A DNA stretch of 46,914 nucleotides, taken from Acidimicrobiia bacterium. GTDB lineage: Bacteria > Actinomycetota > Acidimicrobiia > IMCC26256 > PALSA-555. The first letter of the stretch is position 1, and the number at the start of each line of letters is the position of its first letter. The DNA is taken from the NCBI GenBank assembly GCA_035948415.1, contig DASZJD010000063.1, forward strand, positions 1 to 46,914, given 5' to 3'. The translations under genes were made by a program, and so were the position numbers. Under the pieces are notes generated by a model. That model was given only the letters and a program-made list of their open reading frames with translations, was not told the origin of the DNA and did not search any database. Shown here one piece after another: positions 1 to 46,914 of the stretch.

Positions 1-2
1 GC

Positions 3-959
3 GGCGCCCGCCTCGGGCTCGTCGCCGGCGGCGTCGCCGCCGTCTACCCGAACCTGTGGATGAACGACGGCCTCCTGATGTCGGAGACCCTCGCCGCCCT
101 GACGAGCGTCGCCGCGCTGCTGCTCGCCTACCGACTCCTCCGACGGCCGACGATCGCGGTCGCGGCCAGCCTCGGCGGGGTCTGCGCACTGGCGGCGCTC
201 ACGCGCGAGGAGCTGGCGCTCCTCGTGCCGCTGCTCGCCCTGCCCGCGGCGTGGGTCGCCACCCGTCACCGGGGCCCGCGCCCACAGCTCATCGCCGCCC
301 TCGTTGGCGCGGCCGTCCTGCTCGCCGCCCCGTGGGTCGTGTTCAACCTCACGCGCTTCGACGACCCGACCTTCGTGTCGACCGGCGACGGCATCGCCCT
401 GCTCGGCTCGAACTGCGCGGTCTCGTACAACCAGCCCGGCCTCGGGTTCTGGAACTTCCGGTGCCTGCCGACGGTCGCGCCCCCCGGCGACGAATCCGTC
501 CTGTCGGTCAAGTATCGCGGCCGAGCGATCACGTACGCCCGCTCCCACGCCGGACGCCTTCCCGTCGTGGTGCTCGCTCGCCTCGGCCGGCTGCTCGGCG
601 TGTACACGCCGGGCGAGCTCGCGCACATCAACGCGGGGGAGGGCCGGCCCGAGTGGGCGACGCTCGCCGGCATCGCCAGCTTCTTGTTCCTGCTCCCGCT
701 GGCGGTCGGCGGCGGCGTCTGGGTGCGCCGCCGCGGCGGCCGGGTCTGGCCGCTGCTCGCACCGGTGTGGCTCGTGCTCCTGTCGGCGGCCGCCGTCTAC
801 GGCACGCCGAGGTTCCGTGTGCCCACCGAGCCGACCGTCGTCGTGCTCGCGTGCGTCGGCGCCATGGCGGTGCTCGCCCGGCGTTGGCCGGCGCTCGAGC
901 CGGTCGTCGCCGGGGCCCCGGACCCGGCCTCGGATCCCGGAGCGCCGAGCCGCCGGTAG
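3..959 (+). CDS. GT-C (ArnT/PMT-like) membrane glycosyltransferase, 5' end cut by window
   Basis: Only the C-terminal 318 codons are present. The frame is open from base 3, and the residues before the first ATG (base 60) match the paralogue at 41218-44127, so the gene starts outside the window. Shared landmarks are the YPNLW segment, SETL, the NLTRFDDP motif after a hydrophobic helix, an NC pair in a loop, and RLPVVVLARLGRL. About seven hydrophobic helices remain. Proteins of this type move sugar from a polyprenyl-phosphate donor to an acceptor on the outer face of the membrane; the catalytic acidic residue of the first loop lies in the missing part. The gene converges on the mannosyltransferase gene at 979 with a 19 bp gap. 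Substrate cannot be told. Confidence 0.85.
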   Translation, partial: GARLGLVAGGVAAVYPNLWMNDGLLMSETLAALTSVAALLLAYRLLRRPTIAVAASLGGVCALAALTREELALLVPLLALPAAWVATRHRGPRPQLIAALVGAAVLLAAPWVVFNLTRFDDPTFVSTGDGIALLGSNCAVSYNQPGLGFWNFRCLPTVAPPGDESVLSVKYRGRAITYARSHAGRLPVVVLARLGRLLGVYTPGELAHINAGEGRPEWATLAGIASFLFLLPLAVGGGVWVRRRGGRVWPLLAPVWLVLLSAAAVYGTPRFRVPTEPTVVVLACVGAMAVLARRWPALEPVVAGAPDPASDPGAPSRR

Positions 960-978
960 GGGCCGCGGCGTCGGGCCC

Positions 979-1731
979 TCAGGCCGCCTCGGGCTCGACC
1001 CGCTGCCGGCGTCGGCCCGCTCGCAGGACGCGATCGCGCACACCCATCCAGGTGACGAGAGCCAGCTCCTCGACGAAGATCCCCCAGCTCATCTTCGAGT
1101 GACCACGCACTCGGTCGGTGAACACGATCGGGACCTCTTGGACCTTGCCGCCCGCGCGCCAGATCCGGTACGCCGTCTCCATCTGGAAGCCGTAGCCCTT
1201 GGCCCGCGAGTGCAGGAAGTCGATGCGCGTCAGCAGGTCGGAGCGGTAGGCCCGGTATCCGGACGTGGCGTCACGAACGGGCAGCCCCAGCACCAGGCCG
1301 GCGTACCGGTTGCCATACCTCGAGAGCGCGCGCCGGAACCAGGGCCAGTGGGGAATCGCGCCGCCGGTCACGTAGCGGGACCCGATCGCGACGTCGGCGC
1401 CGTCGTCGAGCGCTTGGAGGAGCACCGGGATGACCGCCGGATCGTGGGACAGGTCGGCGTCGATCTGGACGATCCGCTCGTAGCCCCGCGTCATGGCCAG
1501 GCCGAACCCGGCGCGGTAGGCCTCGCCGAGGCCCTGCTTCCTCGGCCGGTGGAGGACTTCGAGCGGCCCGAGCTCGGCGGCGAGTCCCTCGGCGATGCGT
1601 CCGGTCCCATCCGGGCTGTCGTCGTCGACGACGAGGACGTCCGCGGTCGGGACGGCGGCGCGGAGCCGACGGAGGAACTCCTCGATGTTGTCGGCCTCCT
1701 GATACGTCGGCGTGACGACCAGCGTGCGCAT
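979..1731 (-). CDS. Polyprenol-phosphate mannosyltransferase (DPM1-like, GT2)
   Basis: A 250-residue GT-A enzyme that should transfer mannose (or another hexose) from a nucleotide sugar to polyprenyl phosphate at the cytoplasmic face, making lipid-linked donors for the GT-C proteins nearby. The nucleotide-binding start VVTPTYQEADNIEEF lies at residues 5-19, DDDSPDGT at 36-43, the metal-binding DADLSHDP at 91-98, GSRYVTGG at 117-124 and the acceptor-loop motif DRVRGHSKM at 206-214. All are standard for dolichol-phosphate mannose synthase. There is no C-terminal membrane domain, so it is the short soluble or peripheral type. ATG start. Mannose is inferred from family similarity; glucose or another sugar is possible. 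Confidence 0.9.
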   Translation of the reverse strand: MRTLVVTPTYQEADNIEEFLRRLRAAVPTADVLVVDDDSPDGTGRIAEGLAAELGPLEVLHRPRKQGLGEAYRAGFGLAMTRGYERIVQIDADLSHDPAVIPVLLQALDDGADVAIGSRYVTGGAIPHWPWFRRALSRYGNRYAGLVLGLPVRDATSGYRAYRSDLLTRIDFLHSRAKGYGFQMETAYRIWRAGGKVQEVPIVFTDRVRGHSKMSWGIFVEELALVTWMGVRDRVLRAGRRRQRVEPEAA

Positions 1732-1931
1732 CCGAGCAGGCTATCGGGCCACGCGCGGGCGGCCGACGGCGGTGTCGGGCCGTGACCGCGTCGACGAGCC
1801 GCGTGGCGCGCCGCTCGTGGGGCGGCGCTGAAGGAGGCCCCGGTTACGCTGGCGAAACCGACCGGCGCGCTCCGCCGGCGCATCGACCCGTCGAGTGGTT
1901 CGAGCGCGCAGATTTACGACGGGAGGGAGGT

Positions 1932-2324
1932 GTGACGGCAGCGATCGACGTGGTACGGGCGGCGTTCGCCGCGTTGGAAGCGGGCGACATGGACACGGCG
2001 TGGGCGGCGTTCGCGCCCTCGCTCGTGTACCGGCTGCACGGTGGTCATCCGCTCGCCGGCACCTTCGAGGGAAAGCAGGCGGCGCTCGGCGCGATGGCGG
2101 CGCTCGCGCAGGCGGGAGGCGCCGGGACGACGCTGCGGCTCGCCGATGCCTGGGCGGCGGGTCCCGAACTCGTGCTTGCGCACCTCGTGCGCCGTGCGGG
2201 CGCGGGCGCGGGTCCGCTCGAGAGTGACGTCGCGACGATCCTGCGCGTCGAGGACGACGCGATCACCGAGATCGTCAGCGTGTCGTCTCGCGCCCTCGAC
2301 ACGTACTGGGCGAGCGCTCCCTGA
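1932..2324 (+). CDS. SnoaL/NTF2-like small protein
   Basis: A 130-residue protein with the cone-fold pattern of the NTF2/SnoaL superfamily: an N-terminal helix (AAIDVVRAAFAALEAGDMDTAW), a short FAPSLVYRLHGGHPLAGTFEGKQA segment, then alternating strands ending in LRVEDDAITEIVSVSS. The GTG start at 1932 follows a purine-rich GGGAGGGAGG at 1921-1930; upstream in-frame codons lack such a site and read as Arg/Gly-rich non-coding sequence. Family members include polyketide cyclases, isomerases and limonene-epoxide hydrolases, but sequence alone does not give the reaction. It stands alone between genes of the other strand, with no operon partner. Confidence 0.75.
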   Translation: MTAAIDVVRAAFAALEAGDMDTAWAAFAPSLVYRLHGGHPLAGTFEGKQAALGAMAALAQAGGAGTTLRLADAWAAGPELVLAHLVRRAGAGAGPLESDVATILRVEDDAITEIVSVSSRALDTYWASAP

Positions 2325-2494
2325 GACCACCGAGCCACACGCGTCGCTAAGGGGGCGATGCCGAAGTCGGCGTCGGTTCCGGGCGTCCACGACTTGTGTG
2401 TTTCGCGAGGTCACGATGAGTTGGTCGTCGTCGGCATCGGACGTGGTTATCGGTCGCATGAACCGTTATCCGCGGGACGACCGGCGCCGCCCCA

Positions 2495-4186
2495 CTAGCG
2501 GCGGCAGCGCACGTAGAGCGAGTAGTGGGGATGAGGGCCGAACGTCCCGACGAGGCAGAACTGGTCCTGCACGACGACGTTGGGCTCGTTCGGGCCGAAG
2601 CGCCGAGAATCGTTCGGCTCGTTCCACCCGACCCACTGGTCCGACAGGATGAGGACGTCCGACCTGCGGACCTCGTCGGCCAGGCCGGAATGCTTGGCGT
2701 TGGCCACTCCCGGATCCATCTCGACGTAGCGCGTGGCCGGGGTGAGCTGCGGCAGCAAGTAGTAGAAGAACGCCTCGCTATAGGGGGTCTTGCGCAGGTC
2801 GGTCGGCCCGACGAGGAGCCGCTGGCCGGGCTTCGACGCCCGCTCGGTCGCGGCCAGCAACTCGACCGCGGGCTTCGGGAACGCGGTGTACCAGCTCCGC
2901 CCTCGGTTCGTCACGACACCGGCGGCTCGGTGGTTCCCGAAGCTCTGCACTGCGTAGTCGGCGTAGCTGCGCACCGTGAAGGTGCTGATGACGAAGGCGA
3001 GCACGGCGAGCACCGCGGCGCTGGCCGCGATTCCGAGGGTTCGGCGCGGCCAGCGAGGCCAACGCGCCGTCACGAGCTCGAGGCCGGCGACGGGCAGGAA
3101 CGCGATCGTCACGCACGAGACCCAGTCGAGGTGCGCCGAGTCGGCGCGCTGGATCGCCTGCGGGAGGATGCCGGCGCTGAAGCCCGCCATCGCCAGCAGG
3201 ACCCGGGCCCGCACCGAGGCGCGGTCGCGGCGGACGGCCTGGATGCCGGCCGCGGCCAGGACGACCACCGAAAGCGGGAGGAGGAAGAACCACACCGTGA
3301 GCTGCGCCGCCGACGGCAGCATCGGGAGGGGCCACCGCAGCGCGACGAGGCTGCCCAAGGCCTCGAGGGTGCCGTCGAGGTGACTCCAGGACGGGGGGAT
3401 CGGGAGCCGGCGGCCGCCGCGGAGCTTGAAGAGCGGCTCGGTGATCATGCCGCGCACGACCGTCCCCGGTCCCGCCGTCGCCAGATGGGCGACGTACGGG
3501 GACAGACCGAGTGCGAGCCCGATGCCGAACCGCCGGACGACGCTCCGGCTCGCCCCCCACCCGAGCGCCAGGATCGCCAGCCCGATGGCCACGACGAGAT
3601 CGATCCGGTAGAGGAGCGCGAAGCCGGCCAGCAGCCCCGCGACCAACGCGAGCCGCTGGGCGTGGCGGACCTCGGCCGCGTCGCGGCTCCCTGCTGCCGC
3701 CACCAGCGCGAGCAGGGCGAGGCCGACGCCGCCTGCCCACGCCAAGGCGGTCAGCCCGATCGACGGGACGAGGAACAGCAGCGACGTGAGACCGCAGCCC
3801 AGCGCCACCTCTCGACCCCACCGACGCGCGAGCGCGAACACACCGAAGACGACGGCCAGCTGCTGGAGGAGCCCGACGGCGCGCTCGGCGAAGATCGAGG
3901 TGCCGAAGACCCGGAACACCCCGGCCAGCGCCCAGAGGCTCCCAGGCCCGTACAGGTAGAGGAAGTCCTTGTTCGGGATGGCGCCCGCGAGCACCCGGTC
4001 GGGGAACACGAGCATGAAGCCCTCCTCCATCGGAGGACCCGGGCTCCGGAGGAGGCCGCGCAACGGCAGCGCGAAGGCGGCCAGGAGGATGCCCACCGCG
4101 ATGGCGTCCCGCCGGTCCACCCGCCGCCACGCCGCGGGAGCGCCAACAGCGCCTGCTCGCCGCTCGACCGTGCCGGCGGTGGTCAC
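2495..4186 (-). CDS. Multi-spanning GT-C-like membrane protein (GT39-like)
   Basis: A roughly 563-residue protein with about ten to twelve hydrophobic helices and a C-terminal soluble part. After the first helix comes an acidic loop, PPMEEGFMLVFPDRVLAGAIPNKDFLYLYGPGS, which fits the GT-C pattern of an acidic pair followed by a conserved pre-helix segment. The C-terminal region (about residues 430-560) is soluble and ends in HYSLYVRCRR. I place the start at GTG 4186, 4 nt after the stop of the upstream gene (4191), instead of a more distal codon inside that gene; the two are probably translated from one mRNA. Transfer of a sugar from polyprenyl phosphate is likely, donor and acceptor unknown. 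Confidence 0.75.
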   Translation of the reverse strand: MTTAGTVERRAGAVGAPAAWRRVDRRDAIAVGILLAAFALPLRGLLRSPGPPMEEGFMLVFPDRVLAGAIPNKDFLYLYGPGSLWALAGVFRVFGTSIFAERAVGLLQQLAVVFGVFALARRWGREVALGCGLTSLLFLVPSIGLTALAWAGGVGLALLALVAAAGSRDAAEVRHAQRLALVAGLLAGFALLYRIDLVVAIGLAILALGWGASRSVVRRFGIGLALGLSPYVAHLATAGPGTVVRGMITEPLFKLRGGRRLPIPPSWSHLDGTLEALGSLVALRWPLPMLPSAAQLTVWFFLLPLSVVVLAAAGIQAVRRDRASVRARVLLAMAGFSAGILPQAIQRADSAHLDWVSCVTIAFLPVAGLELVTARWPRWPRRTLGIAASAAVLAVLAFVISTFTVRSYADYAVQSFGNHRAAGVVTNRGRSWYTAFPKPAVELLAATERASKPGQRLLVGPTDLRKTPYSEAFFYYLLPQLTPATRYVEMDPGVANAKHSGLADEVRRSDVLILSDQWVGWNEPNDSRRFGPNEPNVVVQDQFCLVGTFGPHPHYSLYVRCRR

Positions 4187-4190
4187 CGGC

Positions 4191-6353
4191 TCAGCGCTGG
4201 AGGGCCGCCTCGCGCCCGACGAGGTGCGAGCGCCCGAACACAAACGCGAGGCCGTACGCAGCAGCAACAACGATGAGGAGGGCGCGATAGCCGACGATCA
4301 AGGTGGCGTATTCCAGGAGGCCGCCGACCATCGCGCCGAGCAGGTTCACGCCGAAGGCCGTCGTCGAAGACCCCACGTCTCGGAACCGGTTCGAGAAGAT
4401 GAGGTTCGCGAAGAAGACCGGCGCGAACGCCAGCGCGCTCGCGGCGAAGAACCTTGGCACGACCCCCAGCGACAGCAGCGCGCTCGGCGGGACGGCCCAA
4501 GCGACGGCGAGCGAGGCGAACAGCAGCAGGTAGAGGCGGGCCGGTCTTCGGAACCGCACGTGGCGGCACAGCTCGACCGCCAGCAGCACCGTGAGGAGGA
4601 TGCCCAAGAACACGAGCGCGTTCACGAACCAGGTCGTGCCGAAGAGGAGGGCGAACTGGACGATGTTCTTCGTCTCGAGGAGGAGGAACGCGAGCCCGAG
4701 GAAGAACAGGTCCAGGTAGCCGCCCATCGATCGCATGCGGCCGGCCACGAGGCGCACCATCAGGATCGAGAAGCCGAGGATCAGCAGGTCCGTGACGATG
4801 TACAGCGACGGCACCGAGGGGTTCCGCAGGTACGGGAACGGGTGATCGTCGGTGGCGGGCGACGGGACGGCCCCGGAGGGCCTCCAGACCGAGGCGCATC
4901 GGACATCGGCACGGTTCGGCGCGTCGACGAGCACGGTGAAGCGAGTCTCGCCGGTGCCGTTGTCGCCGCGGCACGGCGGGTGCCCGAACACCTGGTTGAG
5001 CGTCCCTGCGAAGCGGTCGAGGAGCCACGGCAACCGGTAGAAGTTGTACATCGAGTACACGCCGTGCGGCTTGAGGTGGTCACGCGCGGTCTCGATCGCC
5101 TGCTTCGTGAACAGGTAGCTCTCCAGTCGGACCGATCCTTGGCCCGGCACGAGCGTGATCGAGTCGGTCAGCGCCAGCAGGATCAGGTCGTACCGGCGGT
5201 CGGTCTGCTGGAGGAACGCCCGCCCGTCGGTCGTGTGGACCGAGACCCGGGGGTCCCGGTACGGATGGTCGGGATGGATCTCCCGCCCGATCTGCGCGAT
5301 TCGCGGGTCGATCTCGACGGCGTCCACGTGGCGGGCGCCCCGCGCCAGCGCCACCGAGACGTCGTTGCCGCCGCCGGCGCCGATCACGAGCACGTTGTCG
5401 AGCCGCTGGTGCGCGAGCTGGCTGTAGAGGAGCGAGTAGTTGGGATCGATCGCGTAGTGGAGGTTCGCTTGGTGCAGGACGCCGTTGACGCTCACGCTGT
5501 TGTAGTTGCTCTTCTGAATGGTCTTGATCTTGTAGTACGGCGACCAGCTGATATTGGGCGCGAAGGATTCGAAGCCGAGGAGGACGAGGATGGTTCCGAA
5601 GGCGATCACCTGGGCGATCCGGAGCCACGGTCTGGTCGTACGCCCGGTGCCCTCCAGCCCGAGGAGGAGCACGGCGACGACCGCGCCCCACGCGATCGAC
5701 GGCGCGCTGAGGAGCGAGAGCAGCGACACGGCGAGGATGCCGAGCACGCTGCCCACGAGGTCGAGCCGGTAGGCGTCGAGCGGCTCGAACCGCTTGAAGG
5801 TTCGGGCCACGCCCTCGGCGATCGCCATCATCACGGCGGCGACGGCGACGAAGACGATGATGAGGACCAGTGCCCGCGGCGGCCCGCTGGCCTGGATGTT
5901 GCCGAAGTAGATGAAGTTCCCGCCCGACGCGCTCAGCTCGACCGGGAAGAAGCGGACGAACGCGACCAGCCCGGCTAGCAGGATCGGCGCGTACGGAAAG
6001 AGGTTCACCCGCCGGTTGGCGCGGAGGAAGCCCAGACCGATCCCGAGGAAGCTGCCGAGCAGCACGAAGTTCGTGAAGTACGAGAGGTGGACGATGTTCT
6101 CGCCCGTCCATCGGATGAGGGCGAGCTCCAGGAACAGCAGGAGGAACGACAGCAGGACCATCCGCAGTTGGTCGCGTCGTGTCGGGGCTGGCGGTGCCGG
6201 CGCCGTGACCCGGTCGCCGGGAGGCGCGGCGGCCGGAGCCGCGGGTTCAGTCTCGGAGCGCACCGGCCGCAGACTGTAGCCGGGCACTCCGAGAACTCCC
6301 CGAGCGAGGAGCGCGCTGGCGTCGGCAGCGCGGCGATCCGTCGAAGGGGTCAT
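4191..6353 (-). CDS. Membrane-embedded spermidine-synthase-like protein
   Basis: This 720-residue protein has N-terminal helices (about residues 65-265), a central Rossmann domain of the spermidine/spermine synthase type, and C-terminal helices (about 515-715). The nucleotide pocket is visible as VLVIGAGGGNDVSVALARGA (321-340), the ribose-binding acidic residue in VEIDP (346-350) and TTDGRAF (374-380). The aminopropyl-acceptor motif of true spermidine synthases is replaced by ALTDSIT (394-400), so polyamine synthesis is doubtful. Related membrane forms are often annotated only by the domain. It is first in an operon with the GT-C-like gene at 2495-4186 and diverges from the GT2 gene at 6527. 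An internal start near Met65 would remove the Ala/Pro-rich head. Confidence 0.75.
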   Translation of the reverse strand: MTPSTDRRAADASALLARGVLGVPGYSLRPVRSETEPAAPAAAPPGDRVTAPAPPAPTRRDQLRMVLLSFLLLFLELALIRWTGENIVHLSYFTNFVLLGSFLGIGLGFLRANRRVNLFPYAPILLAGLVAFVRFFPVELSASGGNFIYFGNIQASGPPRALVLIIVFVAVAAVMMAIAEGVARTFKRFEPLDAYRLDLVGSVLGILAVSLLSLLSAPSIAWGAVVAVLLLGLEGTGRTTRPWLRIAQVIAFGTILVLLGFESFAPNISWSPYYKIKTIQKSNYNSVSVNGVLHQANLHYAIDPNYSLLYSQLAHQRLDNVLVIGAGGGNDVSVALARGARHVDAVEIDPRIAQIGREIHPDHPYRDPRVSVHTTDGRAFLQQTDRRYDLILLALTDSITLVPGQGSVRLESYLFTKQAIETARDHLKPHGVYSMYNFYRLPWLLDRFAGTLNQVFGHPPCRGDNGTGETRFTVLVDAPNRADVRCASVWRPSGAVPSPATDDHPFPYLRNPSVPSLYIVTDLLILGFSILMVRLVAGRMRSMGGYLDLFFLGLAFLLLETKNIVQFALLFGTTWFVNALVFLGILLTVLLAVELCRHVRFRRPARLYLLLFASLAVAWAVPPSALLSLGVVPRFFAASALAFAPVFFANLIFSNRFRDVGSSTTAFGVNLLGAMVGGLLEYATLIVGYRALLIVVAAAYGLAFVFGRSHLVGREAALQR

Positions 6354-6526
6354 GCGATTCGCGGCGCGTCGTGTCGACCACGCGGCGCCACGACCGGCGG
6401 GACGGGGTGCGCGCAGGCAAGCACGCGGCGTGACGACCGAGCGCGAGCGCGTCCTCGGCTACGGCTAGCGACGCTCGCTGACGGTGCGCGAGACTGCCCG
6501 TTTGCTTGACTCGTACCGGAGGGTCG

Positions 6527-7249
6527 GTGTCGACCGCTGAAGTGCCCGGGTCTGCCTCCCGGTACCGCAAGCTCTCGGTCATCGTGCCCGTCTACAACGA
6601 GCGGAACACGGTGGCCGAGATCGTGCGTCAGATGCGTGCCGTCGACCTCCCGCTCGAGCGCGAGATCGTGATCGTCGACGATGGCAGCATCGACGGGACC
6701 CGCGACATCCTCGAGCAGCTCGCCGACTCGACGGTTCGCGTCATCCTGCACCCGACCAACCGGGGCAAGGGGGCCGCGATCCGGACCGGCCTGGCGCAGG
6801 TCAGCGGCGAGCTCGTGCTCATCCAAGACGCGGATCTCGAGTACGACCCCGAGGACTGGCCGAAGCTCCTGGCGCCGGTGCTGCGGGGGCGCGCCCGCGT
6901 CGTCTACGGCTCACGCTTCACGGGCGAACGCCGCAACATGCTGTTTCTCCACTGGGTCGGGAACCGGCTGCTGTCGTTGATCACCAACGTCCTCTACAAC
7001 ACGACGCTGTCGGACATGGAGACCTGCTACAAGCTCTTCGACCGGGAGCTGCTGGGTCAGATCGATCTGCGCGCCAACCGCTTCGACTTCGAGCCCGAGG
7101 TGACGGCCAAGCTGCTCCGACTCGGCGTGCGAATCTACGAGGTCCCGATCTCGTACTCGGGCCGTGAGTTCGAGGAGGGGAAGAAGATCACGTGGCGCGA
7201 CGGGCTGGGCGCGGTCGCGACGCTCGTCAAGTATCGATTCGTCAAGTGA
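6527..7249 (+). CDS. GT2 glycosyltransferase, polyprenyl-phosphate hexose synthase type
   Basis: A 240-residue GT-A enzyme. Motifs in order: SVIVPVYNERNTV near the N terminus, IVIVDDGSIDGTRD, NRGKGAAIRTGL, the metal site IQDADLEYDP, YGSRF, and DMETCYKLF then FDFEPEVTAKLLR. These are typical of bacterial glycosyltransferases that load glucose or mannose on polyprenyl phosphate, a branch distinct from the DPM1-like enzyme at 979-1731. I choose GTG at 6527, preceded by GGAGGG at 6518-6523; a TTG at 6506 lacks a ribosome site. The stop overlaps the GTG of the next gene (GTGA at 7246-7249), so the two are translationally coupled and this enzyme may make the donor used by the next protein. Confidence 0.85.
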   Translation: MSTAEVPGSASRYRKLSVIVPVYNERNTVAEIVRQMRAVDLPLEREIVIVDDGSIDGTRDILEQLADSTVRVILHPTNRGKGAAIRTGLAQVSGELVLIQDADLEYDPEDWPKLLAPVLRGRARVVYGSRFTGERRNMLFLHWVGNRLLSLITNVLYNTTLSDMETCYKLFDRELLGQIDLRANRFDFEPEVTAKLLRLGVRIYEVPISYSGREFEEGKKITWRDGLGAVATLVKYRFVK

Positions 7250-9270
7250 CGACGAGGGACCTGCAGCACCGCTCCAGCGCGACCGAGGCGCGGCTGGACG
7301 CGACCCCGCCGACGCCGACGCCTGCGGGTCGGCGAGTCGGGCCGAGCGGCACCCCGCTCGCCTCGCGGGTGTTCCTGGTTTCGGTGGGGCTGGCCGTCCT
7401 GCCGGTGATCGTGGCGGTCGTCCGTGCCATCGCCCGGGGGTGGGTGCCCCTCAGCGACGACGCCCTCTTCGCGATCCGGGCGCGCGACGTCTTCAGCTAC
7501 CACCATTTTCCGCTCGTCGGGTTGGACTCGTCGGCGTCGCTCGCGACCTCGACGACGCTCCACCATCCCGGGCCCTTGCTCTTCGACGTCCTCGCGCTCC
7601 CGGTCACGGTGTTCGGCGCCGGTGCGGGCGTGGCGCTCGGCATCGGACTGATCAACGTCGCCGCCATCGTGCTGATCGCGGTCTTCGCGCACCGCCGGGG
7701 CGGACCGCTGCTGGGCGCGATCGCCATGACCGCCGCGGCCGGGCTGGCCTGGACGATGGGCAGCGAGGCCTTGTTCGAGCCTTGGCAGCCGTTCAGCCTC
7801 CTGCTGCCGTTCCTCTGCTTCCTGGTGCTCGCCTGGTCCGTGAGCTGCGGTGATCTGCTCGCGCTGCCCGCGGCGGCGGTGGTCGGGAGCCTCGTGCTCC
7901 AGACCCACCTGAGCTACGTCCTGCTCGTCCCCGTGCTGGCGATCTGGGCCGTGGTCATGCTGGTGCTCAAGCTTCGTCGCGACCGCAACGAGGAGCCGGT
8001 CGCGTGGCCACGACAGCGCCGCCAGGTGGCGCGGTCGGTCGTGGTCGCCAGCTCGGTGTTCGCCCTGTGCTGGGTCCAGCCCGTCCTCGACCAGATCATC
8101 GGGCAGGGCAACCTCGGCCAGCTCCTCAGCAACGCCGGACCGCCAAAGCGCACGTTCGGCTACGGGTACGGCGCCCGCGTGATGGCGTCGGTCGTCGCCC
8201 TGCCGCCGTGGTGGTTCCGGCCCTCGATGAACGAGACGCTCATGCCCTCGATGGGCTTTACCGTGCCGTCCCGGCTGGTCGCGGCGGCGTCGCTCCTCGG
8301 TCTGGCCGCGGTCCTCGCCGGATGCGCGTGGGTCGCCGTTCGGCGCCGAGACCGCGTCGCGTCCCACGCCATCGGAGCGGTGGTCGTCGGCCTGGCGGCG
8401 GGGTTCGCCACCGCCGGGCGGATCCCGATCACGGTCTTCGGCCTCGAGGCGCACGTCTTCTGGTGGCTCTGGCCGCTGAGCGTCTTCATCTTCCTCGCCG
8501 TCGCGGCGACGCTCGCCCGCCTCGTCGCGGCAAGGCTTCGCCCGGCGCTGGTGATCGCCTTCACGGTGGCCACCGCGGTGTTCGCGGGTCTCGCGGTGCC
8601 GACCCTGGCCCAGGGCCTGAGCCCCAACACGCGTGAGTCGGCCGTCCCGACCGCCCGGGCCATCGACAGCCAGCTCGGGAGGCTCCAGGGAAAGGGCCCG
8701 ATCCTCATCGATCCCCTGCTCCATTCGAGACTTGCCGACCCGTACGGTCTGGCCGTCCTCGCCGAGCTGCAACGGCGCGGCATCCCCATCGTGGCCAAGG
8801 ACTCCATGCTCGTCGGCCAACTCGGATCGGCCCGACGATTCACGGGCACGAACGCCCGGTCTGAGATCTACTTGCGGGTCGGCGACGACCCGCTGCTTCT
8901 TCCGTCCGGCACACCGAAGGTCGCCGAGCACCAAGCGCTCAGCTCGCGCGAACAACGCGAGCTCTCCGACCTCAAGACCGAGATTGCCGGCTATATCGCC
9001 GAGGGTCGGCTCCGTCTCACCGAGACTGGTCTGAAGGCCGTGCAGCGACAGGGCGGCCTGCCGGCCGACCCGCGGGCGCTGTTCTCCACCGGCGAGCTGG
9101 TCAACCTGGTCCAGGGACACCTGCTGAACGTCGACCATCTCTGGGCTCGCCGCTTCGAGCGGTTCGCCAGCCTCGAGGGTCGGTGGGACGCCAACACCGT
9201 GGCCCTCTACCTCGCCCCCCTGGGGCCCTTGGCCCGACCGGTCGACGTCGTGCACGTCGGCGCCGGTTGA
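7246..9270 (+). CDS. Large multi-spanning GT-C-like membrane protein
   Basis: A 674-residue integral membrane protein with about eleven helices, then a C-terminal soluble region of about 230 residues. After the first helix an acidic stretch, PLSDDALFAIRARDVF, is followed by HHPGPLLFD. The block EPWQPFSLLLPFL, then SCGDLLALPAAAVVGSLVLQTHLSYV, recurs in the protein at 15370-17304 (QAWNPYLPVIWW, LCGDLLLLPVAVVAGSLCAQTEVAYL), so the two are paralogues. The GTG start overlaps the stop of the GT2 gene, which supports this start over in-frame codons inside that gene. Coupling to a lipid-sugar synthase suggests it uses the sugar outside the membrane; this is inference. Confidence 0.75.
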   Translation: MTTRDLQHRSSATEARLDATPPTPTPAGRRVGPSGTPLASRVFLVSVGLAVLPVIVAVVRAIARGWVPLSDDALFAIRARDVFSYHHFPLVGLDSSASLATSTTLHHPGPLLFDVLALPVTVFGAGAGVALGIGLINVAAIVLIAVFAHRRGGPLLGAIAMTAAAGLAWTMGSEALFEPWQPFSLLLPFLCFLVLAWSVSCGDLLALPAAAVVGSLVLQTHLSYVLLVPVLAIWAVVMLVLKLRRDRNEEPVAWPRQRRQVARSVVVASSVFALCWVQPVLDQIIGQGNLGQLLSNAGPPKRTFGYGYGARVMASVVALPPWWFRPSMNETLMPSMGFTVPSRLVAAASLLGLAAVLAGCAWVAVRRRDRVASHAIGAVVVGLAAGFATAGRIPITVFGLEAHVFWWLWPLSVFIFLAVAATLARLVAARLRPALVIAFTVATAVFAGLAVPTLAQGLSPNTRESAVPTARAIDSQLGRLQGKGPILIDPLLHSRLADPYGLAVLAELQRRGIPIVAKDSMLVGQLGSARRFTGTNARSEIYLRVGDDPLLLPSGTPKVAEHQALSSREQRELSDLKTEIAGYIAEGRLRLTETGLKAVQRQGGLPADPRALFSTGELVNLVQGHLLNVDHLWARRFERFASLEGRWDANTVALYLAPLGPLARPVDVVHVGAG

Positions 9271-9454
9271 CACCGGTCGGGCAACACCCGGGACGGGCTG
9301 GACCGACTGACACCAGCCGAGCGCGCGGCCGGGGACGGCGACGCCGCGCCTCGTGTGCCCCCGCGAGTGCGCACGACCGGGCGAGTGCTGGCGTAATTCT
9401 CCGGCCGGTATCGTCATAGCCTTCGAGCGGTCCCTGACTGGGCACGGGAGGGAC

Positions 9455-11440
9455 GTGGGGGAGAACCCGCAACTGCGGTACGAGCCCGCGCTCGACGGCC
9501 TGCGAGCACTCGCGGTCGGCGCCGTCTTCGCCTACCACCTGAGCTACGGCTGGGCGTCCGGCGGGTTTCTCGGCGTCGACGCGTTCTTCGTCCTGTCGGG
9601 GTTCCTCATCACGTCGCTGCTCCTCGCGGAGTGGAGACGGTCGGGGACGATCGCCTTCCGATCGTTCTGGATCCGCCGCGCCCGGCGACTCCTGCCCGCG
9701 CTCCTGCTCGTCCTCGTCGCCGTCGCCATCTACGCGGCGACGAGCGTCCCGTCCGATCAGCTCGGCCAGCTGCGCGGTGACGGCCTGGCGACCCTTTTCT
9801 ACGGCGCGAACTGGCGGTTCATCGCGACCGGGCAGTCGTACTTCACCCTCTTCACGACCGCGTCGCCGCTCCGCCACATGTGGTCGCTCGCGATCGAGGA
9901 GCAGTTCTACCTGGTCTGGCCCCTCGTGGCGTTCGTGTGCCTCCGGCTCGTCCGCGGCCGCCGCTGGCTGCTCGCGGCGGTCTGCGGGGTGGGAGCGGTC
10001 GCGTCGAGCCTCGTCATGGCGTGGGTCTACTCGCCGGCCAACCCTTCTCGCGCCTACTACGGCACCGACAGTCGGGCCCAGCTGCTGCTGATCGGCGGGC
10101 TGCTGGCGGTGGCCCTGGCCCGCTGGTCGCCGCGCGCCGCCACGACCCGTGCCGCGGTCAGCTGCGTCGGCGTCGCCGGCATCGCGTACTGCTTCTGGGC
10201 CTGGGCCGAGATCTCCGACACCGCGTCGTGGATGTATCGCGGCGGCTACTTCGTGTTCGGGATCGCGGTCGCCGCCGTCATCACCTCGGTGGTCCAGCCC
10301 GACCGGCCGCGGTTCCTGCTCCGCCGCGCGTTGTCGCTCGCACCCGTGGTCTGGGTCGGACGCGTCTCCTACGGGCTGTACCTCTGGCACTGGCCCGTGA
10401 TCGTGTACGTGACGCCGGAACGAACCGGGCTCGCCGGGTGGCGGCTGGCCCTCCTGCGCGTCGGGCTCACGGTGGCGATCGCGACGGTTTCGTTCTATCT
10501 CGTCGAGCTGCCGATCCGGCGCGGCCGGCTGCTGGCGGGGCGCCGCCTCGGGTTCGCGCTCCCGACCGCGTTCGTCGGCGCCGGGGTGGCGGTGGTGCTG
10601 GCCACTTCGAGCGCCACGCCCCTGCCGCCGTACCTGCGAGGTCCCACCAACAACAACGTGCTGGCGGCCGCCAGCGGCCAGCAGTCGTTGCTGCCGTCAC
10701 GAGGCGCCGCTCGCACGCTGACCCCGACGGCGCCCCACCGGATCCTGCTCATGGGGGACTCGCTGGCGGTGAGCCTGCTCCCGGGCCTCGAGCACGCCGC
10801 CAGCAGCCGCGGCCTCGAGATCGCCTCGGGCGCCTTCGACGGGTGCGGGCTCATGACCGGCTCGCCGCTCGACCCGAAGGGCCAGCTCTATCCGTGGAGC
10901 GACGCCTGCAGCAACGCCCTCCCGTTCATCGAGCACCGCGCCATCTTCCTCAGCCGACCCGACCTGGTGATCTGGCTCAGCGGAGCCTGGGACGAGCGGG
11001 ACCGGTTCGTGGACGGCAAGCTGGTCCGGCTCGGGTCGCCCCGAGGCGACCGGATCTACTCCGGGCTCGTCGACGCGGCGGTGCACCGGCTCACGTCCGG
11101 CGGGGCGCGAATCGTGTTCGTGACCACCGCGCCCGAGCCCCGAGGAGCGCCTGACCTCACGACGGACCCGGTCCGCAATCGCCGCACCACCCGTCTCGAC
11201 GCGGTGCTCCGGCGGTACGCGGCGACGCACCGGATCGAGCTCGTGGACCTCAGCCCCATCGTCTGCCCGAAGGGTCCGCCGTGCCCGGCGGTCGTCGACC
11301 ACCTGCAGTTGCGACCGGACGGATACCACTTCGACGACGCCAGCGCTCGATGGGTCGCCCAGCGCCTGCTGCCTCGCCTGGTCAAGACGACGGCTCCCCC
11401 GGCGCGGACCCGCTCCGTCGGTACGGCCACGTCGCGCTGA
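9455..11440 (+). CDS. AT3 acyltransferase with C-terminal SGNH domain (OafB-like)
   Basis: A 661-residue inner-membrane O-acyltransferase. The acyltransferase-3 domain (about residues 8-370) begins YEPALDGLRALAV, has the conserved His28 in FAYHLSYGW, then GVDAFFVLSGFLIT, RRARRLLPALLL, WSLAIEEQFYLVWPL and SYGLYLWHWPV. A periplasmic SGNH-type domain (about 425-661) follows, with Ser436 in MGDSLAV and the Asp622/His625 pair in RPDGYHF. Such proteins move acetyl or other acyl groups across the membrane onto surface polysaccharide. The GTG at 9455 sits just after GGGAGGGA (9446-9453), though the spacing is short. It converges on the related gene at 11468-13405. The glycan modified is not known. 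Confidence 0.9.
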   Translation: MGENPQLRYEPALDGLRALAVGAVFAYHLSYGWASGGFLGVDAFFVLSGFLITSLLLAEWRRSGTIAFRSFWIRRARRLLPALLLVLVAVAIYAATSVPSDQLGQLRGDGLATLFYGANWRFIATGQSYFTLFTTASPLRHMWSLAIEEQFYLVWPLVAFVCLRLVRGRRWLLAAVCGVGAVASSLVMAWVYSPANPSRAYYGTDSRAQLLLIGGLLAVALARWSPRAATTRAAVSCVGVAGIAYCFWAWAEISDTASWMYRGGYFVFGIAVAAVITSVVQPDRPRFLLRRALSLAPVVWVGRVSYGLYLWHWPVIVYVTPERTGLAGWRLALLRVGLTVAIATVSFYLVELPIRRGRLLAGRRLGFALPTAFVGAGVAVVLATSSATPLPPYLRGPTNNNVLAAASGQQSLLPSRGAARTLTPTAPHRILLMGDSLAVSLLPGLEHAASSRGLEIASGAFDGCGLMTGSPLDPKGQLYPWSDACSNALPFIEHRAIFLSRPDLVIWLSGAWDERDRFVDGKLVRLGSPRGDRIYSGLVDAAVHRLTSGGARIVFVTTAPEPRGAPDLTTDPVRNRRTTRLDAVLRRYAATHRIELVDLSPIVCPKGPPCPAVVDHLQLRPDGYHFDDASARWVAQRLLPRLVKTTAPPARTRSVGTATSR

Positions 11441-11467
11441 CGCGTCGCCGCGGGACGCCGGAACCCG

Positions 11468-13405
11468 CTACGGGGGCGCCGGTGACGTGGCGAGGGCCCG
11501 GAGACGCGGCGCCAGCCACCGCACGACGAGGTCGGCACCGGCGCCGGTGTAGTGGAAGCCGTCTTCGCGGAGCACGATGCCGTCGACCTCGTTGAGGCAT
11601 CGACCCTGCGGGCAGACGAGCCTCTCGAAGTCCGCCGGAGACACGCCGGGCACCCGGCTCGCCAGCTTGGCTTCGGTGGCGTGGATGCACGCGGTGCCAC
11701 GGGCGAACTCTGGCGTGAGGCCCGGAGCGGGCAAGGCCAGGGCGACGCGGGCGCCTCGAGCGGTGAGCAGCGGCAGGGACCTGAGCAGCTGATCCTCGAA
11801 CCAGCGGCCGTAGCCGGCGTCGCACGGCCCCAGCCACCGCCCCCCGATCCGCCATCTCCCCAGCACTTGTCCCGCCAGTGACACGAACACGACGTCGGGG
11901 TGATCGCGGCGCACGTCTTCGGCCCAGCCGGCGCTGCAATCCGGGCTGTCGAGCGGGGCCGAGGCGTCCCCGAGCCGTCGGCCGGTTGCACCGCGCTGCA
12001 GCGCACAGGCGAGGTTGGTCCGGTCGGTGACGGTGTAGCCGCCGGGGCCCTGGAACGCCCTGAACGCCGGCACCAGCCGGACCGCGATCGAGTCGCCCGT
12101 GACCATCAGGTGGAACCGCGGCGTCGTGCCCGGGGCGTCGACGGCGCCGGCGACCGAGGAGGAGCCCGGCGGCGTTCCGACCGCGAGCCGGCCGAGGGCC
12201 GCTTCGGGACTCGCGTGGGAGACGGCCGGTGGGATCGTCGTCACGACGATGGCGGCGGCGGCGCCGACGGCGGCGACCGGGGTGAGCACGCGGATCCGCC
12301 GACCCGCGAGCGCACCCCGCCGGATCGGTGACTCGACCAGCCGGTAGCTCCCGGCCGCGATTGCGAGCGTGATCGCGACCCGCACGCCGGTGAGCGCCCA
12401 TCCGCGGAGCCCGGTCCGGGCCTCGTCGACCACGAGGTACACGGGCCAGTGCCAGAGGTAGACGCCGTACGAGATGACCCCCAGCGCGACCAGCGGACGG
12501 AACGAGAGCGCCCGCGCGACAACGCCCTGACGGGGGTGGGCGGCCGCCGCGATCAGCAGGGCGCCCGCGGCCGAGCATCCGAGCAGCACGCCCTCGTAGA
12601 GGGCGGGCGTGGTCCCGGGCAGGGAGAGCCAAGCCCACGCGAGGACGCCGATCCCGAGGAGCCCGAGCCCCTCGAGGAACACGCGCGGCCCGCGCCGCGG
12701 CGACCAGCCGCGGCCGGCGACGACGGCTGCGAGCGCCGCGCCGATCAGGATCGAGGACGCGCGAGTGTCCGTGCCGAGGTAGACGCGCTGCGGGTCGGCC
12801 CCGGGCCGATAGAGCAGGAGCGTGGTGAAGAACGACGCCGCGACGCCGACCACGGACGCGGCGAGCACGGCCCGGATCGACCGCCGCCAGGCCAGGAGGC
12901 CAACGACGACGAGCGGCCACACCAGATAGAACTGCTCCTCGATGGCCAGACTCCACGTGTGTTGCAGCGGGGACGGCGCGCGGAACAGGTCCCAGTACGA
13001 GTGGCCCCCCGCGATCTGGTGCCAGTTGGCGACGTAGCCGAGCGTCGCGAGGCCATCGGCGCGAATCTGGCTGAGCTCGCGCGGCGCGGCCCAGATGAGC
13101 GCGTAGAGGCCCACACCCAGCAAGACGAGCAGCAGCGCGGGGAGCAGCCGGCGGGCGCGGCGAGCCCAGAACCCAGGCAGGGAGATCGCCCCGTGGCCCG
13201 AGTGCTCCTCGAGGAGGAGCGTCGTGATGAGGAACCCGGAGAGGACGAAGAACAGGTCGACCCCGAGCCACCCGCCGGTCAGGTGGCCGGCGTGGAACAG
13301 CAGCACCGCCGCGACCGCCGCACCTCGCACGCCGTCGAGCGCCGGAAGGTGAGGGCGGGCGCCGCTGGTCGGCGACCGCCGGACCGGTGACTCGCGCGAC
13401 GCCAT
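11468..13405 (-). CDS. AT3 acyltransferase with C-terminal SGNH domain (second copy)
   Basis: A 645-residue protein with the same design as the neighbour at 9455-11440. The AT3 domain begins LPALDGVRGAAV, with His38 in LLFHAGHLTGG, then GVDLFFVLSGFLIT, RRARRLLPALLL, WSLAIEEQFYLVWPL and SYGVYLWHWPV. The SGNH domain carries Ser439 in VTGDSIAV and the terminal Asp/His pair in LREDGFHYTGAGADLV. The two proteins differ clearly outside these motifs, so they probably acylate different positions or acceptors rather than being a recent duplication. I use the ATG at 13405; a GTG at 13444 in the same frame would add 13 residues, and no ribosome site decides between them. Confidence 0.88.
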   Translation of the reverse strand: MASRESPVRRSPTSGARPHLPALDGVRGAAVAAVLLFHAGHLTGGWLGVDLFFVLSGFLITTLLLEEHSGHGAISLPGFWARRARRLLPALLLVLLGVGLYALIWAAPRELSQIRADGLATLGYVANWHQIAGGHSYWDLFRAPSPLQHTWSLAIEEQFYLVWPLVVVGLLAWRRSIRAVLAASVVGVAASFFTTLLLYRPGADPQRVYLGTDTRASSILIGAALAAVVAGRGWSPRRGPRVFLEGLGLLGIGVLAWAWLSLPGTTPALYEGVLLGCSAAGALLIAAAAHPRQGVVARALSFRPLVALGVISYGVYLWHWPVYLVVDEARTGLRGWALTGVRVAITLAIAAGSYRLVESPIRRGALAGRRIRVLTPVAAVGAAAAIVVTTIPPAVSHASPEAALGRLAVGTPPGSSSVAGAVDAPGTTPRFHLMVTGDSIAVRLVPAFRAFQGPGGYTVTDRTNLACALQRGATGRRLGDASAPLDSPDCSAGWAEDVRRDHPDVVFVSLAGQVLGRWRIGGRWLGPCDAGYGRWFEDQLLRSLPLLTARGARVALALPAPGLTPEFARGTACIHATEAKLASRVPGVSPADFERLVCPQGRCLNEVDGIVLREDGFHYTGAGADLVVRWLAPRLRALATSPAPP

Positions 13406-13500
13406 GCCGAGGGTGTTACCCACTGAGGGCGAGAGTGTTACCACAGCCCGAGGCCGGTACGACCATGCGAGTCTTCGAAGCCCCCGGGTAGGCTGCAGGG

Positions 13501-13824
13501 ATGCTGTGGTTCGAGCAGCAAGTCGTCACGACGCTTGTCAGCCCGGACGCCAGCGCCGCGCGACGGTCCCAGATCGAGGACTACGTGGACGGCGCCCTCC
13601 GCTCGATGCCCGAGTACCTGCGAGCCGGCGTCGCCAGCGAGTCGCTGATCTTCGGAGCCTGGCCCCGCCTCGAGGCCCTGCTCGGCCGACACGACGACAC
13701 GGCGCTGCGGGCGCGCGTCGAGCGTTGGAAGGCCAGCCGCTTCGACCTGGTGCGCCAGTACGTGCGCATGCTCCAGTCGCTGGTCCTCTTCGCCGAGAAC
13801 GAGCTGACGACGGACGCGGCCTGA
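13501..13824 (+). CDS. Small protein coupled to GMC oxidoreductase, possible accessory subunit
   Basis: A 107-residue, mostly helical protein without signal peptide or membrane helix. Its stop overlaps the ATG of the GMC oxidoreductase gene (TGATG at 13822-13826), so the two are made together. The protein has a DYVDGALRSMPEYLRAGV segment and ends FDLVRQYVRMLQSLVLFAENEL. I do not recognise a named family. By position it resembles the small subunits that precede many flavoprotein alcohol, sugar or sterol dehydrogenases (for example gluconate dehydrogenase subunit 3), but I see no motif to prove this. ATG start. A TAGGCT at 13489-13494, 6 nt upstream of the ATG, may be a promoter -10 for a nearly leaderless message. 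Confidence 0.75.
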   Translation: MLWFEQQVVTTLVSPDASAARRSQIEDYVDGALRSMPEYLRAGVASESLIFGAWPRLEALLGRHDDTALRARVERWKASRFDLVRQYVRMLQSLVLFAENELTTDAA

Positions 13825-15251
13825 TGCGCAGCCTCGAGACCGAGGTGCTGGTGGTCGGCTCCGGCGCCGGCGGCGCGGTGACCGCGGCCACCCTGGCGGC
13901 CGCCGGGCGGTCGGTGACGGTCGTCGAGGAAGGGCCCTGGATCGACCCCGACGCCCACGAGCCCTTCTCGCTCGAGGAGCAGGTGGCGAAGTACCGGCAT
14001 CGGGGGCTGTCGGCGGCGCTCGGCACGCCCGGCATCGTCTACGCCGAAGGTCGGTGCGTGGGCGGGAGCACCGAGATCAACAGCGGCCTCTACCACCGCC
14101 TCCCCGCCGACCTCGCCCGCGAATGGGGTCGCGACTACCAGATCGAGGAGTTCAGCCCCGAGATCCTCGACCGGTACGCGACCTCGATCGAGCAGGAGCT
14201 GTCGGTGTCGCGGCTCCCCGGCGCGCCGCCCCCGTCGTCGGCGGTCCTCGAGCGAGGCGCCACGAAGCTCGGGTGGCGCGCGGTCGAGTTCCCGCGGGTC
14301 TTCCGCCACGACGTCGGCGGGGGTCGAGGCGTGAAGCAGACGATGGCCCGGACGATGCTGCCGCGGGCCATCCAGAACCACGCCCGCGTGATTCCCGACT
14401 GCGCCGTCGTCCGCCTCCTGAAGGACGGCGACCGGGTGTCGAGCGTCTTGTGCCGACGCCGCCGGCCGGGCGAGCCCGACGAGCCGCTCACGATCCGAGC
14501 CGAGCACGTCTTCGTGTGCGGCGGCGCGGTCCAGACCCCCGCCCTGCTGCAGCGCAGCGGCATCCGCGCCCGCATCGGCGGCGGCCTGAAGCTGCACCCG
14601 ACGATCAAGATCGCGGCCCGCTTCCCGCAGCGCCTCGACCACGGCGACGTTCCGATGCACCGGATCACCGAGTTCGCGCCGAACCTGACGATCGGAGGCT
14701 CGGCGAGCAGCCGGGGCCACGTCGCGCTCGCGCTCGCCGACTCGACCGCCGACTACCGCGACGCCCTCGCCGACTGGGAGCGCGTCACCGTCTACTACGC
14801 CGCCATCCGCAGCGACGGCGGCGGTCGAGTGATCGCCGTGCCGGGGCTGCGGGCCCCCGTCGTCACCTACCACCTCACCGACGGCGACATGAGCCGCCTC
14901 GCCCGAGGGCTCGTGCACCTCGGCGAGATCCTCCTGGCCGCCGGGGCCCAGGAGCTGTACCCGTCGGTCGCGCAGGCCACGGTGGTCCGACACCCCGACG
15001 AGCTCGGCACGTGGTGGGACGCCGTCACGCGGAGCCGCGCCAACCTGATGACCGTGCACCTGACGTCGACGGTGCGGATGGGCGAGGACCGGATGCGGAC
15101 CGGCGCCGACAGCTTCGGCCGCGTGTGGGGCTTCGCGAACCTGCGCGTCAACGACGCGTCGCTGCTGCCCGACGCCCCGGGTGTGAATCCGCAGGCCGCG
15201 ATCATGGCGATCGCGAGCCGCAACAGCGATCAGTTCCTCGCCACGACCTGA
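13824..15251 (+). CDS. GMC-family FAD oxidoreductase
   Basis: A 475-residue flavoprotein of the glucose-methanol-choline family, here of the short form seen in cholesterol-oxidase-like and long-chain alcohol oxidases or dehydrogenases. FAD-binding GSGAGG lies at residues 12-17, an acidic ribose ligand in VVEEGPW, and the flavin-contact segment RCVGGSTEINSGLYHR near 75-92. The active-site pair is visible as His412 in HLTSTVRMGED and Asn455 in GVNPQAAIMAIASRN. No signal peptide is evident. It is translated with the 107-residue protein upstream. The substrate is likely a lipid or sterol alcohol or a sugar alcohol; the sequence does not decide. Confidence 0.88.
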   Translation: MRSLETEVLVVGSGAGGAVTAATLAAAGRSVTVVEEGPWIDPDAHEPFSLEEQVAKYRHRGLSAALGTPGIVYAEGRCVGGSTEINSGLYHRLPADLAREWGRDYQIEEFSPEILDRYATSIEQELSVSRLPGAPPPSSAVLERGATKLGWRAVEFPRVFRHDVGGGRGVKQTMARTMLPRAIQNHARVIPDCAVVRLLKDGDRVSSVLCRRRRPGEPDEPLTIRAEHVFVCGGAVQTPALLQRSGIRARIGGGLKLHPTIKIAARFPQRLDHGDVPMHRITEFAPNLTIGGSASSRGHVALALADSTADYRDALADWERVTVYYAAIRSDGGGRVIAVPGLRAPVVTYHLTDGDMSRLARGLVHLGEILLAAGAQELYPSVAQATVVRHPDELGTWWDAVTRSRANLMTVHLTSTVRMGEDRMRTGADSFGRVWGFANLRVNDASLLPDAPGVNPQAAIMAIASRNSDQFLATT

Positions 15252-15332
15252 TCCGCGTCGCGCCGCGGCGCTGCGGGCTCGCTTTGTAACGCCTCCGGAC
15301 GCCACGCTTTCGCCGGGGCGCGGGGGCCTGAG

Positions 15333-15361
15333 TTCGGAGCAACGACGGCGTCGGATACATT
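15333..15361 (+). promoter_or_regulatory. Candidate leaderless promoter
   Basis: TTCGGA (15333-15338), a 17 bp spacer and TACATT (15356-15361) resemble a weak sigma-70/SigA promoter. The -10 hexamer ends 8 nt before the GTG at 15370, so transcription would begin at or next to the start codon. Leaderless messages are common in actinobacteria. There is no ribosome site in this gap, which fits. Prediction by eye only. Confidence 0.4.
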
Positions 15362-15369
15362 CCTCGGTC

Positions 15370-17304
15370 GTGCAGCCGGCCCGGTCGTCGCGCGCGTCGG
15401 TGCAAGAGGTCGCCGAGCCGCTCGCGGATCGCGGGTCGGGCGCCGCGCCGGACGCGGGACCCACGGCGTCGCGGCCCGGGTTCCGGGGCTTCCGCCACCG
15501 CCGGCTGGTGGTGATCGGCGCGCTCGTCGTGCTGCTCGCGGTCCCGATGATCGTGGCGCTCGTCGTCCTCCGACATCCACGCTGGTACCCGCTGCTCGAC
15601 ATGGCCTGGACCGAGATGCGCCTGCGCGACGTCTGGAGCAGCCACCCGCCGCTGCTGGGACTCGCGGGACGCATCGGCCCGTTCGGGCACCAGGGCAGCC
15701 ACCCGGGGCCGCTGAGCTTCTACGTGCTCTGGCCCTTCTACGAGCTGTTCGGCGCCCGGGCGTGGGCGATGGAGGCGGCCTCCGTCGCCACGCACGTCCT
15801 GGGCATCGGGGTCCTGCTCTGGATCGCGAACCGGCGGGGTGGGCTGGGCCTGGTCCTCGGCGTGGCGGCCGCGCTCGCGGTGCTGCTCCGCGCCTTCGGC
15901 GCCGTCCTCCTCACCCAGGCCTGGAACCCGTACCTGCCGGTCATCTGGTGGCTCGTGTTCCTCCTCGCGGTGTGGTCGATCCTGTGCGGTGACCTGCTGC
16001 TCCTGCCCGTGGCCGTCGTCGCGGGATCGCTGTGCGCCCAGACCGAGGTCGCGTACCTGGGGCTGGCGGTCGGCCTCGGCGTCGCCGCCGTCGCGGTCGC
16101 CGGCTTCGAGGCCTACCGCCACCGGAGCGAACGGGAGGCGGTGCTGCGCTTCGTGCGGTGGACGAGCGTCGCGGTCGTCGTCGCGGTCCTCGTCTGGATC
16201 CCGCCGGTGGTCGAGCAGCTCACGACCGCGCACGGGAACCTCGGCGTGCTGCTCAACTACTTCCGGAACCCGCCCCAGAGCCCGGTGGGCCTGGGGGAGG
16301 GGCTCAAGGTCCTCCTCGCCCACCTCAACCCGGCGACGCCGTTCACGAGGGCGCTCGTGCCCACGACCTCGCACGTGGACGTGACCACGGGCTCGGTGAT
16401 CCCAGGCTCGTTCTTCCTCGCCCTCTGGGCGTCGACGGTGGTGATCGCGTGGCGACTCCGTCTGCGCTCGCTGCTCCGGCTCCACGCCGTGCTCGCGGGC
16501 ACGCTCGTGCTCGGCGCGCTGTCGATCAGCCGCATCTTCGGGATCCTCTGGTACTACCTCGTGCTCTGGGCCTGGGGCGTCAACGTCCTGATGGTCGTTG
16601 CGGTCGGCTGGACGCTCGTCGTGCTGGCGCGACACCGGATGGCGGCGCCGACGCGGCGCCGGGCCGACGCCGCCGGCGGCGTCGCCCTGGCCGGCCTGGC
16701 GCTGGCGTTCACCATCGTGTTCGCCATCGACGCCGCGGGCGTCGAGTTCCCGACCCCTCGCCTCTCGGCCACGCTGGGGGCGGTCGTCGACCCGACGGTC
16801 AAGGCCCTCGAGCACCGGCCGGGCCCGGGCCGGAACGGCCCGTACCTCGTCACGTTCGGCGACCCGGCGTCGCTCGGGGCCCAGGGGTTCGGGCTCATCA
16901 ACGAGCTCGAGCGGCGGGGCGTCCGGGTCGGCGCGGTCGCCCCGTACTCGGGGCCGGTCACACCGCACCGCGTGCTCCGCCCGGCCGACGCCGCCGCCGT
17001 CGTCCACCTGTCGATCGGACCCGACATCCAGTACTGGCAGGCCAAGCCCGAGGCGAAGCAGGTCGCGTACTTCGACCCGCGCAGCACCCGGGAGCGCGCG
17101 CAGTACGCGCGACTGCGGTCGCAGATCATCGGCGAGCTGCAGGCCGCCGGCTTGTCGAACCTGGTGCCCGGCGTCGACGGTGACCTGTTCGCGACGACGC
17201 TCGATCCCCGCCTGCCGAGGAAGCCGCGAATGCAGCTCGCCCGCCTCGCCGACCTCGGGCTGCCGGCCGCGGTCTTCATCGCGCCCCGAACCGAATCGGG
17301 CTGA
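15370..17304 (+). CDS. Large multi-spanning GT-C-like membrane protein, paralogue of 7246-9270
   Basis: A 644-residue protein with an Arg/Ala-rich cytoplasmic head, about eleven helices and a C-terminal soluble region from about residue 470. The first periplasmic loop reads PLLDMAWTEMRLRDVWSSHPPLLG, with acidic residues at the place expected for a GT-C catalytic Asp, followed by GSHPGPLSFYVLWPFYELFG. The blocks QAWNPYLPVIWW and LCGDLLLLPVAVVAGSLCAQ match the paralogue. The GTG at 15370 lies 8 nt behind a possible -10 box and has no ribosome site; a second GTG at 15400 is the alternative. The gene stands alone on its strand, 92 bp before the GT-C gene at 17396. It probably transfers a lipid-linked sugar; specificity unknown. 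Confidence 0.75.
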   Translation: MQPARSSRASVQEVAEPLADRGSGAAPDAGPTASRPGFRGFRHRRLVVIGALVVLLAVPMIVALVVLRHPRWYPLLDMAWTEMRLRDVWSSHPPLLGLAGRIGPFGHQGSHPGPLSFYVLWPFYELFGARAWAMEAASVATHVLGIGVLLWIANRRGGLGLVLGVAAALAVLLRAFGAVLLTQAWNPYLPVIWWLVFLLAVWSILCGDLLLLPVAVVAGSLCAQTEVAYLGLAVGLGVAAVAVAGFEAYRHRSEREAVLRFVRWTSVAVVVAVLVWIPPVVEQLTTAHGNLGVLLNYFRNPPQSPVGLGEGLKVLLAHLNPATPFTRALVPTTSHVDVTTGSVIPGSFFLALWASTVVIAWRLRLRSLLRLHAVLAGTLVLGALSISRIFGILWYYLVLWAWGVNVLMVVAVGWTLVVLARHRMAAPTRRRADAAGGVALAGLALAFTIVFAIDAAGVEFPTPRLSATLGAVVDPTVKALEHRPGPGRNGPYLVTFGDPASLGAQGFGLINELERRGVRVGAVAPYSGPVTPHRVLRPADAAAVVHLSIGPDIQYWQAKPEAKQVAYFDPRSTRERAQYARLRSQIIGELQAAGLSNLVPGVDGDLFATTLDPRLPRKPRMQLARLADLGLPAAVFIAPRTESG

Positions 17305-17395
17305 CCCTCGTCGGTGCGCGGTGAGCGGCGCGCGACCCGAGGGCTCGAGCGCTCCGGCGGGTCCGGCCGGAGAGGGCTGTGCTAACAAGGCCGAG

Positions 17396-18784
17396 ATGGC
17401 TGGGGGCGCCGGCGAGCGGAGTGACGACAGCGCGTCGCGACGCGGTCCGCGCTGGTTTTGGTGGGCGCTGACGACCGTCGGCGTCGCCGCGCTCGGGACG
17501 CGCGTCGGCTACGTCCTGATCTCGCGCGCCAACCGCACGTTCGGCGGCGACTCGTACTTCTACCACGCCGGTGCCAACCTGCTGGCGAGCGGCCACGGGT
17601 TCATCGAGCCGTTCCTGTACCACAACGGCCAGGTCGCGCAGGCCGCCGAGCACCCGCCCCTCTACCTCGTGTACCTCTCGATCCCGTCGGCGCTCGGCAT
17701 GACGAGCACGCTCACGCACCTGCTGTGGTCGTGCGTGCTCGGGACGGCCACGGTGGTCGTCGTGGGACTCATCGGTCGCGAGGTGCTGGGTCCGCGGGTC
17801 GGGATCATCGCCGCGGCCATCGCGGCGCTGTACCCGAACGTATGGGTCGCGGACGGGTCGCTGCAGGCGGAGACGGCGGCCATGTTCATGACCGCCCTCA
17901 CGGTGCTCTTCGCCTACCGCTACCTGCGGCGCCCGAGCTGGCCGTGGCTCGCCGCCGCCGGTGCGGCCGCGGGGGCGGCCTCGCTGGCGCGCTCCGAGCT
18001 CATCCTGCTCGTGCCCTTCGTCGTCGCGCCGCTGGCGCTCTTGACCCGCACGCGGAGCTTCCGCCAGCAGCTCGAGTGGCTGGCGGCGGCCGGGCTGGCG
18101 ACGCTGATCGTGATCGGCCCGTGGATCGGCTACAACCTGAATCGCTTCCGCCACCCGGTGTATCTCAGCGTGCAGTACCCGGCGCTGCTCGCGTCGGCGA
18201 ACTGCGACACCACCTACTACGGCCAGCTCCTCGGGTACTTCTCGGTGGCGTGTGCCGCCGCCGACGCGACCCGTGAGCACGTCGCCGGGGACCAGTCGCA
18301 GCAGGCGATCGGCTTCCAGCACGCCGCCGTCACGTACGTCCGGCACCACGAGGGCCGCCTGCCGGTCGTCGTCGCGGCGCGCCTCGGGCGCATCGTCGAG
18401 GCCTTCCGACCGGGCCAGAACATCCGCCTCCGCGAGTTCCTCGACGGCATCGAGAGCCCGGTGGCGAACGCCGCCCTCGTCACCTACTACGCCCTCGCGC
18501 TCCTCTCGGTCGCCGGTGCGGTCGTCCTGCGGCGACGTCGCGTCACCGGCTACCCGCTCCTGGCCCCGATCGCGGTGGTGCTGATCACGGTGGCGCTGTC
18601 GTACGGGAACACGCGCTTCCGAGCCCCCGCCGAGGTCATGCTGGCCGTCCTCGCCGCGGTGGCGATCGACGCCCTCGTTTCCCGGTTCGCGAGCGCGCGG
18701 GCCGGTGGGGGAGCGGTGCCGGCGGAGCCGGAGCCCGTGGGCGCCGCCGCTCCCGTGGGCGCCGGCGGGCCTCGGGAGCCGTGA
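17396..18784 (+). CDS. GT-C (ArnT/PMT-like) membrane glycosyltransferase
   Basis: A 462-residue protein with about ten helices. The first loop contains GGDSYFYHAGANLLASGHGF, where the Asp is the likely catalytic base of GT39/GT83-type enzymes, followed by AAEHPPLYLVYLSIP. It shares LWSCVLGTATV, YPNVW, SLARSELILLVP, YNLNRFRHPVYLS, an NCDTTYYG loop, RLPVVVAARLGRI and the NTRFRAPAEV segment before the last helix with the proteins at 3-959 and 41218-44127. Unlike the 41218 protein it ends soon after the last helix with an Ala/Pro/Gly tail and has no hydrolase domain. ATG start. The gene ends at a strong hairpin shared with the convergent epimerase gene. Confidence 0.85.
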   Translation: MAGGAGERSDDSASRRGPRWFWWALTTVGVAALGTRVGYVLISRANRTFGGDSYFYHAGANLLASGHGFIEPFLYHNGQVAQAAEHPPLYLVYLSIPSALGMTSTLTHLLWSCVLGTATVVVVGLIGREVLGPRVGIIAAAIAALYPNVWVADGSLQAETAAMFMTALTVLFAYRYLRRPSWPWLAAAGAAAGAASLARSELILLVPFVVAPLALLTRTRSFRQQLEWLAAAGLATLIVIGPWIGYNLNRFRHPVYLSVQYPALLASANCDTTYYGQLLGYFSVACAAADATREHVAGDQSQQAIGFQHAAVTYVRHHEGRLPVVVAARLGRIVEAFRPGQNIRLREFLDGIESPVANAALVTYYALALLSVAGAVVLRRRRVTGYPLLAPIAVVLITVALSYGNTRFRAPAEVMLAVLAAVAIDALVSRFASARAGGGAVPAEPEPVGAAAPVGAGGPREP

Positions 18785-18792
18785 CCGTCCCG

Positions 18793-18815
18793 GCCCGGCC
18801 GCGAATCGGCCGGGC
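18793..18815. terminator. Bidirectional hairpin between convergent genes
   Basis: GCCCGGCCG (18793-18801) and CGGCCGGGC (18807-18815) form a perfect 9 bp stem with a 5 nt CGAAT loop. It lies in the 45 bp gap between the + strand GT-C gene ending at 18784 and the - strand epimerase gene ending at 18830. No T-run follows, which is usual for high-GC actinobacterial terminators. Confidence 0.6.
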
Positions 18816-18829
18816 GCTGCCCGCGCTCC

Positions 18830-19861
18830 CTACGGCAGGCGCTTCAGCGCCCGCAGCAGCCCGAGCCGAGCGGGGGACTGATGGTGCGAGCCGCTCGCCC
18901 CGTCGAGCTCGTGGCGGTGGGCGAGGAACCACTCGTAGGACTCGACGAGCATCGACGCGTTCGAGTGGCGAGGCTCCCACCCGAGCTCGGTGCGGGCCTT
19001 CGTGATGTCGAACCAGAGCGACTCGCCGTAGAGGAGCCAGTGGTAGGGGGCGAACGGGGCCAGGCCGAGCCGGGCCAGGCCCTGCATCGCGGCCCGGCTG
19101 GGCCCGATCGGTAGGGACCGCACCGTCGACCCGGTGCCGGCGTGATCGACGAGGGCTTGCAGCGTCTCGCGCATCGTCCCGAACTCGCCCGCGCCCACGT
19201 TGTAGACGGCCGGGCCCTCACGGTCCGCGGCGCGCAGGCAGGCGTCGGCGAGGTCGGAGGCGTGGACGAGCTGGTACCGGTTGGCGCCCCGGCTGAGCAC
19301 GTAGACCGGCGCGCCGTCGGCCACGAAGTCGAACAGCACCGCCATGATCCCGAGGCGGCCGTGGCCGAGGATCGTCCGGGGCCGGATGACGGTGACGTCG
19401 AGCCCGGCTCGGGCCGCCTCCTGGCACAGCAGCTCGGCCTCGAGCTTGGCCCGCCCGTAGTCCTCGAGCGGCCGGCGCCGGGAATCCTCGGTGACGGGGT
19501 TGGCGTCGGGGATGCCGAACACGGCGCTCGAGGACGTGTGCACGACCTTGGCCACGCCGGCGTCGCGCGCCGCCACGAGCAGGTTGGCCGTGCCGACCAC
19601 GTTCACCGACCGGAACAGCCGGCGATCCCGAGCCAGCGGGACCTGGGCCACGTTGTGGAGCACGACGTCGACGTCCTCGCACGCGGTCCGGAGCGCGTCT
19701 CGGTCCCGCACGTCGCCCGCCACCCACTCGAGCTCGTCCCGGCGCGCGGGCTCGTGGCGGTCGAAGACCCGCACCGTGTCGCCGCGCGCCAGCAGCCGCT
19801 CCACGAGCCCGCCCCCGAAGTAGCCGCTGCCCCCGGTCACGAGCACCGCTCGTCCGCTCAC
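18830..19861 (-). CDS. NAD-dependent sugar-nucleotide epimerase/dehydratase (extended SDR)
   Basis: A 343-residue Rossmann protein. The cofactor loop VTGGSGYFGGGL is near residues 8-19, Asp in VRVFDRHEP suggests NAD over NADP, VDVVLHNVAQVPL and TSSSAVFG carry the active-site Ser region, and YGRAKLEAE supplies the Tyr and Lys. The C-terminal part includes a conserved RYQLVHASDLADAC segment. Members act on UDP-, GDP- or dTDP-sugars, or on sterols (3-beta-HSD-like forms); the substrate is not clear. The GTG at 19861 overlaps the stop of the upstream epimerase (GTGA at 19858-19861), so the pair is translated together. It probably prepares nucleotide sugars for the glycan genes nearby. Confidence 0.82.
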   Translation of the reverse strand: MSGRAVLVTGGSGYFGGGLVERLLARGDTVRVFDRHEPARRDELEWVAGDVRDRDALRTACEDVDVVLHNVAQVPLARDRRLFRSVNVVGTANLLVAARDAGVAKVVHTSSSAVFGIPDANPVTEDSRRRPLEDYGRAKLEAELLCQEAARAGLDVTVIRPRTILGHGRLGIMAVLFDFVADGAPVYVLSRGANRYQLVHASDLADACLRAADREGPAVYNVGAGEFGTMRETLQALVDHAGTGSTVRSLPIGPSRAAMQGLARLGLAPFAPYHWLLYGESLWFDITKARTELGWEPRHSNASMLVESYEWFLAHRHELDGASGSHHQSPARLGLLRALKRLP

Positions 19862-20913
19862 AGCGGCGCCCCGTGCTCGAGGCACCACCGCACGCTGGCG
19901 CGCATCCCCTCGAGGAGCGCGACCTCGGGCTGGTAGTCGAGCTCGACCCGGGCCCGGGAGATGTCGCAGACGATGGTGTCCTTCAGCTCACCGAGGACGT
20001 GCACGGCCTGCACGTAGCGCCCCTGGCTCTGGAGGAGGCGGTCGAGCCGGGCCGCCAGCACGCCGGCCGCGGTCGGGAGTCGCGGCTGGCGGTGCGACAC
20101 CCGCAGCCCCTCGGCCTCGAGCGCGCTGCGGACGGTGTCGAGGACCTCTTGGAGCTGGTGGGGCTCGGCGTCGGCGATCCAGTACGCGCGTCCCGGCGCC
20201 GCCGCCGCCACCTCGGCGCGGAGCAGCCCGTGGACGAGGTTGCCGGTGTACACGAGCGAGCGTCGGTTCGTGCCCGTCCCGGGGAGCGGGAACCGGCCGC
20301 GTCGGACCGCGGCGAAGAAGCGGGTCTGCCGGGCGGGCTGGAACGGGCCGTAGAACCACGGCGGCCGCACGATCACGGTGGCGAGGTCGCCGCGGTCGTG
20401 GCTCAGCTGGACCAGCTGCTCGGCCTCGAGCTTCGACTTCCCGTAGCCCAGGTACGGGTCGTACGGGGAGTCCTCGGTGAACCGGTCGGTCGGGGTGGCG
20501 TTGGCGCCGAACGGGGAGTTCGACGAGACGTGGAGGAAGCGCGTCGCGCCCGCCCGGCGGGAGCGGTCGAGGACGAGCTGGGTGCCGCCGACGTTCACGT
20601 CGAAGAGCTCCCGAACCTCTCGCTCGGGGTGGATCACGCCGGCGGCGTGGAACACCGTCGGGGCCCGGACGCCGTCGAAGAGCCGGTCCAGGGTGACCGG
20701 ATCCCGGATGTCTCCGACCAGCGCCTCGATCCCGGGGGCGACGTTCTCGAGGAGGGGCGCGTCGTCCCGGTCGCGGACGAGGCAGCGGACGTGCTCCCGC
20801 GTCGGCGCCAGCGCCCGCACCAGGTTCTGGCCCAGCCATCCGGCGGCGCCGGTGACGACCGCGACCGACGACGGCGCCACGTCGGGCCGCGAGGTCGAGG
20901 GCTCCGCCTGCAC
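19858..20913 (-). CDS. NAD-dependent epimerase/dehydratase, 3-beta-HSD-like extended SDR
   Basis: A 351-residue extended SDR. The cofactor loop reads VVTGAAGWLGQNLVRAL, then DIRD, VFHAAGVIHPE, HVSSNSPFG and YGKSKLEAEQL with the catalytic Tyr/Lys, followed by VIVRPPWFYGPFQPARQ. The HAAG, HVSSNS and RPPWFYGP motifs are closest to NAD(P)H-dependent sugar or steroid epimerases. The frame is open far upstream into the Rieske gene, but family alignment begins near VAVVTGAAG. The GTG at 20913 is the best nearby start, though the ribosome site is weak. It is the first gene of a two-gene operon with 18830-19861. The two proteins are only moderately alike, so different steps are likely. Confidence 0.82.
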   Translation of the reverse strand: MQAEPSTSRPDVAPSSVAVVTGAAGWLGQNLVRALAPTREHVRCLVRDRDDAPLLENVAPGIEALVGDIRDPVTLDRLFDGVRAPTVFHAAGVIHPEREVRELFDVNVGGTQLVLDRSRRAGATRFLHVSSNSPFGANATPTDRFTEDSPYDPYLGYGKSKLEAEQLVQLSHDRGDLATVIVRPPWFYGPFQPARQTRFFAAVRRGRFPLPGTGTNRRSLVYTGNLVHGLLRAEVAAAAPGRAYWIADAEPHQLQEVLDTVRSALEAEGLRVSHRQPRLPTAAGVLAARLDRLLQSQGRYVQAVHVLGELKDTIVCDISRARVELDYQPEVALLEGMRASVRWCLEHGAPL

Positions 20914-21020
20914 GGGGCACGTCTTACCAGGCCCGATCGGGCCGACCCGCCCGGCGCGCCGCGAGACCGATCGGGAGCGGGTGGACGCCACCCGGGCCGG
21001 CCGCCTCGGCTCGGGGGGCC

Positions 21021-22304
21021 TCAGGCGTCGAGGTAGGCGTCGATCGTCCGGTGCATGTGCAGGAGGTTCGACTCCTGCCGCGGGTTCAGCCGCAGCCCGA
21101 CGAAGCCCCGCGACTTCATCCCGGCCTGGACCCGCTCCATGTTGGCGTAGTCCTGGTTCGTGATCGTGCCCCAGTCCCGGTCCCGCCAGTCCGGGTACGA
21201 CCGGTGCTCGGGCGGCCGCCAGGGCCGGTCCGGCCGGGGCCACTCGAGCACCCACGTGTCCTTGATGGCGGAATCGACGTCGACGCCGTTCGGGCGGACC
21301 CGGAACAGGATGGCGCTGCCCGGGTAGATCGGGCCGACCAGGTTCGGGAACACGTACACGTCGTCGGCGCTCGTCATCTGCTCGGGGTCGAGGCCGTCCA
21401 CGTCGACGCCCCGGCGGCGCAGCAGCTCGCGGCGACGCTGCTGGTAGGCCTCGAGCAGGCCCTGGTCCGCGGGCGGCGCCGCCCGCAGCTCGTCGACGAG
21501 GGCCCGCTCCTCGTGGAGGAAGGCGCCGCCGAGCCCGCCGACGAGCCCGGCCAGGATCTCCCCCTCGTCGACCTCGTCGTCGGCGAGCCCGAGCCGGGGG
21601 CTCGGGCGGAGGCGACGTCGCGCGCTGGGGAGCCGCCCGTAGTGGGCGTGCTTCCCGAGCTGCTCGTACTCGATGCTCACGTCGTCGGTCCACGGCAGCA
21701 GCTGGGGATGGGTGCCCTGCACGTGGTAGGCCTCGTTGAAGGCGTCCACCACCACCTTCCAGTTCGCGGGCAGCACCGTGGTCAGGTGGGACCGCAGCCG
21801 CAGCGCCTCGAGGTGGTACGGGCCGAGCAGGCCCGGGAGCGGGTCCAGGAACTCGAGGAGCGGCTCCGCGTCCGGGTCGAGGTTCACGAACACGAACCCG
21901 CCCCACCGCTCGCAGCGGACCTCGGTGAGCCCGAGCCCGGCGGGGACGGATCCGAACTCGTGGGCGTCGACGATCTCGAGCAGGCGGCCGTCGACGCCGT
22001 AGCGCCAGCCGTGGAAGGGGCAGGTCAGGGTGCCGTCGTCGGCGTGGCCGCAGCCGTCGGCGAGCCGGGTGCCGCGATGGAGGCAGGCGTTGTAGAAGGC
22101 CCGGATCGAATCGGGCCCGGCGCGCGCCACGAGCAGCGACTCCTCGCCGATCGTGTACTCGCAGTAGTCGCCGACGGAGCCGACCTGCTCCTCCCGGCAG
22201 GCGACCTGCCAGACCCGGGACCAGAGCCGCTCGAGCTCGAGCTGGAGGAAGGCGGGCGACACGTACCGCTCCTTCGGGATCAGCCCGTCCGACCCGCCGC
22301 GCAT
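21021..22304 (-). CDS. Rieske non-heme iron oxygenase, alpha subunit
   Basis: A 427-residue aromatic-ring-hydroxylating-type oxygenase. The [2Fe-2S] ligands are Cys74, His76, Cys95 and His98 (CLHRG and CPFHGW). The mononuclear iron site shows as FNEAYHVQGTH with His194 and His199, and the third carboxylate ligand is expected near QDYANMERVQ in the C-terminal part. Length and order fit the alpha subunit of ring-hydroxylating dioxygenases or of carnitine and choline-type monooxygenases. No ferredoxin or reductase gene lies beside it, so electron carriers must be encoded elsewhere. It diverges from the acyl-CoA synthetase at 22332 with only 27 bp between start codons, so the two promoters must overlap each other's coding ends or be shared. 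Substrate unknown. Confidence 0.9.
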   Translation of the reverse strand: MRGGSDGLIPKERYVSPAFLQLELERLWSRVWQVACREEQVGSVGDYCEYTIGEESLLVARAGPDSIRAFYNACLHRGTRLADGCGHADDGTLTCPFHGWRYGVDGRLLEIVDAHEFGSVPAGLGLTEVRCERWGGFVFVNLDPDAEPLLEFLDPLPGLLGPYHLEALRLRSHLTTVLPANWKVVVDAFNEAYHVQGTHPQLLPWTDDVSIEYEQLGKHAHYGRLPSARRRLRPSPRLGLADDEVDEGEILAGLVGGLGGAFLHEERALVDELRAAPPADQGLLEAYQQRRRELLRRRGVDVDGLDPEQMTSADDVYVFPNLVGPIYPGSAILFRVRPNGVDVDSAIKDTWVLEWPRPDRPWRPPEHRSYPDWRDRDWGTITNQDYANMERVQAGMKSRGFVGLRLNPRQESNLLHMHRTIDAYLDA

Positions 22305-22331
22305 GCGCCGACGGTAGCGTCGGGCCGCCCG

Positions 22332-23954
22332 ATGGAGTTCAACCTCGCCGACCTCTTCGAGTGCGTCGTCGACCACGTGGGCGACCGCGTCGCCGTGACC
22401 TGCGGGGAGCGGCACCTCACCTACGCGGCGCTTGACGCCCGGGCCAACCGGCTCGCCCACGGCCTCGCCGCGCTCGGGGTCGAGGCCGGGGAGCACGTCG
22501 CCTGCTACCTCCACACCAGCGTCGAGTACCTCGAGACGCTGCTGGCCTGCTACAAGATCCGGGCCGTCCCGGTGAACGTGAACGACCGCTACGTCGCCGA
22601 CGAGCTCGCCTACGTATGCCGCGACGCCGACGCCGTCGTCCTCGTCCACGACGACGACCTCCGCCCCCAGGTCGAGGGCCTCGCGGCGCGGGTCGAGACG
22701 CTGCGCCGGACGGTCGCGGTCGGCGACGGCGAGTACGGGGCCCTCGTCGCCGGGCGCGACCCCGGGCGCAACTTCGGGCCCCGATCCGCCGACGACCGCT
22801 ACATCCTCTATACCGGCGGGACGACCGGGCGCCCGAAGGGCGTCGTGTGGCGCCACGAGGACATCTTCTTCGCCGCCCTCGGCGGCGGGAACGCCGGCGG
22901 CCCGCCGATCACGCGCCCCGAGGCGATCGGCCCGGCCGCGGTCACGAACCGGGCCCAGCGCTTGGGCCCGTTCCTCCCGCCCGGCGACCCCGGCCCGGAG
23001 CAGTTCGTCGCCCTCGCGCTCGGCCCGCTCGCCCACGCCAGCGGCCAGTGGTCGGCGCTCGGCACCCTGCTCGGCGGCGGCCGGGTGGTCCTGTACCCCG
23101 GCCGCCACTTGGACCTCCGGGAGGTGCTCGAGCTCGTCGAGCGGGAGCGCGTGGGCATGCTGAACCTGGTCGGGGACGCCAGCGGCCGGCCGCTCCTCGA
23201 CGAGCTGCGCGCCGCCCCGGGCCGGCACGACACGTCGTCGCTGCGGGTCCTCGGCTCGGGGGGCAGCCTGCTGTCGGCCGACGTGAAGGCGGGGCTCCTG
23301 GCCGCGCTGCCGTCGGTCCTCACGGTCCTCGAGGCCGTCGGCTCGTCGGAGGCGCCGGTCCAGGCGCTCGCCCTCGTCGGCCCGGACCAGCCGGGGTCGG
23401 AGTCGCTGCGCTTCGCGCACCGTGACACCACGATGGTCGTCGACGAGGACCTGCGGCCCGTCAGCCCCGGCTCGGGGCAGGTGGGGCGCCTGGCCACGAC
23501 CGGCCGGACCCCGCTCGGCTACTACAAGGACCCCGCCAAGAGCGCGGCCACGTTCGTGGAGATCGACGGCCGACGCTGGACCCTGCCCGGCGACATGGCG
23601 ACCGTCGACGCCGACGGCGGCATCCGGCTCCTCGGCCGGGGCTCGATGTCGATCAACACCGGCGGCGAGAAGGTCTACCCCGAGGAGGTCGAGGCCGTCC
23701 TCCGGGCCCACCCCGCCGTCGCCGACGCCGTGGTCGTCGGCGTCCCCGACCCGCGGTGGGGGGAGCGGGTCGTGGCCGTCGTGGCGCCCGCGGGCGAGCC
23801 GTCCCCGTCGCTCGAGGACCTCCAGGCCCACTGCCGGTCCCGGCTGGCCGGCTACAAGGTCCCCCGCGTCCTGCACCTCGTGGAGCGGGTCGCCCGCTCG
23901 GCCGCCGGCAAGCCCGACTACCCGCAGATCCGCGCCGGCCTCGACGGGCGGTAG
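22332..23954 (+). CDS. Acyl-CoA synthetase (ANL superfamily)
   Basis: A 540-residue adenylate-forming enzyme that would activate a carboxylic acid with ATP and join it to CoA. The phosphate loop YTGGTTGRPKGVVWRHED lies near residues 159-176, the A5 segment EAVGSSEAP near 336, the A7 Asp in TLPGDMATVDADG, the hinge in LLGRGSMSINTGGEKVYPEEVE, and the C-terminal lysine in SAAGKPDYPQI. The GSMSINTGGEKVYPEEVE form is typical of fatty-acid or steroid-side-chain CoA ligases of actinobacteria (FadD3/FadD17-like). It diverges from a Rieske oxygenase, which suggests a shared catabolic pathway for a ring-bearing or branched acid; this is inference from position. ATG start. Confidence 0.88.
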   Translation: MEFNLADLFECVVDHVGDRVAVTCGERHLTYAALDARANRLAHGLAALGVEAGEHVACYLHTSVEYLETLLACYKIRAVPVNVNDRYVADELAYVCRDADAVVLVHDDDLRPQVEGLAARVETLRRTVAVGDGEYGALVAGRDPGRNFGPRSADDRYILYTGGTTGRPKGVVWRHEDIFFAALGGGNAGGPPITRPEAIGPAAVTNRAQRLGPFLPPGDPGPEQFVALALGPLAHASGQWSALGTLLGGGRVVLYPGRHLDLREVLELVERERVGMLNLVGDASGRPLLDELRAAPGRHDTSSLRVLGSGGSLLSADVKAGLLAALPSVLTVLEAVGSSEAPVQALALVGPDQPGSESLRFAHRDTTMVVDEDLRPVSPGSGQVGRLATTGRTPLGYYKDPAKSAATFVEIDGRRWTLPGDMATVDADGGIRLLGRGSMSINTGGEKVYPEEVEAVLRAHPAVADAVVVGVPDPRWGERVVAVVAPAGEPSPSLEDLQAHCRSRLAGYKVPRVLHLVERVARSAAGKPDYPQIRAGLDGR

Positions 23955-23963
23955 CCGACGCCG

Positions 23964-24236
23964 GATCGGGCTTCAGAACTCGCGGCGGGCTGCCGACGTT
24001 GGAACCACGAGGACCCCGACTGGGAGGTCGCCATGGTCCAGCTCCTGAGCCCCGCCACCGTCCCGCTGGCCGGGCACATCGTGGCCTGCCCGTGCTGCGG
24101 GTTCGCCCACGCCCTGCGCCCGATCGGGCATCGCGACTCGAGGCTGGTCGTGGACTGCGGCGAGCGCACCCTCGTGATGGGCAACGGCGGCACCCTGTAC
24201 CGCCGCCCCCGCGTCGTCACCGAACCCGCCTGAGCC
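23964..24236 (+). repeat. Cassette copy A (two-copy ~270 bp repeat)
   Basis: This segment is about nine-tenths identical by eye to 30886-31152. Similarity covers about 65 bp before the start codon, including GGCGGGCTGCCGACGTTGGA and a GGGAGGTCGCC ribosome-site block, and the whole small gene, and stops just after the stop codon. Both flanks then differ. I see no terminal inverted repeats or target duplication. The copy sits between an acyl-CoA synthetase gene and the end of the AftD-like gene. Confidence 0.85.
24033..24233 (+). CDS. 66-residue CPCC-motif micro-protein (intact copy)
   Basis: A small protein with cysteines at 19, 21 and 22 in ACPCCGFAHAL, His26, His33 and a lone Cys42 in VVDCGER, then a basic tail TLYRRPRVV. 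The CPCCG start resembles Cys-rich CPCC-type zinc-binding proteins, but the usual second CxxC is missing, so metal binding is only possible. It has no signal peptide or membrane helix. ATG start with GGGAGG six bases before it (24022-24027). The coding frame is supported by its conserved, although broken, second copy at 30954-31149: most differences before the break are silent or mild. No function is known to me. Confidence 0.7.
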   Translation: MVQLLSPATVPLAGHIVACPCCGFAHALRPIGHRDSRLVVDCGERTLVMGNGGTLYRRPRVVTEPA

Positions 24237-24248
24237 TCCCCCGGCCGC

Positions 24249-27200
24249 TCAGCCGTCGGCGTCGGGGCCCCAGTCCCCCCGTCGCCGCGAGCGGACGAGC
24301 TCCACCACCGCGTCGGCCGCCAGCAGCAGCACCGCGAGCAGCGCCACGACGTGGACGGCGTCGAAGAACGTCGGCCACTCGAAGACCGCCGGGTACAGGT
24401 GCCGCGTCTGCTGCACCACGACGTAGGCGCCGGCCGCCGCCAGCGCCGCGGGGGCGCCGACCGTGAGCAGCCACCGCAGCGGCGGGCGCAGCAGCACCGC
24501 CAGCGTCACCGCGCCCACGACGAGGCCCATCCACCAGGTGACGAGCAGCGAGGAGGCGATCGCGACCGCCAGCGTCGTCGAGACCACGGCCCGACGGGAC
24601 GGCGGCGAGCCCGACGAGCCGAACGGCGACCGGAACGCGAGCGGACGGTCGACGTGGGCGGCGTCGACCGGGATGCGGGGCCGTCGCGGCCGCAGCGCCA
24701 GGGCCGTGCAGAGGACCATCGTCACCGCCGAGATCGCGAGCGCGATCCAGATGCGCCGCTGCGGCGTCCACGTGAACGTGACCGACAGCGGACGTCCGTC
24801 CTTCGGGTTGACCCGCCACCCGTTCGAGATGCCGTCGACGAGCTTCGGGGCGCCGAGGTCGTGTCCGTTCACGGTGGCGCGCCAGCCGCTGTTGAAGCTC
24901 TCGCCGAGCACGAGCCAGAACGGGCCGGTGGGGTGCTGGACCCGAGCGTGGATCGTGGTCTCGCCGTTGCCCGTGACGTGCACGCGCGGGGCCGCGGCGG
25001 CCGGCGCCGCGGTGCTGCCGGCCGGCGCGTCGAGCGCCACCCCGGCCCCGCCGATGCCGGAGGCCAGGACGAGCCCGTCGAGGTTGATCCCGGTGCTCGC
25101 CCCGGGCGTCGCCCGCAGCTCGTGAGCGCCGGCGCCGAGGCGGAGCGGCGCCGCGGCGCCGCCCGACGGGTTGCACGACTCGACGGTGGCGGTGCCCCCG
25201 GAGGCGGCGGTGGCGGCGGAACCGACCACCCGGACCGGGTACGGCCGGCCGTCGACGGTCAGCAGGTCGGCGCGGCAGTCGCCGGGCAGCGTCGCCGGCA
25301 GCGGCGGCCGCTGCACGCCCGGGATCCCGAGCTCGGCGATGCCGACCGGCAGCGGCGTCGGGAGGTTCGTGTAGTACTCGGTCGTGTCGACGGGCCGCAC
25401 CGCGGTGATGGTGACGCGCACGTCGGCGCCGGTCAGCGCCGGGAACCGCACCGGCGCGCTGACGGTCGCGTTCTCGGCCGGCTGGTCGGGGACCGGGGGC
25501 ACGCTCACGGTCCGGGTCTGGCCGCCGGCGTCGATCTGCAGCTGGGTCGGGACCGAGTGCCGGCCGTCGGCGACGACCTGCAGGTCGAGGTGGTCGACGG
25601 TGGTCGGGTGGGCGAGCCGGACGTCGATCCACTGCCCGGTCGGGTCGCCCACCTGGGTCGTCCACGCCGTGGCCGGGTTGCCGTCGAGCGCCGAGGAGGC
25701 CCGGGCCAGGGCGGTCGTGGTCAGGTGCTCCGACGCGGTCGCGGTCACCCCGCCGGCGCTCGCGCCGGGGATCCCGAGGGCGGCGTCGAGGGCCGGGTCG
25801 GGGGCGCCGAGGTCGAGCCGGGCCGTGCCGACGAGGCCGAAGTCGCGCGCCGACGGCACCGTGAACGACCGCACGAGCGACGTCTCCTCCTCGGCGGTGT
25901 TCGGCGGCGCCAACACCGTGCGGAGGCGGGTCATCTCGTAGACGAGGGGGTGCGAGGTCGAGCGCGCCGCCGGGGACGACACCAGGTCGGTCGGCATGCG
26001 GACGACCTCGTCGACGTGCACGTCGCGGGTCGGCGCGGCGTCGTCGTGGAGCCGGATCTCGGCGAAGCCGACGCCGCTGGCGTGCGGGTAGGTCGGCTGG
26101 GGGCCGAGGTTGTCGGCGTCGACCGTGATCTCGAGCCGCGAGAAGTGGCGGCGGGGGAACGTCACCGTCTGGCCGGCGGCGGTCCGGGAGGCGGGGCCGA
26201 GGCCGACGGTCACCGGCGCGCCCGCGGCCTGGCCCCGGTCCGAGAACCGCAGGGTGGCGCGGGTGATGTACCGGTCGCGGGGGCCGGTGAGCGGCTGGAC
26301 CAGGTTCACGGTGCCGGTCGTGATCGGCCGGTCGAGGTCGGCCCGGAGGCGCTGCCCGTCGACGGCGTCGAAGGCGCCGACGGTCCAGGCCGTGCTCAGG
26401 TCGCCGTCGAACGCGCGCGCCGGGCGGTCCGCGGGCAGGTACCGGGCCGACGAGCCGTACCCGGTCGCCGAGACCGTGACGCCGCGCTGCTCCATGACGG
26501 TGGCGGCGTTCTCACCCGCGCCCGGGAACACGTTGAGCTGATTGTCGTTCGTGTCGGTCACGAGCGGCTGCTCGCCGGGGCGCTCGGTGTACCCGAGCTT
26601 GTAGTTGACGTTGTCCCAGCGCTGGGCCCGCTTGCGGTTCGTGTCGGTGACGACGAGGACGCTGTTGCCGTCGACGGCCCGGCGCAGGCCGGCCGGGTCC
26701 CCGGCGAACGACGCCGAGTACTGCACGAGCTCCTGCCCGGTGAGGAGGCGGGACTGGGCCAGGTCGATGAGGCCCTCGCCGTCACCCGAGACGAGCACCG
26801 ACGGGCCCGCGGCGTCGGCGCGCGCGATCGGGCGGGGCGACTGGACCGGGTAGTCCACGACCGGGGCCGGGTCCGGGGTCCCCGCCGGCAGCGCGAGCTC
26901 GCGCGCGTCGAGGAGGGGCAGCGTCAGCGGCGGGCTGAGGCCGTGGCCGAAGCCGGTGGGGGGCTGGAGCCCGGTCGGCGTCGGGGTGAAGAGGACCGAC
27001 GTGTCCTTCGGGCGGGCGAGGTCGAAGCGGTCGACCTGGAGGTCGTTGCGGAGCACCAGGTCCCCGACGCCGAGCAGCCGCGCGATCGGCGCCACCGACG
27101 CCGGCTCCAGCAGCCCGACCTGCAGGCGCCCGTCGAAGGCGTCGAGCAGGTTCGCCGAGGGCGCCGACCCGAACGGGATCAGCTCCCGGGCCGCGTAGGG

Positions 27201-28694
27201 CCGGTCGGTCAGGCCCGGCGTGATCGGCTCGATGGTGTCGCCCCAGCGGTAGGCGGAGAAGTCGGCGCCCGGCAGCTCGAGGATCCGGGTGTTGTGCGAT
27301 CCCTTGTCGAGCTTCGCGATGGCGCGGGTCCAGTACGCCGGCAGCGTCTCGTTCCGCTGGAGGTTCTTGCCGTAGTAGGTGCCGTTCCACAGCGCGGGCA
27401 GGTTCACGATCACGAGCACGCCGAGCAGCGCGCAGGTCAGGAGCCCCACCGCGCCGAGGCCGCGGTCGGCCAGCCGCCGCGCCACGACGTTCGCACCGAC
27501 CCCGAGCAGCACCGCGAAGCCGAGCACGACGACGGGCCCGGCGCGCCCGACGCTGCGCAGCGCCAGCCCGACCGTCGAGCCCTCCCCGAACGCCTTCAGC
27601 ACCGCGCCGACCGGCGACGGGTCGTCGTACGGGTGCGCGCCGACGGCGACGACCACGCCGACGACGACCAGCCCGATGAAGTAGATGCGGTGCCGCCAGC
27701 GGACGAACGCCGCCGCCGCCATGGCCAGCACCGGGACCCCGTAGCCGACCACGATCAGCCAGCGCCGCAGCGTGTAGTCGATCGTGGACTCGATCCAGGG
27801 CCCCAGCTTGTCGCCGCCGTAGAAGAACCAGTAGCCGAGGCCGCGCTGGATCTCGCCGGCCTGGCCCGCGGTCGACACCGTCTTGATCGTCTCCGTGTAC
27901 TTCAGGACGTTGAGCCCGTACCCGGCCTGGAGCGTCAAGCCCGTGACCCACCAGAGGGACGCCAGCAGCGTCAGCAGCGTGATCTTCCCGGCGGTGCGCA
28001 GCGCCCGCGACAGCGAGACCTCGCGGGAGACCCACACCGCGTACCCGAACCACAGCATCGGCGCCAGCAGCACGAACAGCAGGACGGTGGCCACGACGCT
28101 GCCGGCCAGCTGGACCACGATGGCGAAGATGGCGGGGTAGCGCCAGCCGCCCTCGCGGAGCGCCCGGATCACGATGCCGACCAGCCACGGCAGCGACGCC
28201 CACGCCACGAGCTGGATCGACAGCCGCGACGCGTACTGCAGGAGGTACGGGCTCAGCATGAACGCGAGCGCGGCGACGACGACCCCCGGGCCGCGGACGT
28301 GCAGGGTGCGGAGCAGGAACAGCACGCCGAGCCCGGCGGCGAAGATGATCGAGCCCAGCCACAGCCGCTGCGCCACCCACGCGGGCACGCCGGCGGTCTC
28401 GAGGACCCAGTAGAACGGGCCGGCCGGGAACAGGTAGCCGATGTTCTCGTGGGTGACGGTGCCGAAGGCGGTGTTGCCCTGCCACAGGTAGGGCGCGCGG
28501 GCCAGCAGCCGGCCCGGGTCGAGGTAGAAGTACTGCTTCGTGTCGGCGACGACGCGGCCGGGCGACGTCCGCAGCAGCGGCACGTAGGCCAGCACCGCCA
28601 GCAGCGAGTAGCCGACCGCCCGCAGCCCGCGGCTGCTGGTCGGCGTCGGCGGTGCCGCGGCCCGTTCCGCGACGGCGACCGCCGGCGCGCTCAT
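24249..28694 (-). CDS. aftD: AftD-like alpha-(1->3)-arabinofuranosyltransferase
   Basis: A 1,481-residue GT-C enzyme, the usual size for mycobacterial AftD, which adds arabinofuranose from decaprenyl-phosphoarabinose to arabinan outside the membrane. The N-terminal membrane half begins with a catalytic-loop pattern, Asp51 in ADTKQYFYLDP, then LWQGNTAFGTVTHENIGYLFPAGPFYWV and VAQRLWLGSI, all close to the AftD/DUF3367 signature. Two galactose-binding or discoidin-like modules follow (about residues 740-870 and 985-1110, each with a DGxxxTAW motif), then more beta-rich sequence and C-terminal helices (about 1325-1470). The ATG at 28694 overlaps the stop of the GT4 gene (ATGA). The family call is strong; that arabinose is the sugar here is inference, since the rest of the arabinogalactan pathway is not in view. 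Confidence 0.85.
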   Translation of the reverse strand: MSAPAVAVAERAAAPPTPTSSRGLRAVGYSLLAVLAYVPLLRTSPGRVVADTKQYFYLDPGRLLARAPYLWQGNTAFGTVTHENIGYLFPAGPFYWVLETAGVPAWVAQRLWLGSIIFAAGLGVLFLLRTLHVRGPGVVVAALAFMLSPYLLQYASRLSIQLVAWASLPWLVGIVIRALREGGWRYPAIFAIVVQLAGSVVATVLLFVLLAPMLWFGYAVWVSREVSLSRALRTAGKITLLTLLASLWWVTGLTLQAGYGLNVLKYTETIKTVSTAGQAGEIQRGLGYWFFYGGDKLGPWIESTIDYTLRRWLIVVGYGVPVLAMAAAAFVRWRHRIYFIGLVVVGVVVAVGAHPYDDPSPVGAVLKAFGEGSTVGLALRSVGRAGPVVVLGFAVLLGVGANVVARRLADRGLGAVGLLTCALLGVLVIVNLPALWNGTYYGKNLQRNETLPAYWTRAIAKLDKGSHNTRILELPGADFSAYRWGDTIEPITPGLTDRPYAARELIPFGSAPSANLLDAFDGRLQVGLLEPASVAPIARLLGVGDLVLRNDLQVDRFDLARPKDTSVLFTPTPTGLQPPTGFGHGLSPPLTLPLLDARELALPAGTPDPAPVVDYPVQSPRPIARADAAGPSVLVSGDGEGLIDLAQSRLLTGQELVQYSASFAGDPAGLRRAVDGNSVLVVTDTNRKRAQRWDNVNYKLGYTERPGEQPLVTDTNDNQLNVFPGAGENAATVMEQRGVTVSATGYGSSARYLPADRPARAFDGDLSTAWTVGAFDAVDGQRLRADLDRPITTGTVNLVQPLTGPRDRYITRATLRFSDRGQAAGAPVTVGLGPASRTAAGQTVTFPRRHFSRLEITVDADNLGPQPTYPHASGVGFAEIRLHDDAAPTRDVHVDEVVRMPTDLVSSPAARSTSHPLVYEMTRLRTVLAPPNTAEEETSLVRSFTVPSARDFGLVGTARLDLGAPDPALDAALGIPGASAGGVTATASEHLTTTALARASSALDGNPATAWTTQVGDPTGQWIDVRLAHPTTVDHLDLQVVADGRHSVPTQLQIDAGGQTRTVSVPPVPDQPAENATVSAPVRFPALTGADVRVTITAVRPVDTTEYYTNLPTPLPVGIAELGIPGVQRPPLPATLPGDCRADLLTVDGRPYPVRVVGSAATAASGGTATVESCNPSGGAAAPLRLGAGAHELRATPGASTGINLDGLVLASGIGGAGVALDAPAGSTAAPAAAAPRVHVTGNGETTIHARVQHPTGPFWLVLGESFNSGWRATVNGHDLGAPKLVDGISNGWRVNPKDGRPLSVTFTWTPQRRIWIALAISAVTMVLCTALALRPRRPRIPVDAAHVDRPLAFRSPFGSSGSPPSRRAVVSTTLAVAIASSLLVTWWMGLVVGAVTLAVLLRPPLRWLLTVGAPAALAAAGAYVVVQQTRHLYPAVFEWPTFFDAVHVVALLAVLLLAADAVVELVRSRRRGDWGPDADG

Positions 28695-29872
28695 CGACGA
28701 GCGGACCGGGCGCGGAAGCGGATCGCCTCGGCTGCCAGTACCTCCAGCACGCCGAGTGCCGACGCCTCCCACTGCATGTTCGAGGCGCGGGCGACGGCGC
28801 CGGCCCCGAGGCGAGCCCGCAGGTCCGGGTCGCCGATCAGCTGGTCGAGCGCGCCGACGAGCTCGTCGCGGCCCTGGACCAGGATCCCGCTGCGACCGTC
28901 CTCGACCGCGTCGAGGTGCCCGGCGATGCGCGTCGCCACCGCGGGTGTGCCGCACGCGGCCGCCTCGGTGATGCTCATGCCCCAGCCCTCACGCGCCGAC
29001 GTGCTGGCCAGCACCCACGCCCGCCGGTAGAGGTCGACGACGGCCTCGTCGGCGATGCGGCCGGGCAGCCGGATCCAGTCCTCGGCCCGGCTGGCGTGGA
29101 GCTGGGCCTCGAGGTCGTCCCGCATGTAGCCGTCCCCGGCGATCACCGCCTCGAGGTCCGGGTGCCGGCGCTTCAGCGCCACGAGCGCGTCGATGAGCAG
29201 CTCGAAGCGCTTGACCGGGACGAGGCGGCCGACGGCGATGACGAGCGGGGTCGGTGACTTCGCGCCGCCTGGCGTGTACCGCGGGTGCACGCCGGGGTGG
29301 ACGACGGTCACCCGGCTCGGCCGGAACCCCATCGCCTGGACCAGCTCCTGCTTGCTCGACTCCGACGGCGTGACGATCGGGACGTGCCGGTAGAAGGGCG
29401 GCGCCAGCTGCGATTCGATGAAGCTCCCGAGCGCGGCGAGGCGCGGCGGCAGCGTCATCTGCCACATCTCGGCGTGGAGATGGTGGATGCAGGTGATGTG
29501 GGGGGTGCGGGCCCACACCGGCGAGAAGAACGGCATCCCGTTCCAGACCTCGACGAGCCCGTCCCGGCCGCCGTGCCAGCCGAGCATCTCGCTGACGGCG
29601 GCGCGGGGGAACACGAGGTAGCGGCCGGCCTTGCGGATCACCCGGTACCCGTCCCGCCAGGCCACGGGGGGCCGCCCGGCCGCGAACGAGGCCCGCATCG
29701 TCACCTCGAGGCCGGCCTCGGCCCAGTACTTGGCGAGGTTCGACGCCGAGATCTCCGACCCGCCCGCCTCGGGGTCGTCGAGGTCCCGCCAGGCCAGCAT
29801 GCTCACGCGGCGGAGCCCGGCCTCGGCCGCGACGCTGCCGATCTTGGCGATGGTGGCGTCGTGATCGGTCAT
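28691..29872 (-). CDS. GT4 family glycosyltransferase
   Basis: A 393-residue GT-B enzyme with retaining GT4 features. The N-terminal half has DPEAGGSEISASNLAKYWAEAG, the glycine-rich acceptor loop, and HHLHAEMW. The C-terminal half has VAVGRLVPVKRFELLIDAL, AGDGYM, and the donor-site STSAREGWGMSITEAAACGTPAVAT with the EX7E acidic pair. It should work in the cytoplasm and use a nucleotide sugar. It is the first gene of a pair with the AftD-like gene, overlapping by 4 bp, so the two enzymes likely act on the same polymer. The ATG at 29872 is used; a GTG directly before it is an alternative. Confidence 0.88.
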   Translation of the reverse strand: MTDHDATIAKIGSVAAEAGLRRVSMLAWRDLDDPEAGGSEISASNLAKYWAEAGLEVTMRASFAAGRPPVAWRDGYRVIRKAGRYLVFPRAAVSEMLGWHGGRDGLVEVWNGMPFFSPVWARTPHITCIHHLHAEMWQMTLPPRLAALGSFIESQLAPPFYRHVPIVTPSESSKQELVQAMGFRPSRVTVVHPGVHPRYTPGGAKSPTPLVIAVGRLVPVKRFELLIDALVALKRRHPDLEAVIAGDGYMRDDLEAQLHASRAEDWIRLPGRIADEAVVDLYRRAWVLASTSAREGWGMSITEAAACGTPAVATRIAGHLDAVEDGRSGILVQGRDELVGALDQLIGDPDLRARLGAGAVARASNMQWEASALGVLEVLAAEAIRFRARSARR

Positions 29873-30070
29873 CACAGGTGGCGACGCAGTCGGGTCCGGG
29901 CCCCTCCGACCGTTCGAGCCCAGCCCCAGGACGGCGGGCGCAGCCTACGCGACCGGGTCGTCCGCCGACCGGTCGGGCGACGCCGGCGCGACCGGTGTCG
30001 GGCCCCCCGGCCTTTGGCCCGGCGCCGTCGCAGGCCCCAGAATGACCGGATCGAAGGACCGTCCGAGCCC

Positions 30071-30826
30071 GTGACCGCGCCCGCCGCAGGCGGCTTCGAC
30101 GACGCGCTGCGCGTCGTCGCCGACGTGGCGGGATGGATGACGGACGCGCAGGCCCGGCGGCTCTGGGACCGAGCCGCCGCGGTGCCGGCGGGGGGCCGGA
30201 TCGTCGAGATCGGCAGCTACCACGGCCGGTCGGCGATCGTGCTCGGCCGGGCCGCGGCCCCGACCGTCGAGGTGGTCGCGATCGACCCCCACGCCGGCAA
30301 CGACCGCGGCCCCCAGGAGATCCACGGCAGCGCCGACGAGGGGGAGCGGGACCACCAGGCCTTCCTCGCCAACCTCGAGCGGGGCGGCGTGCGGGGCCGG
30401 GTGCGGCACGTGCGCGCCGCGTCCCAGCGGGCGTCGGCGGCGGTGGACGGGCCGATCGACCTCCTCTACATCGACGGCGCCCACCGCTACCGGCCCGCTC
30501 GCGACGACATCCGCCTCTGGGGGGCGCGGGTCGCCGACGGCGGCACGATGCTCATCCACGACTCGTTCTGCTCGGTCGGGGTGACGGCGGCGATCCTCAC
30601 CGAGCTGCTGGCCCGCGGCGACCTGCGGTACGTGGACCGGGTCGGGTCGCTCGCCGAGTACCGACGGGCGACGCCCCGACCGGGCGACCGGTGGCGCAGC
30701 GCGGCTCGCCAGCTGGCCCAGCTCCCGTACTTCGCGCGGAGCGTCCTCGTGAAGGTGCTGCTCGTGCTCCGGCTCCGGCCCCTCACCCGGCTCCTCGGGC
30801 ATCGCTCCGGCGACTGGCCCTACTGA
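30071..30826 (+). CDS. Class I SAM-dependent methyltransferase (Methyltransf_24 type)
   Basis: A 251-residue protein. Motif I reads GGRIVEIGSYHGRSAIVLG (residues 41-59), motif II AIDPHAG, then DLLYIDGAHRY with the acidic residue typical of class I enzymes that act on small hydroxyl groups or sugars, and GGTMLIHDSFC. The last 60 residues are basic and partly hydrophobic (FARSVLVKVLLVLRL), perhaps a membrane-contact tail. Related genes are common in glycan clusters, where they methylate sugars. The GTG at 30071 is chosen because the family alignment begins just after it; the ribosome site is weak. The acceptor cannot be named. Confidence 0.8.
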   Translation: MTAPAAGGFDDALRVVADVAGWMTDAQARRLWDRAAAVPAGGRIVEIGSYHGRSAIVLGRAAAPTVEVVAIDPHAGNDRGPQEIHGSADEGERDHQAFLANLERGGVRGRVRHVRAASQRASAAVDGPIDLLYIDGAHRYRPARDDIRLWGARVADGGTMLIHDSFCSVGVTAAILTELLARGDLRYVDRVGSLAEYRRATPRPGDRWRSAARQLAQLPYFARSVLVKVLLVLRLRPLTRLLGHRSGDWPY

Positions 30827-30885
30827 GCGCGGCGGACCGCGCCGGGCCCACCGGCGGCCCGCGCTCCCGTCCCTGACCGCGTCGA

Positions 30886-31152
30886 GACCGGGCTCCAGAA
30901 CTTTCGGCGGGCTGCCGACGTTGGAACCGACGAGGACTCCGAGGGAGGTCGCCGTGGTCCAGCTCCTGAGCGTCGCCACCGTCCCGCTGGCGGGGCACAT
31001 CGTGGCCTGCCCGTGCTGCGGGTTCGCCCACGCCCTGCGCCCGATCGGGCACCGCGACTCGCGGCTGTCGTGGACTGCGGCGCACTCTCGTGATGGGCGA
31101 GGGGGCCACCCTCTACCGCCGCCCCCGCGTCGTCACCCACCCCGCCTGAGCC
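30886..31152 (+). repeat. Cassette copy B (two-copy ~270 bp repeat)
   Basis: Second copy of the unit at 23964-24236, in the same orientation. It matches from GACCGGGCTCCAGAAC to the shared TGAGCC end. Relative to copy A it has a few small length changes in the leader and two deletions (1 bp and 4 bp) within the gene. It sits between the methyltransferase gene and cysD. Confidence 0.85.
30954..31149 (+). pseudogene. Frameshifted copy of the CPCC micro-protein gene
   Basis: The GTG at 30954, preceded by GGGAGG, begins the same protein as 24033-24233 (VVQLLSVATVPLAGHIVACP and CCGFAHALRPIGHRDSRL) for about 38 residues. Then one G is missing near 31068 and four bases near 31080, a net loss of 5 bp, so the frame is not restored before the conserved stop position at 31147-31149. 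The DNA past the break still aligns with the intact copy, which shows it was once the same gene. A sequencing error is possible, though two separate deletions make it less likely. Confidence 0.75.
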
Positions 31153-31230
31153 GCGGCCGCGCGCCGGCGCGGGCAGCGGACGGGAAGGACGGGACGGCCC
31201 CGGCGTCCGATCGGCCAGACTGGGCGGTCG

Positions 31231-32136
31231 ATGCGGACCCACCTGTCCCACCTCGAGGCGCTCGAGGCCGAGGCCATCCACATCCTGCGGGAGGTCGCGG
31301 CCGAGTTCGAGCGGCCGGTGCTGCTCTTCTCGGGCGGCAAGGACTCGGCCGTCATGCTCCGCCTGGCCGAGAAGGCGTTCTGGCCCGCCCGGCTGCCGTT
31401 CCCGGTCATGCACGTCGACACCGGCCACAACTTCGACGAGGTGCTCGAGTTCCGGGACCGCCGGGTCGCCGAGCTCGGCGCCCAGCTCGTCGTGGCGTCG
31501 GTCCAGGCCTCGATCGACGCCGGCCGGGTCGTCGAGGAGGCCGGCCCCCGCGCCTCCCGCAACCGGCTCCAGACCGTCACGTTGCTCGACGCGATCACCG
31601 AGCACGGGTTCGACGCCGTGTTCGGCGGGGGTCGCCGCGACGAGGAGAAGGCCCGGGCGAAGGAGCGGGTGTACTCGTTCCGGGACGAGTTCGGCCAGTG
31701 GGACCCGAAGAGCCAGCGGCCGGAGCTGTGGAGCCTCTACAACGGCCGGCACCGCAAGGGGGAGCACATCCGGGTGTTCCCGCTGTCGAACTGGACCGAG
31801 CTCGACGTCTGGCAGTACATCGCCGCCGACGAGGTCGAGCTCCCGTCCATCTACTACGCCCACCGGCGGCCGGTGATCCGCCGCGACGGCATGCTCCTGG
31901 CGGTGACCCCCTACCTGGGGGCCCTCGACGGCGAGATCCCCGAGGAGCTGATGGTGCGGTTCCGCACCGTCGGCGACGCCACCTGCACCGGCGCCGTCGA
32001 GTCCCCGGCCGCCACCGTCGAGGAGGTCATCGCCGAGGTGGCGGCGTCCCGGATCACCGAGCGCGGCGCCACCCGGGCCGACGACCGCATCTCCGAGGCC
32101 GGCATGGAGGACCGCAAGCGCGAGGGGTACTTCTAG
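31231..32136 (+). CDS. cysD: Sulfate adenylyltransferase small subunit CysD
   Basis: A 301-residue protein of the PP-loop ATP pyrophosphatase type that forms adenosine-5'-phosphosulfate from ATP and sulfate together with CysN. The PP-loop SGGKDS is at residues 34-39, followed by FPVMHVDTGHNFDEVLEFRD, then FGGGRRDEEKARAKERV, LWSLYNGR, RVFPLSNWTELDVWQYI and the C-terminal GAVESPAAT and KREGYF, all characteristic of CysD. Length is normal. It is the first gene of a cysD-cysN-cysC operon; only 2 bp separate its stop from the ATG of cysN. Confidence 0.97.
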   Translation: MRTHLSHLEALEAEAIHILREVAAEFERPVLLFSGGKDSAVMLRLAEKAFWPARLPFPVMHVDTGHNFDEVLEFRDRRVAELGAQLVVASVQASIDAGRVVEEAGPRASRNRLQTVTLLDAITEHGFDAVFGGGRRDEEKARAKERVYSFRDEFGQWDPKSQRPELWSLYNGRHRKGEHIRVFPLSNWTELDVWQYIAADEVELPSIYYAHRRPVIRRDGMLLAVTPYLGALDGEIPEELMVRFRTVGDATCTGAVESPAATVEEVIAEVAASRITERGATRADDRISEAGMEDRKREGYF

Positions 32137-32138
32137 CG

Positions 32139-33395
32139 ATGGAGCTGCTGCGCTTCGCCACCGCCGGGTCCGTCGACGACGGCAAGAGCACCCTCATCGG
32201 GCGGCTGCTGCTCGAGACGAAGCAGATCTTCGAGGACCAGCTCGAGGCGGTCGAGCGGACCAGCCGCGACCGGGGCTTCGACTACACGAACCTGGCCCTG
32301 CTCACCGACGGGCTGCGCGCCGAGCGGGAGCAGGGGATCACGATCGACGTCGCCTATCGGTACTTCGCGACGCCGCGCCGCAAGTTCATCATCGCGGACA
32401 CGCCGGGCCACATCCAGTACACGCGCAACATGGTGACCGGCGCGTCGACCGCGGACCTCGCGCTCGTGCTCGTCGACGCGCGCAAGGGCGTGCTCGAGCA
32501 GTCGCGCCGCCACGCGGTGATCGCCTCGCTCCTCCAGGTGAAGCACCTCGTGCTCTGCGTCAACAAGCTGGACCTCGTCGACTTCGACGAGCGCCGGTTC
32601 GACGACATCTGCGCCGAGTTCACCGAGTTCGCGGCCAAGCTCGACATCGACGACCTCACGTTCGTCCCCGTGTCGGCGCTACACGGCGACAACGTCGTCG
32701 CCCACTCGCCGAACACCCCCTGGTACGAGGGTCCGACGTTGCTCCACCACCTCGAGCACGTCTACATCGGATCGGACCGCAACCTGATCGACGCCCGGTT
32801 CCCCGTCCAGTACGTGATCCGGCCCATCAGCCACGACCACCACGACTACCGGGGCTACGCCGGGCAGGTGGCGAGCGGCATGTTCCGGCCCGGCGACGAG
32901 GTCCTGGTGCTGCCGAGCGGGTTCACGACCACGGTGGCGAGCATCGACGAGTTCGGCGGCCCGATCGAAGAGGCGATCCCGCCTCAGTCGGTCAGCATCC
33001 GGCTCGCCGACGACCTCGACGTCAGCCGCGGGGACCTGCTGTGCCGGCCCCACAACGCCCCGACCGTCAGCCAGGACATCGACGCCATGGTGTGCTGGTT
33101 CACCGAGCGCCCGCTGCGTGAAGGCGCCGTCTTCGGCATCAAGCACACGACCCGAGCCGCCCGCGCCCGGGTCCAGCACCTCCAGTATCGCCTCGACGTC
33201 AACACCCTGCACCGGGACGAGCACCACCAGGCCCTCGCCATGAACGACGTCGGTCGCGTCAGCCTGCGCTGCACGGTCCCGCTCTTCGTCGACGAGTACC
33301 GGCGCAACCGCGTCACCGGGTCGTTCATCCTCATCGACGAGGCGACGTTCGAGACCGTCGGCGCCGGGATGGTGCTGGGCGCGTCGGCGGCGTGA
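32139..33395 (+). CDS. cysN: Sulfate adenylyltransferase large subunit CysN (GTPase)
   Basis: A 418-residue EF-Tu-like GTPase whose GTP hydrolysis drives APS formation by CysD. G1 is GSVDDGKS (residues 10-17), the switch region holds EREQGITIDVAYRYF, G3 is DTPGH (87-91) and G4 is NKLD (142-145). Beta-barrel domains follow, with HHDYRGYAGQVASG and SVSIRLADDLDVSRGD. The ATG lies 2 bp after cysD and the stop overlaps the GTG of cysC (GTGA). CysN here is a stand-alone protein, not fused to the APS kinase as in the CysNC forms of mycobacteria. Confidence 0.97.
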   Translation: MELLRFATAGSVDDGKSTLIGRLLLETKQIFEDQLEAVERTSRDRGFDYTNLALLTDGLRAEREQGITIDVAYRYFATPRRKFIIADTPGHIQYTRNMVTGASTADLALVLVDARKGVLEQSRRHAVIASLLQVKHLVLCVNKLDLVDFDERRFDDICAEFTEFAAKLDIDDLTFVPVSALHGDNVVAHSPNTPWYEGPTLLHHLEHVYIGSDRNLIDARFPVQYVIRPISHDHHDYRGYAGQVASGMFRPGDEVLVLPSGFTTTVASIDEFGGPIEEAIPPQSVSIRLADDLDVSRGDLLCRPHNAPTVSQDIDAMVCWFTERPLREGAVFGIKHTTRAARARVQHLQYRLDVNTLHRDEHHQALAMNDVGRVSLRCTVPLFVDEYRRNRVTGSFILIDEATFETVGAGMVLGASAA

Positions 33396-34009
33396 GCGGC
33401 CGTCCCGTCAGCCCCGACGTCGTCTGGCACGAGGGTGGCGTCCCGCGCGCCGACCGGTGGGGAGCCGCCGGCGTGCACGGCGCCACGGTGTGGCTCACCG
33501 GCCTCCCGGGATCCGGCAAGTCGACGGTCGCCTCGGCGCTCACCGCCGCGCTCACGACCCGGGGCGTCCTCTCGTACTCGCTCGACGGCGACAACCTGCG
33601 GCACGGCCTGAACGGGGACCTGGGCTTCTCGGCCGAGGACCGGGCCGAGAACGTGCGTCGGGTGGCCGAGGTGGCGCGCCTGTGCGCCGACGCCGGCGTC
33701 GTGGCGTGCGTGCCGGTCATCAGCCCCTACCGGGCCGGGCGGGACCACGCCCGGTCGATCCACGAGGCGAGCGACCTCGTGTTCGTCGAGGTGTTCGTCG
33801 ACGCCCCGCTCGCCGTCTGCGAGGCCCGCGACCCGAAGGGCCTCTACCGGCGGGCCCGGGCCGGCGAGCTGCGCGGCCTCACCGGTGTCGACGACCCGTA
33901 CGAGGCGCCGACCGAGCCCGACCTCGTCGTGGCCACCGCGGACGTGTCACCCCTGGCCGCGGCCGGCCTCATCGTGGCGGCGCTGCGGGCGCGAGGCGTC
34001 GTGGCATGA
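33392..34009 (+). CDS. cysC: Adenylylsulfate (APS) kinase CysC
   Basis: A 205-residue kinase that phosphorylates APS to PAPS, the donor for sulfotransferases and the substrate of PAPS reductase. The P-loop GLPGSGKST is at residues 37-45, followed by the family motifs DGDNLRHGLNGDLGFSAEDRAENVRR and PVISPYRAGRDHAR, FVDAPLAVCEARDPKGLYRRAR and the FTGVDDPYEAP-like GLTGVDDPYEAP. Its GTG overlaps the stop of cysN, so the two are translationally coupled. No PAPS reductase, sulfite reductase or sulfotransferase gene is in the window. Confidence 0.97.
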   Translation: MSGRPVSPDVVWHEGGVPRADRWGAAGVHGATVWLTGLPGSGKSTVASALTAALTTRGVLSYSLDGDNLRHGLNGDLGFSAEDRAENVRRVAEVARLCADAGVVACVPVISPYRAGRDHARSIHEASDLVFVEVFVDAPLAVCEARDPKGLYRRARAGELRGLTGVDDPYEAPTEPDLVVATADVSPLAAAGLIVAALRARGVVA

Positions 34010-34040
34010 TCCGGACCGGAGGACGAGGAGGAGCGCACGG

Positions 34041-34358
34041 GTGAGCACCGAGGTCGAGGTCGCCGCGCCGGCCGCCGCGCCGGTCCCGGTCACGCCGGCG
34101 CAGGCGGCCGAGCACGAGCTCCTCGTCGCGACGGTGAAGGCCTCGCTCGTCGCGGTGCCGATCTGCGTGGTGATCTGGCTCGGGCTGGTGGCGCTGGCGC
34201 TCGCCATCGCCGGGAGCGGCAACTTCGTCGTGGTGCTGCCGATGGCCGGCGGGATCGGGATCGTGGCGGGCGTGTTCTTCGGTGGGTGGGCCGCCTTCCT
34301 CGCCAAGGCCCACCTGCTCGACGAGGTCGACCGCGACGCGACCCGGCCCCCGGCCTAG
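34041..34358 (+). CDS. Small two-helix membrane protein
   Basis: A 105-residue protein with an Ala/Pro/Val-rich head, two membrane helices (about residues 35-55 and 60-80) and a short charged tail. The GTG at 34041 has GGACGAGGAGGAG upstream as ribosome site. It follows cysC by 31 bp on the same strand and may share its transcript. It resembles many small unknown actinobacterial membrane proteins; I can give no function. Confidence 0.65.
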   Translation: MSTEVEVAAPAAAPVPVTPAQAAEHELLVATVKASLVAVPICVVIWLGLVALALAIAGSGNFVVVLPMAGGIGIVAGVFFGGWAAFLAKAHLLDEVDRDATRPPA

Positions 34359-34369
34359 GGCGCCGGGTC
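34340..34369. terminator. Hairpin across convergent stop codons
   Basis: GACCCGGC (34340-34347) pairs perfectly with GCCGGGTC (34362-34369) around a 14 nt loop that can pair further (CCC with GGG). It spans the stops of the + strand gene (34358) and the - strand gene (34368), so it may end transcription from both sides. No T-run is present. Confidence 0.5.
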
Positions 34370-34856
34370 AGCCCCCGAAGTCCTCGGTGGCCCAGACCTG
34401 GCCGTTGGCGGAGGCGAGGCCGACCCCGACCGAGCTGAACGCGGGCGAGAGGATGTTCGCCCGGTGGTCGGGGGAGTTCATCCAGGCCGTGTGCATGGCG
34501 TCGGCGCTCATCGTGGCCGGGCCCCGCAGGATGTTCTCGCCGAGGGTCCGGTAGCCGCCGTAGCCGGGGGACTGGAGCACCGAGGCGAGGTCACGGTGGA
34601 AGAACCCGCCGGTCGCGGCGAGGTAGCCGCTCCAGCCCTGGGCCAGGCACGTGAGCTGGCCGTTGGCGGCCAGGCCGGGCAGCCCGGCCTGGGCCCGCGA
34701 GCGGTTGACGTCGGCGAGGATCGCCCCGCTGGTGGCGTCCATGCCGCAGCTCTGGCCCGCCGGCGGGGGCGGCCCGGCGGGGGCGCAGGCGGCGCCGACG
34801 ACGGCCAGGACCGCGGCGCCGGCCAGGGCCCCGCACCACCTGCGCGCCTGACCCAT
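34368..34856 (-). CDS. Secreted CAP/SCP-domain protein
   Basis: A 162-residue protein with an N-terminal signal (basic QARRW, then AGAAVLAVVGAACAP) and a CAP domain. The cysteine after GAA may be a lipid-attachment site, but the -3 residue is not a typical lipobox one, so plain secretion is possible. CAP landmarks are ILADVNRSRAQAGLPGL, GFFHRD with the His, LGENIL, AWMNSPDHRANIL and GVGLASANGQVWATEDFGG. The usual active-site residues (two His, two Glu) appear largely kept. Bacterial CAP proteins are extracytoplasmic, with roles that are mostly unproven. Its stop overlaps the terminator hairpin shared with the gene at 34041. Confidence 0.88.
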   Translation of the reverse strand: MGQARRWCGALAGAAVLAVVGAACAPAGPPPPAGQSCGMDATSGAILADVNRSRAQAGLPGLAANGQLTCLAQGWSGYLAATGGFFHRDLASVLQSPGYGGYRTLGENILRGPATMSADAMHTAWMNSPDHRANILSPAFSSVGVGLASANGQVWATEDFGG

Positions 34857-34955
34857 CCTGGACGTCCTCCCGTGCTGTGGCGAGAGGATCGGAGCCGCGA
34901 CGGCCCACCTTGAGCGCGGGTGGCGGTCCGGCGCCGGACCGCGGGACGGGCGGGG

Positions 34956-35747
34956 CTAGCCCGGGCCGAGGAGGTCGCGGAACCGGTCGAGGAGCCCGTC
35001 GACCCCGGCGCCGTGCAGGGTCATCCCGCCGTCCACGACCAGGTTCTGGCCGGTCACGAAGCGGGCCCGGTCCGAGCAGAGGAAGACCACGACGTCGGCG
35101 ATGTCCTCGGGCCGCCCGATCCGGGCCAGCGGCGTCTTGGCCTCCATGTGCGGCACGGTCCAGTCGAAGCCTCGGAGCAGCACGTCGGTGAGGCCGGTGT
35201 GGATCATCCCGGGCGAGACCGCGTTCACGCGGACCGTGGGCGCGTACTCGAGCGCCGCGGTCGCGGTGAGGGCGGCCACCCCGGCCTTCGCCGCCGCGTA
35301 CGGCGCCTCCCCGGCGGCCGGCCGGGTGCCGCTGATCGACGCCGTGCTCACGATCGCGCCGCCACCGCTCTCGACGATGAGCGGCGCGCCGACCCGCATC
35401 CCGTAGAAGACCCCGCCGAGGTTGAGCCGCACGACCCGATCCCACTCGTCGACGTCCCACTCGTGGATCGGCGCCAGGTTCGAGCCCCCCGCGTTGTTGA
35501 AGAGCAGCGTCAGGCCGCCGAGTCCGTCGGCCGCGTCGCGGATCGCGCCCGCCAGCGCGGCGGGGTCGGTGACGTCCACCGCGAAGGCCGGCCCGTCGAG
35601 CTCGCGAGCGGTCTCGGCGGCGCCGTCACCGTCCACGTCCAGCACCGCGACCGCGGCGCCCTCGGCGGCCATCGCCCGGCAGGTGGCCCGCCCGATTCCC
35701 GACGCCCCGCCGGTGACGACGGCCCGGTGGCCGTCCAGCAGTCCCAT
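34956..35747 (-). CDS. Classical short-chain dehydrogenase/reductase
   Basis: A 263-residue SDR. The cofactor motif is GGASGIGRAT near residues 13-22, Asp in VLDVDGDG marks NAD preference, followed by NNAG, the catalytic Ser in VSTASISGTRPAAGEAPYAAAKAG with the YxxxK pair, and VNAVSPGMIHTGL. The C terminus shows the usual RIGRPEDIADVVVFLCSDRARFVTGQNLVVDGG. Length and order are normal. Substrate is not predictable. ATG start; 99 bp separate it from the end of the LCP gene upstream on the same strand. A partial palindrome, GACCATCATGGCC, lies 27 bp upstream of the start. Confidence 0.9.
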   Translation of the reverse strand: MGLLDGHRAVVTGGASGIGRATCRAMAAEGAAVAVLDVDGDGAAETARELDGPAFAVDVTDPAALAGAIRDAADGLGGLTLLFNNAGGSNLAPIHEWDVDEWDRVVRLNLGGVFYGMRVGAPLIVESGGGAIVSTASISGTRPAAGEAPYAAAKAGVAALTATAALEYAPTVRVNAVSPGMIHTGLTDVLLRGFDWTVPHMEAKTPLARIGRPEDIADVVVFLCSDRARFVTGQNLVVDGGMTLHGAGVDGLLDRFRDLLGPG

Positions 35748-35846
35748 GCTCCGCTCCGGTGTCAGCCGCCGCTGACCATCATGGCCGCTCGACCCGACGG
35801 CGGTCGCGGGCGCGGCGCGGTCGGGCGTCGCGGCGGGACGGCGGGC

Positions 35847-36959
35847 TCAGCAGGGGGCGGTGCGGAGCGCGGGCGGCCCGAGGGCGCTCTGGTTCGCGAT
35901 CGTGGCCTGGCCGACGCCGGTGACCGGGACGCCGCCGGACCCGGAGGACCGGGTGGACTGGCCGGGGATCACGACCTTGCCGCCGGACACCGAGGGGTTG
36001 TTCCCGATCCCGGTGCCGCCGAGCCGGGTGATCATCGGGTCGGCGTCCGGCTCCTGGAGGTAGAGCACGCTCTGGCCCTGCTGGTCCGGGCCCTCGGCCG
36101 AGGGCACGGTCCGGAACTCGACGTGCTTGGAATCGTTGGGGTTCACGCCGAGGAACGTGTCCACCAGCGTCAGCACGTCGTTGCGGGAGAGGCTGGCGTC
36201 GATGGTCAGGTTCTCGAGCACCCGGTTGACGATGGCGTTGGCGGTGAACGGGTTGTCGCGGGCCTTGGAGGCGGCCAGGCTCCCGAGCCGGCGGGTGAAG
36301 TCCTGCTGGCGGGCGATGCGGTCGATGTCGGGGACGGCGTCGGCGGTGAGCCAGGCCTGCCGGCGCTGGCTGTAGTAGGTGAGCGTCCGGGAGCGCACGT
36401 ACTGCAGGGCGTCGTAGCCGGTGAAGCTCTTGCAGCCGGCGAGCGGTGAGTAGAAGCCGGCCTTGTCGTCTCGGGCCGGGTACGGGACATAGACGGGCAC
36501 GGTCCCGATCGCGTCGACCACGCCCTTGAAGCCCTTGTAGTCGACCTGCACGTAGTGGTTGATGTCGATCCCAAAGTCGGCCTTCATGGTGTCGATGACC
36601 TTCTGGGGCCCGCCGTTGTTGGCCGCGTTGATCTTGGCCATCCCTTGGCCCGGTATGCGGACCCAGAGGTCCCGCGGGAACGAGACGATGAGCGCGTGGC
36701 GCTGGCCGGGATCGACTCGGACCACCCACATGGTGTCCGAGAGGTTGTCGAGGGCTTGACTGTCGGCGCCCAAGACGAGGAAGTTCAAGGGCCCGCTCGA
36801 CGCGACTGCGGTGTGGACGCGCACGCGCTTGGCGGCTGCCAGCTTCACGTCGATCACGTAGTTGACGGCGACGACGGCCCCGACCATCGCCAGCGACGCG
36901 ACAACGAGTGCGATGAGGAGCCTGCCGCCGAACGCGCGCACCGCGCTGCGTCGACGCAT
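35847..36959 (-). CDS. LytR-CpsA-Psr (LCP) family cell-wall glycopolymer ligase
   Basis: A 370-residue membrane-anchored enzyme that attaches lipid-linked glycopolymer to peptidoglycan outside the cell. One membrane helix (about residues 13-35) precedes the LCP domain. Conserved marks are FLVLGADSQ, SDTMWVVRVDP, SFPRDLWV (with the Arg/Asp pair that binds pyrophosphate), KINAANNGGPQKVIDTM, VDYKGFKGVVDAIG and YVRSRT, where a further Arg contacts the lipid phosphate. The C-terminal tail is Ser/Gly-rich and ends in Cys. It would act last in the pathway served by the glycosyltransferases here. A possible leaderless promoter lies just upstream. Confidence 0.93.
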   Translation of the reverse strand: MRRRSAVRAFGGRLLIALVVASLAMVGAVVAVNYVIDVKLAAAKRVRVHTAVASSGPLNFLVLGADSQALDNLSDTMWVVRVDPGQRHALIVSFPRDLWVRIPGQGMAKINAANNGGPQKVIDTMKADFGIDINHYVQVDYKGFKGVVDAIGTVPVYVPYPARDDKAGFYSPLAGCKSFTGYDALQYVRSRTLTYYSQRRQAWLTADAVPDIDRIARQQDFTRRLGSLAASKARDNPFTANAIVNRVLENLTIDASLSRNDVLTLVDTFLGVNPNDSKHVEFRTVPSAEGPDQQGQSVLYLQEPDADPMITRLGGTGIGNNPSVSGGKVVIPGQSTRSSGSGGVPVTGVGQATIANQSALGPPALRTAPC

Positions 36960-36966
36960 CGGGCCC

Positions 36967-36972
36967 AGGATA
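36967..36972 (-). promoter_or_regulatory. Candidate -10 box for leaderless LCP transcript
   Basis: Read on the - strand, TATCCT ends 7 nt before the ATG at 36959, the spacing expected of a leaderless actinobacterial message. No clear -35 or ribosome site is seen in this gap. By-eye prediction. Confidence 0.35.
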
Positions 36973-37148
36973 GAGAATCGGTCTCCGCGCGCCCGGCACG
37001 GTCCGCTGGCTCCGCACCGCGCGTCGAGGGATCGGGTCGCGTCGGTCGAGGTGCCGCGCCGGGCGCGCGACCCCGACCGCGGACCGGCGCCACCACCGAC
37101 GTCCCTCGTCGCGCGCTCGCCCCGTCGCCGGCCACGACGGCCCGGCCC

Positions 37149-37184
37149 AAATATCTACTCAGTTCTTCATGCTAACATATCAAC
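37149..37184 (+). promoter_or_regulatory. AT-rich promoter/operator in front of arsR-nicO
   Basis: This roughly 36 bp stretch is the most AT-rich of the region and abuts the ATG of the ArsR-family gene. TAACAT (37173-37178), 6 nt before the ATG, fits a -10 box with a near-leaderless start. ArsR repressors usually bind AT-rich imperfect palindromes over their own promoter; I do not find a clean palindrome here, so the operator is inferred from position. Confidence 0.4.
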
Positions 37185-37541
37185 ATGGGTGAAGGGCACG
37201 ACGTCGATCTCGCACTGATGGCGCCCGCGACCGCGCACGCGGTGGCGTCGACGATGCAGGCGCTCGCGACCCCGAGCCGGGTCCGAATCCTCAGCCGTCT
37301 GGCCGCCGGCGCGTGCTCGGTCGGCGACCTCGCCGACGCCCTCGGCATGGAGCAGTCGGCGGTCTCGCAGCAGCTCCGGCTGCTGCGGCACCTCAACCTC
37401 GTGGTCGGGGAACGGCGGGGCCGTCACGTCGTGTACGAGCTCCACGACGACCACGTCGGCGTCCTGCTGGCCCAAGCGGTCTCGCACGCCCAGCACCTCC
37501 GCCCCGAGCTGGCGCGGCCGGAAGTCGCCGAGTCGGCGTGA
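37185..37541 (+). CDS. ArsR/SmtB-family metal-responsive repressor
   Basis: A 118-residue winged-helix protein: MQALATPSRVRILSRLAAGACSVGDLADALGMEQSAVSQQLRLLRHLNLVVGERRGRHVVYELHDDHV. The recognition helix is QSAVSQQLRLLRHL and the wing RRGRHVVYEL. The Asp/His content of the last helix (HDDHVGVLLAQAVSHAQH) fits the alpha-5 metal site of the Zn/Ni/Co sensors of the SmtB, CzrA and NmtR group. GTGA overlap with the transporter gene shows they form one unit. By this layout the repressor should release its promoter when nickel, cobalt or zinc is high. Confidence 0.92.
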   Translation: MGEGHDVDLALMAPATAHAVASTMQALATPSRVRILSRLAAGACSVGDLADALGMEQSAVSQQLRLLRHLNLVVGERRGRHVVYELHDDHVGVLLAQAVSHAQHLRPELARPEVAESA

Positions 37542-38272
37542 GCGCCACCCCGGCGCTGCTCGCCGCCGCCGGCGTGGCCGTCGGTCACGCGGTGCTTCCC
37601 GACCACTGGGTCCCGCTCGCCGTCGTCGGCCGCACGCAGCGGTACTCGCTCGGCCGGGTGACACGCCTCGCCAGCCTCGCCGGCGTCGCCCACGTCCTCA
37701 CGTCGCTCGTCGTCGGCGCGCTGGTCATCGCGGTCGGGCTGCAGTTCCGGTCCGTCGTCGAGGGCGCGCAGAATCTCGTGGTTGGCGCCGCGCTCGTCAT
37801 CACCGGCCTGGCGCTCGGCGCGGTCGAGGTCGTGGCCTCGCGCCACCACGGCCACGGCCACGGGATAGGGCACGACGTTCCCCGCGCGCCGGCGGCGCAC
37901 GAGCCCCGCGATGACCCGGGCACCCCGGGCGGGCACGCTGTCCAACCACCCCGGCGCGAGCGGACGCCGGGCCGACCCGAGCGCCGCCTGCGCGGGGCCG
38001 CCGCGGTGATGGTCCCGTTCGGCGCCGCCGCGTCACCCGACCTGACGATCCTGCCCGTCTTCCTGGCCGCGACGACCGCCGGCGTCGCGGCCTCCATCGG
38101 CACGCTGCTGGTCTTCGCGCTCGTGACGGTCGTGACGATCGTGGCCCTGACGATCTCGGCGAGCCTCGGCGGACGCCAGATCCAGGCGGGGTGGCTCGAC
38201 CGGTGGGGCAACGCGGGCACGGCGGCGGTCCTCGTCGTCGTGGGTGCCCTGGTCCTGACCGGCGTCATCTGA
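37538..38272 (+). CDS. NicO/HoxN-like nickel-cobalt transporter
   Basis: A 244-residue membrane protein with about six helices. GHAVLPDHWVPLAVVGR near the N terminus is the HX4DH metal motif of the NiCoT/NicO and UreH group. A His-rich, disordered cytoplasmic loop follows (SRHHGHGHGIGHDVP, then Arg/Pro/His sequence to about residue 145), a hallmark of RcnA-like efflux proteins. A second helical bundle ends the protein. Coupling to an ArsR sensor favours metal efflux or controlled transport of Ni or Co rather than uptake for an enzyme, since no urease or hydrogenase gene is near. Confidence 0.82.
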   Translation: MSATPALLAAAGVAVGHAVLPDHWVPLAVVGRTQRYSLGRVTRLASLAGVAHVLTSLVVGALVIAVGLQFRSVVEGAQNLVVGAALVITGLALGAVEVVASRHHGHGHGIGHDVPRAPAAHEPRDDPGTPGGHAVQPPRRERTPGRPERRLRGAAAVMVPFGAAASPDLTILPVFLAATTAGVAASIGTLLVFALVTVVTIVALTISASLGGRQIQAGWLDRWGNAGTAAVLVVVGALVLTGVI

Positions 38273-38414
38273 CCGGGCGCCGCGACCTCGGACTCCCGCT
38301 CCCGGCACCCAGAAGACGGCGGCGTCGCCGCACCGCCCCGAATCGGTGCCGTTCCCTCGTCCCCGGCGCCGACCATCATGGTCGTTCGGCTGAGGTCGGG
38401 AGCTGACCGGCGCC

Positions 38415-40991
38415 ATGTGGAACGCCACCGTGAAGGGCATCGTCGGGCGCCGCGTGCGCCTGGCCCTCACCACGCTGGCGGTGGTGCTCGGGGTCGCCTT
38501 CGTGAGCGGGACGTTCACGTTGACCGACACGCTCAACCACTCGTTCCGGGGGGTCTTCAGCCAGACGCTCGCCGGCGTCGACCTCGTGGTCCGCCGAACG
38601 GTGCCCTTCGGCGGCGGCGGAACCCCGGACCGGCAGCGGTTCCCCGCCACCGAGGTCGCGCCGGCGCGCGCCGTCCCGGGCGTCGGCGCCGCCGACGGGT
38701 TCGTGGACGGGTACGCCCAGTTTGTCGACCGGGCCGGCCACGCGATCCAGAACACCGGTGCCCCCACGATCGGAATCGCCTGGGCCCAGACGGGGTCCCA
38801 CGGGCCGCTGCGGCTCGTCAGCGACGGGCCTCGGCGGAGCCGCGCCCCCAGCCGAGCGGGCGAGGTGGCGATGGACGTCGGGACCGCCCGCCGCCACGGC
38901 TTCCGGGTCGGCGACCACGTCGACGTCCTGCTCCAAGGCCCGAAGCAGCGGTTCGTGATCGTGGGCCTCTTCGGCGTCGGCGACCGGCGCGACCTCGGCG
39001 CGGTGACGTTCGCGGCGTTCGACCTCGGAACCGCCCAGCAGGTCTTCGCCGCGCCCGGCCAGCTCGACGCCATCAACGTGACGGCGGCGCCGAACGCCGG
39101 CCTCGACGCGCTCCGGACTCGTCTCCAGGTGGCGCTCGGGCCCGGGTTCGAGGTGTCCCCGGCGGCCCAGGTCGCCCGAGACCGCGGCCAGGTGGTCCTG
39201 AACTTCCTCGACCTGCTCACCCGGCTCCTCTTGGGGTTCGCGGCCATCGGGATGGTCGTGGCGGCGTTCATCATCTTCAACACCTTCACGATCCTCGTCA
39301 CACAGCGCACGCGAGAGCTCGGGCTCCTGCGCGCCATGGGCGCGAGCGGGACCCAGGTCGTGATCTCAGTCCTGGCCGAGGCGGCCGCCATCGGCCTCGC
39401 GGGCGCGGCCGCAGGGCTCGGGGCCGGCTACGGCCTCGCCGCCCTCCTGTTGTCGCTGGCGAGCCGGTTCGGTCTCGAGGTCCCGAGCCAGCCGGTGACG
39501 CTGGAAGGACGGACCGTCGCCGCCGCGCTCCTCGTCGGCGTCGGCGCCACGGTGGTGTCCTCGCTCTGGCCGGCGCTCCGGGCCGCGCGCACGCCGCCGA
39601 TCGCGGCGACGACCGACGTCGGGCCGACCCGCGCTCGCCCGCTGCGCCGGCGCGTGCTGCTCGGCGCCGCTGCGCTCGCGGCCAGCGTCCCGCTGCTGCT
39701 GATCGGGCTGGACCGCACCCAGTACCAGTCGGACGTGCTGCGCGAGATCGGGTGGGTCGCGCTCGGCGCCCTGCTCGTCATGGTCGGCGTGCTCCTCGTC
39801 CTGGCCGCGGTGGTGAGGCCGCTGGTCGCGACGCTGGCGCGGCCGCTGCGAGCGCCACGGATCCCCGGCGTGCTGGCACGCGCCAACGCGGCGCGCAACC
39901 CTCGACGCACCGCCGCGACGGCCTCGGCGCTCGTGATCGGCCTGGCCCTCGTCGGGCTCGTCGCGACCTTCGGCGATTCGGCCAAGACCTCGGTCCGTCG
40001 GGCCGTCGCCCAAGGGATCCGCGCCGACGTCGTGCTCAAGGCGCAGCAGTTCGCGACGTTCTCGCCCGAGGTGGGTCAGCGGGTGGCCCGACTCTCCGCG
40101 GTGGCGGCCGTCACCGCGTTCCGGTTCGGCTACGGGCGCGTGCCGGTCGGTGGCAACGCGGAGGCCGTCGCCGGCGCCGATCCCGCGCACCTGGCGCAGG
40201 TCGTCAACCTGCGCCTGCGCCACGGCGGGATCGGCGCCATGGGCGACGACGGGGTCCTCGTCGCCGCCGATTCGAGCCGTCAGTACGGGCTCGCCGTCGG
40301 TGACCGCGTTGACATGCAGTTTCAGCAGGGGACGGCGTCACTTCGCGTCGCCGGCGTCTACGACCAGCGGGACTTCACCGGCGGGTTCCCCGTCGGGTTC
40401 ATCGTCACGCAACGCGCGTTCGAGCAGGGATTCGGCACGAAGGTCCTCGACACGCTCGTGTACGTGCGAGCGAAGCCGGGCGAGGCCGGCGTCGCCGCGA
40501 CCACGGTGCGCCGGACCCTCGCCTCCAGCTTCCCGAACATCAACGTGTTCACCCGCCACCAGTACCAGGCCGACCAGGAGCGGGCGATCAACCGCTTCCT
40601 CGCGGTGACGGTCGCCCTGCTCATGCTCTCCGAGATCATCGCCGTGCTGGGCATCGTGAACACGCTGGCGCTCTCGGTCTTCGAGCGAACGCACGAGCTC
40701 GGCCTGCTCCGCGTCGTCGGCATGTCGCGACGCCAGCTGCGTCGCATGATTCGCGACGAATCGGTGATCGTGGCGACGATCGGCGGGCTCGTCGGCACCG
40801 GCCTCGGGCTGTTCTGGGGCTGGATCTTCGCGTTCGCCCTCCGACCCCAAGGCGTCACCGTGATCAGCTTCCCCGTCGTCCAGCTCGTCGTGTTCGTCGC
40901 GATCTCGATGCTCGCGGGCGTGGTCGCCGCGCTGACCCCGGCGTGGCGGGCCGCGCACCTCGACACCCTCGAGGCCATCGCCGCCGAGTGA
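38415..40991 (+). CDS. FtsX/MacB-type ABC transporter permease (two-domain)
   Basis: An 858-residue protein with two FtsX-type units. Helix 1 (residues about 14-34) precedes a periplasmic MacB-like core, then a three-helix bundle with AAFIIFNTFTILVTQRTRELGLLRAMGAS near residues 275-305. The second half repeats the plan: FERTHELGLLRVVGMSRRQLRRMIRDES and a terminal bundle with LTPAWRAAHLDTLEAIAAE. The RTRELGLLRAMGAS and RTHELGLLRVVGMS segments are the coupling helices for an ATPase, but no ATP-binding gene is in the neighbourhood, so it is an orphan here. Such permeases export lipids, lipoproteins or peptides by mechanotransmission. ATG start at 38415; a perfect palindrome lies 31 bp before it. 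Confidence 0.9.
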   Translation: MWNATVKGIVGRRVRLALTTLAVVLGVAFVSGTFTLTDTLNHSFRGVFSQTLAGVDLVVRRTVPFGGGGTPDRQRFPATEVAPARAVPGVGAADGFVDGYAQFVDRAGHAIQNTGAPTIGIAWAQTGSHGPLRLVSDGPRRSRAPSRAGEVAMDVGTARRHGFRVGDHVDVLLQGPKQRFVIVGLFGVGDRRDLGAVTFAAFDLGTAQQVFAAPGQLDAINVTAAPNAGLDALRTRLQVALGPGFEVSPAAQVARDRGQVVLNFLDLLTRLLLGFAAIGMVVAAFIIFNTFTILVTQRTRELGLLRAMGASGTQVVISVLAEAAAIGLAGAAAGLGAGYGLAALLLSLASRFGLEVPSQPVTLEGRTVAAALLVGVGATVVSSLWPALRAARTPPIAATTDVGPTRARPLRRRVLLGAAALAASVPLLLIGLDRTQYQSDVLREIGWVALGALLVMVGVLLVLAAVVRPLVATLARPLRAPRIPGVLARANAARNPRRTAATASALVIGLALVGLVATFGDSAKTSVRRAVAQGIRADVVLKAQQFATFSPEVGQRVARLSAVAAVTAFRFGYGRVPVGGNAEAVAGADPAHLAQVVNLRLRHGGIGAMGDDGVLVAADSSRQYGLAVGDRVDMQFQQGTASLRVAGVYDQRDFTGGFPVGFIVTQRAFEQGFGTKVLDTLVYVRAKPGEAGVAATTVRRTLASSFPNINVFTRHQYQADQERAINRFLAVTVALLMLSEIIAVLGIVNTLALSVFERTHELGLLRVVGMSRRQLRRMIRDESVIVATIGGLVGTGLGLFWGWIFAFALRPQGVTVISFPVVQLVVFVAISMLAGVVAALTPAWRAAHLDTLEAIAAE

Positions 40992-40993
40992 CG

Positions 40994-41007
40994 CGCCCCG
41001 TCGGGCG
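40994..41007 (+). terminator. Short hairpin after the permease gene
   Basis: CGCCC-CGTC-GGGCG forms a 5 bp stem with a 4 nt loop directly behind the permease stop. No T-run follows. It may be a weak intrinsic terminator; short GC stems like this are frequent by chance in such DNA. Confidence 0.25.
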
Positions 41008-41217
41008 AACCGTCGCGGATCGACCGGGCGTGCACGAGTTGCCGGCGGCGATCACCGACGTCGCGACGCACGGCACCGGCCATCGAGCCCGTGAGCCAGT
41101 CGACGAGCGGCACCCCCGCTCCGCGGCGGCCGGCGCCGCTTGTCGCCACTGCCCGACGCACGATCCGGCAGGTCGGCGCGATACTGTCCCGGGCAATCAG
41201 GCTGGGGGTGAGAGCTG

Positions 41218-44127
41218 GTGCGCGACGCGCTCCTCCGAATGCGCGACTCTCGGTTGTTCAACGACGGGTGGCGCCTCGCGCCCGTCACCGCGGCGCGGCC
41301 GACCGACACCCGACCCCCGTCGACGACGGGGCCGAAGCCACCCTCGCTCGCGGCTCAGCGCCGGTGGTACGTCCTGCTCGGCCTCACGATGCTGCTCGGC
41401 CTCGCCATCCGAGTCGCCTACATCCTGATCTTCAAGCGTCACTTCGTCGTCTCCGGTGACGCGTTCTACTACCACCACGGGGCGAACCTGCTCGTCGACG
41501 GACACGGGTTCATCGCGCCCGACCCGTTCATCAAGCACCAGCACACCCTCGCCGCCGCCCAGCACCCGCCCGGCTACCTGCTCGCGCTCGCCGTGCCGTC
41601 GGCCTTCGGCCTTCGGACCGTGCTCGAGCATCAGCTCTGGTCCTGCGTGCTGGGCACCGCCACGGTCGGCGTGGTCGGGCTCGTCGGCAAGACGATCGCC
41701 AATCGGCGGGTGGGCCTGATCGCGGCGTTGCTCGCCGCGATCTACCCCAACCTGTGGCTCAACGACTCGCTGGTGATGTCCGAGACGCTGATCCTGCTCA
41801 CCACCGCCGTCGTCGTGCTGGCGGCCTACAAGCTCTGGCAGCGCCCCCGTCCCGCCATCGCGGCTGGCCTCGGCGCGGCGATTGGCGCCGCCGCGCTGAC
41901 CCGTGCCGAGTCGATCCTGCTCGTCCCGCTCCTCGCGATCCCGCTGGCCTGCCTGCTCCGCCGCTTCGGGTGGCGCCGACGCCTGCAGCTCGCAGGGATC
42001 AGCATTGCGGCCACCGCGGTCGTGCTCGCCCCCTGGGTCGGTTACAACCTCACCCGCTTCGACCACCCAGTCACGGTGTCCACGAACCTCGGCATGACGC
42101 TGCGGGTGGGGAACTGCGACCAGACCTACAGCGGCCCCAAAATCGGCTACTGGGCGTTCCAGTGCCTGCACCAGACGAACCCTGGGCACGGCGATCTCTC
42201 CTCCCAGGAGATCGTCTACCGGCACGCCGCCGTCGATTACATCAACTCGCACGTGAGCTCCGTGCCCGCCGTCGTCCTCGCTCGGCTCGGTCGCACCTGG
42301 GCCCTCTTCCGACCAACCCAGCAGGTCCGGCTCGACGCCTTCCTCGAGTGGCGCGAACTCTGGGCCGCCCAGACTGGGCTGGGCATCTACTACCTGCTGC
42401 TCGTCGCGTCGATCGGCGGTGTCGTCTTGCTGCGCCGGCGGCGGGTGCCGGTGCTGCCGCTCCTCGCGCCAGCGCTGACCGTCACCATCGCGGTCGCGAT
42501 CACGGTCGGTGAGACCCGTCTCCGGGCGCCAGCCGAGATCTCGCTGGTCCTGCTGGCGGCGGTGGCGCTCGAGTTCGCCTGGCTCGATCTCCGCGCGCGC
42601 CTGCGGGTGGCGGGGGCCAGGGTCGTCGAGGAGCAGCTGCCCCTCGTACCGGACGCGCCGAGCCCGACCGCAGGCGCCGCCGTTGGACCAACCACCACGG
42701 CGACGAGCAGCGGGTACGGAGCGGACCGGCCCCCGCGGACGACGCTCCAGGCGACGTGGCGTGAGCTCCGCGCGCGCGTTCCCAAGGCGCGTGCCCGGAT
42801 CGCCGAGGAGCAGCTGCCCCTCGTACCAGACGCGCCGAGCGCGACCCCGGGCGCCGCCGTCGGGCGAACCATGGGTACGGGCGACGGGAACGGGGCGAAG
42901 CGACCGACGGCGACGCTCAAAGCGACGGTCGGGCGCACGGCCGGGGCGTGGCGGGAATCGGCGTCGGCGTTCTGGGGCCGACTCACTGGCGACGTCTCGA
43001 GGTCGCGGGCCTGGTCGACGCTGACGAGCTCGCCGCAGTGGAAGCGGCTCCGGAGCCGGTCCGGTCGCGTGTTCCTCCTCGTCGTCGCGGTCGGCACCGC
43101 CATCGCCATCGGCACCGCGATCGTGGTCAGCTCGGGGTCGACGGCCGCGGCGCCACCGGCAGCGCGCACGAAGTTCCCAACCCGGATCGTGAAGCTGCCC
43201 GGGGGGCGGTCGCCGAAGGCGAACCCGAAGGCCCCGGCCCGGATCGTCGACCCGAGCCAGGACAGGCCCAACCCGTTCGTGCTGGTGACCGGCGGGAAGT
43301 ACTACCTGTACTCGAGCCAGTCGGGAACGTTCAAGTCACCCAACGTTCCGGTCTGGGTCTCGACCGACTTCACGCACTGGACCTCGGTCAAGGAGACGCT
43401 GCCGAAGCTGCCGAACTGGGCGACCTGGGGCTCGACCTGGGCTCCCGACGTCCGACGGGTGAACGGCCGGTACGTCATGTACTTCACAGCCCTCGTGAAG
43501 GGTCGGTCACCGGCGACCCGATGCATTGGGAACGCAACTGCGTCCAGTCCGACCGGGCCGTTCAAGCCCGTCCAGCGCATGCTCGTCTGCCAGGTGCTGC
43601 ATCGGGGAACGATCGACCCACGCACCTTCGTGGATACCGACGGCACGCTCTGGCTGCACTTCAAGTCCGACGACAACGCCAACGCCCATGGGGACAGCCA
43701 CACCGCGATCTACGCCCAGCGCTTGACGAGCGACGGACTCAGGCTGACCGGCTCCCGGAGGGTCATTCTCAGGGCCGACCAGGCCTGGGAAGGGCGGATC
43801 GTCGAGGCTCCTCAGATGGTGCTGGCCAACGGCCACTACTGGATGTTCTACTCCGGGAACTGGTACAACCAGCCGAAGTACGCCATCGGCGTGGCCCGAT
43901 GCCAGGGTCCCGCGGGCCCGTGCACCAAGCCGCCCCGCTCGCGGCCCTTCATCGGATCGAACGCCCAGGGGCGGGGGCCCGGCGAGTCTTCCCTGTTCAC
44001 CGACGGCAACGGGCTCTGGATCGTGTATGGCCCTCTGGCTGTCGAAGGTAGAGAACCCACGAGGCGACCGGTGGCCCTCGCGCACATCGTCTTCAACGGC
44101 ATCGGGCCGAACCTGGGCGCGTTCTGA
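41218..44127 (+). CDS. Fusion: GT-C membrane glycosyltransferase + GH43-like propeller
   Basis: A 969-residue protein of two parts. Residues about 50-455 are a GT39/ArnT-like GT-C domain with ten or so helices; Asp81 in SGDAFYYHHGANLLVDGHGF is the likely catalytic base, and YPNLW, YNLTRFDHPV and the NCDQTYSG loop match 3-959 and 17396-18784. A linker (about 459-576) made of a tandem 59-residue repeat follows, then one helix (about 617-640), then a GH43-like five-bladed propeller (about 680-969) that must lie outside the membrane: NPFVLVTGGKYYLYSS, Asp744 in WAPDV, Asp800 in TIDPRTF, Glu863 in VEAPQM. Asn685 stands where GH43 enzymes usually have the base Asp. GTG start at 41218; ATG 41239 is an alternative. 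A domain of this type cuts or binds arabinan or xylan. Confidence 0.85.
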   Translation: MRDALLRMRDSRLFNDGWRLAPVTAARPTDTRPPSTTGPKPPSLAAQRRWYVLLGLTMLLGLAIRVAYILIFKRHFVVSGDAFYYHHGANLLVDGHGFIAPDPFIKHQHTLAAAQHPPGYLLALAVPSAFGLRTVLEHQLWSCVLGTATVGVVGLVGKTIANRRVGLIAALLAAIYPNLWLNDSLVMSETLILLTTAVVVLAAYKLWQRPRPAIAAGLGAAIGAAALTRAESILLVPLLAIPLACLLRRFGWRRRLQLAGISIAATAVVLAPWVGYNLTRFDHPVTVSTNLGMTLRVGNCDQTYSGPKIGYWAFQCLHQTNPGHGDLSSQEIVYRHAAVDYINSHVSSVPAVVLARLGRTWALFRPTQQVRLDAFLEWRELWAAQTGLGIYYLLLVASIGGVVLLRRRRVPVLPLLAPALTVTIAVAITVGETRLRAPAEISLVLLAAVALEFAWLDLRARLRVAGARVVEEQLPLVPDAPSPTAGAAVGPTTTATSSGYGADRPPRTTLQATWRELRARVPKARARIAEEQLPLVPDAPSATPGAAVGRTMGTGDGNGAKRPTATLKATVGRTAGAWRESASAFWGRLTGDVSRSRAWSTLTSSPQWKRLRSRSGRVFLLVVAVGTAIAIGTAIVVSSGSTAAAPPAARTKFPTRIVKLPGGRSPKANPKAPARIVDPSQDRPNPFVLVTGGKYYLYSSQSGTFKSPNVPVWVSTDFTHWTSVKETLPKLPNWATWGSTWAPDVRRVNGRYVMYFTALVKGRSPATRCIGNATASSPTGPFKPVQRMLVCQVLHRGTIDPRTFVDTDGTLWLHFKSDDNANAHGDSHTAIYAQRLTSDGLRLTGSRRVILRADQAWEGRIVEAPQMVLANGHYWMFYSGNWYNQPKYAIGVARCQGPAGPCTKPPRSRPFIGSNAQGRGPGESSLFTDGNGLWIVYGPLAVEGREPTRRPVALAHIVFNGIGPNLGAF
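42589..42942 (+). repeat. In-frame 2 x 177 bp tandem duplication in the fusion linker
   Basis: Two units (42589-42765 and 42766-42942) both begin CTCCGCGCGCG and carry GAGGAGCAGCTGCCCCTCGT at the same offset of 177 bp (42628 and 42805). Each encodes 59 residues with EEQLPLVPDAPS and an acidic/Thr-rich middle. The units have diverged at scattered sites, mostly outside the EEQLPLVPDAPS core. Confidence 0.85.
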
Positions 44128-44332
44128 CGACCCGGGTTCGGCCGACGTGCTTGGAAGTGGATCGCCGCGGGCACCGTACAATTCAAGACCCGAGGCATGG
44201 CGGTTGCCACGAGCTCCCGCACGGCGACGCCTGTCTGGGCCCAGCGTGTCGAGGGGAACGGGATGTGACCGGTCGGGCGTCGCCGGACCTGGAGGTTCCG
44301 AGCGCAGAACAGGTGAAACGGGAAATCTTCGA

Positions 44333-44407
44333 GGGCGGTTAGCTCAGGGGAAGAGCACTTCCTTGACGCGGAAGGGGTCAGAGGTTCAAATCCTCTACCG
44401 CCCACCA
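44333..44407 (+). tRNA. tRNA-Val (GAC)
   Basis: Clover-leaf by eye: acceptor GGGCGGT (44333-44339) with ACCGCCC (44397-44403), D-stem GCTC/GAGC, anticodon stem CTTCC/GGAAG with loop TTGACGC, anticodon GAC at 44365-44367, T-stem AGAGG/CCTCT with loop TTCAAAT. The CCA end is encoded (44405-44407). It lies 205 bp after the GT-C/GH43 gene and marks a change in gene content. A TACAAT at 44177-44182 may be a promoter -10 for it, but no well-spaced -35 was found. Confidence 0.95.
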
Positions 44408-44431
44408 GCTCCGGCACCGTGATCGGGCTGG

Positions 44432-44473
44432 GGTGAGCCAAAGGTGAGCCAAACTCTGCGGCGGTGGCTCACC
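44432..44473. repeat. Iterated and inverted repeat just behind tRNA-Val
   Basis: GGTGAGCCAAA occurs twice in tandem (44432-44442, 44443-44453), and TGGCTCACC (44465-44473) is the exact inverse of the first 9 bases of the second unit, giving a 9 bp stem with a 13 nt loop. It lies 25 bp beyond the CCA of the tRNA. Repeats placed like this are often integrase arm-type binding sites at an attachment junction; no integrase gene is seen. Confidence 0.6.
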
Positions 44474-44495
44474 CTGCAACTGAAACGAGGTTGCG

Positions 44496-44592
44496 ATGGG
44501 CATGACCCGGGAAGACGCCCATGCCCAATGGGGCGCCGCGCTCAACGAGGAGCTCGCGGCTGCCGAGGCCTTGATTGCCCTGCGCGTACAAC
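44496..44592 (+). other. Possible 5' remnant of a truncated gene
   Basis: From the ATG at 44496, with GAGG at 44489-44492 just before it, about 32 codons read as plausible protein (MGMTREDAHAQWGAALNEEL, then AAAEALIALRV). Beyond about 44592 the frame becomes Arg/Gly-rich antisense of the gene at 44542-44805. This suggests a gene start cut off by recombination, but the piece is short. Confidence 0.3.
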
Positions 44593-44805
44593 CTCAGGGT
44601 GGGCGATCCGGTTGTCCAGGTCTTCGGCGATCTCGAGGGCGGCTTGTCGCAGGGCTGCGGGGTCGTAGTCGGCCAGGCCGGCGAGGAGTTGGACGGCGCC
44701 TTGCCATTCCTCGTCCCACTGCCACCGTTCGCGCGGGTCGGCGGGTTCGGGGCCGAGCTCGTCGGCCTCTTCTCGCGCCCGAGCGCGCAGTTTGCTGGCG
44801 TTCAT
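44542..44805 (-). CDS. Small acidic hypothetical protein (87 aa)
   Basis: An 87-residue, charged, helical protein beginning MNASKLRARAREEADELGPE and containing WQWDEEWQGAVQLLAGLADY and AALRQAALEIAEDLDNRIAH. The composition is that of a real protein, unlike the Arg-rich other frames. I start at ATG 44805; longer in-frame starts overlap the next gene's leader. The final 15 residues (RAGQSRPRQPRAPR) look like read-through into the antisense of the remnant at 44496, so the gene may once have ended near 44590. Unknown family; similar small proteins are common in actinobacterial mobile elements. Confidence 0.5.
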   Translation of the reverse strand: MNASKLRARAREEADELGPEPADPRERWQWDEEWQGAVQLLAGLADYDPAALRQAALEIAEDLDNRIAHPEVVRAGQSRPRQPRAPR

Positions 44806-44951
44806 GGACGCAGTATCACTCGGGAGTCTGACCCCAGGTGTTGCTGCAGGAGCGGCCAGAGCGGCGGTCGGAGGCCAGGTCTTGTTACGGCATCCGGCGG
44901 CTGTGAGACTCGGGGTGCGGGCGCGCCGCCGCGGGGGATGGGGGTGGGCGC

Positions 44952-45920
44952 ATGGGAGCACGGAGGGTCGTTTTGTACGCCCTCGGTGCCGTGGTGGCTC
45001 TTGGCTTTGGTGTTGCCTTGTGGTCGGCCGGCGACGTCGCGAGCGCTTGCGACCCGGTCACGGGTGTGGGTTGCGACACGACCCCGACCACGCAGTCGCC
45101 TCCGGTCAGTTCGGGTCGGAATCCAGCCCCCCGGGGAGGCGCCACATCCCCGAACCAGGGCCAGCCCAGCTCGGGGGGCGGGGGCCAGCCGTTCATCCCG
45201 CCGGGTGCCGGCGCCGGATCGGTGCCGACCACGACGCCCGCGCCGCCGCCGACCACGGTCGCACCGTCCCCAGGGTCGAGCTCGTCATCGAGCTCGTCGT
45301 CGGGTTCCTCGGGCGGCCCCGACTGGGTGGAGGTCGGCGCTGGCGTAGGTCTCACGGTCGCCGGCGGCGGGCTGATGGGCTCGTCGCTGACCAGCAAGAC
45401 GGATCTGCTGGCGCAGTACAACCAGACGTGCGCCGAAGCGTGCGGGTTCAAGCAAGACGAGGAGCAGGCGCAGAAGGACGCTGACGCCGCCCACGCGCAG
45501 GCGGTCGAGCTCGGTCAGGCCTATCAGCGGGCGAACGACTACCTGGCCACCCAGCTCAGGGATGACTACCTCAGCCGCATGCGGAACCGGGTTTATGCCA
45601 CCAGGGCCGCTACCGCCATCGGAGGTCCCATTGCCTGGAGCTTTGCGATCGGGAATCTTTTTCCCTTCCAGGGCCAACCTTCGTTCTACACGCTTGACTA
45701 CGGGGCGTGGAACGCGGAGATCGCGGCGGAAAAGAGCTCGGCGTATCCCCTGATCCGTGGCATCTACCAAGCCAAGTTCGCTCAGCTGCAAGCCGAGTTC
45801 TTCGGCGCCGTGAATTGGGGGACGCAGGCTTCCGCAGCCAGGCAGCAGTTGAGGTGGAAGCTCATCAACTTGCGCGCCTCGAAACCCGAAGGTTTCTTCC
45901 CGGACTGTGAGTGTGAGTGA
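44952..45920 (+). CDS. Secreted or membrane-anchored protein with low-complexity linker
   Basis: A 322-residue protein. An N-terminal helix (about residues 6-27, VVLYALGAVVALGFGVALW) acts as signal or anchor. Two Cys follow (ACDPVTGVGCDTTP), then a Pro/Gly/Thr/Ser linker with a run of nine serines (about 108-116), a second hydrophobic glycine-rich segment (VEVGAGVGLTVAGGGLMG, about 126-143), and a soluble C-terminal domain of about 170 residues with a CAEACGF pair and a DCECE end. I know no family. The region around 45560-45760 is visibly lower in GC than the rest of the window. ATG start after GGGGTGGG. Its stop overlaps the next gene, so the two probably form one functional pair. Confidence 0.7.
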   Translation: MGARRVVLYALGAVVALGFGVALWSAGDVASACDPVTGVGCDTTPTTQSPPVSSGRNPAPRGGATSPNQGQPSSGGGGQPFIPPGAGAGSVPTTTPAPPPTTVAPSPGSSSSSSSSSGSSGGPDWVEVGAGVGLTVAGGGLMGSSLTSKTDLLAQYNQTCAEACGFKQDEEQAQKDADAAHAQAVELGQAYQRANDYLATQLRDDYLSRMRNRVYATRAATAIGGPIAWSFAIGNLFPFQGQPSFYTLDYGAWNAEIAAEKSSAYPLIRGIYQAKFAQLQAEFFGAVNWGTQASAARQQLRWKLINLRASKPEGFFPDCECE

Positions 45921-46465
45921 TGACGAGCGGAGCGACGCTGCGGACCTGGATCGAGGCCCTGGCATTGAGGGTGGCGCCGGGCGCTTCGGAGACAGACCTG
46001 TCGGTCAGGCCCCCCCACGCCGACGAGCCGGTGCTGGTGGTGCGGCGCCAGGACCCGCAGACCTGGGACGTCGTGCATGAACGGCGGGTCACGGCGTCGG
46101 TGCTGAGTTCGGACTGGCAGGCGCCGTGGGATAGCGAACCGGCGGCGGCGGTCGTGGGCCGAGCGGCGCGCCAGGTCGCGTTCGGGTCCCCGCTTGTCGA
46201 GTCCGGCACCCGCGACGACGGTGGCGACCTGATGGTCCGGTTCCGAGCCCCGGTCTTCGATGATGGCCTGACCCGTCAAGCCTTCGTGTTGACCGTGTCG
46301 TCGGTGCTCAAGGCGGCCCAGGCCTTCGAGCTGGTCATGGAACACCGCGCCGACGAGCTCGTGGCGTGGAAGGAGTTTCAGGCCACCTCCGAGCAGCGGC
46401 GCAAAGACCAGCAAGACCTGATCAAGCAGATGACCGGCCCCCCTCGTATGCCCCGGAGCCCCTGA
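45920..46465 (+). CDS. Hypothetical alpha/beta protein coupled to the secreted protein
   Basis: A 181-residue soluble protein. It alternates short strands (DEPVLVVRRQD, DLMVRFRAPVF) and a long helix (FVLTVSSVLKAAQAFELVME), then a charged C-terminal helix (EFQATSEQRRKDQQDLIKQM) and a Pro-rich end. The strand-strand-helix order loosely recalls YbjN or secretion-chaperone folds found beside secretion proteins of actinobacterial elements, but that is impression, not proof. The ATG at 45920 overlaps the upstream stop (TGATG); a GTG at 45917 is the alternative. No signal peptide, so it probably acts in the cytoplasm. Confidence 0.65.
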   Translation: MTSGATLRTWIEALALRVAPGASETDLSVRPPHADEPVLVVRRQDPQTWDVVHERRVTASVLSSDWQAPWDSEPAAAVVGRAARQVAFGSPLVESGTRDDGGDLMVRFRAPVFDDGLTRQAFVLTVSSVLKAAQAFELVMEHRADELVAWKEFQATSEQRRKDQQDLIKQMTGPPRMPRSP

Positions 46466-46552
46466 GCACCCGCGGGGCGGGCGGCTTCGGTTCGGCCTCT
46501 TGGATCCCGCCGTAATTCACCGCGTTGGCGTTGTGCTGTCAGAATCTGGGAG

Positions 46553-46717
46553 GTGAGCGACGCCGCGTTGGAGCAGCTCTGGGCCCAGGTCGAGTCGGTC
46601 CGGGCGCAGAAGGAGCCACGGATCTGGTATCGGGTCGCGATCGAGACGACTGGCACGGTCGTCATTTCGTTCCTCCCTGGCCTCTCTGGAGCCTGTCAGC
46701 GGTCCTGGGCAGTGTGA
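46553..46717 (+). CDS. Possible small ORF (54 aa)
   Basis: GTG at 46553 opens a frame of 54 residues starting SDAALEQLWAQVESVRAQKE and ending in a hydrophobic stretch (TGTVVISFLPGLSG) that could be half a membrane helix. The first half looks like a coiled-coil. The GGGAGG lies on top of the GTG, so a TTG at 46568 may be the real start. The protein seems cut short. Low support. Confidence 0.35.
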   Translation: MSDAALEQLWAQVESVRAQKEPRIWYRVAIETTGTVVISFLPGLSGACQRSWAV

Positions 46718-46719
46718 AC

Positions 46720-46782
46720 CTGGTACCTCCCAGGTCACCTCCCTGGTAGGTCAGCTCGCCGGGCCAGGTAGGTCCCGGCGAG
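46720..46782. repeat. Cluster of ACCTGG/CCAGGT repeats ending in a strong hairpin
   Basis: The stretch holds repeated CCTGGTA, CCAGGT and GGTAGGT words in both orientations (for example CCTGGTAGGT near 46742 and CCAGGTAGGT at 46764-46773), then a perfect 9 bp stem CTCGCCGGG (46755-46763) / CCCGGCGAG (46774-46782) with a 10 nt loop made of the repeat word. It lies in a gene-poor tail of the window. It may be an operator, an iteron-like origin or a recombinase site; the sequence does not decide. Confidence 0.6.
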
Positions 46783-46819
46783 AAGATCAGGGCTCACGGA
46801 ACACAGACGGACTGGGACG

Positions 46820-46914
46820 ATGGTGAGAACCGCAGACATCGACTGCCAGGTCGGGGGGTCCACGATGATCGGGCGTCTCGCCTTACCCGAGGCGGATGGC
46901 CCCCGACCGGCAGT
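46820..46914 (+). CDS. Possible partial CDS running off the window
   Basis: An ATG at 46820, with CTGGGACG just before it, opens a frame without stop to the window end (31 codons, starting MVRTADIDCQVGGSTMIGRL). The length is too short to identify a family or to be sure it is coding. Confidence 0.25.
   Translation, partial: MVRTADIDCQVGGSTMIGRLALPEADGPRPA

Follow-up and report, generated by a model that had tools for sequence, protein, structure and literature searches.

An in-frame fusion of a GT-C-type membrane transferase with an anchored GH43-fold propeller in an uncultured Acidimicrobiia bacterium

The window analyzed here (46,914 nucleotides) is one whole contig (C63) of the 3.4-Mb draft genome of an uncultured Acidimicrobiia bacterium, assembled in 133 contigs. 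It harbors an open reading frame of 969 codons that encodes an N-terminal PMT_2 transferase and a C-terminal GH43 propeller (Table 1). Pfam PMT_2 matched residues 117–271 with 29.7 bits (curated cut-off 26.1) and Glyco_hydro_43 matched residues 680–960 with 160.3 bits (curated cut-off 32.2). This is in agreement with the sequence-only reading, which had proposed one uninterrupted frame for both domains, and the fusion frame is confirmed in this one draft genome. Also as noted in that reading, the two PMT_2 paralogues in the window terminate before any propeller domain. The GC3 along the fusion frame was 0.83–0.95, except in short stretches close to its end (0.80–0.83), and across the linker between the halves it was 0.83–0.93. 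On shuffling, the linker was open in ∼11% of cases (chance probability ∼0.11); hence, openness of the linker is by itself weak support for the frame. The common frame, the GC3, and a repeat within the linker add to this support. Promoter and terminator scans found nothing. A tRNA-Val(GAC) gene lies shortly downstream of the fusion gene (44333–44407, +), and a separate gene of the window (9353–11440, +) joins an SGNH domain to Acyltransferase-3, an architecture that is already known.

Table 1. Positions in the window of the fusion gene, its parts, and the related or glycan-associated genes.
Feature	Position	Strand	Basis or remark
PMT_2 paralogue lacking a propeller, N-terminus truncated at the contig start	3..959	+	Sequence comparison
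PMT_2 paralogue without propeller	17396..18784	+	48% identical over 395 aa
AftD homologue (GT-C_AftD and F5/8 type C/CBM_AftD), up to 1568 aa	24249..28955	-	Domain search, GT-C_AftD E 3e-87
GT4-type glycosyltransferase	28691..29875	-	Domain search
LCP (LytR-CpsA-Psr) glycopolymer ligase	35847..36959	-	Domain search
Whole fusion ORF	41218..44127	+	GTG start, 969 aa, no internal stop
GT-C-type (PMT_2) transferase half, residues ∼50–460	41365..42597	+	Pfam, conserved residues
Tandem repeat copy 1, begins within last TM helix of transferase	42566..42694	+	Repeat comparison
Linker, residues about 461–612, ∼150 residues, Ala/Arg/Thr/Pro-rich, predicted cytoplasmic	42598..43053	+	Sequence
Tandem repeat copy 2, in frame, 79% identical to copy 1	42743..42871	+	Repeat comparison
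Extra transmembrane helix, residues 613–643	43054..43146	+	Homologous to N-terminal anchor of standalone GH43 paralogues
GH43-fold five-bladed propeller, residues 680–960; N685 at catalytic-base position, D800 and E863 kept	43255..44097	+	Pfam, AF2, alignments

The PMT_2 family is broader than CAZy GT39. The PMT_2 score of a paralogue of the fusion protein was 59 bits. Hydropathy analysis of the transferase half showed ∼10 hydrophobic helices at residues 49–460, and an acidic residue in the first extracytoplasmic loop, D81, was invariant in 26 homologues; many transmembrane helices and such a residue are features expected of a GT-C enzyme. Comparison of the 26 family members further revealed the invariant residues P117-P118, D183, E189, R229, E231, W273, N277, C300, C316, R434, and R436, all of which are present in the fusion protein, as is the nearly invariant H116. 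The transferase half appears intact owing to the retention of all these family-invariant residues. Its structural model (pLDDT 46.3) was not good enough to be searched against known folds, and no sequence match for this half was found in the PDB. Another locus in which PMT_2 shares a frame with other domains was observed in a different genome (L062:2006-5938; G020 C59), where Acyl_transf_3, PMT_2, and DUF2142 membrane domains lie in a single frame of >1311 aa.

Tertiary structure prediction of the propeller half with AF2 (18 sequences) gave a pLDDT of 80.8, and VIA-align placed the solved GH43 structure 4qqs as the top match of the model (Z 34.0, rmsd 2.5, 286 aligned). The modeled domain is thus confirmed as a five-bladed β-propeller of the GH43 fold. 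In direct alignment, N685 falls opposite the general-base Asp of 4qqs and 3kst; in the arabinanase alignments, this position is the residue adjoining the aligned stretch. D800 occupies the position of the pKa-modulating Asp and E863 that of the acid Glu in alignments to solved GH43 structures, and their arabinanase counterparts are the Asp of the IDP motif and the Glu of the EAP motif (3cu9; D147 and E201 by numbering). The propeller hence resembles GH43 arabinanases and their relatives (4qqs, 3kst, and AbnB) in fold and in two of the three active-site residues, and differs from them in the change of the base Asp to Asn, the membrane anchor, and the GT partner. GH43 enzymes normally no longer hydrolyze once the base is lost. 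Since the catalytic general-base Asp of GH43 hydrolases is absent, the domain is termed GH43-fold and is not filed as a GH43 hydrolase. Among the homologues, the base position is mostly Asp; Asn was found in seven of the tested sequences, six of which form one clade spanning several families (support 88/89) and retain the Glu and the second Asp.

The genome also encodes two standalone proteins of 366 and 419 aa, each composed of one N-terminal transmembrane helix and a propeller. They share 72% and 65% identity with the fused propeller, and the closer one is alike over the anchor too. Approximately 30 related Acidimicrobiia loci nearly always show the same form of anchor plus propeller, which indicates that a whole transferase and a whole anchored propeller protein were joined. 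That the propeller half is an entire pre-existing membrane-anchored protein with standalone paralogues had been missed by the sequence-only reading. The dN/dS between the fused propeller and its nearest standalone paralogue was ∼0.25, which indicates that the fused propeller is under constraint. A scan of named genomes with the single propeller sequence gave no match, and one with an alignment gave 29 loci; the propeller-family loci in named records all belong to actinobacterial metagenome-assembled genomes, mostly Acidimicrobiia. Anchored standalone proteins with Asn at the base position, belonging to the conserved clade, are found at L075, L082, and L071 as well as at L072 and L073 of the same genome. 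A second GH43 group in the same order (L060, L061, L086, L088, and similar loci) has a propeller preceded by a transmembrane helix and a segment resembling a coiled coil. In the loci examined, no standalone GH43 homologue adjoined a member of this PMT_2 family, a point against the explanation preferred below. At L050 and L051, the long open frames enclosing further GT or GH43 matches were rejected as GC-rich spurious extensions by codon-position GC.

Homologues of the linker were not found elsewhere. It contains most of a tandem repeat of two 129-nt copies, in frame and with a spacing of 177 nt (79% identity); the dN/dS of the repeat was ∼0.56 on 42 codons only, which are too few to decide translation of the linker. 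An extra helix between the halves had been claimed from the sequence, and it is present, with Arg/Lys on its N-side; further Arg/Lys runs lie at residues 406–409 and behind the last GT helix. By the positive-inside rule, the linker is probably cytoplasmic, and the propeller and the active side of the transferase are probably outside. The earlier proposal of a propeller outside beside the active site therefore holds by charge: the two domains share one frame, and the membrane side of the propeller is read from the charge pattern only.

The sequence-only reading had held that absence of the fusion from all close relatives would count against it, and this absence was observed for the exact fusion among the matches listed from overlapping sets of genomes (61 relatives, and 58, 395, and 396 genomes at the level of order, class, and phylum, respectively); as only the best matches were listed, a very distant fusion might escape. 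The exact fusion was also absent from the 29 named-genome loci. Among plasmid records, no match spanned both halves, the best ones being ordinary GH43 genes, and a literature search found no description of a GT-C–GH43 fusion. A related propeller was found behind an 11-helix protein in Acidimicrobiaceae bog_763 (PLRX01000061.1; L102:2643-5057, also L135; P0005). The partner is a distant homologue of a Wzy_C (O-antigen ligase family) protein, and the base Asp of this propeller is intact. The two fused propellers fall in different supported clades, and the fusions are hence independent. In both proteins, an anchored-type GH43 domain forms the C-terminal part, behind a polytopic membrane protein with kinship to enzymes of glycan assembly; they differ in the O-antigen-ligase-like partner, the intact base, and the separate tree origin of the bog_763 protein. 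The bog_763 fusion supports the general principle of the earlier interpretation.

The AftD homologue in the window had gone unnoticed in the sequence-only reading. AftD was found in 11 of 12 genomes of the taxonomic family, and in four genomes of that family (G001 C89, G005 C16, G007 C6, and G009 C61), a member of this PMT_2 family lies ∼2 kb from AftD. The glycan handled at this locus is probably furanose-containing owing to the presence of an AftD homologue in the same contig. The Pfam model for EmbC found no match in the genome, and a candidate for DprE1 obtained through PF04030 (ALO family) proved to be a generic FAD-linked oxidoreductase and was rejected; for these two reasons, a D-arabinan pathway was not established. 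No work on envelope arabinan in this lineage was found in the literature.

Fusion of a GT-C core with a carbohydrate-binding module has precedents. Mycobacterial EmbC consists of a membrane GT-C core and an extracytoplasmic C-terminal carbohydrate domain that binds acceptor arabinan and is needed for acceptor binding (PMC3044687). AftD and GT136 ORF12 are likewise GT-C furanosyltransferases with appended binding modules (PMC11127046), but they differ from the fusion in GT family and in module fold. The module of EmbC is a lectin-like CBM, whereas that of the fusion is a GH43 propeller of five blades, preceded by a predicted cytoplasmic linker and a helix of its own; the added domain is thus not of the lectin-like or discoidin CBM fold of the EmbC/AftD kind. 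On the best-supported reading, a GT-C enzyme with an added carbohydrate-binding module would be an already known arrangement, and the substitution of a GH43-fold propeller for a lectin-type CBM would be the new part.

The explanation given about an even chance is a GT-C transferase of EmbC/AftD-like mode of action whose extracytoplasmic module for glycan binding is a recruited propeller. A GT-C transferase dependent on polyprenyl-phosphate sugars would have gained, in frame at its C-terminal end, a whole type II membrane-anchored GH43-fold protein, and both halves would be expressed as one protein. The transferase would add sugar on the outer side of the membrane, and the propeller, tethered by its own helix and the flexible cytoplasmic linker, would lie on the same side, where it may bind the acceptor or product glycan and hold it near the transferase. 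Glycan binding is likelier than cutting because the catalytic base is Asn. The earlier interpretation thus stands with respect to the fusion, the helix, and, by charge, the outward propeller; of its pairing of a builder with a trimmer or reader, Asn685 favors the reader and weakens the trimmer.

Alternatively, the propeller could have kept its hydrolase function and trim or edit the polymer for length control, with Asn685 as an imidic-acid base or with another residue in that role. In GH43_24, which has no base Asp, Gln is used instead, and the GH45 enzyme PcCel45A uses Asn (PMC7939473), so that hydrolytic activity could persist here; Glu863 and Asp800 are moreover conserved throughout the Asn clade. 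In the cyclic β-1,2-glucan synthase Cgs, a transferase and a GH-family domain (GT84–GH94) are joined for length control in one membrane protein (PMC10901819); the soluble domains of Cgs are cytoplasmic and its GH94 is an active phosphorylase, whereas the propeller of the fusion has no base Asp and a predicted location outside. Mutation of the base Asp, which most homologues outside the clade keep, argues against activity as far as it can be read from the sequence, and a trimming role is considered unlikely.

It is equally conceivable that the fusion arose by chance, through loss of the stop between two neighbors once the end of the transferase gene had been tandemly duplicated, with the propeller keeping its old separate job. 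The exact fusion is known from one genome only among the matches listed, its linker has no homologue and holds an in-frame duplication of the transferase tail, and standalone copies are still present in the genome. Purifying selection on the propeller, the intact GT motifs, and the independent origin of an analogous fusion speak against this course of events, and the linker, given the 21% divergence between its repeat copies, is not a very recent product; a neutral origin is judged improbable. An error of assembly or base calling in the draft, by which two neighboring genes lost the stop or frameshift separating them, would fit a single contig with a linker that ∼11% of shuffles leave open, and translation from the internal ATG of residue 552 would yield a protein of ∼418 aa, the size of a standalone GH43 protein. 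As both halves share one frame with a high GC3 across the linker, and a diverged repeat cannot be an assembly duplicate, such an error is very unlikely.

Beyond this locus, it may tentatively be proposed, as a rather doubtful generalization, that membrane-anchored GH43-fold propellers recurrently serve as an accessory to extracytoplasmic glycan assembly in Acidimicrobiia, that fusion has recruited them at least twice (with a GT-C transferase and with an O-antigen-ligase-like protein as partners), and that the Asn-base subclade acts as a length-setting glycan sensor or editor. If the GT-C–propeller fusion is functional, the fold of a degradative enzyme would have been turned into the acceptor-holding part of an envelope sugar transferase, and the protein would offer a direct route to testing how extracytoplasmic transferases hold their polymer and control its length. 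For the anchored GH43 proteins of Acidimicrobiia, which would otherwise be annotated as plant-polymer degraders, it would also suggest a role in biosynthesis.
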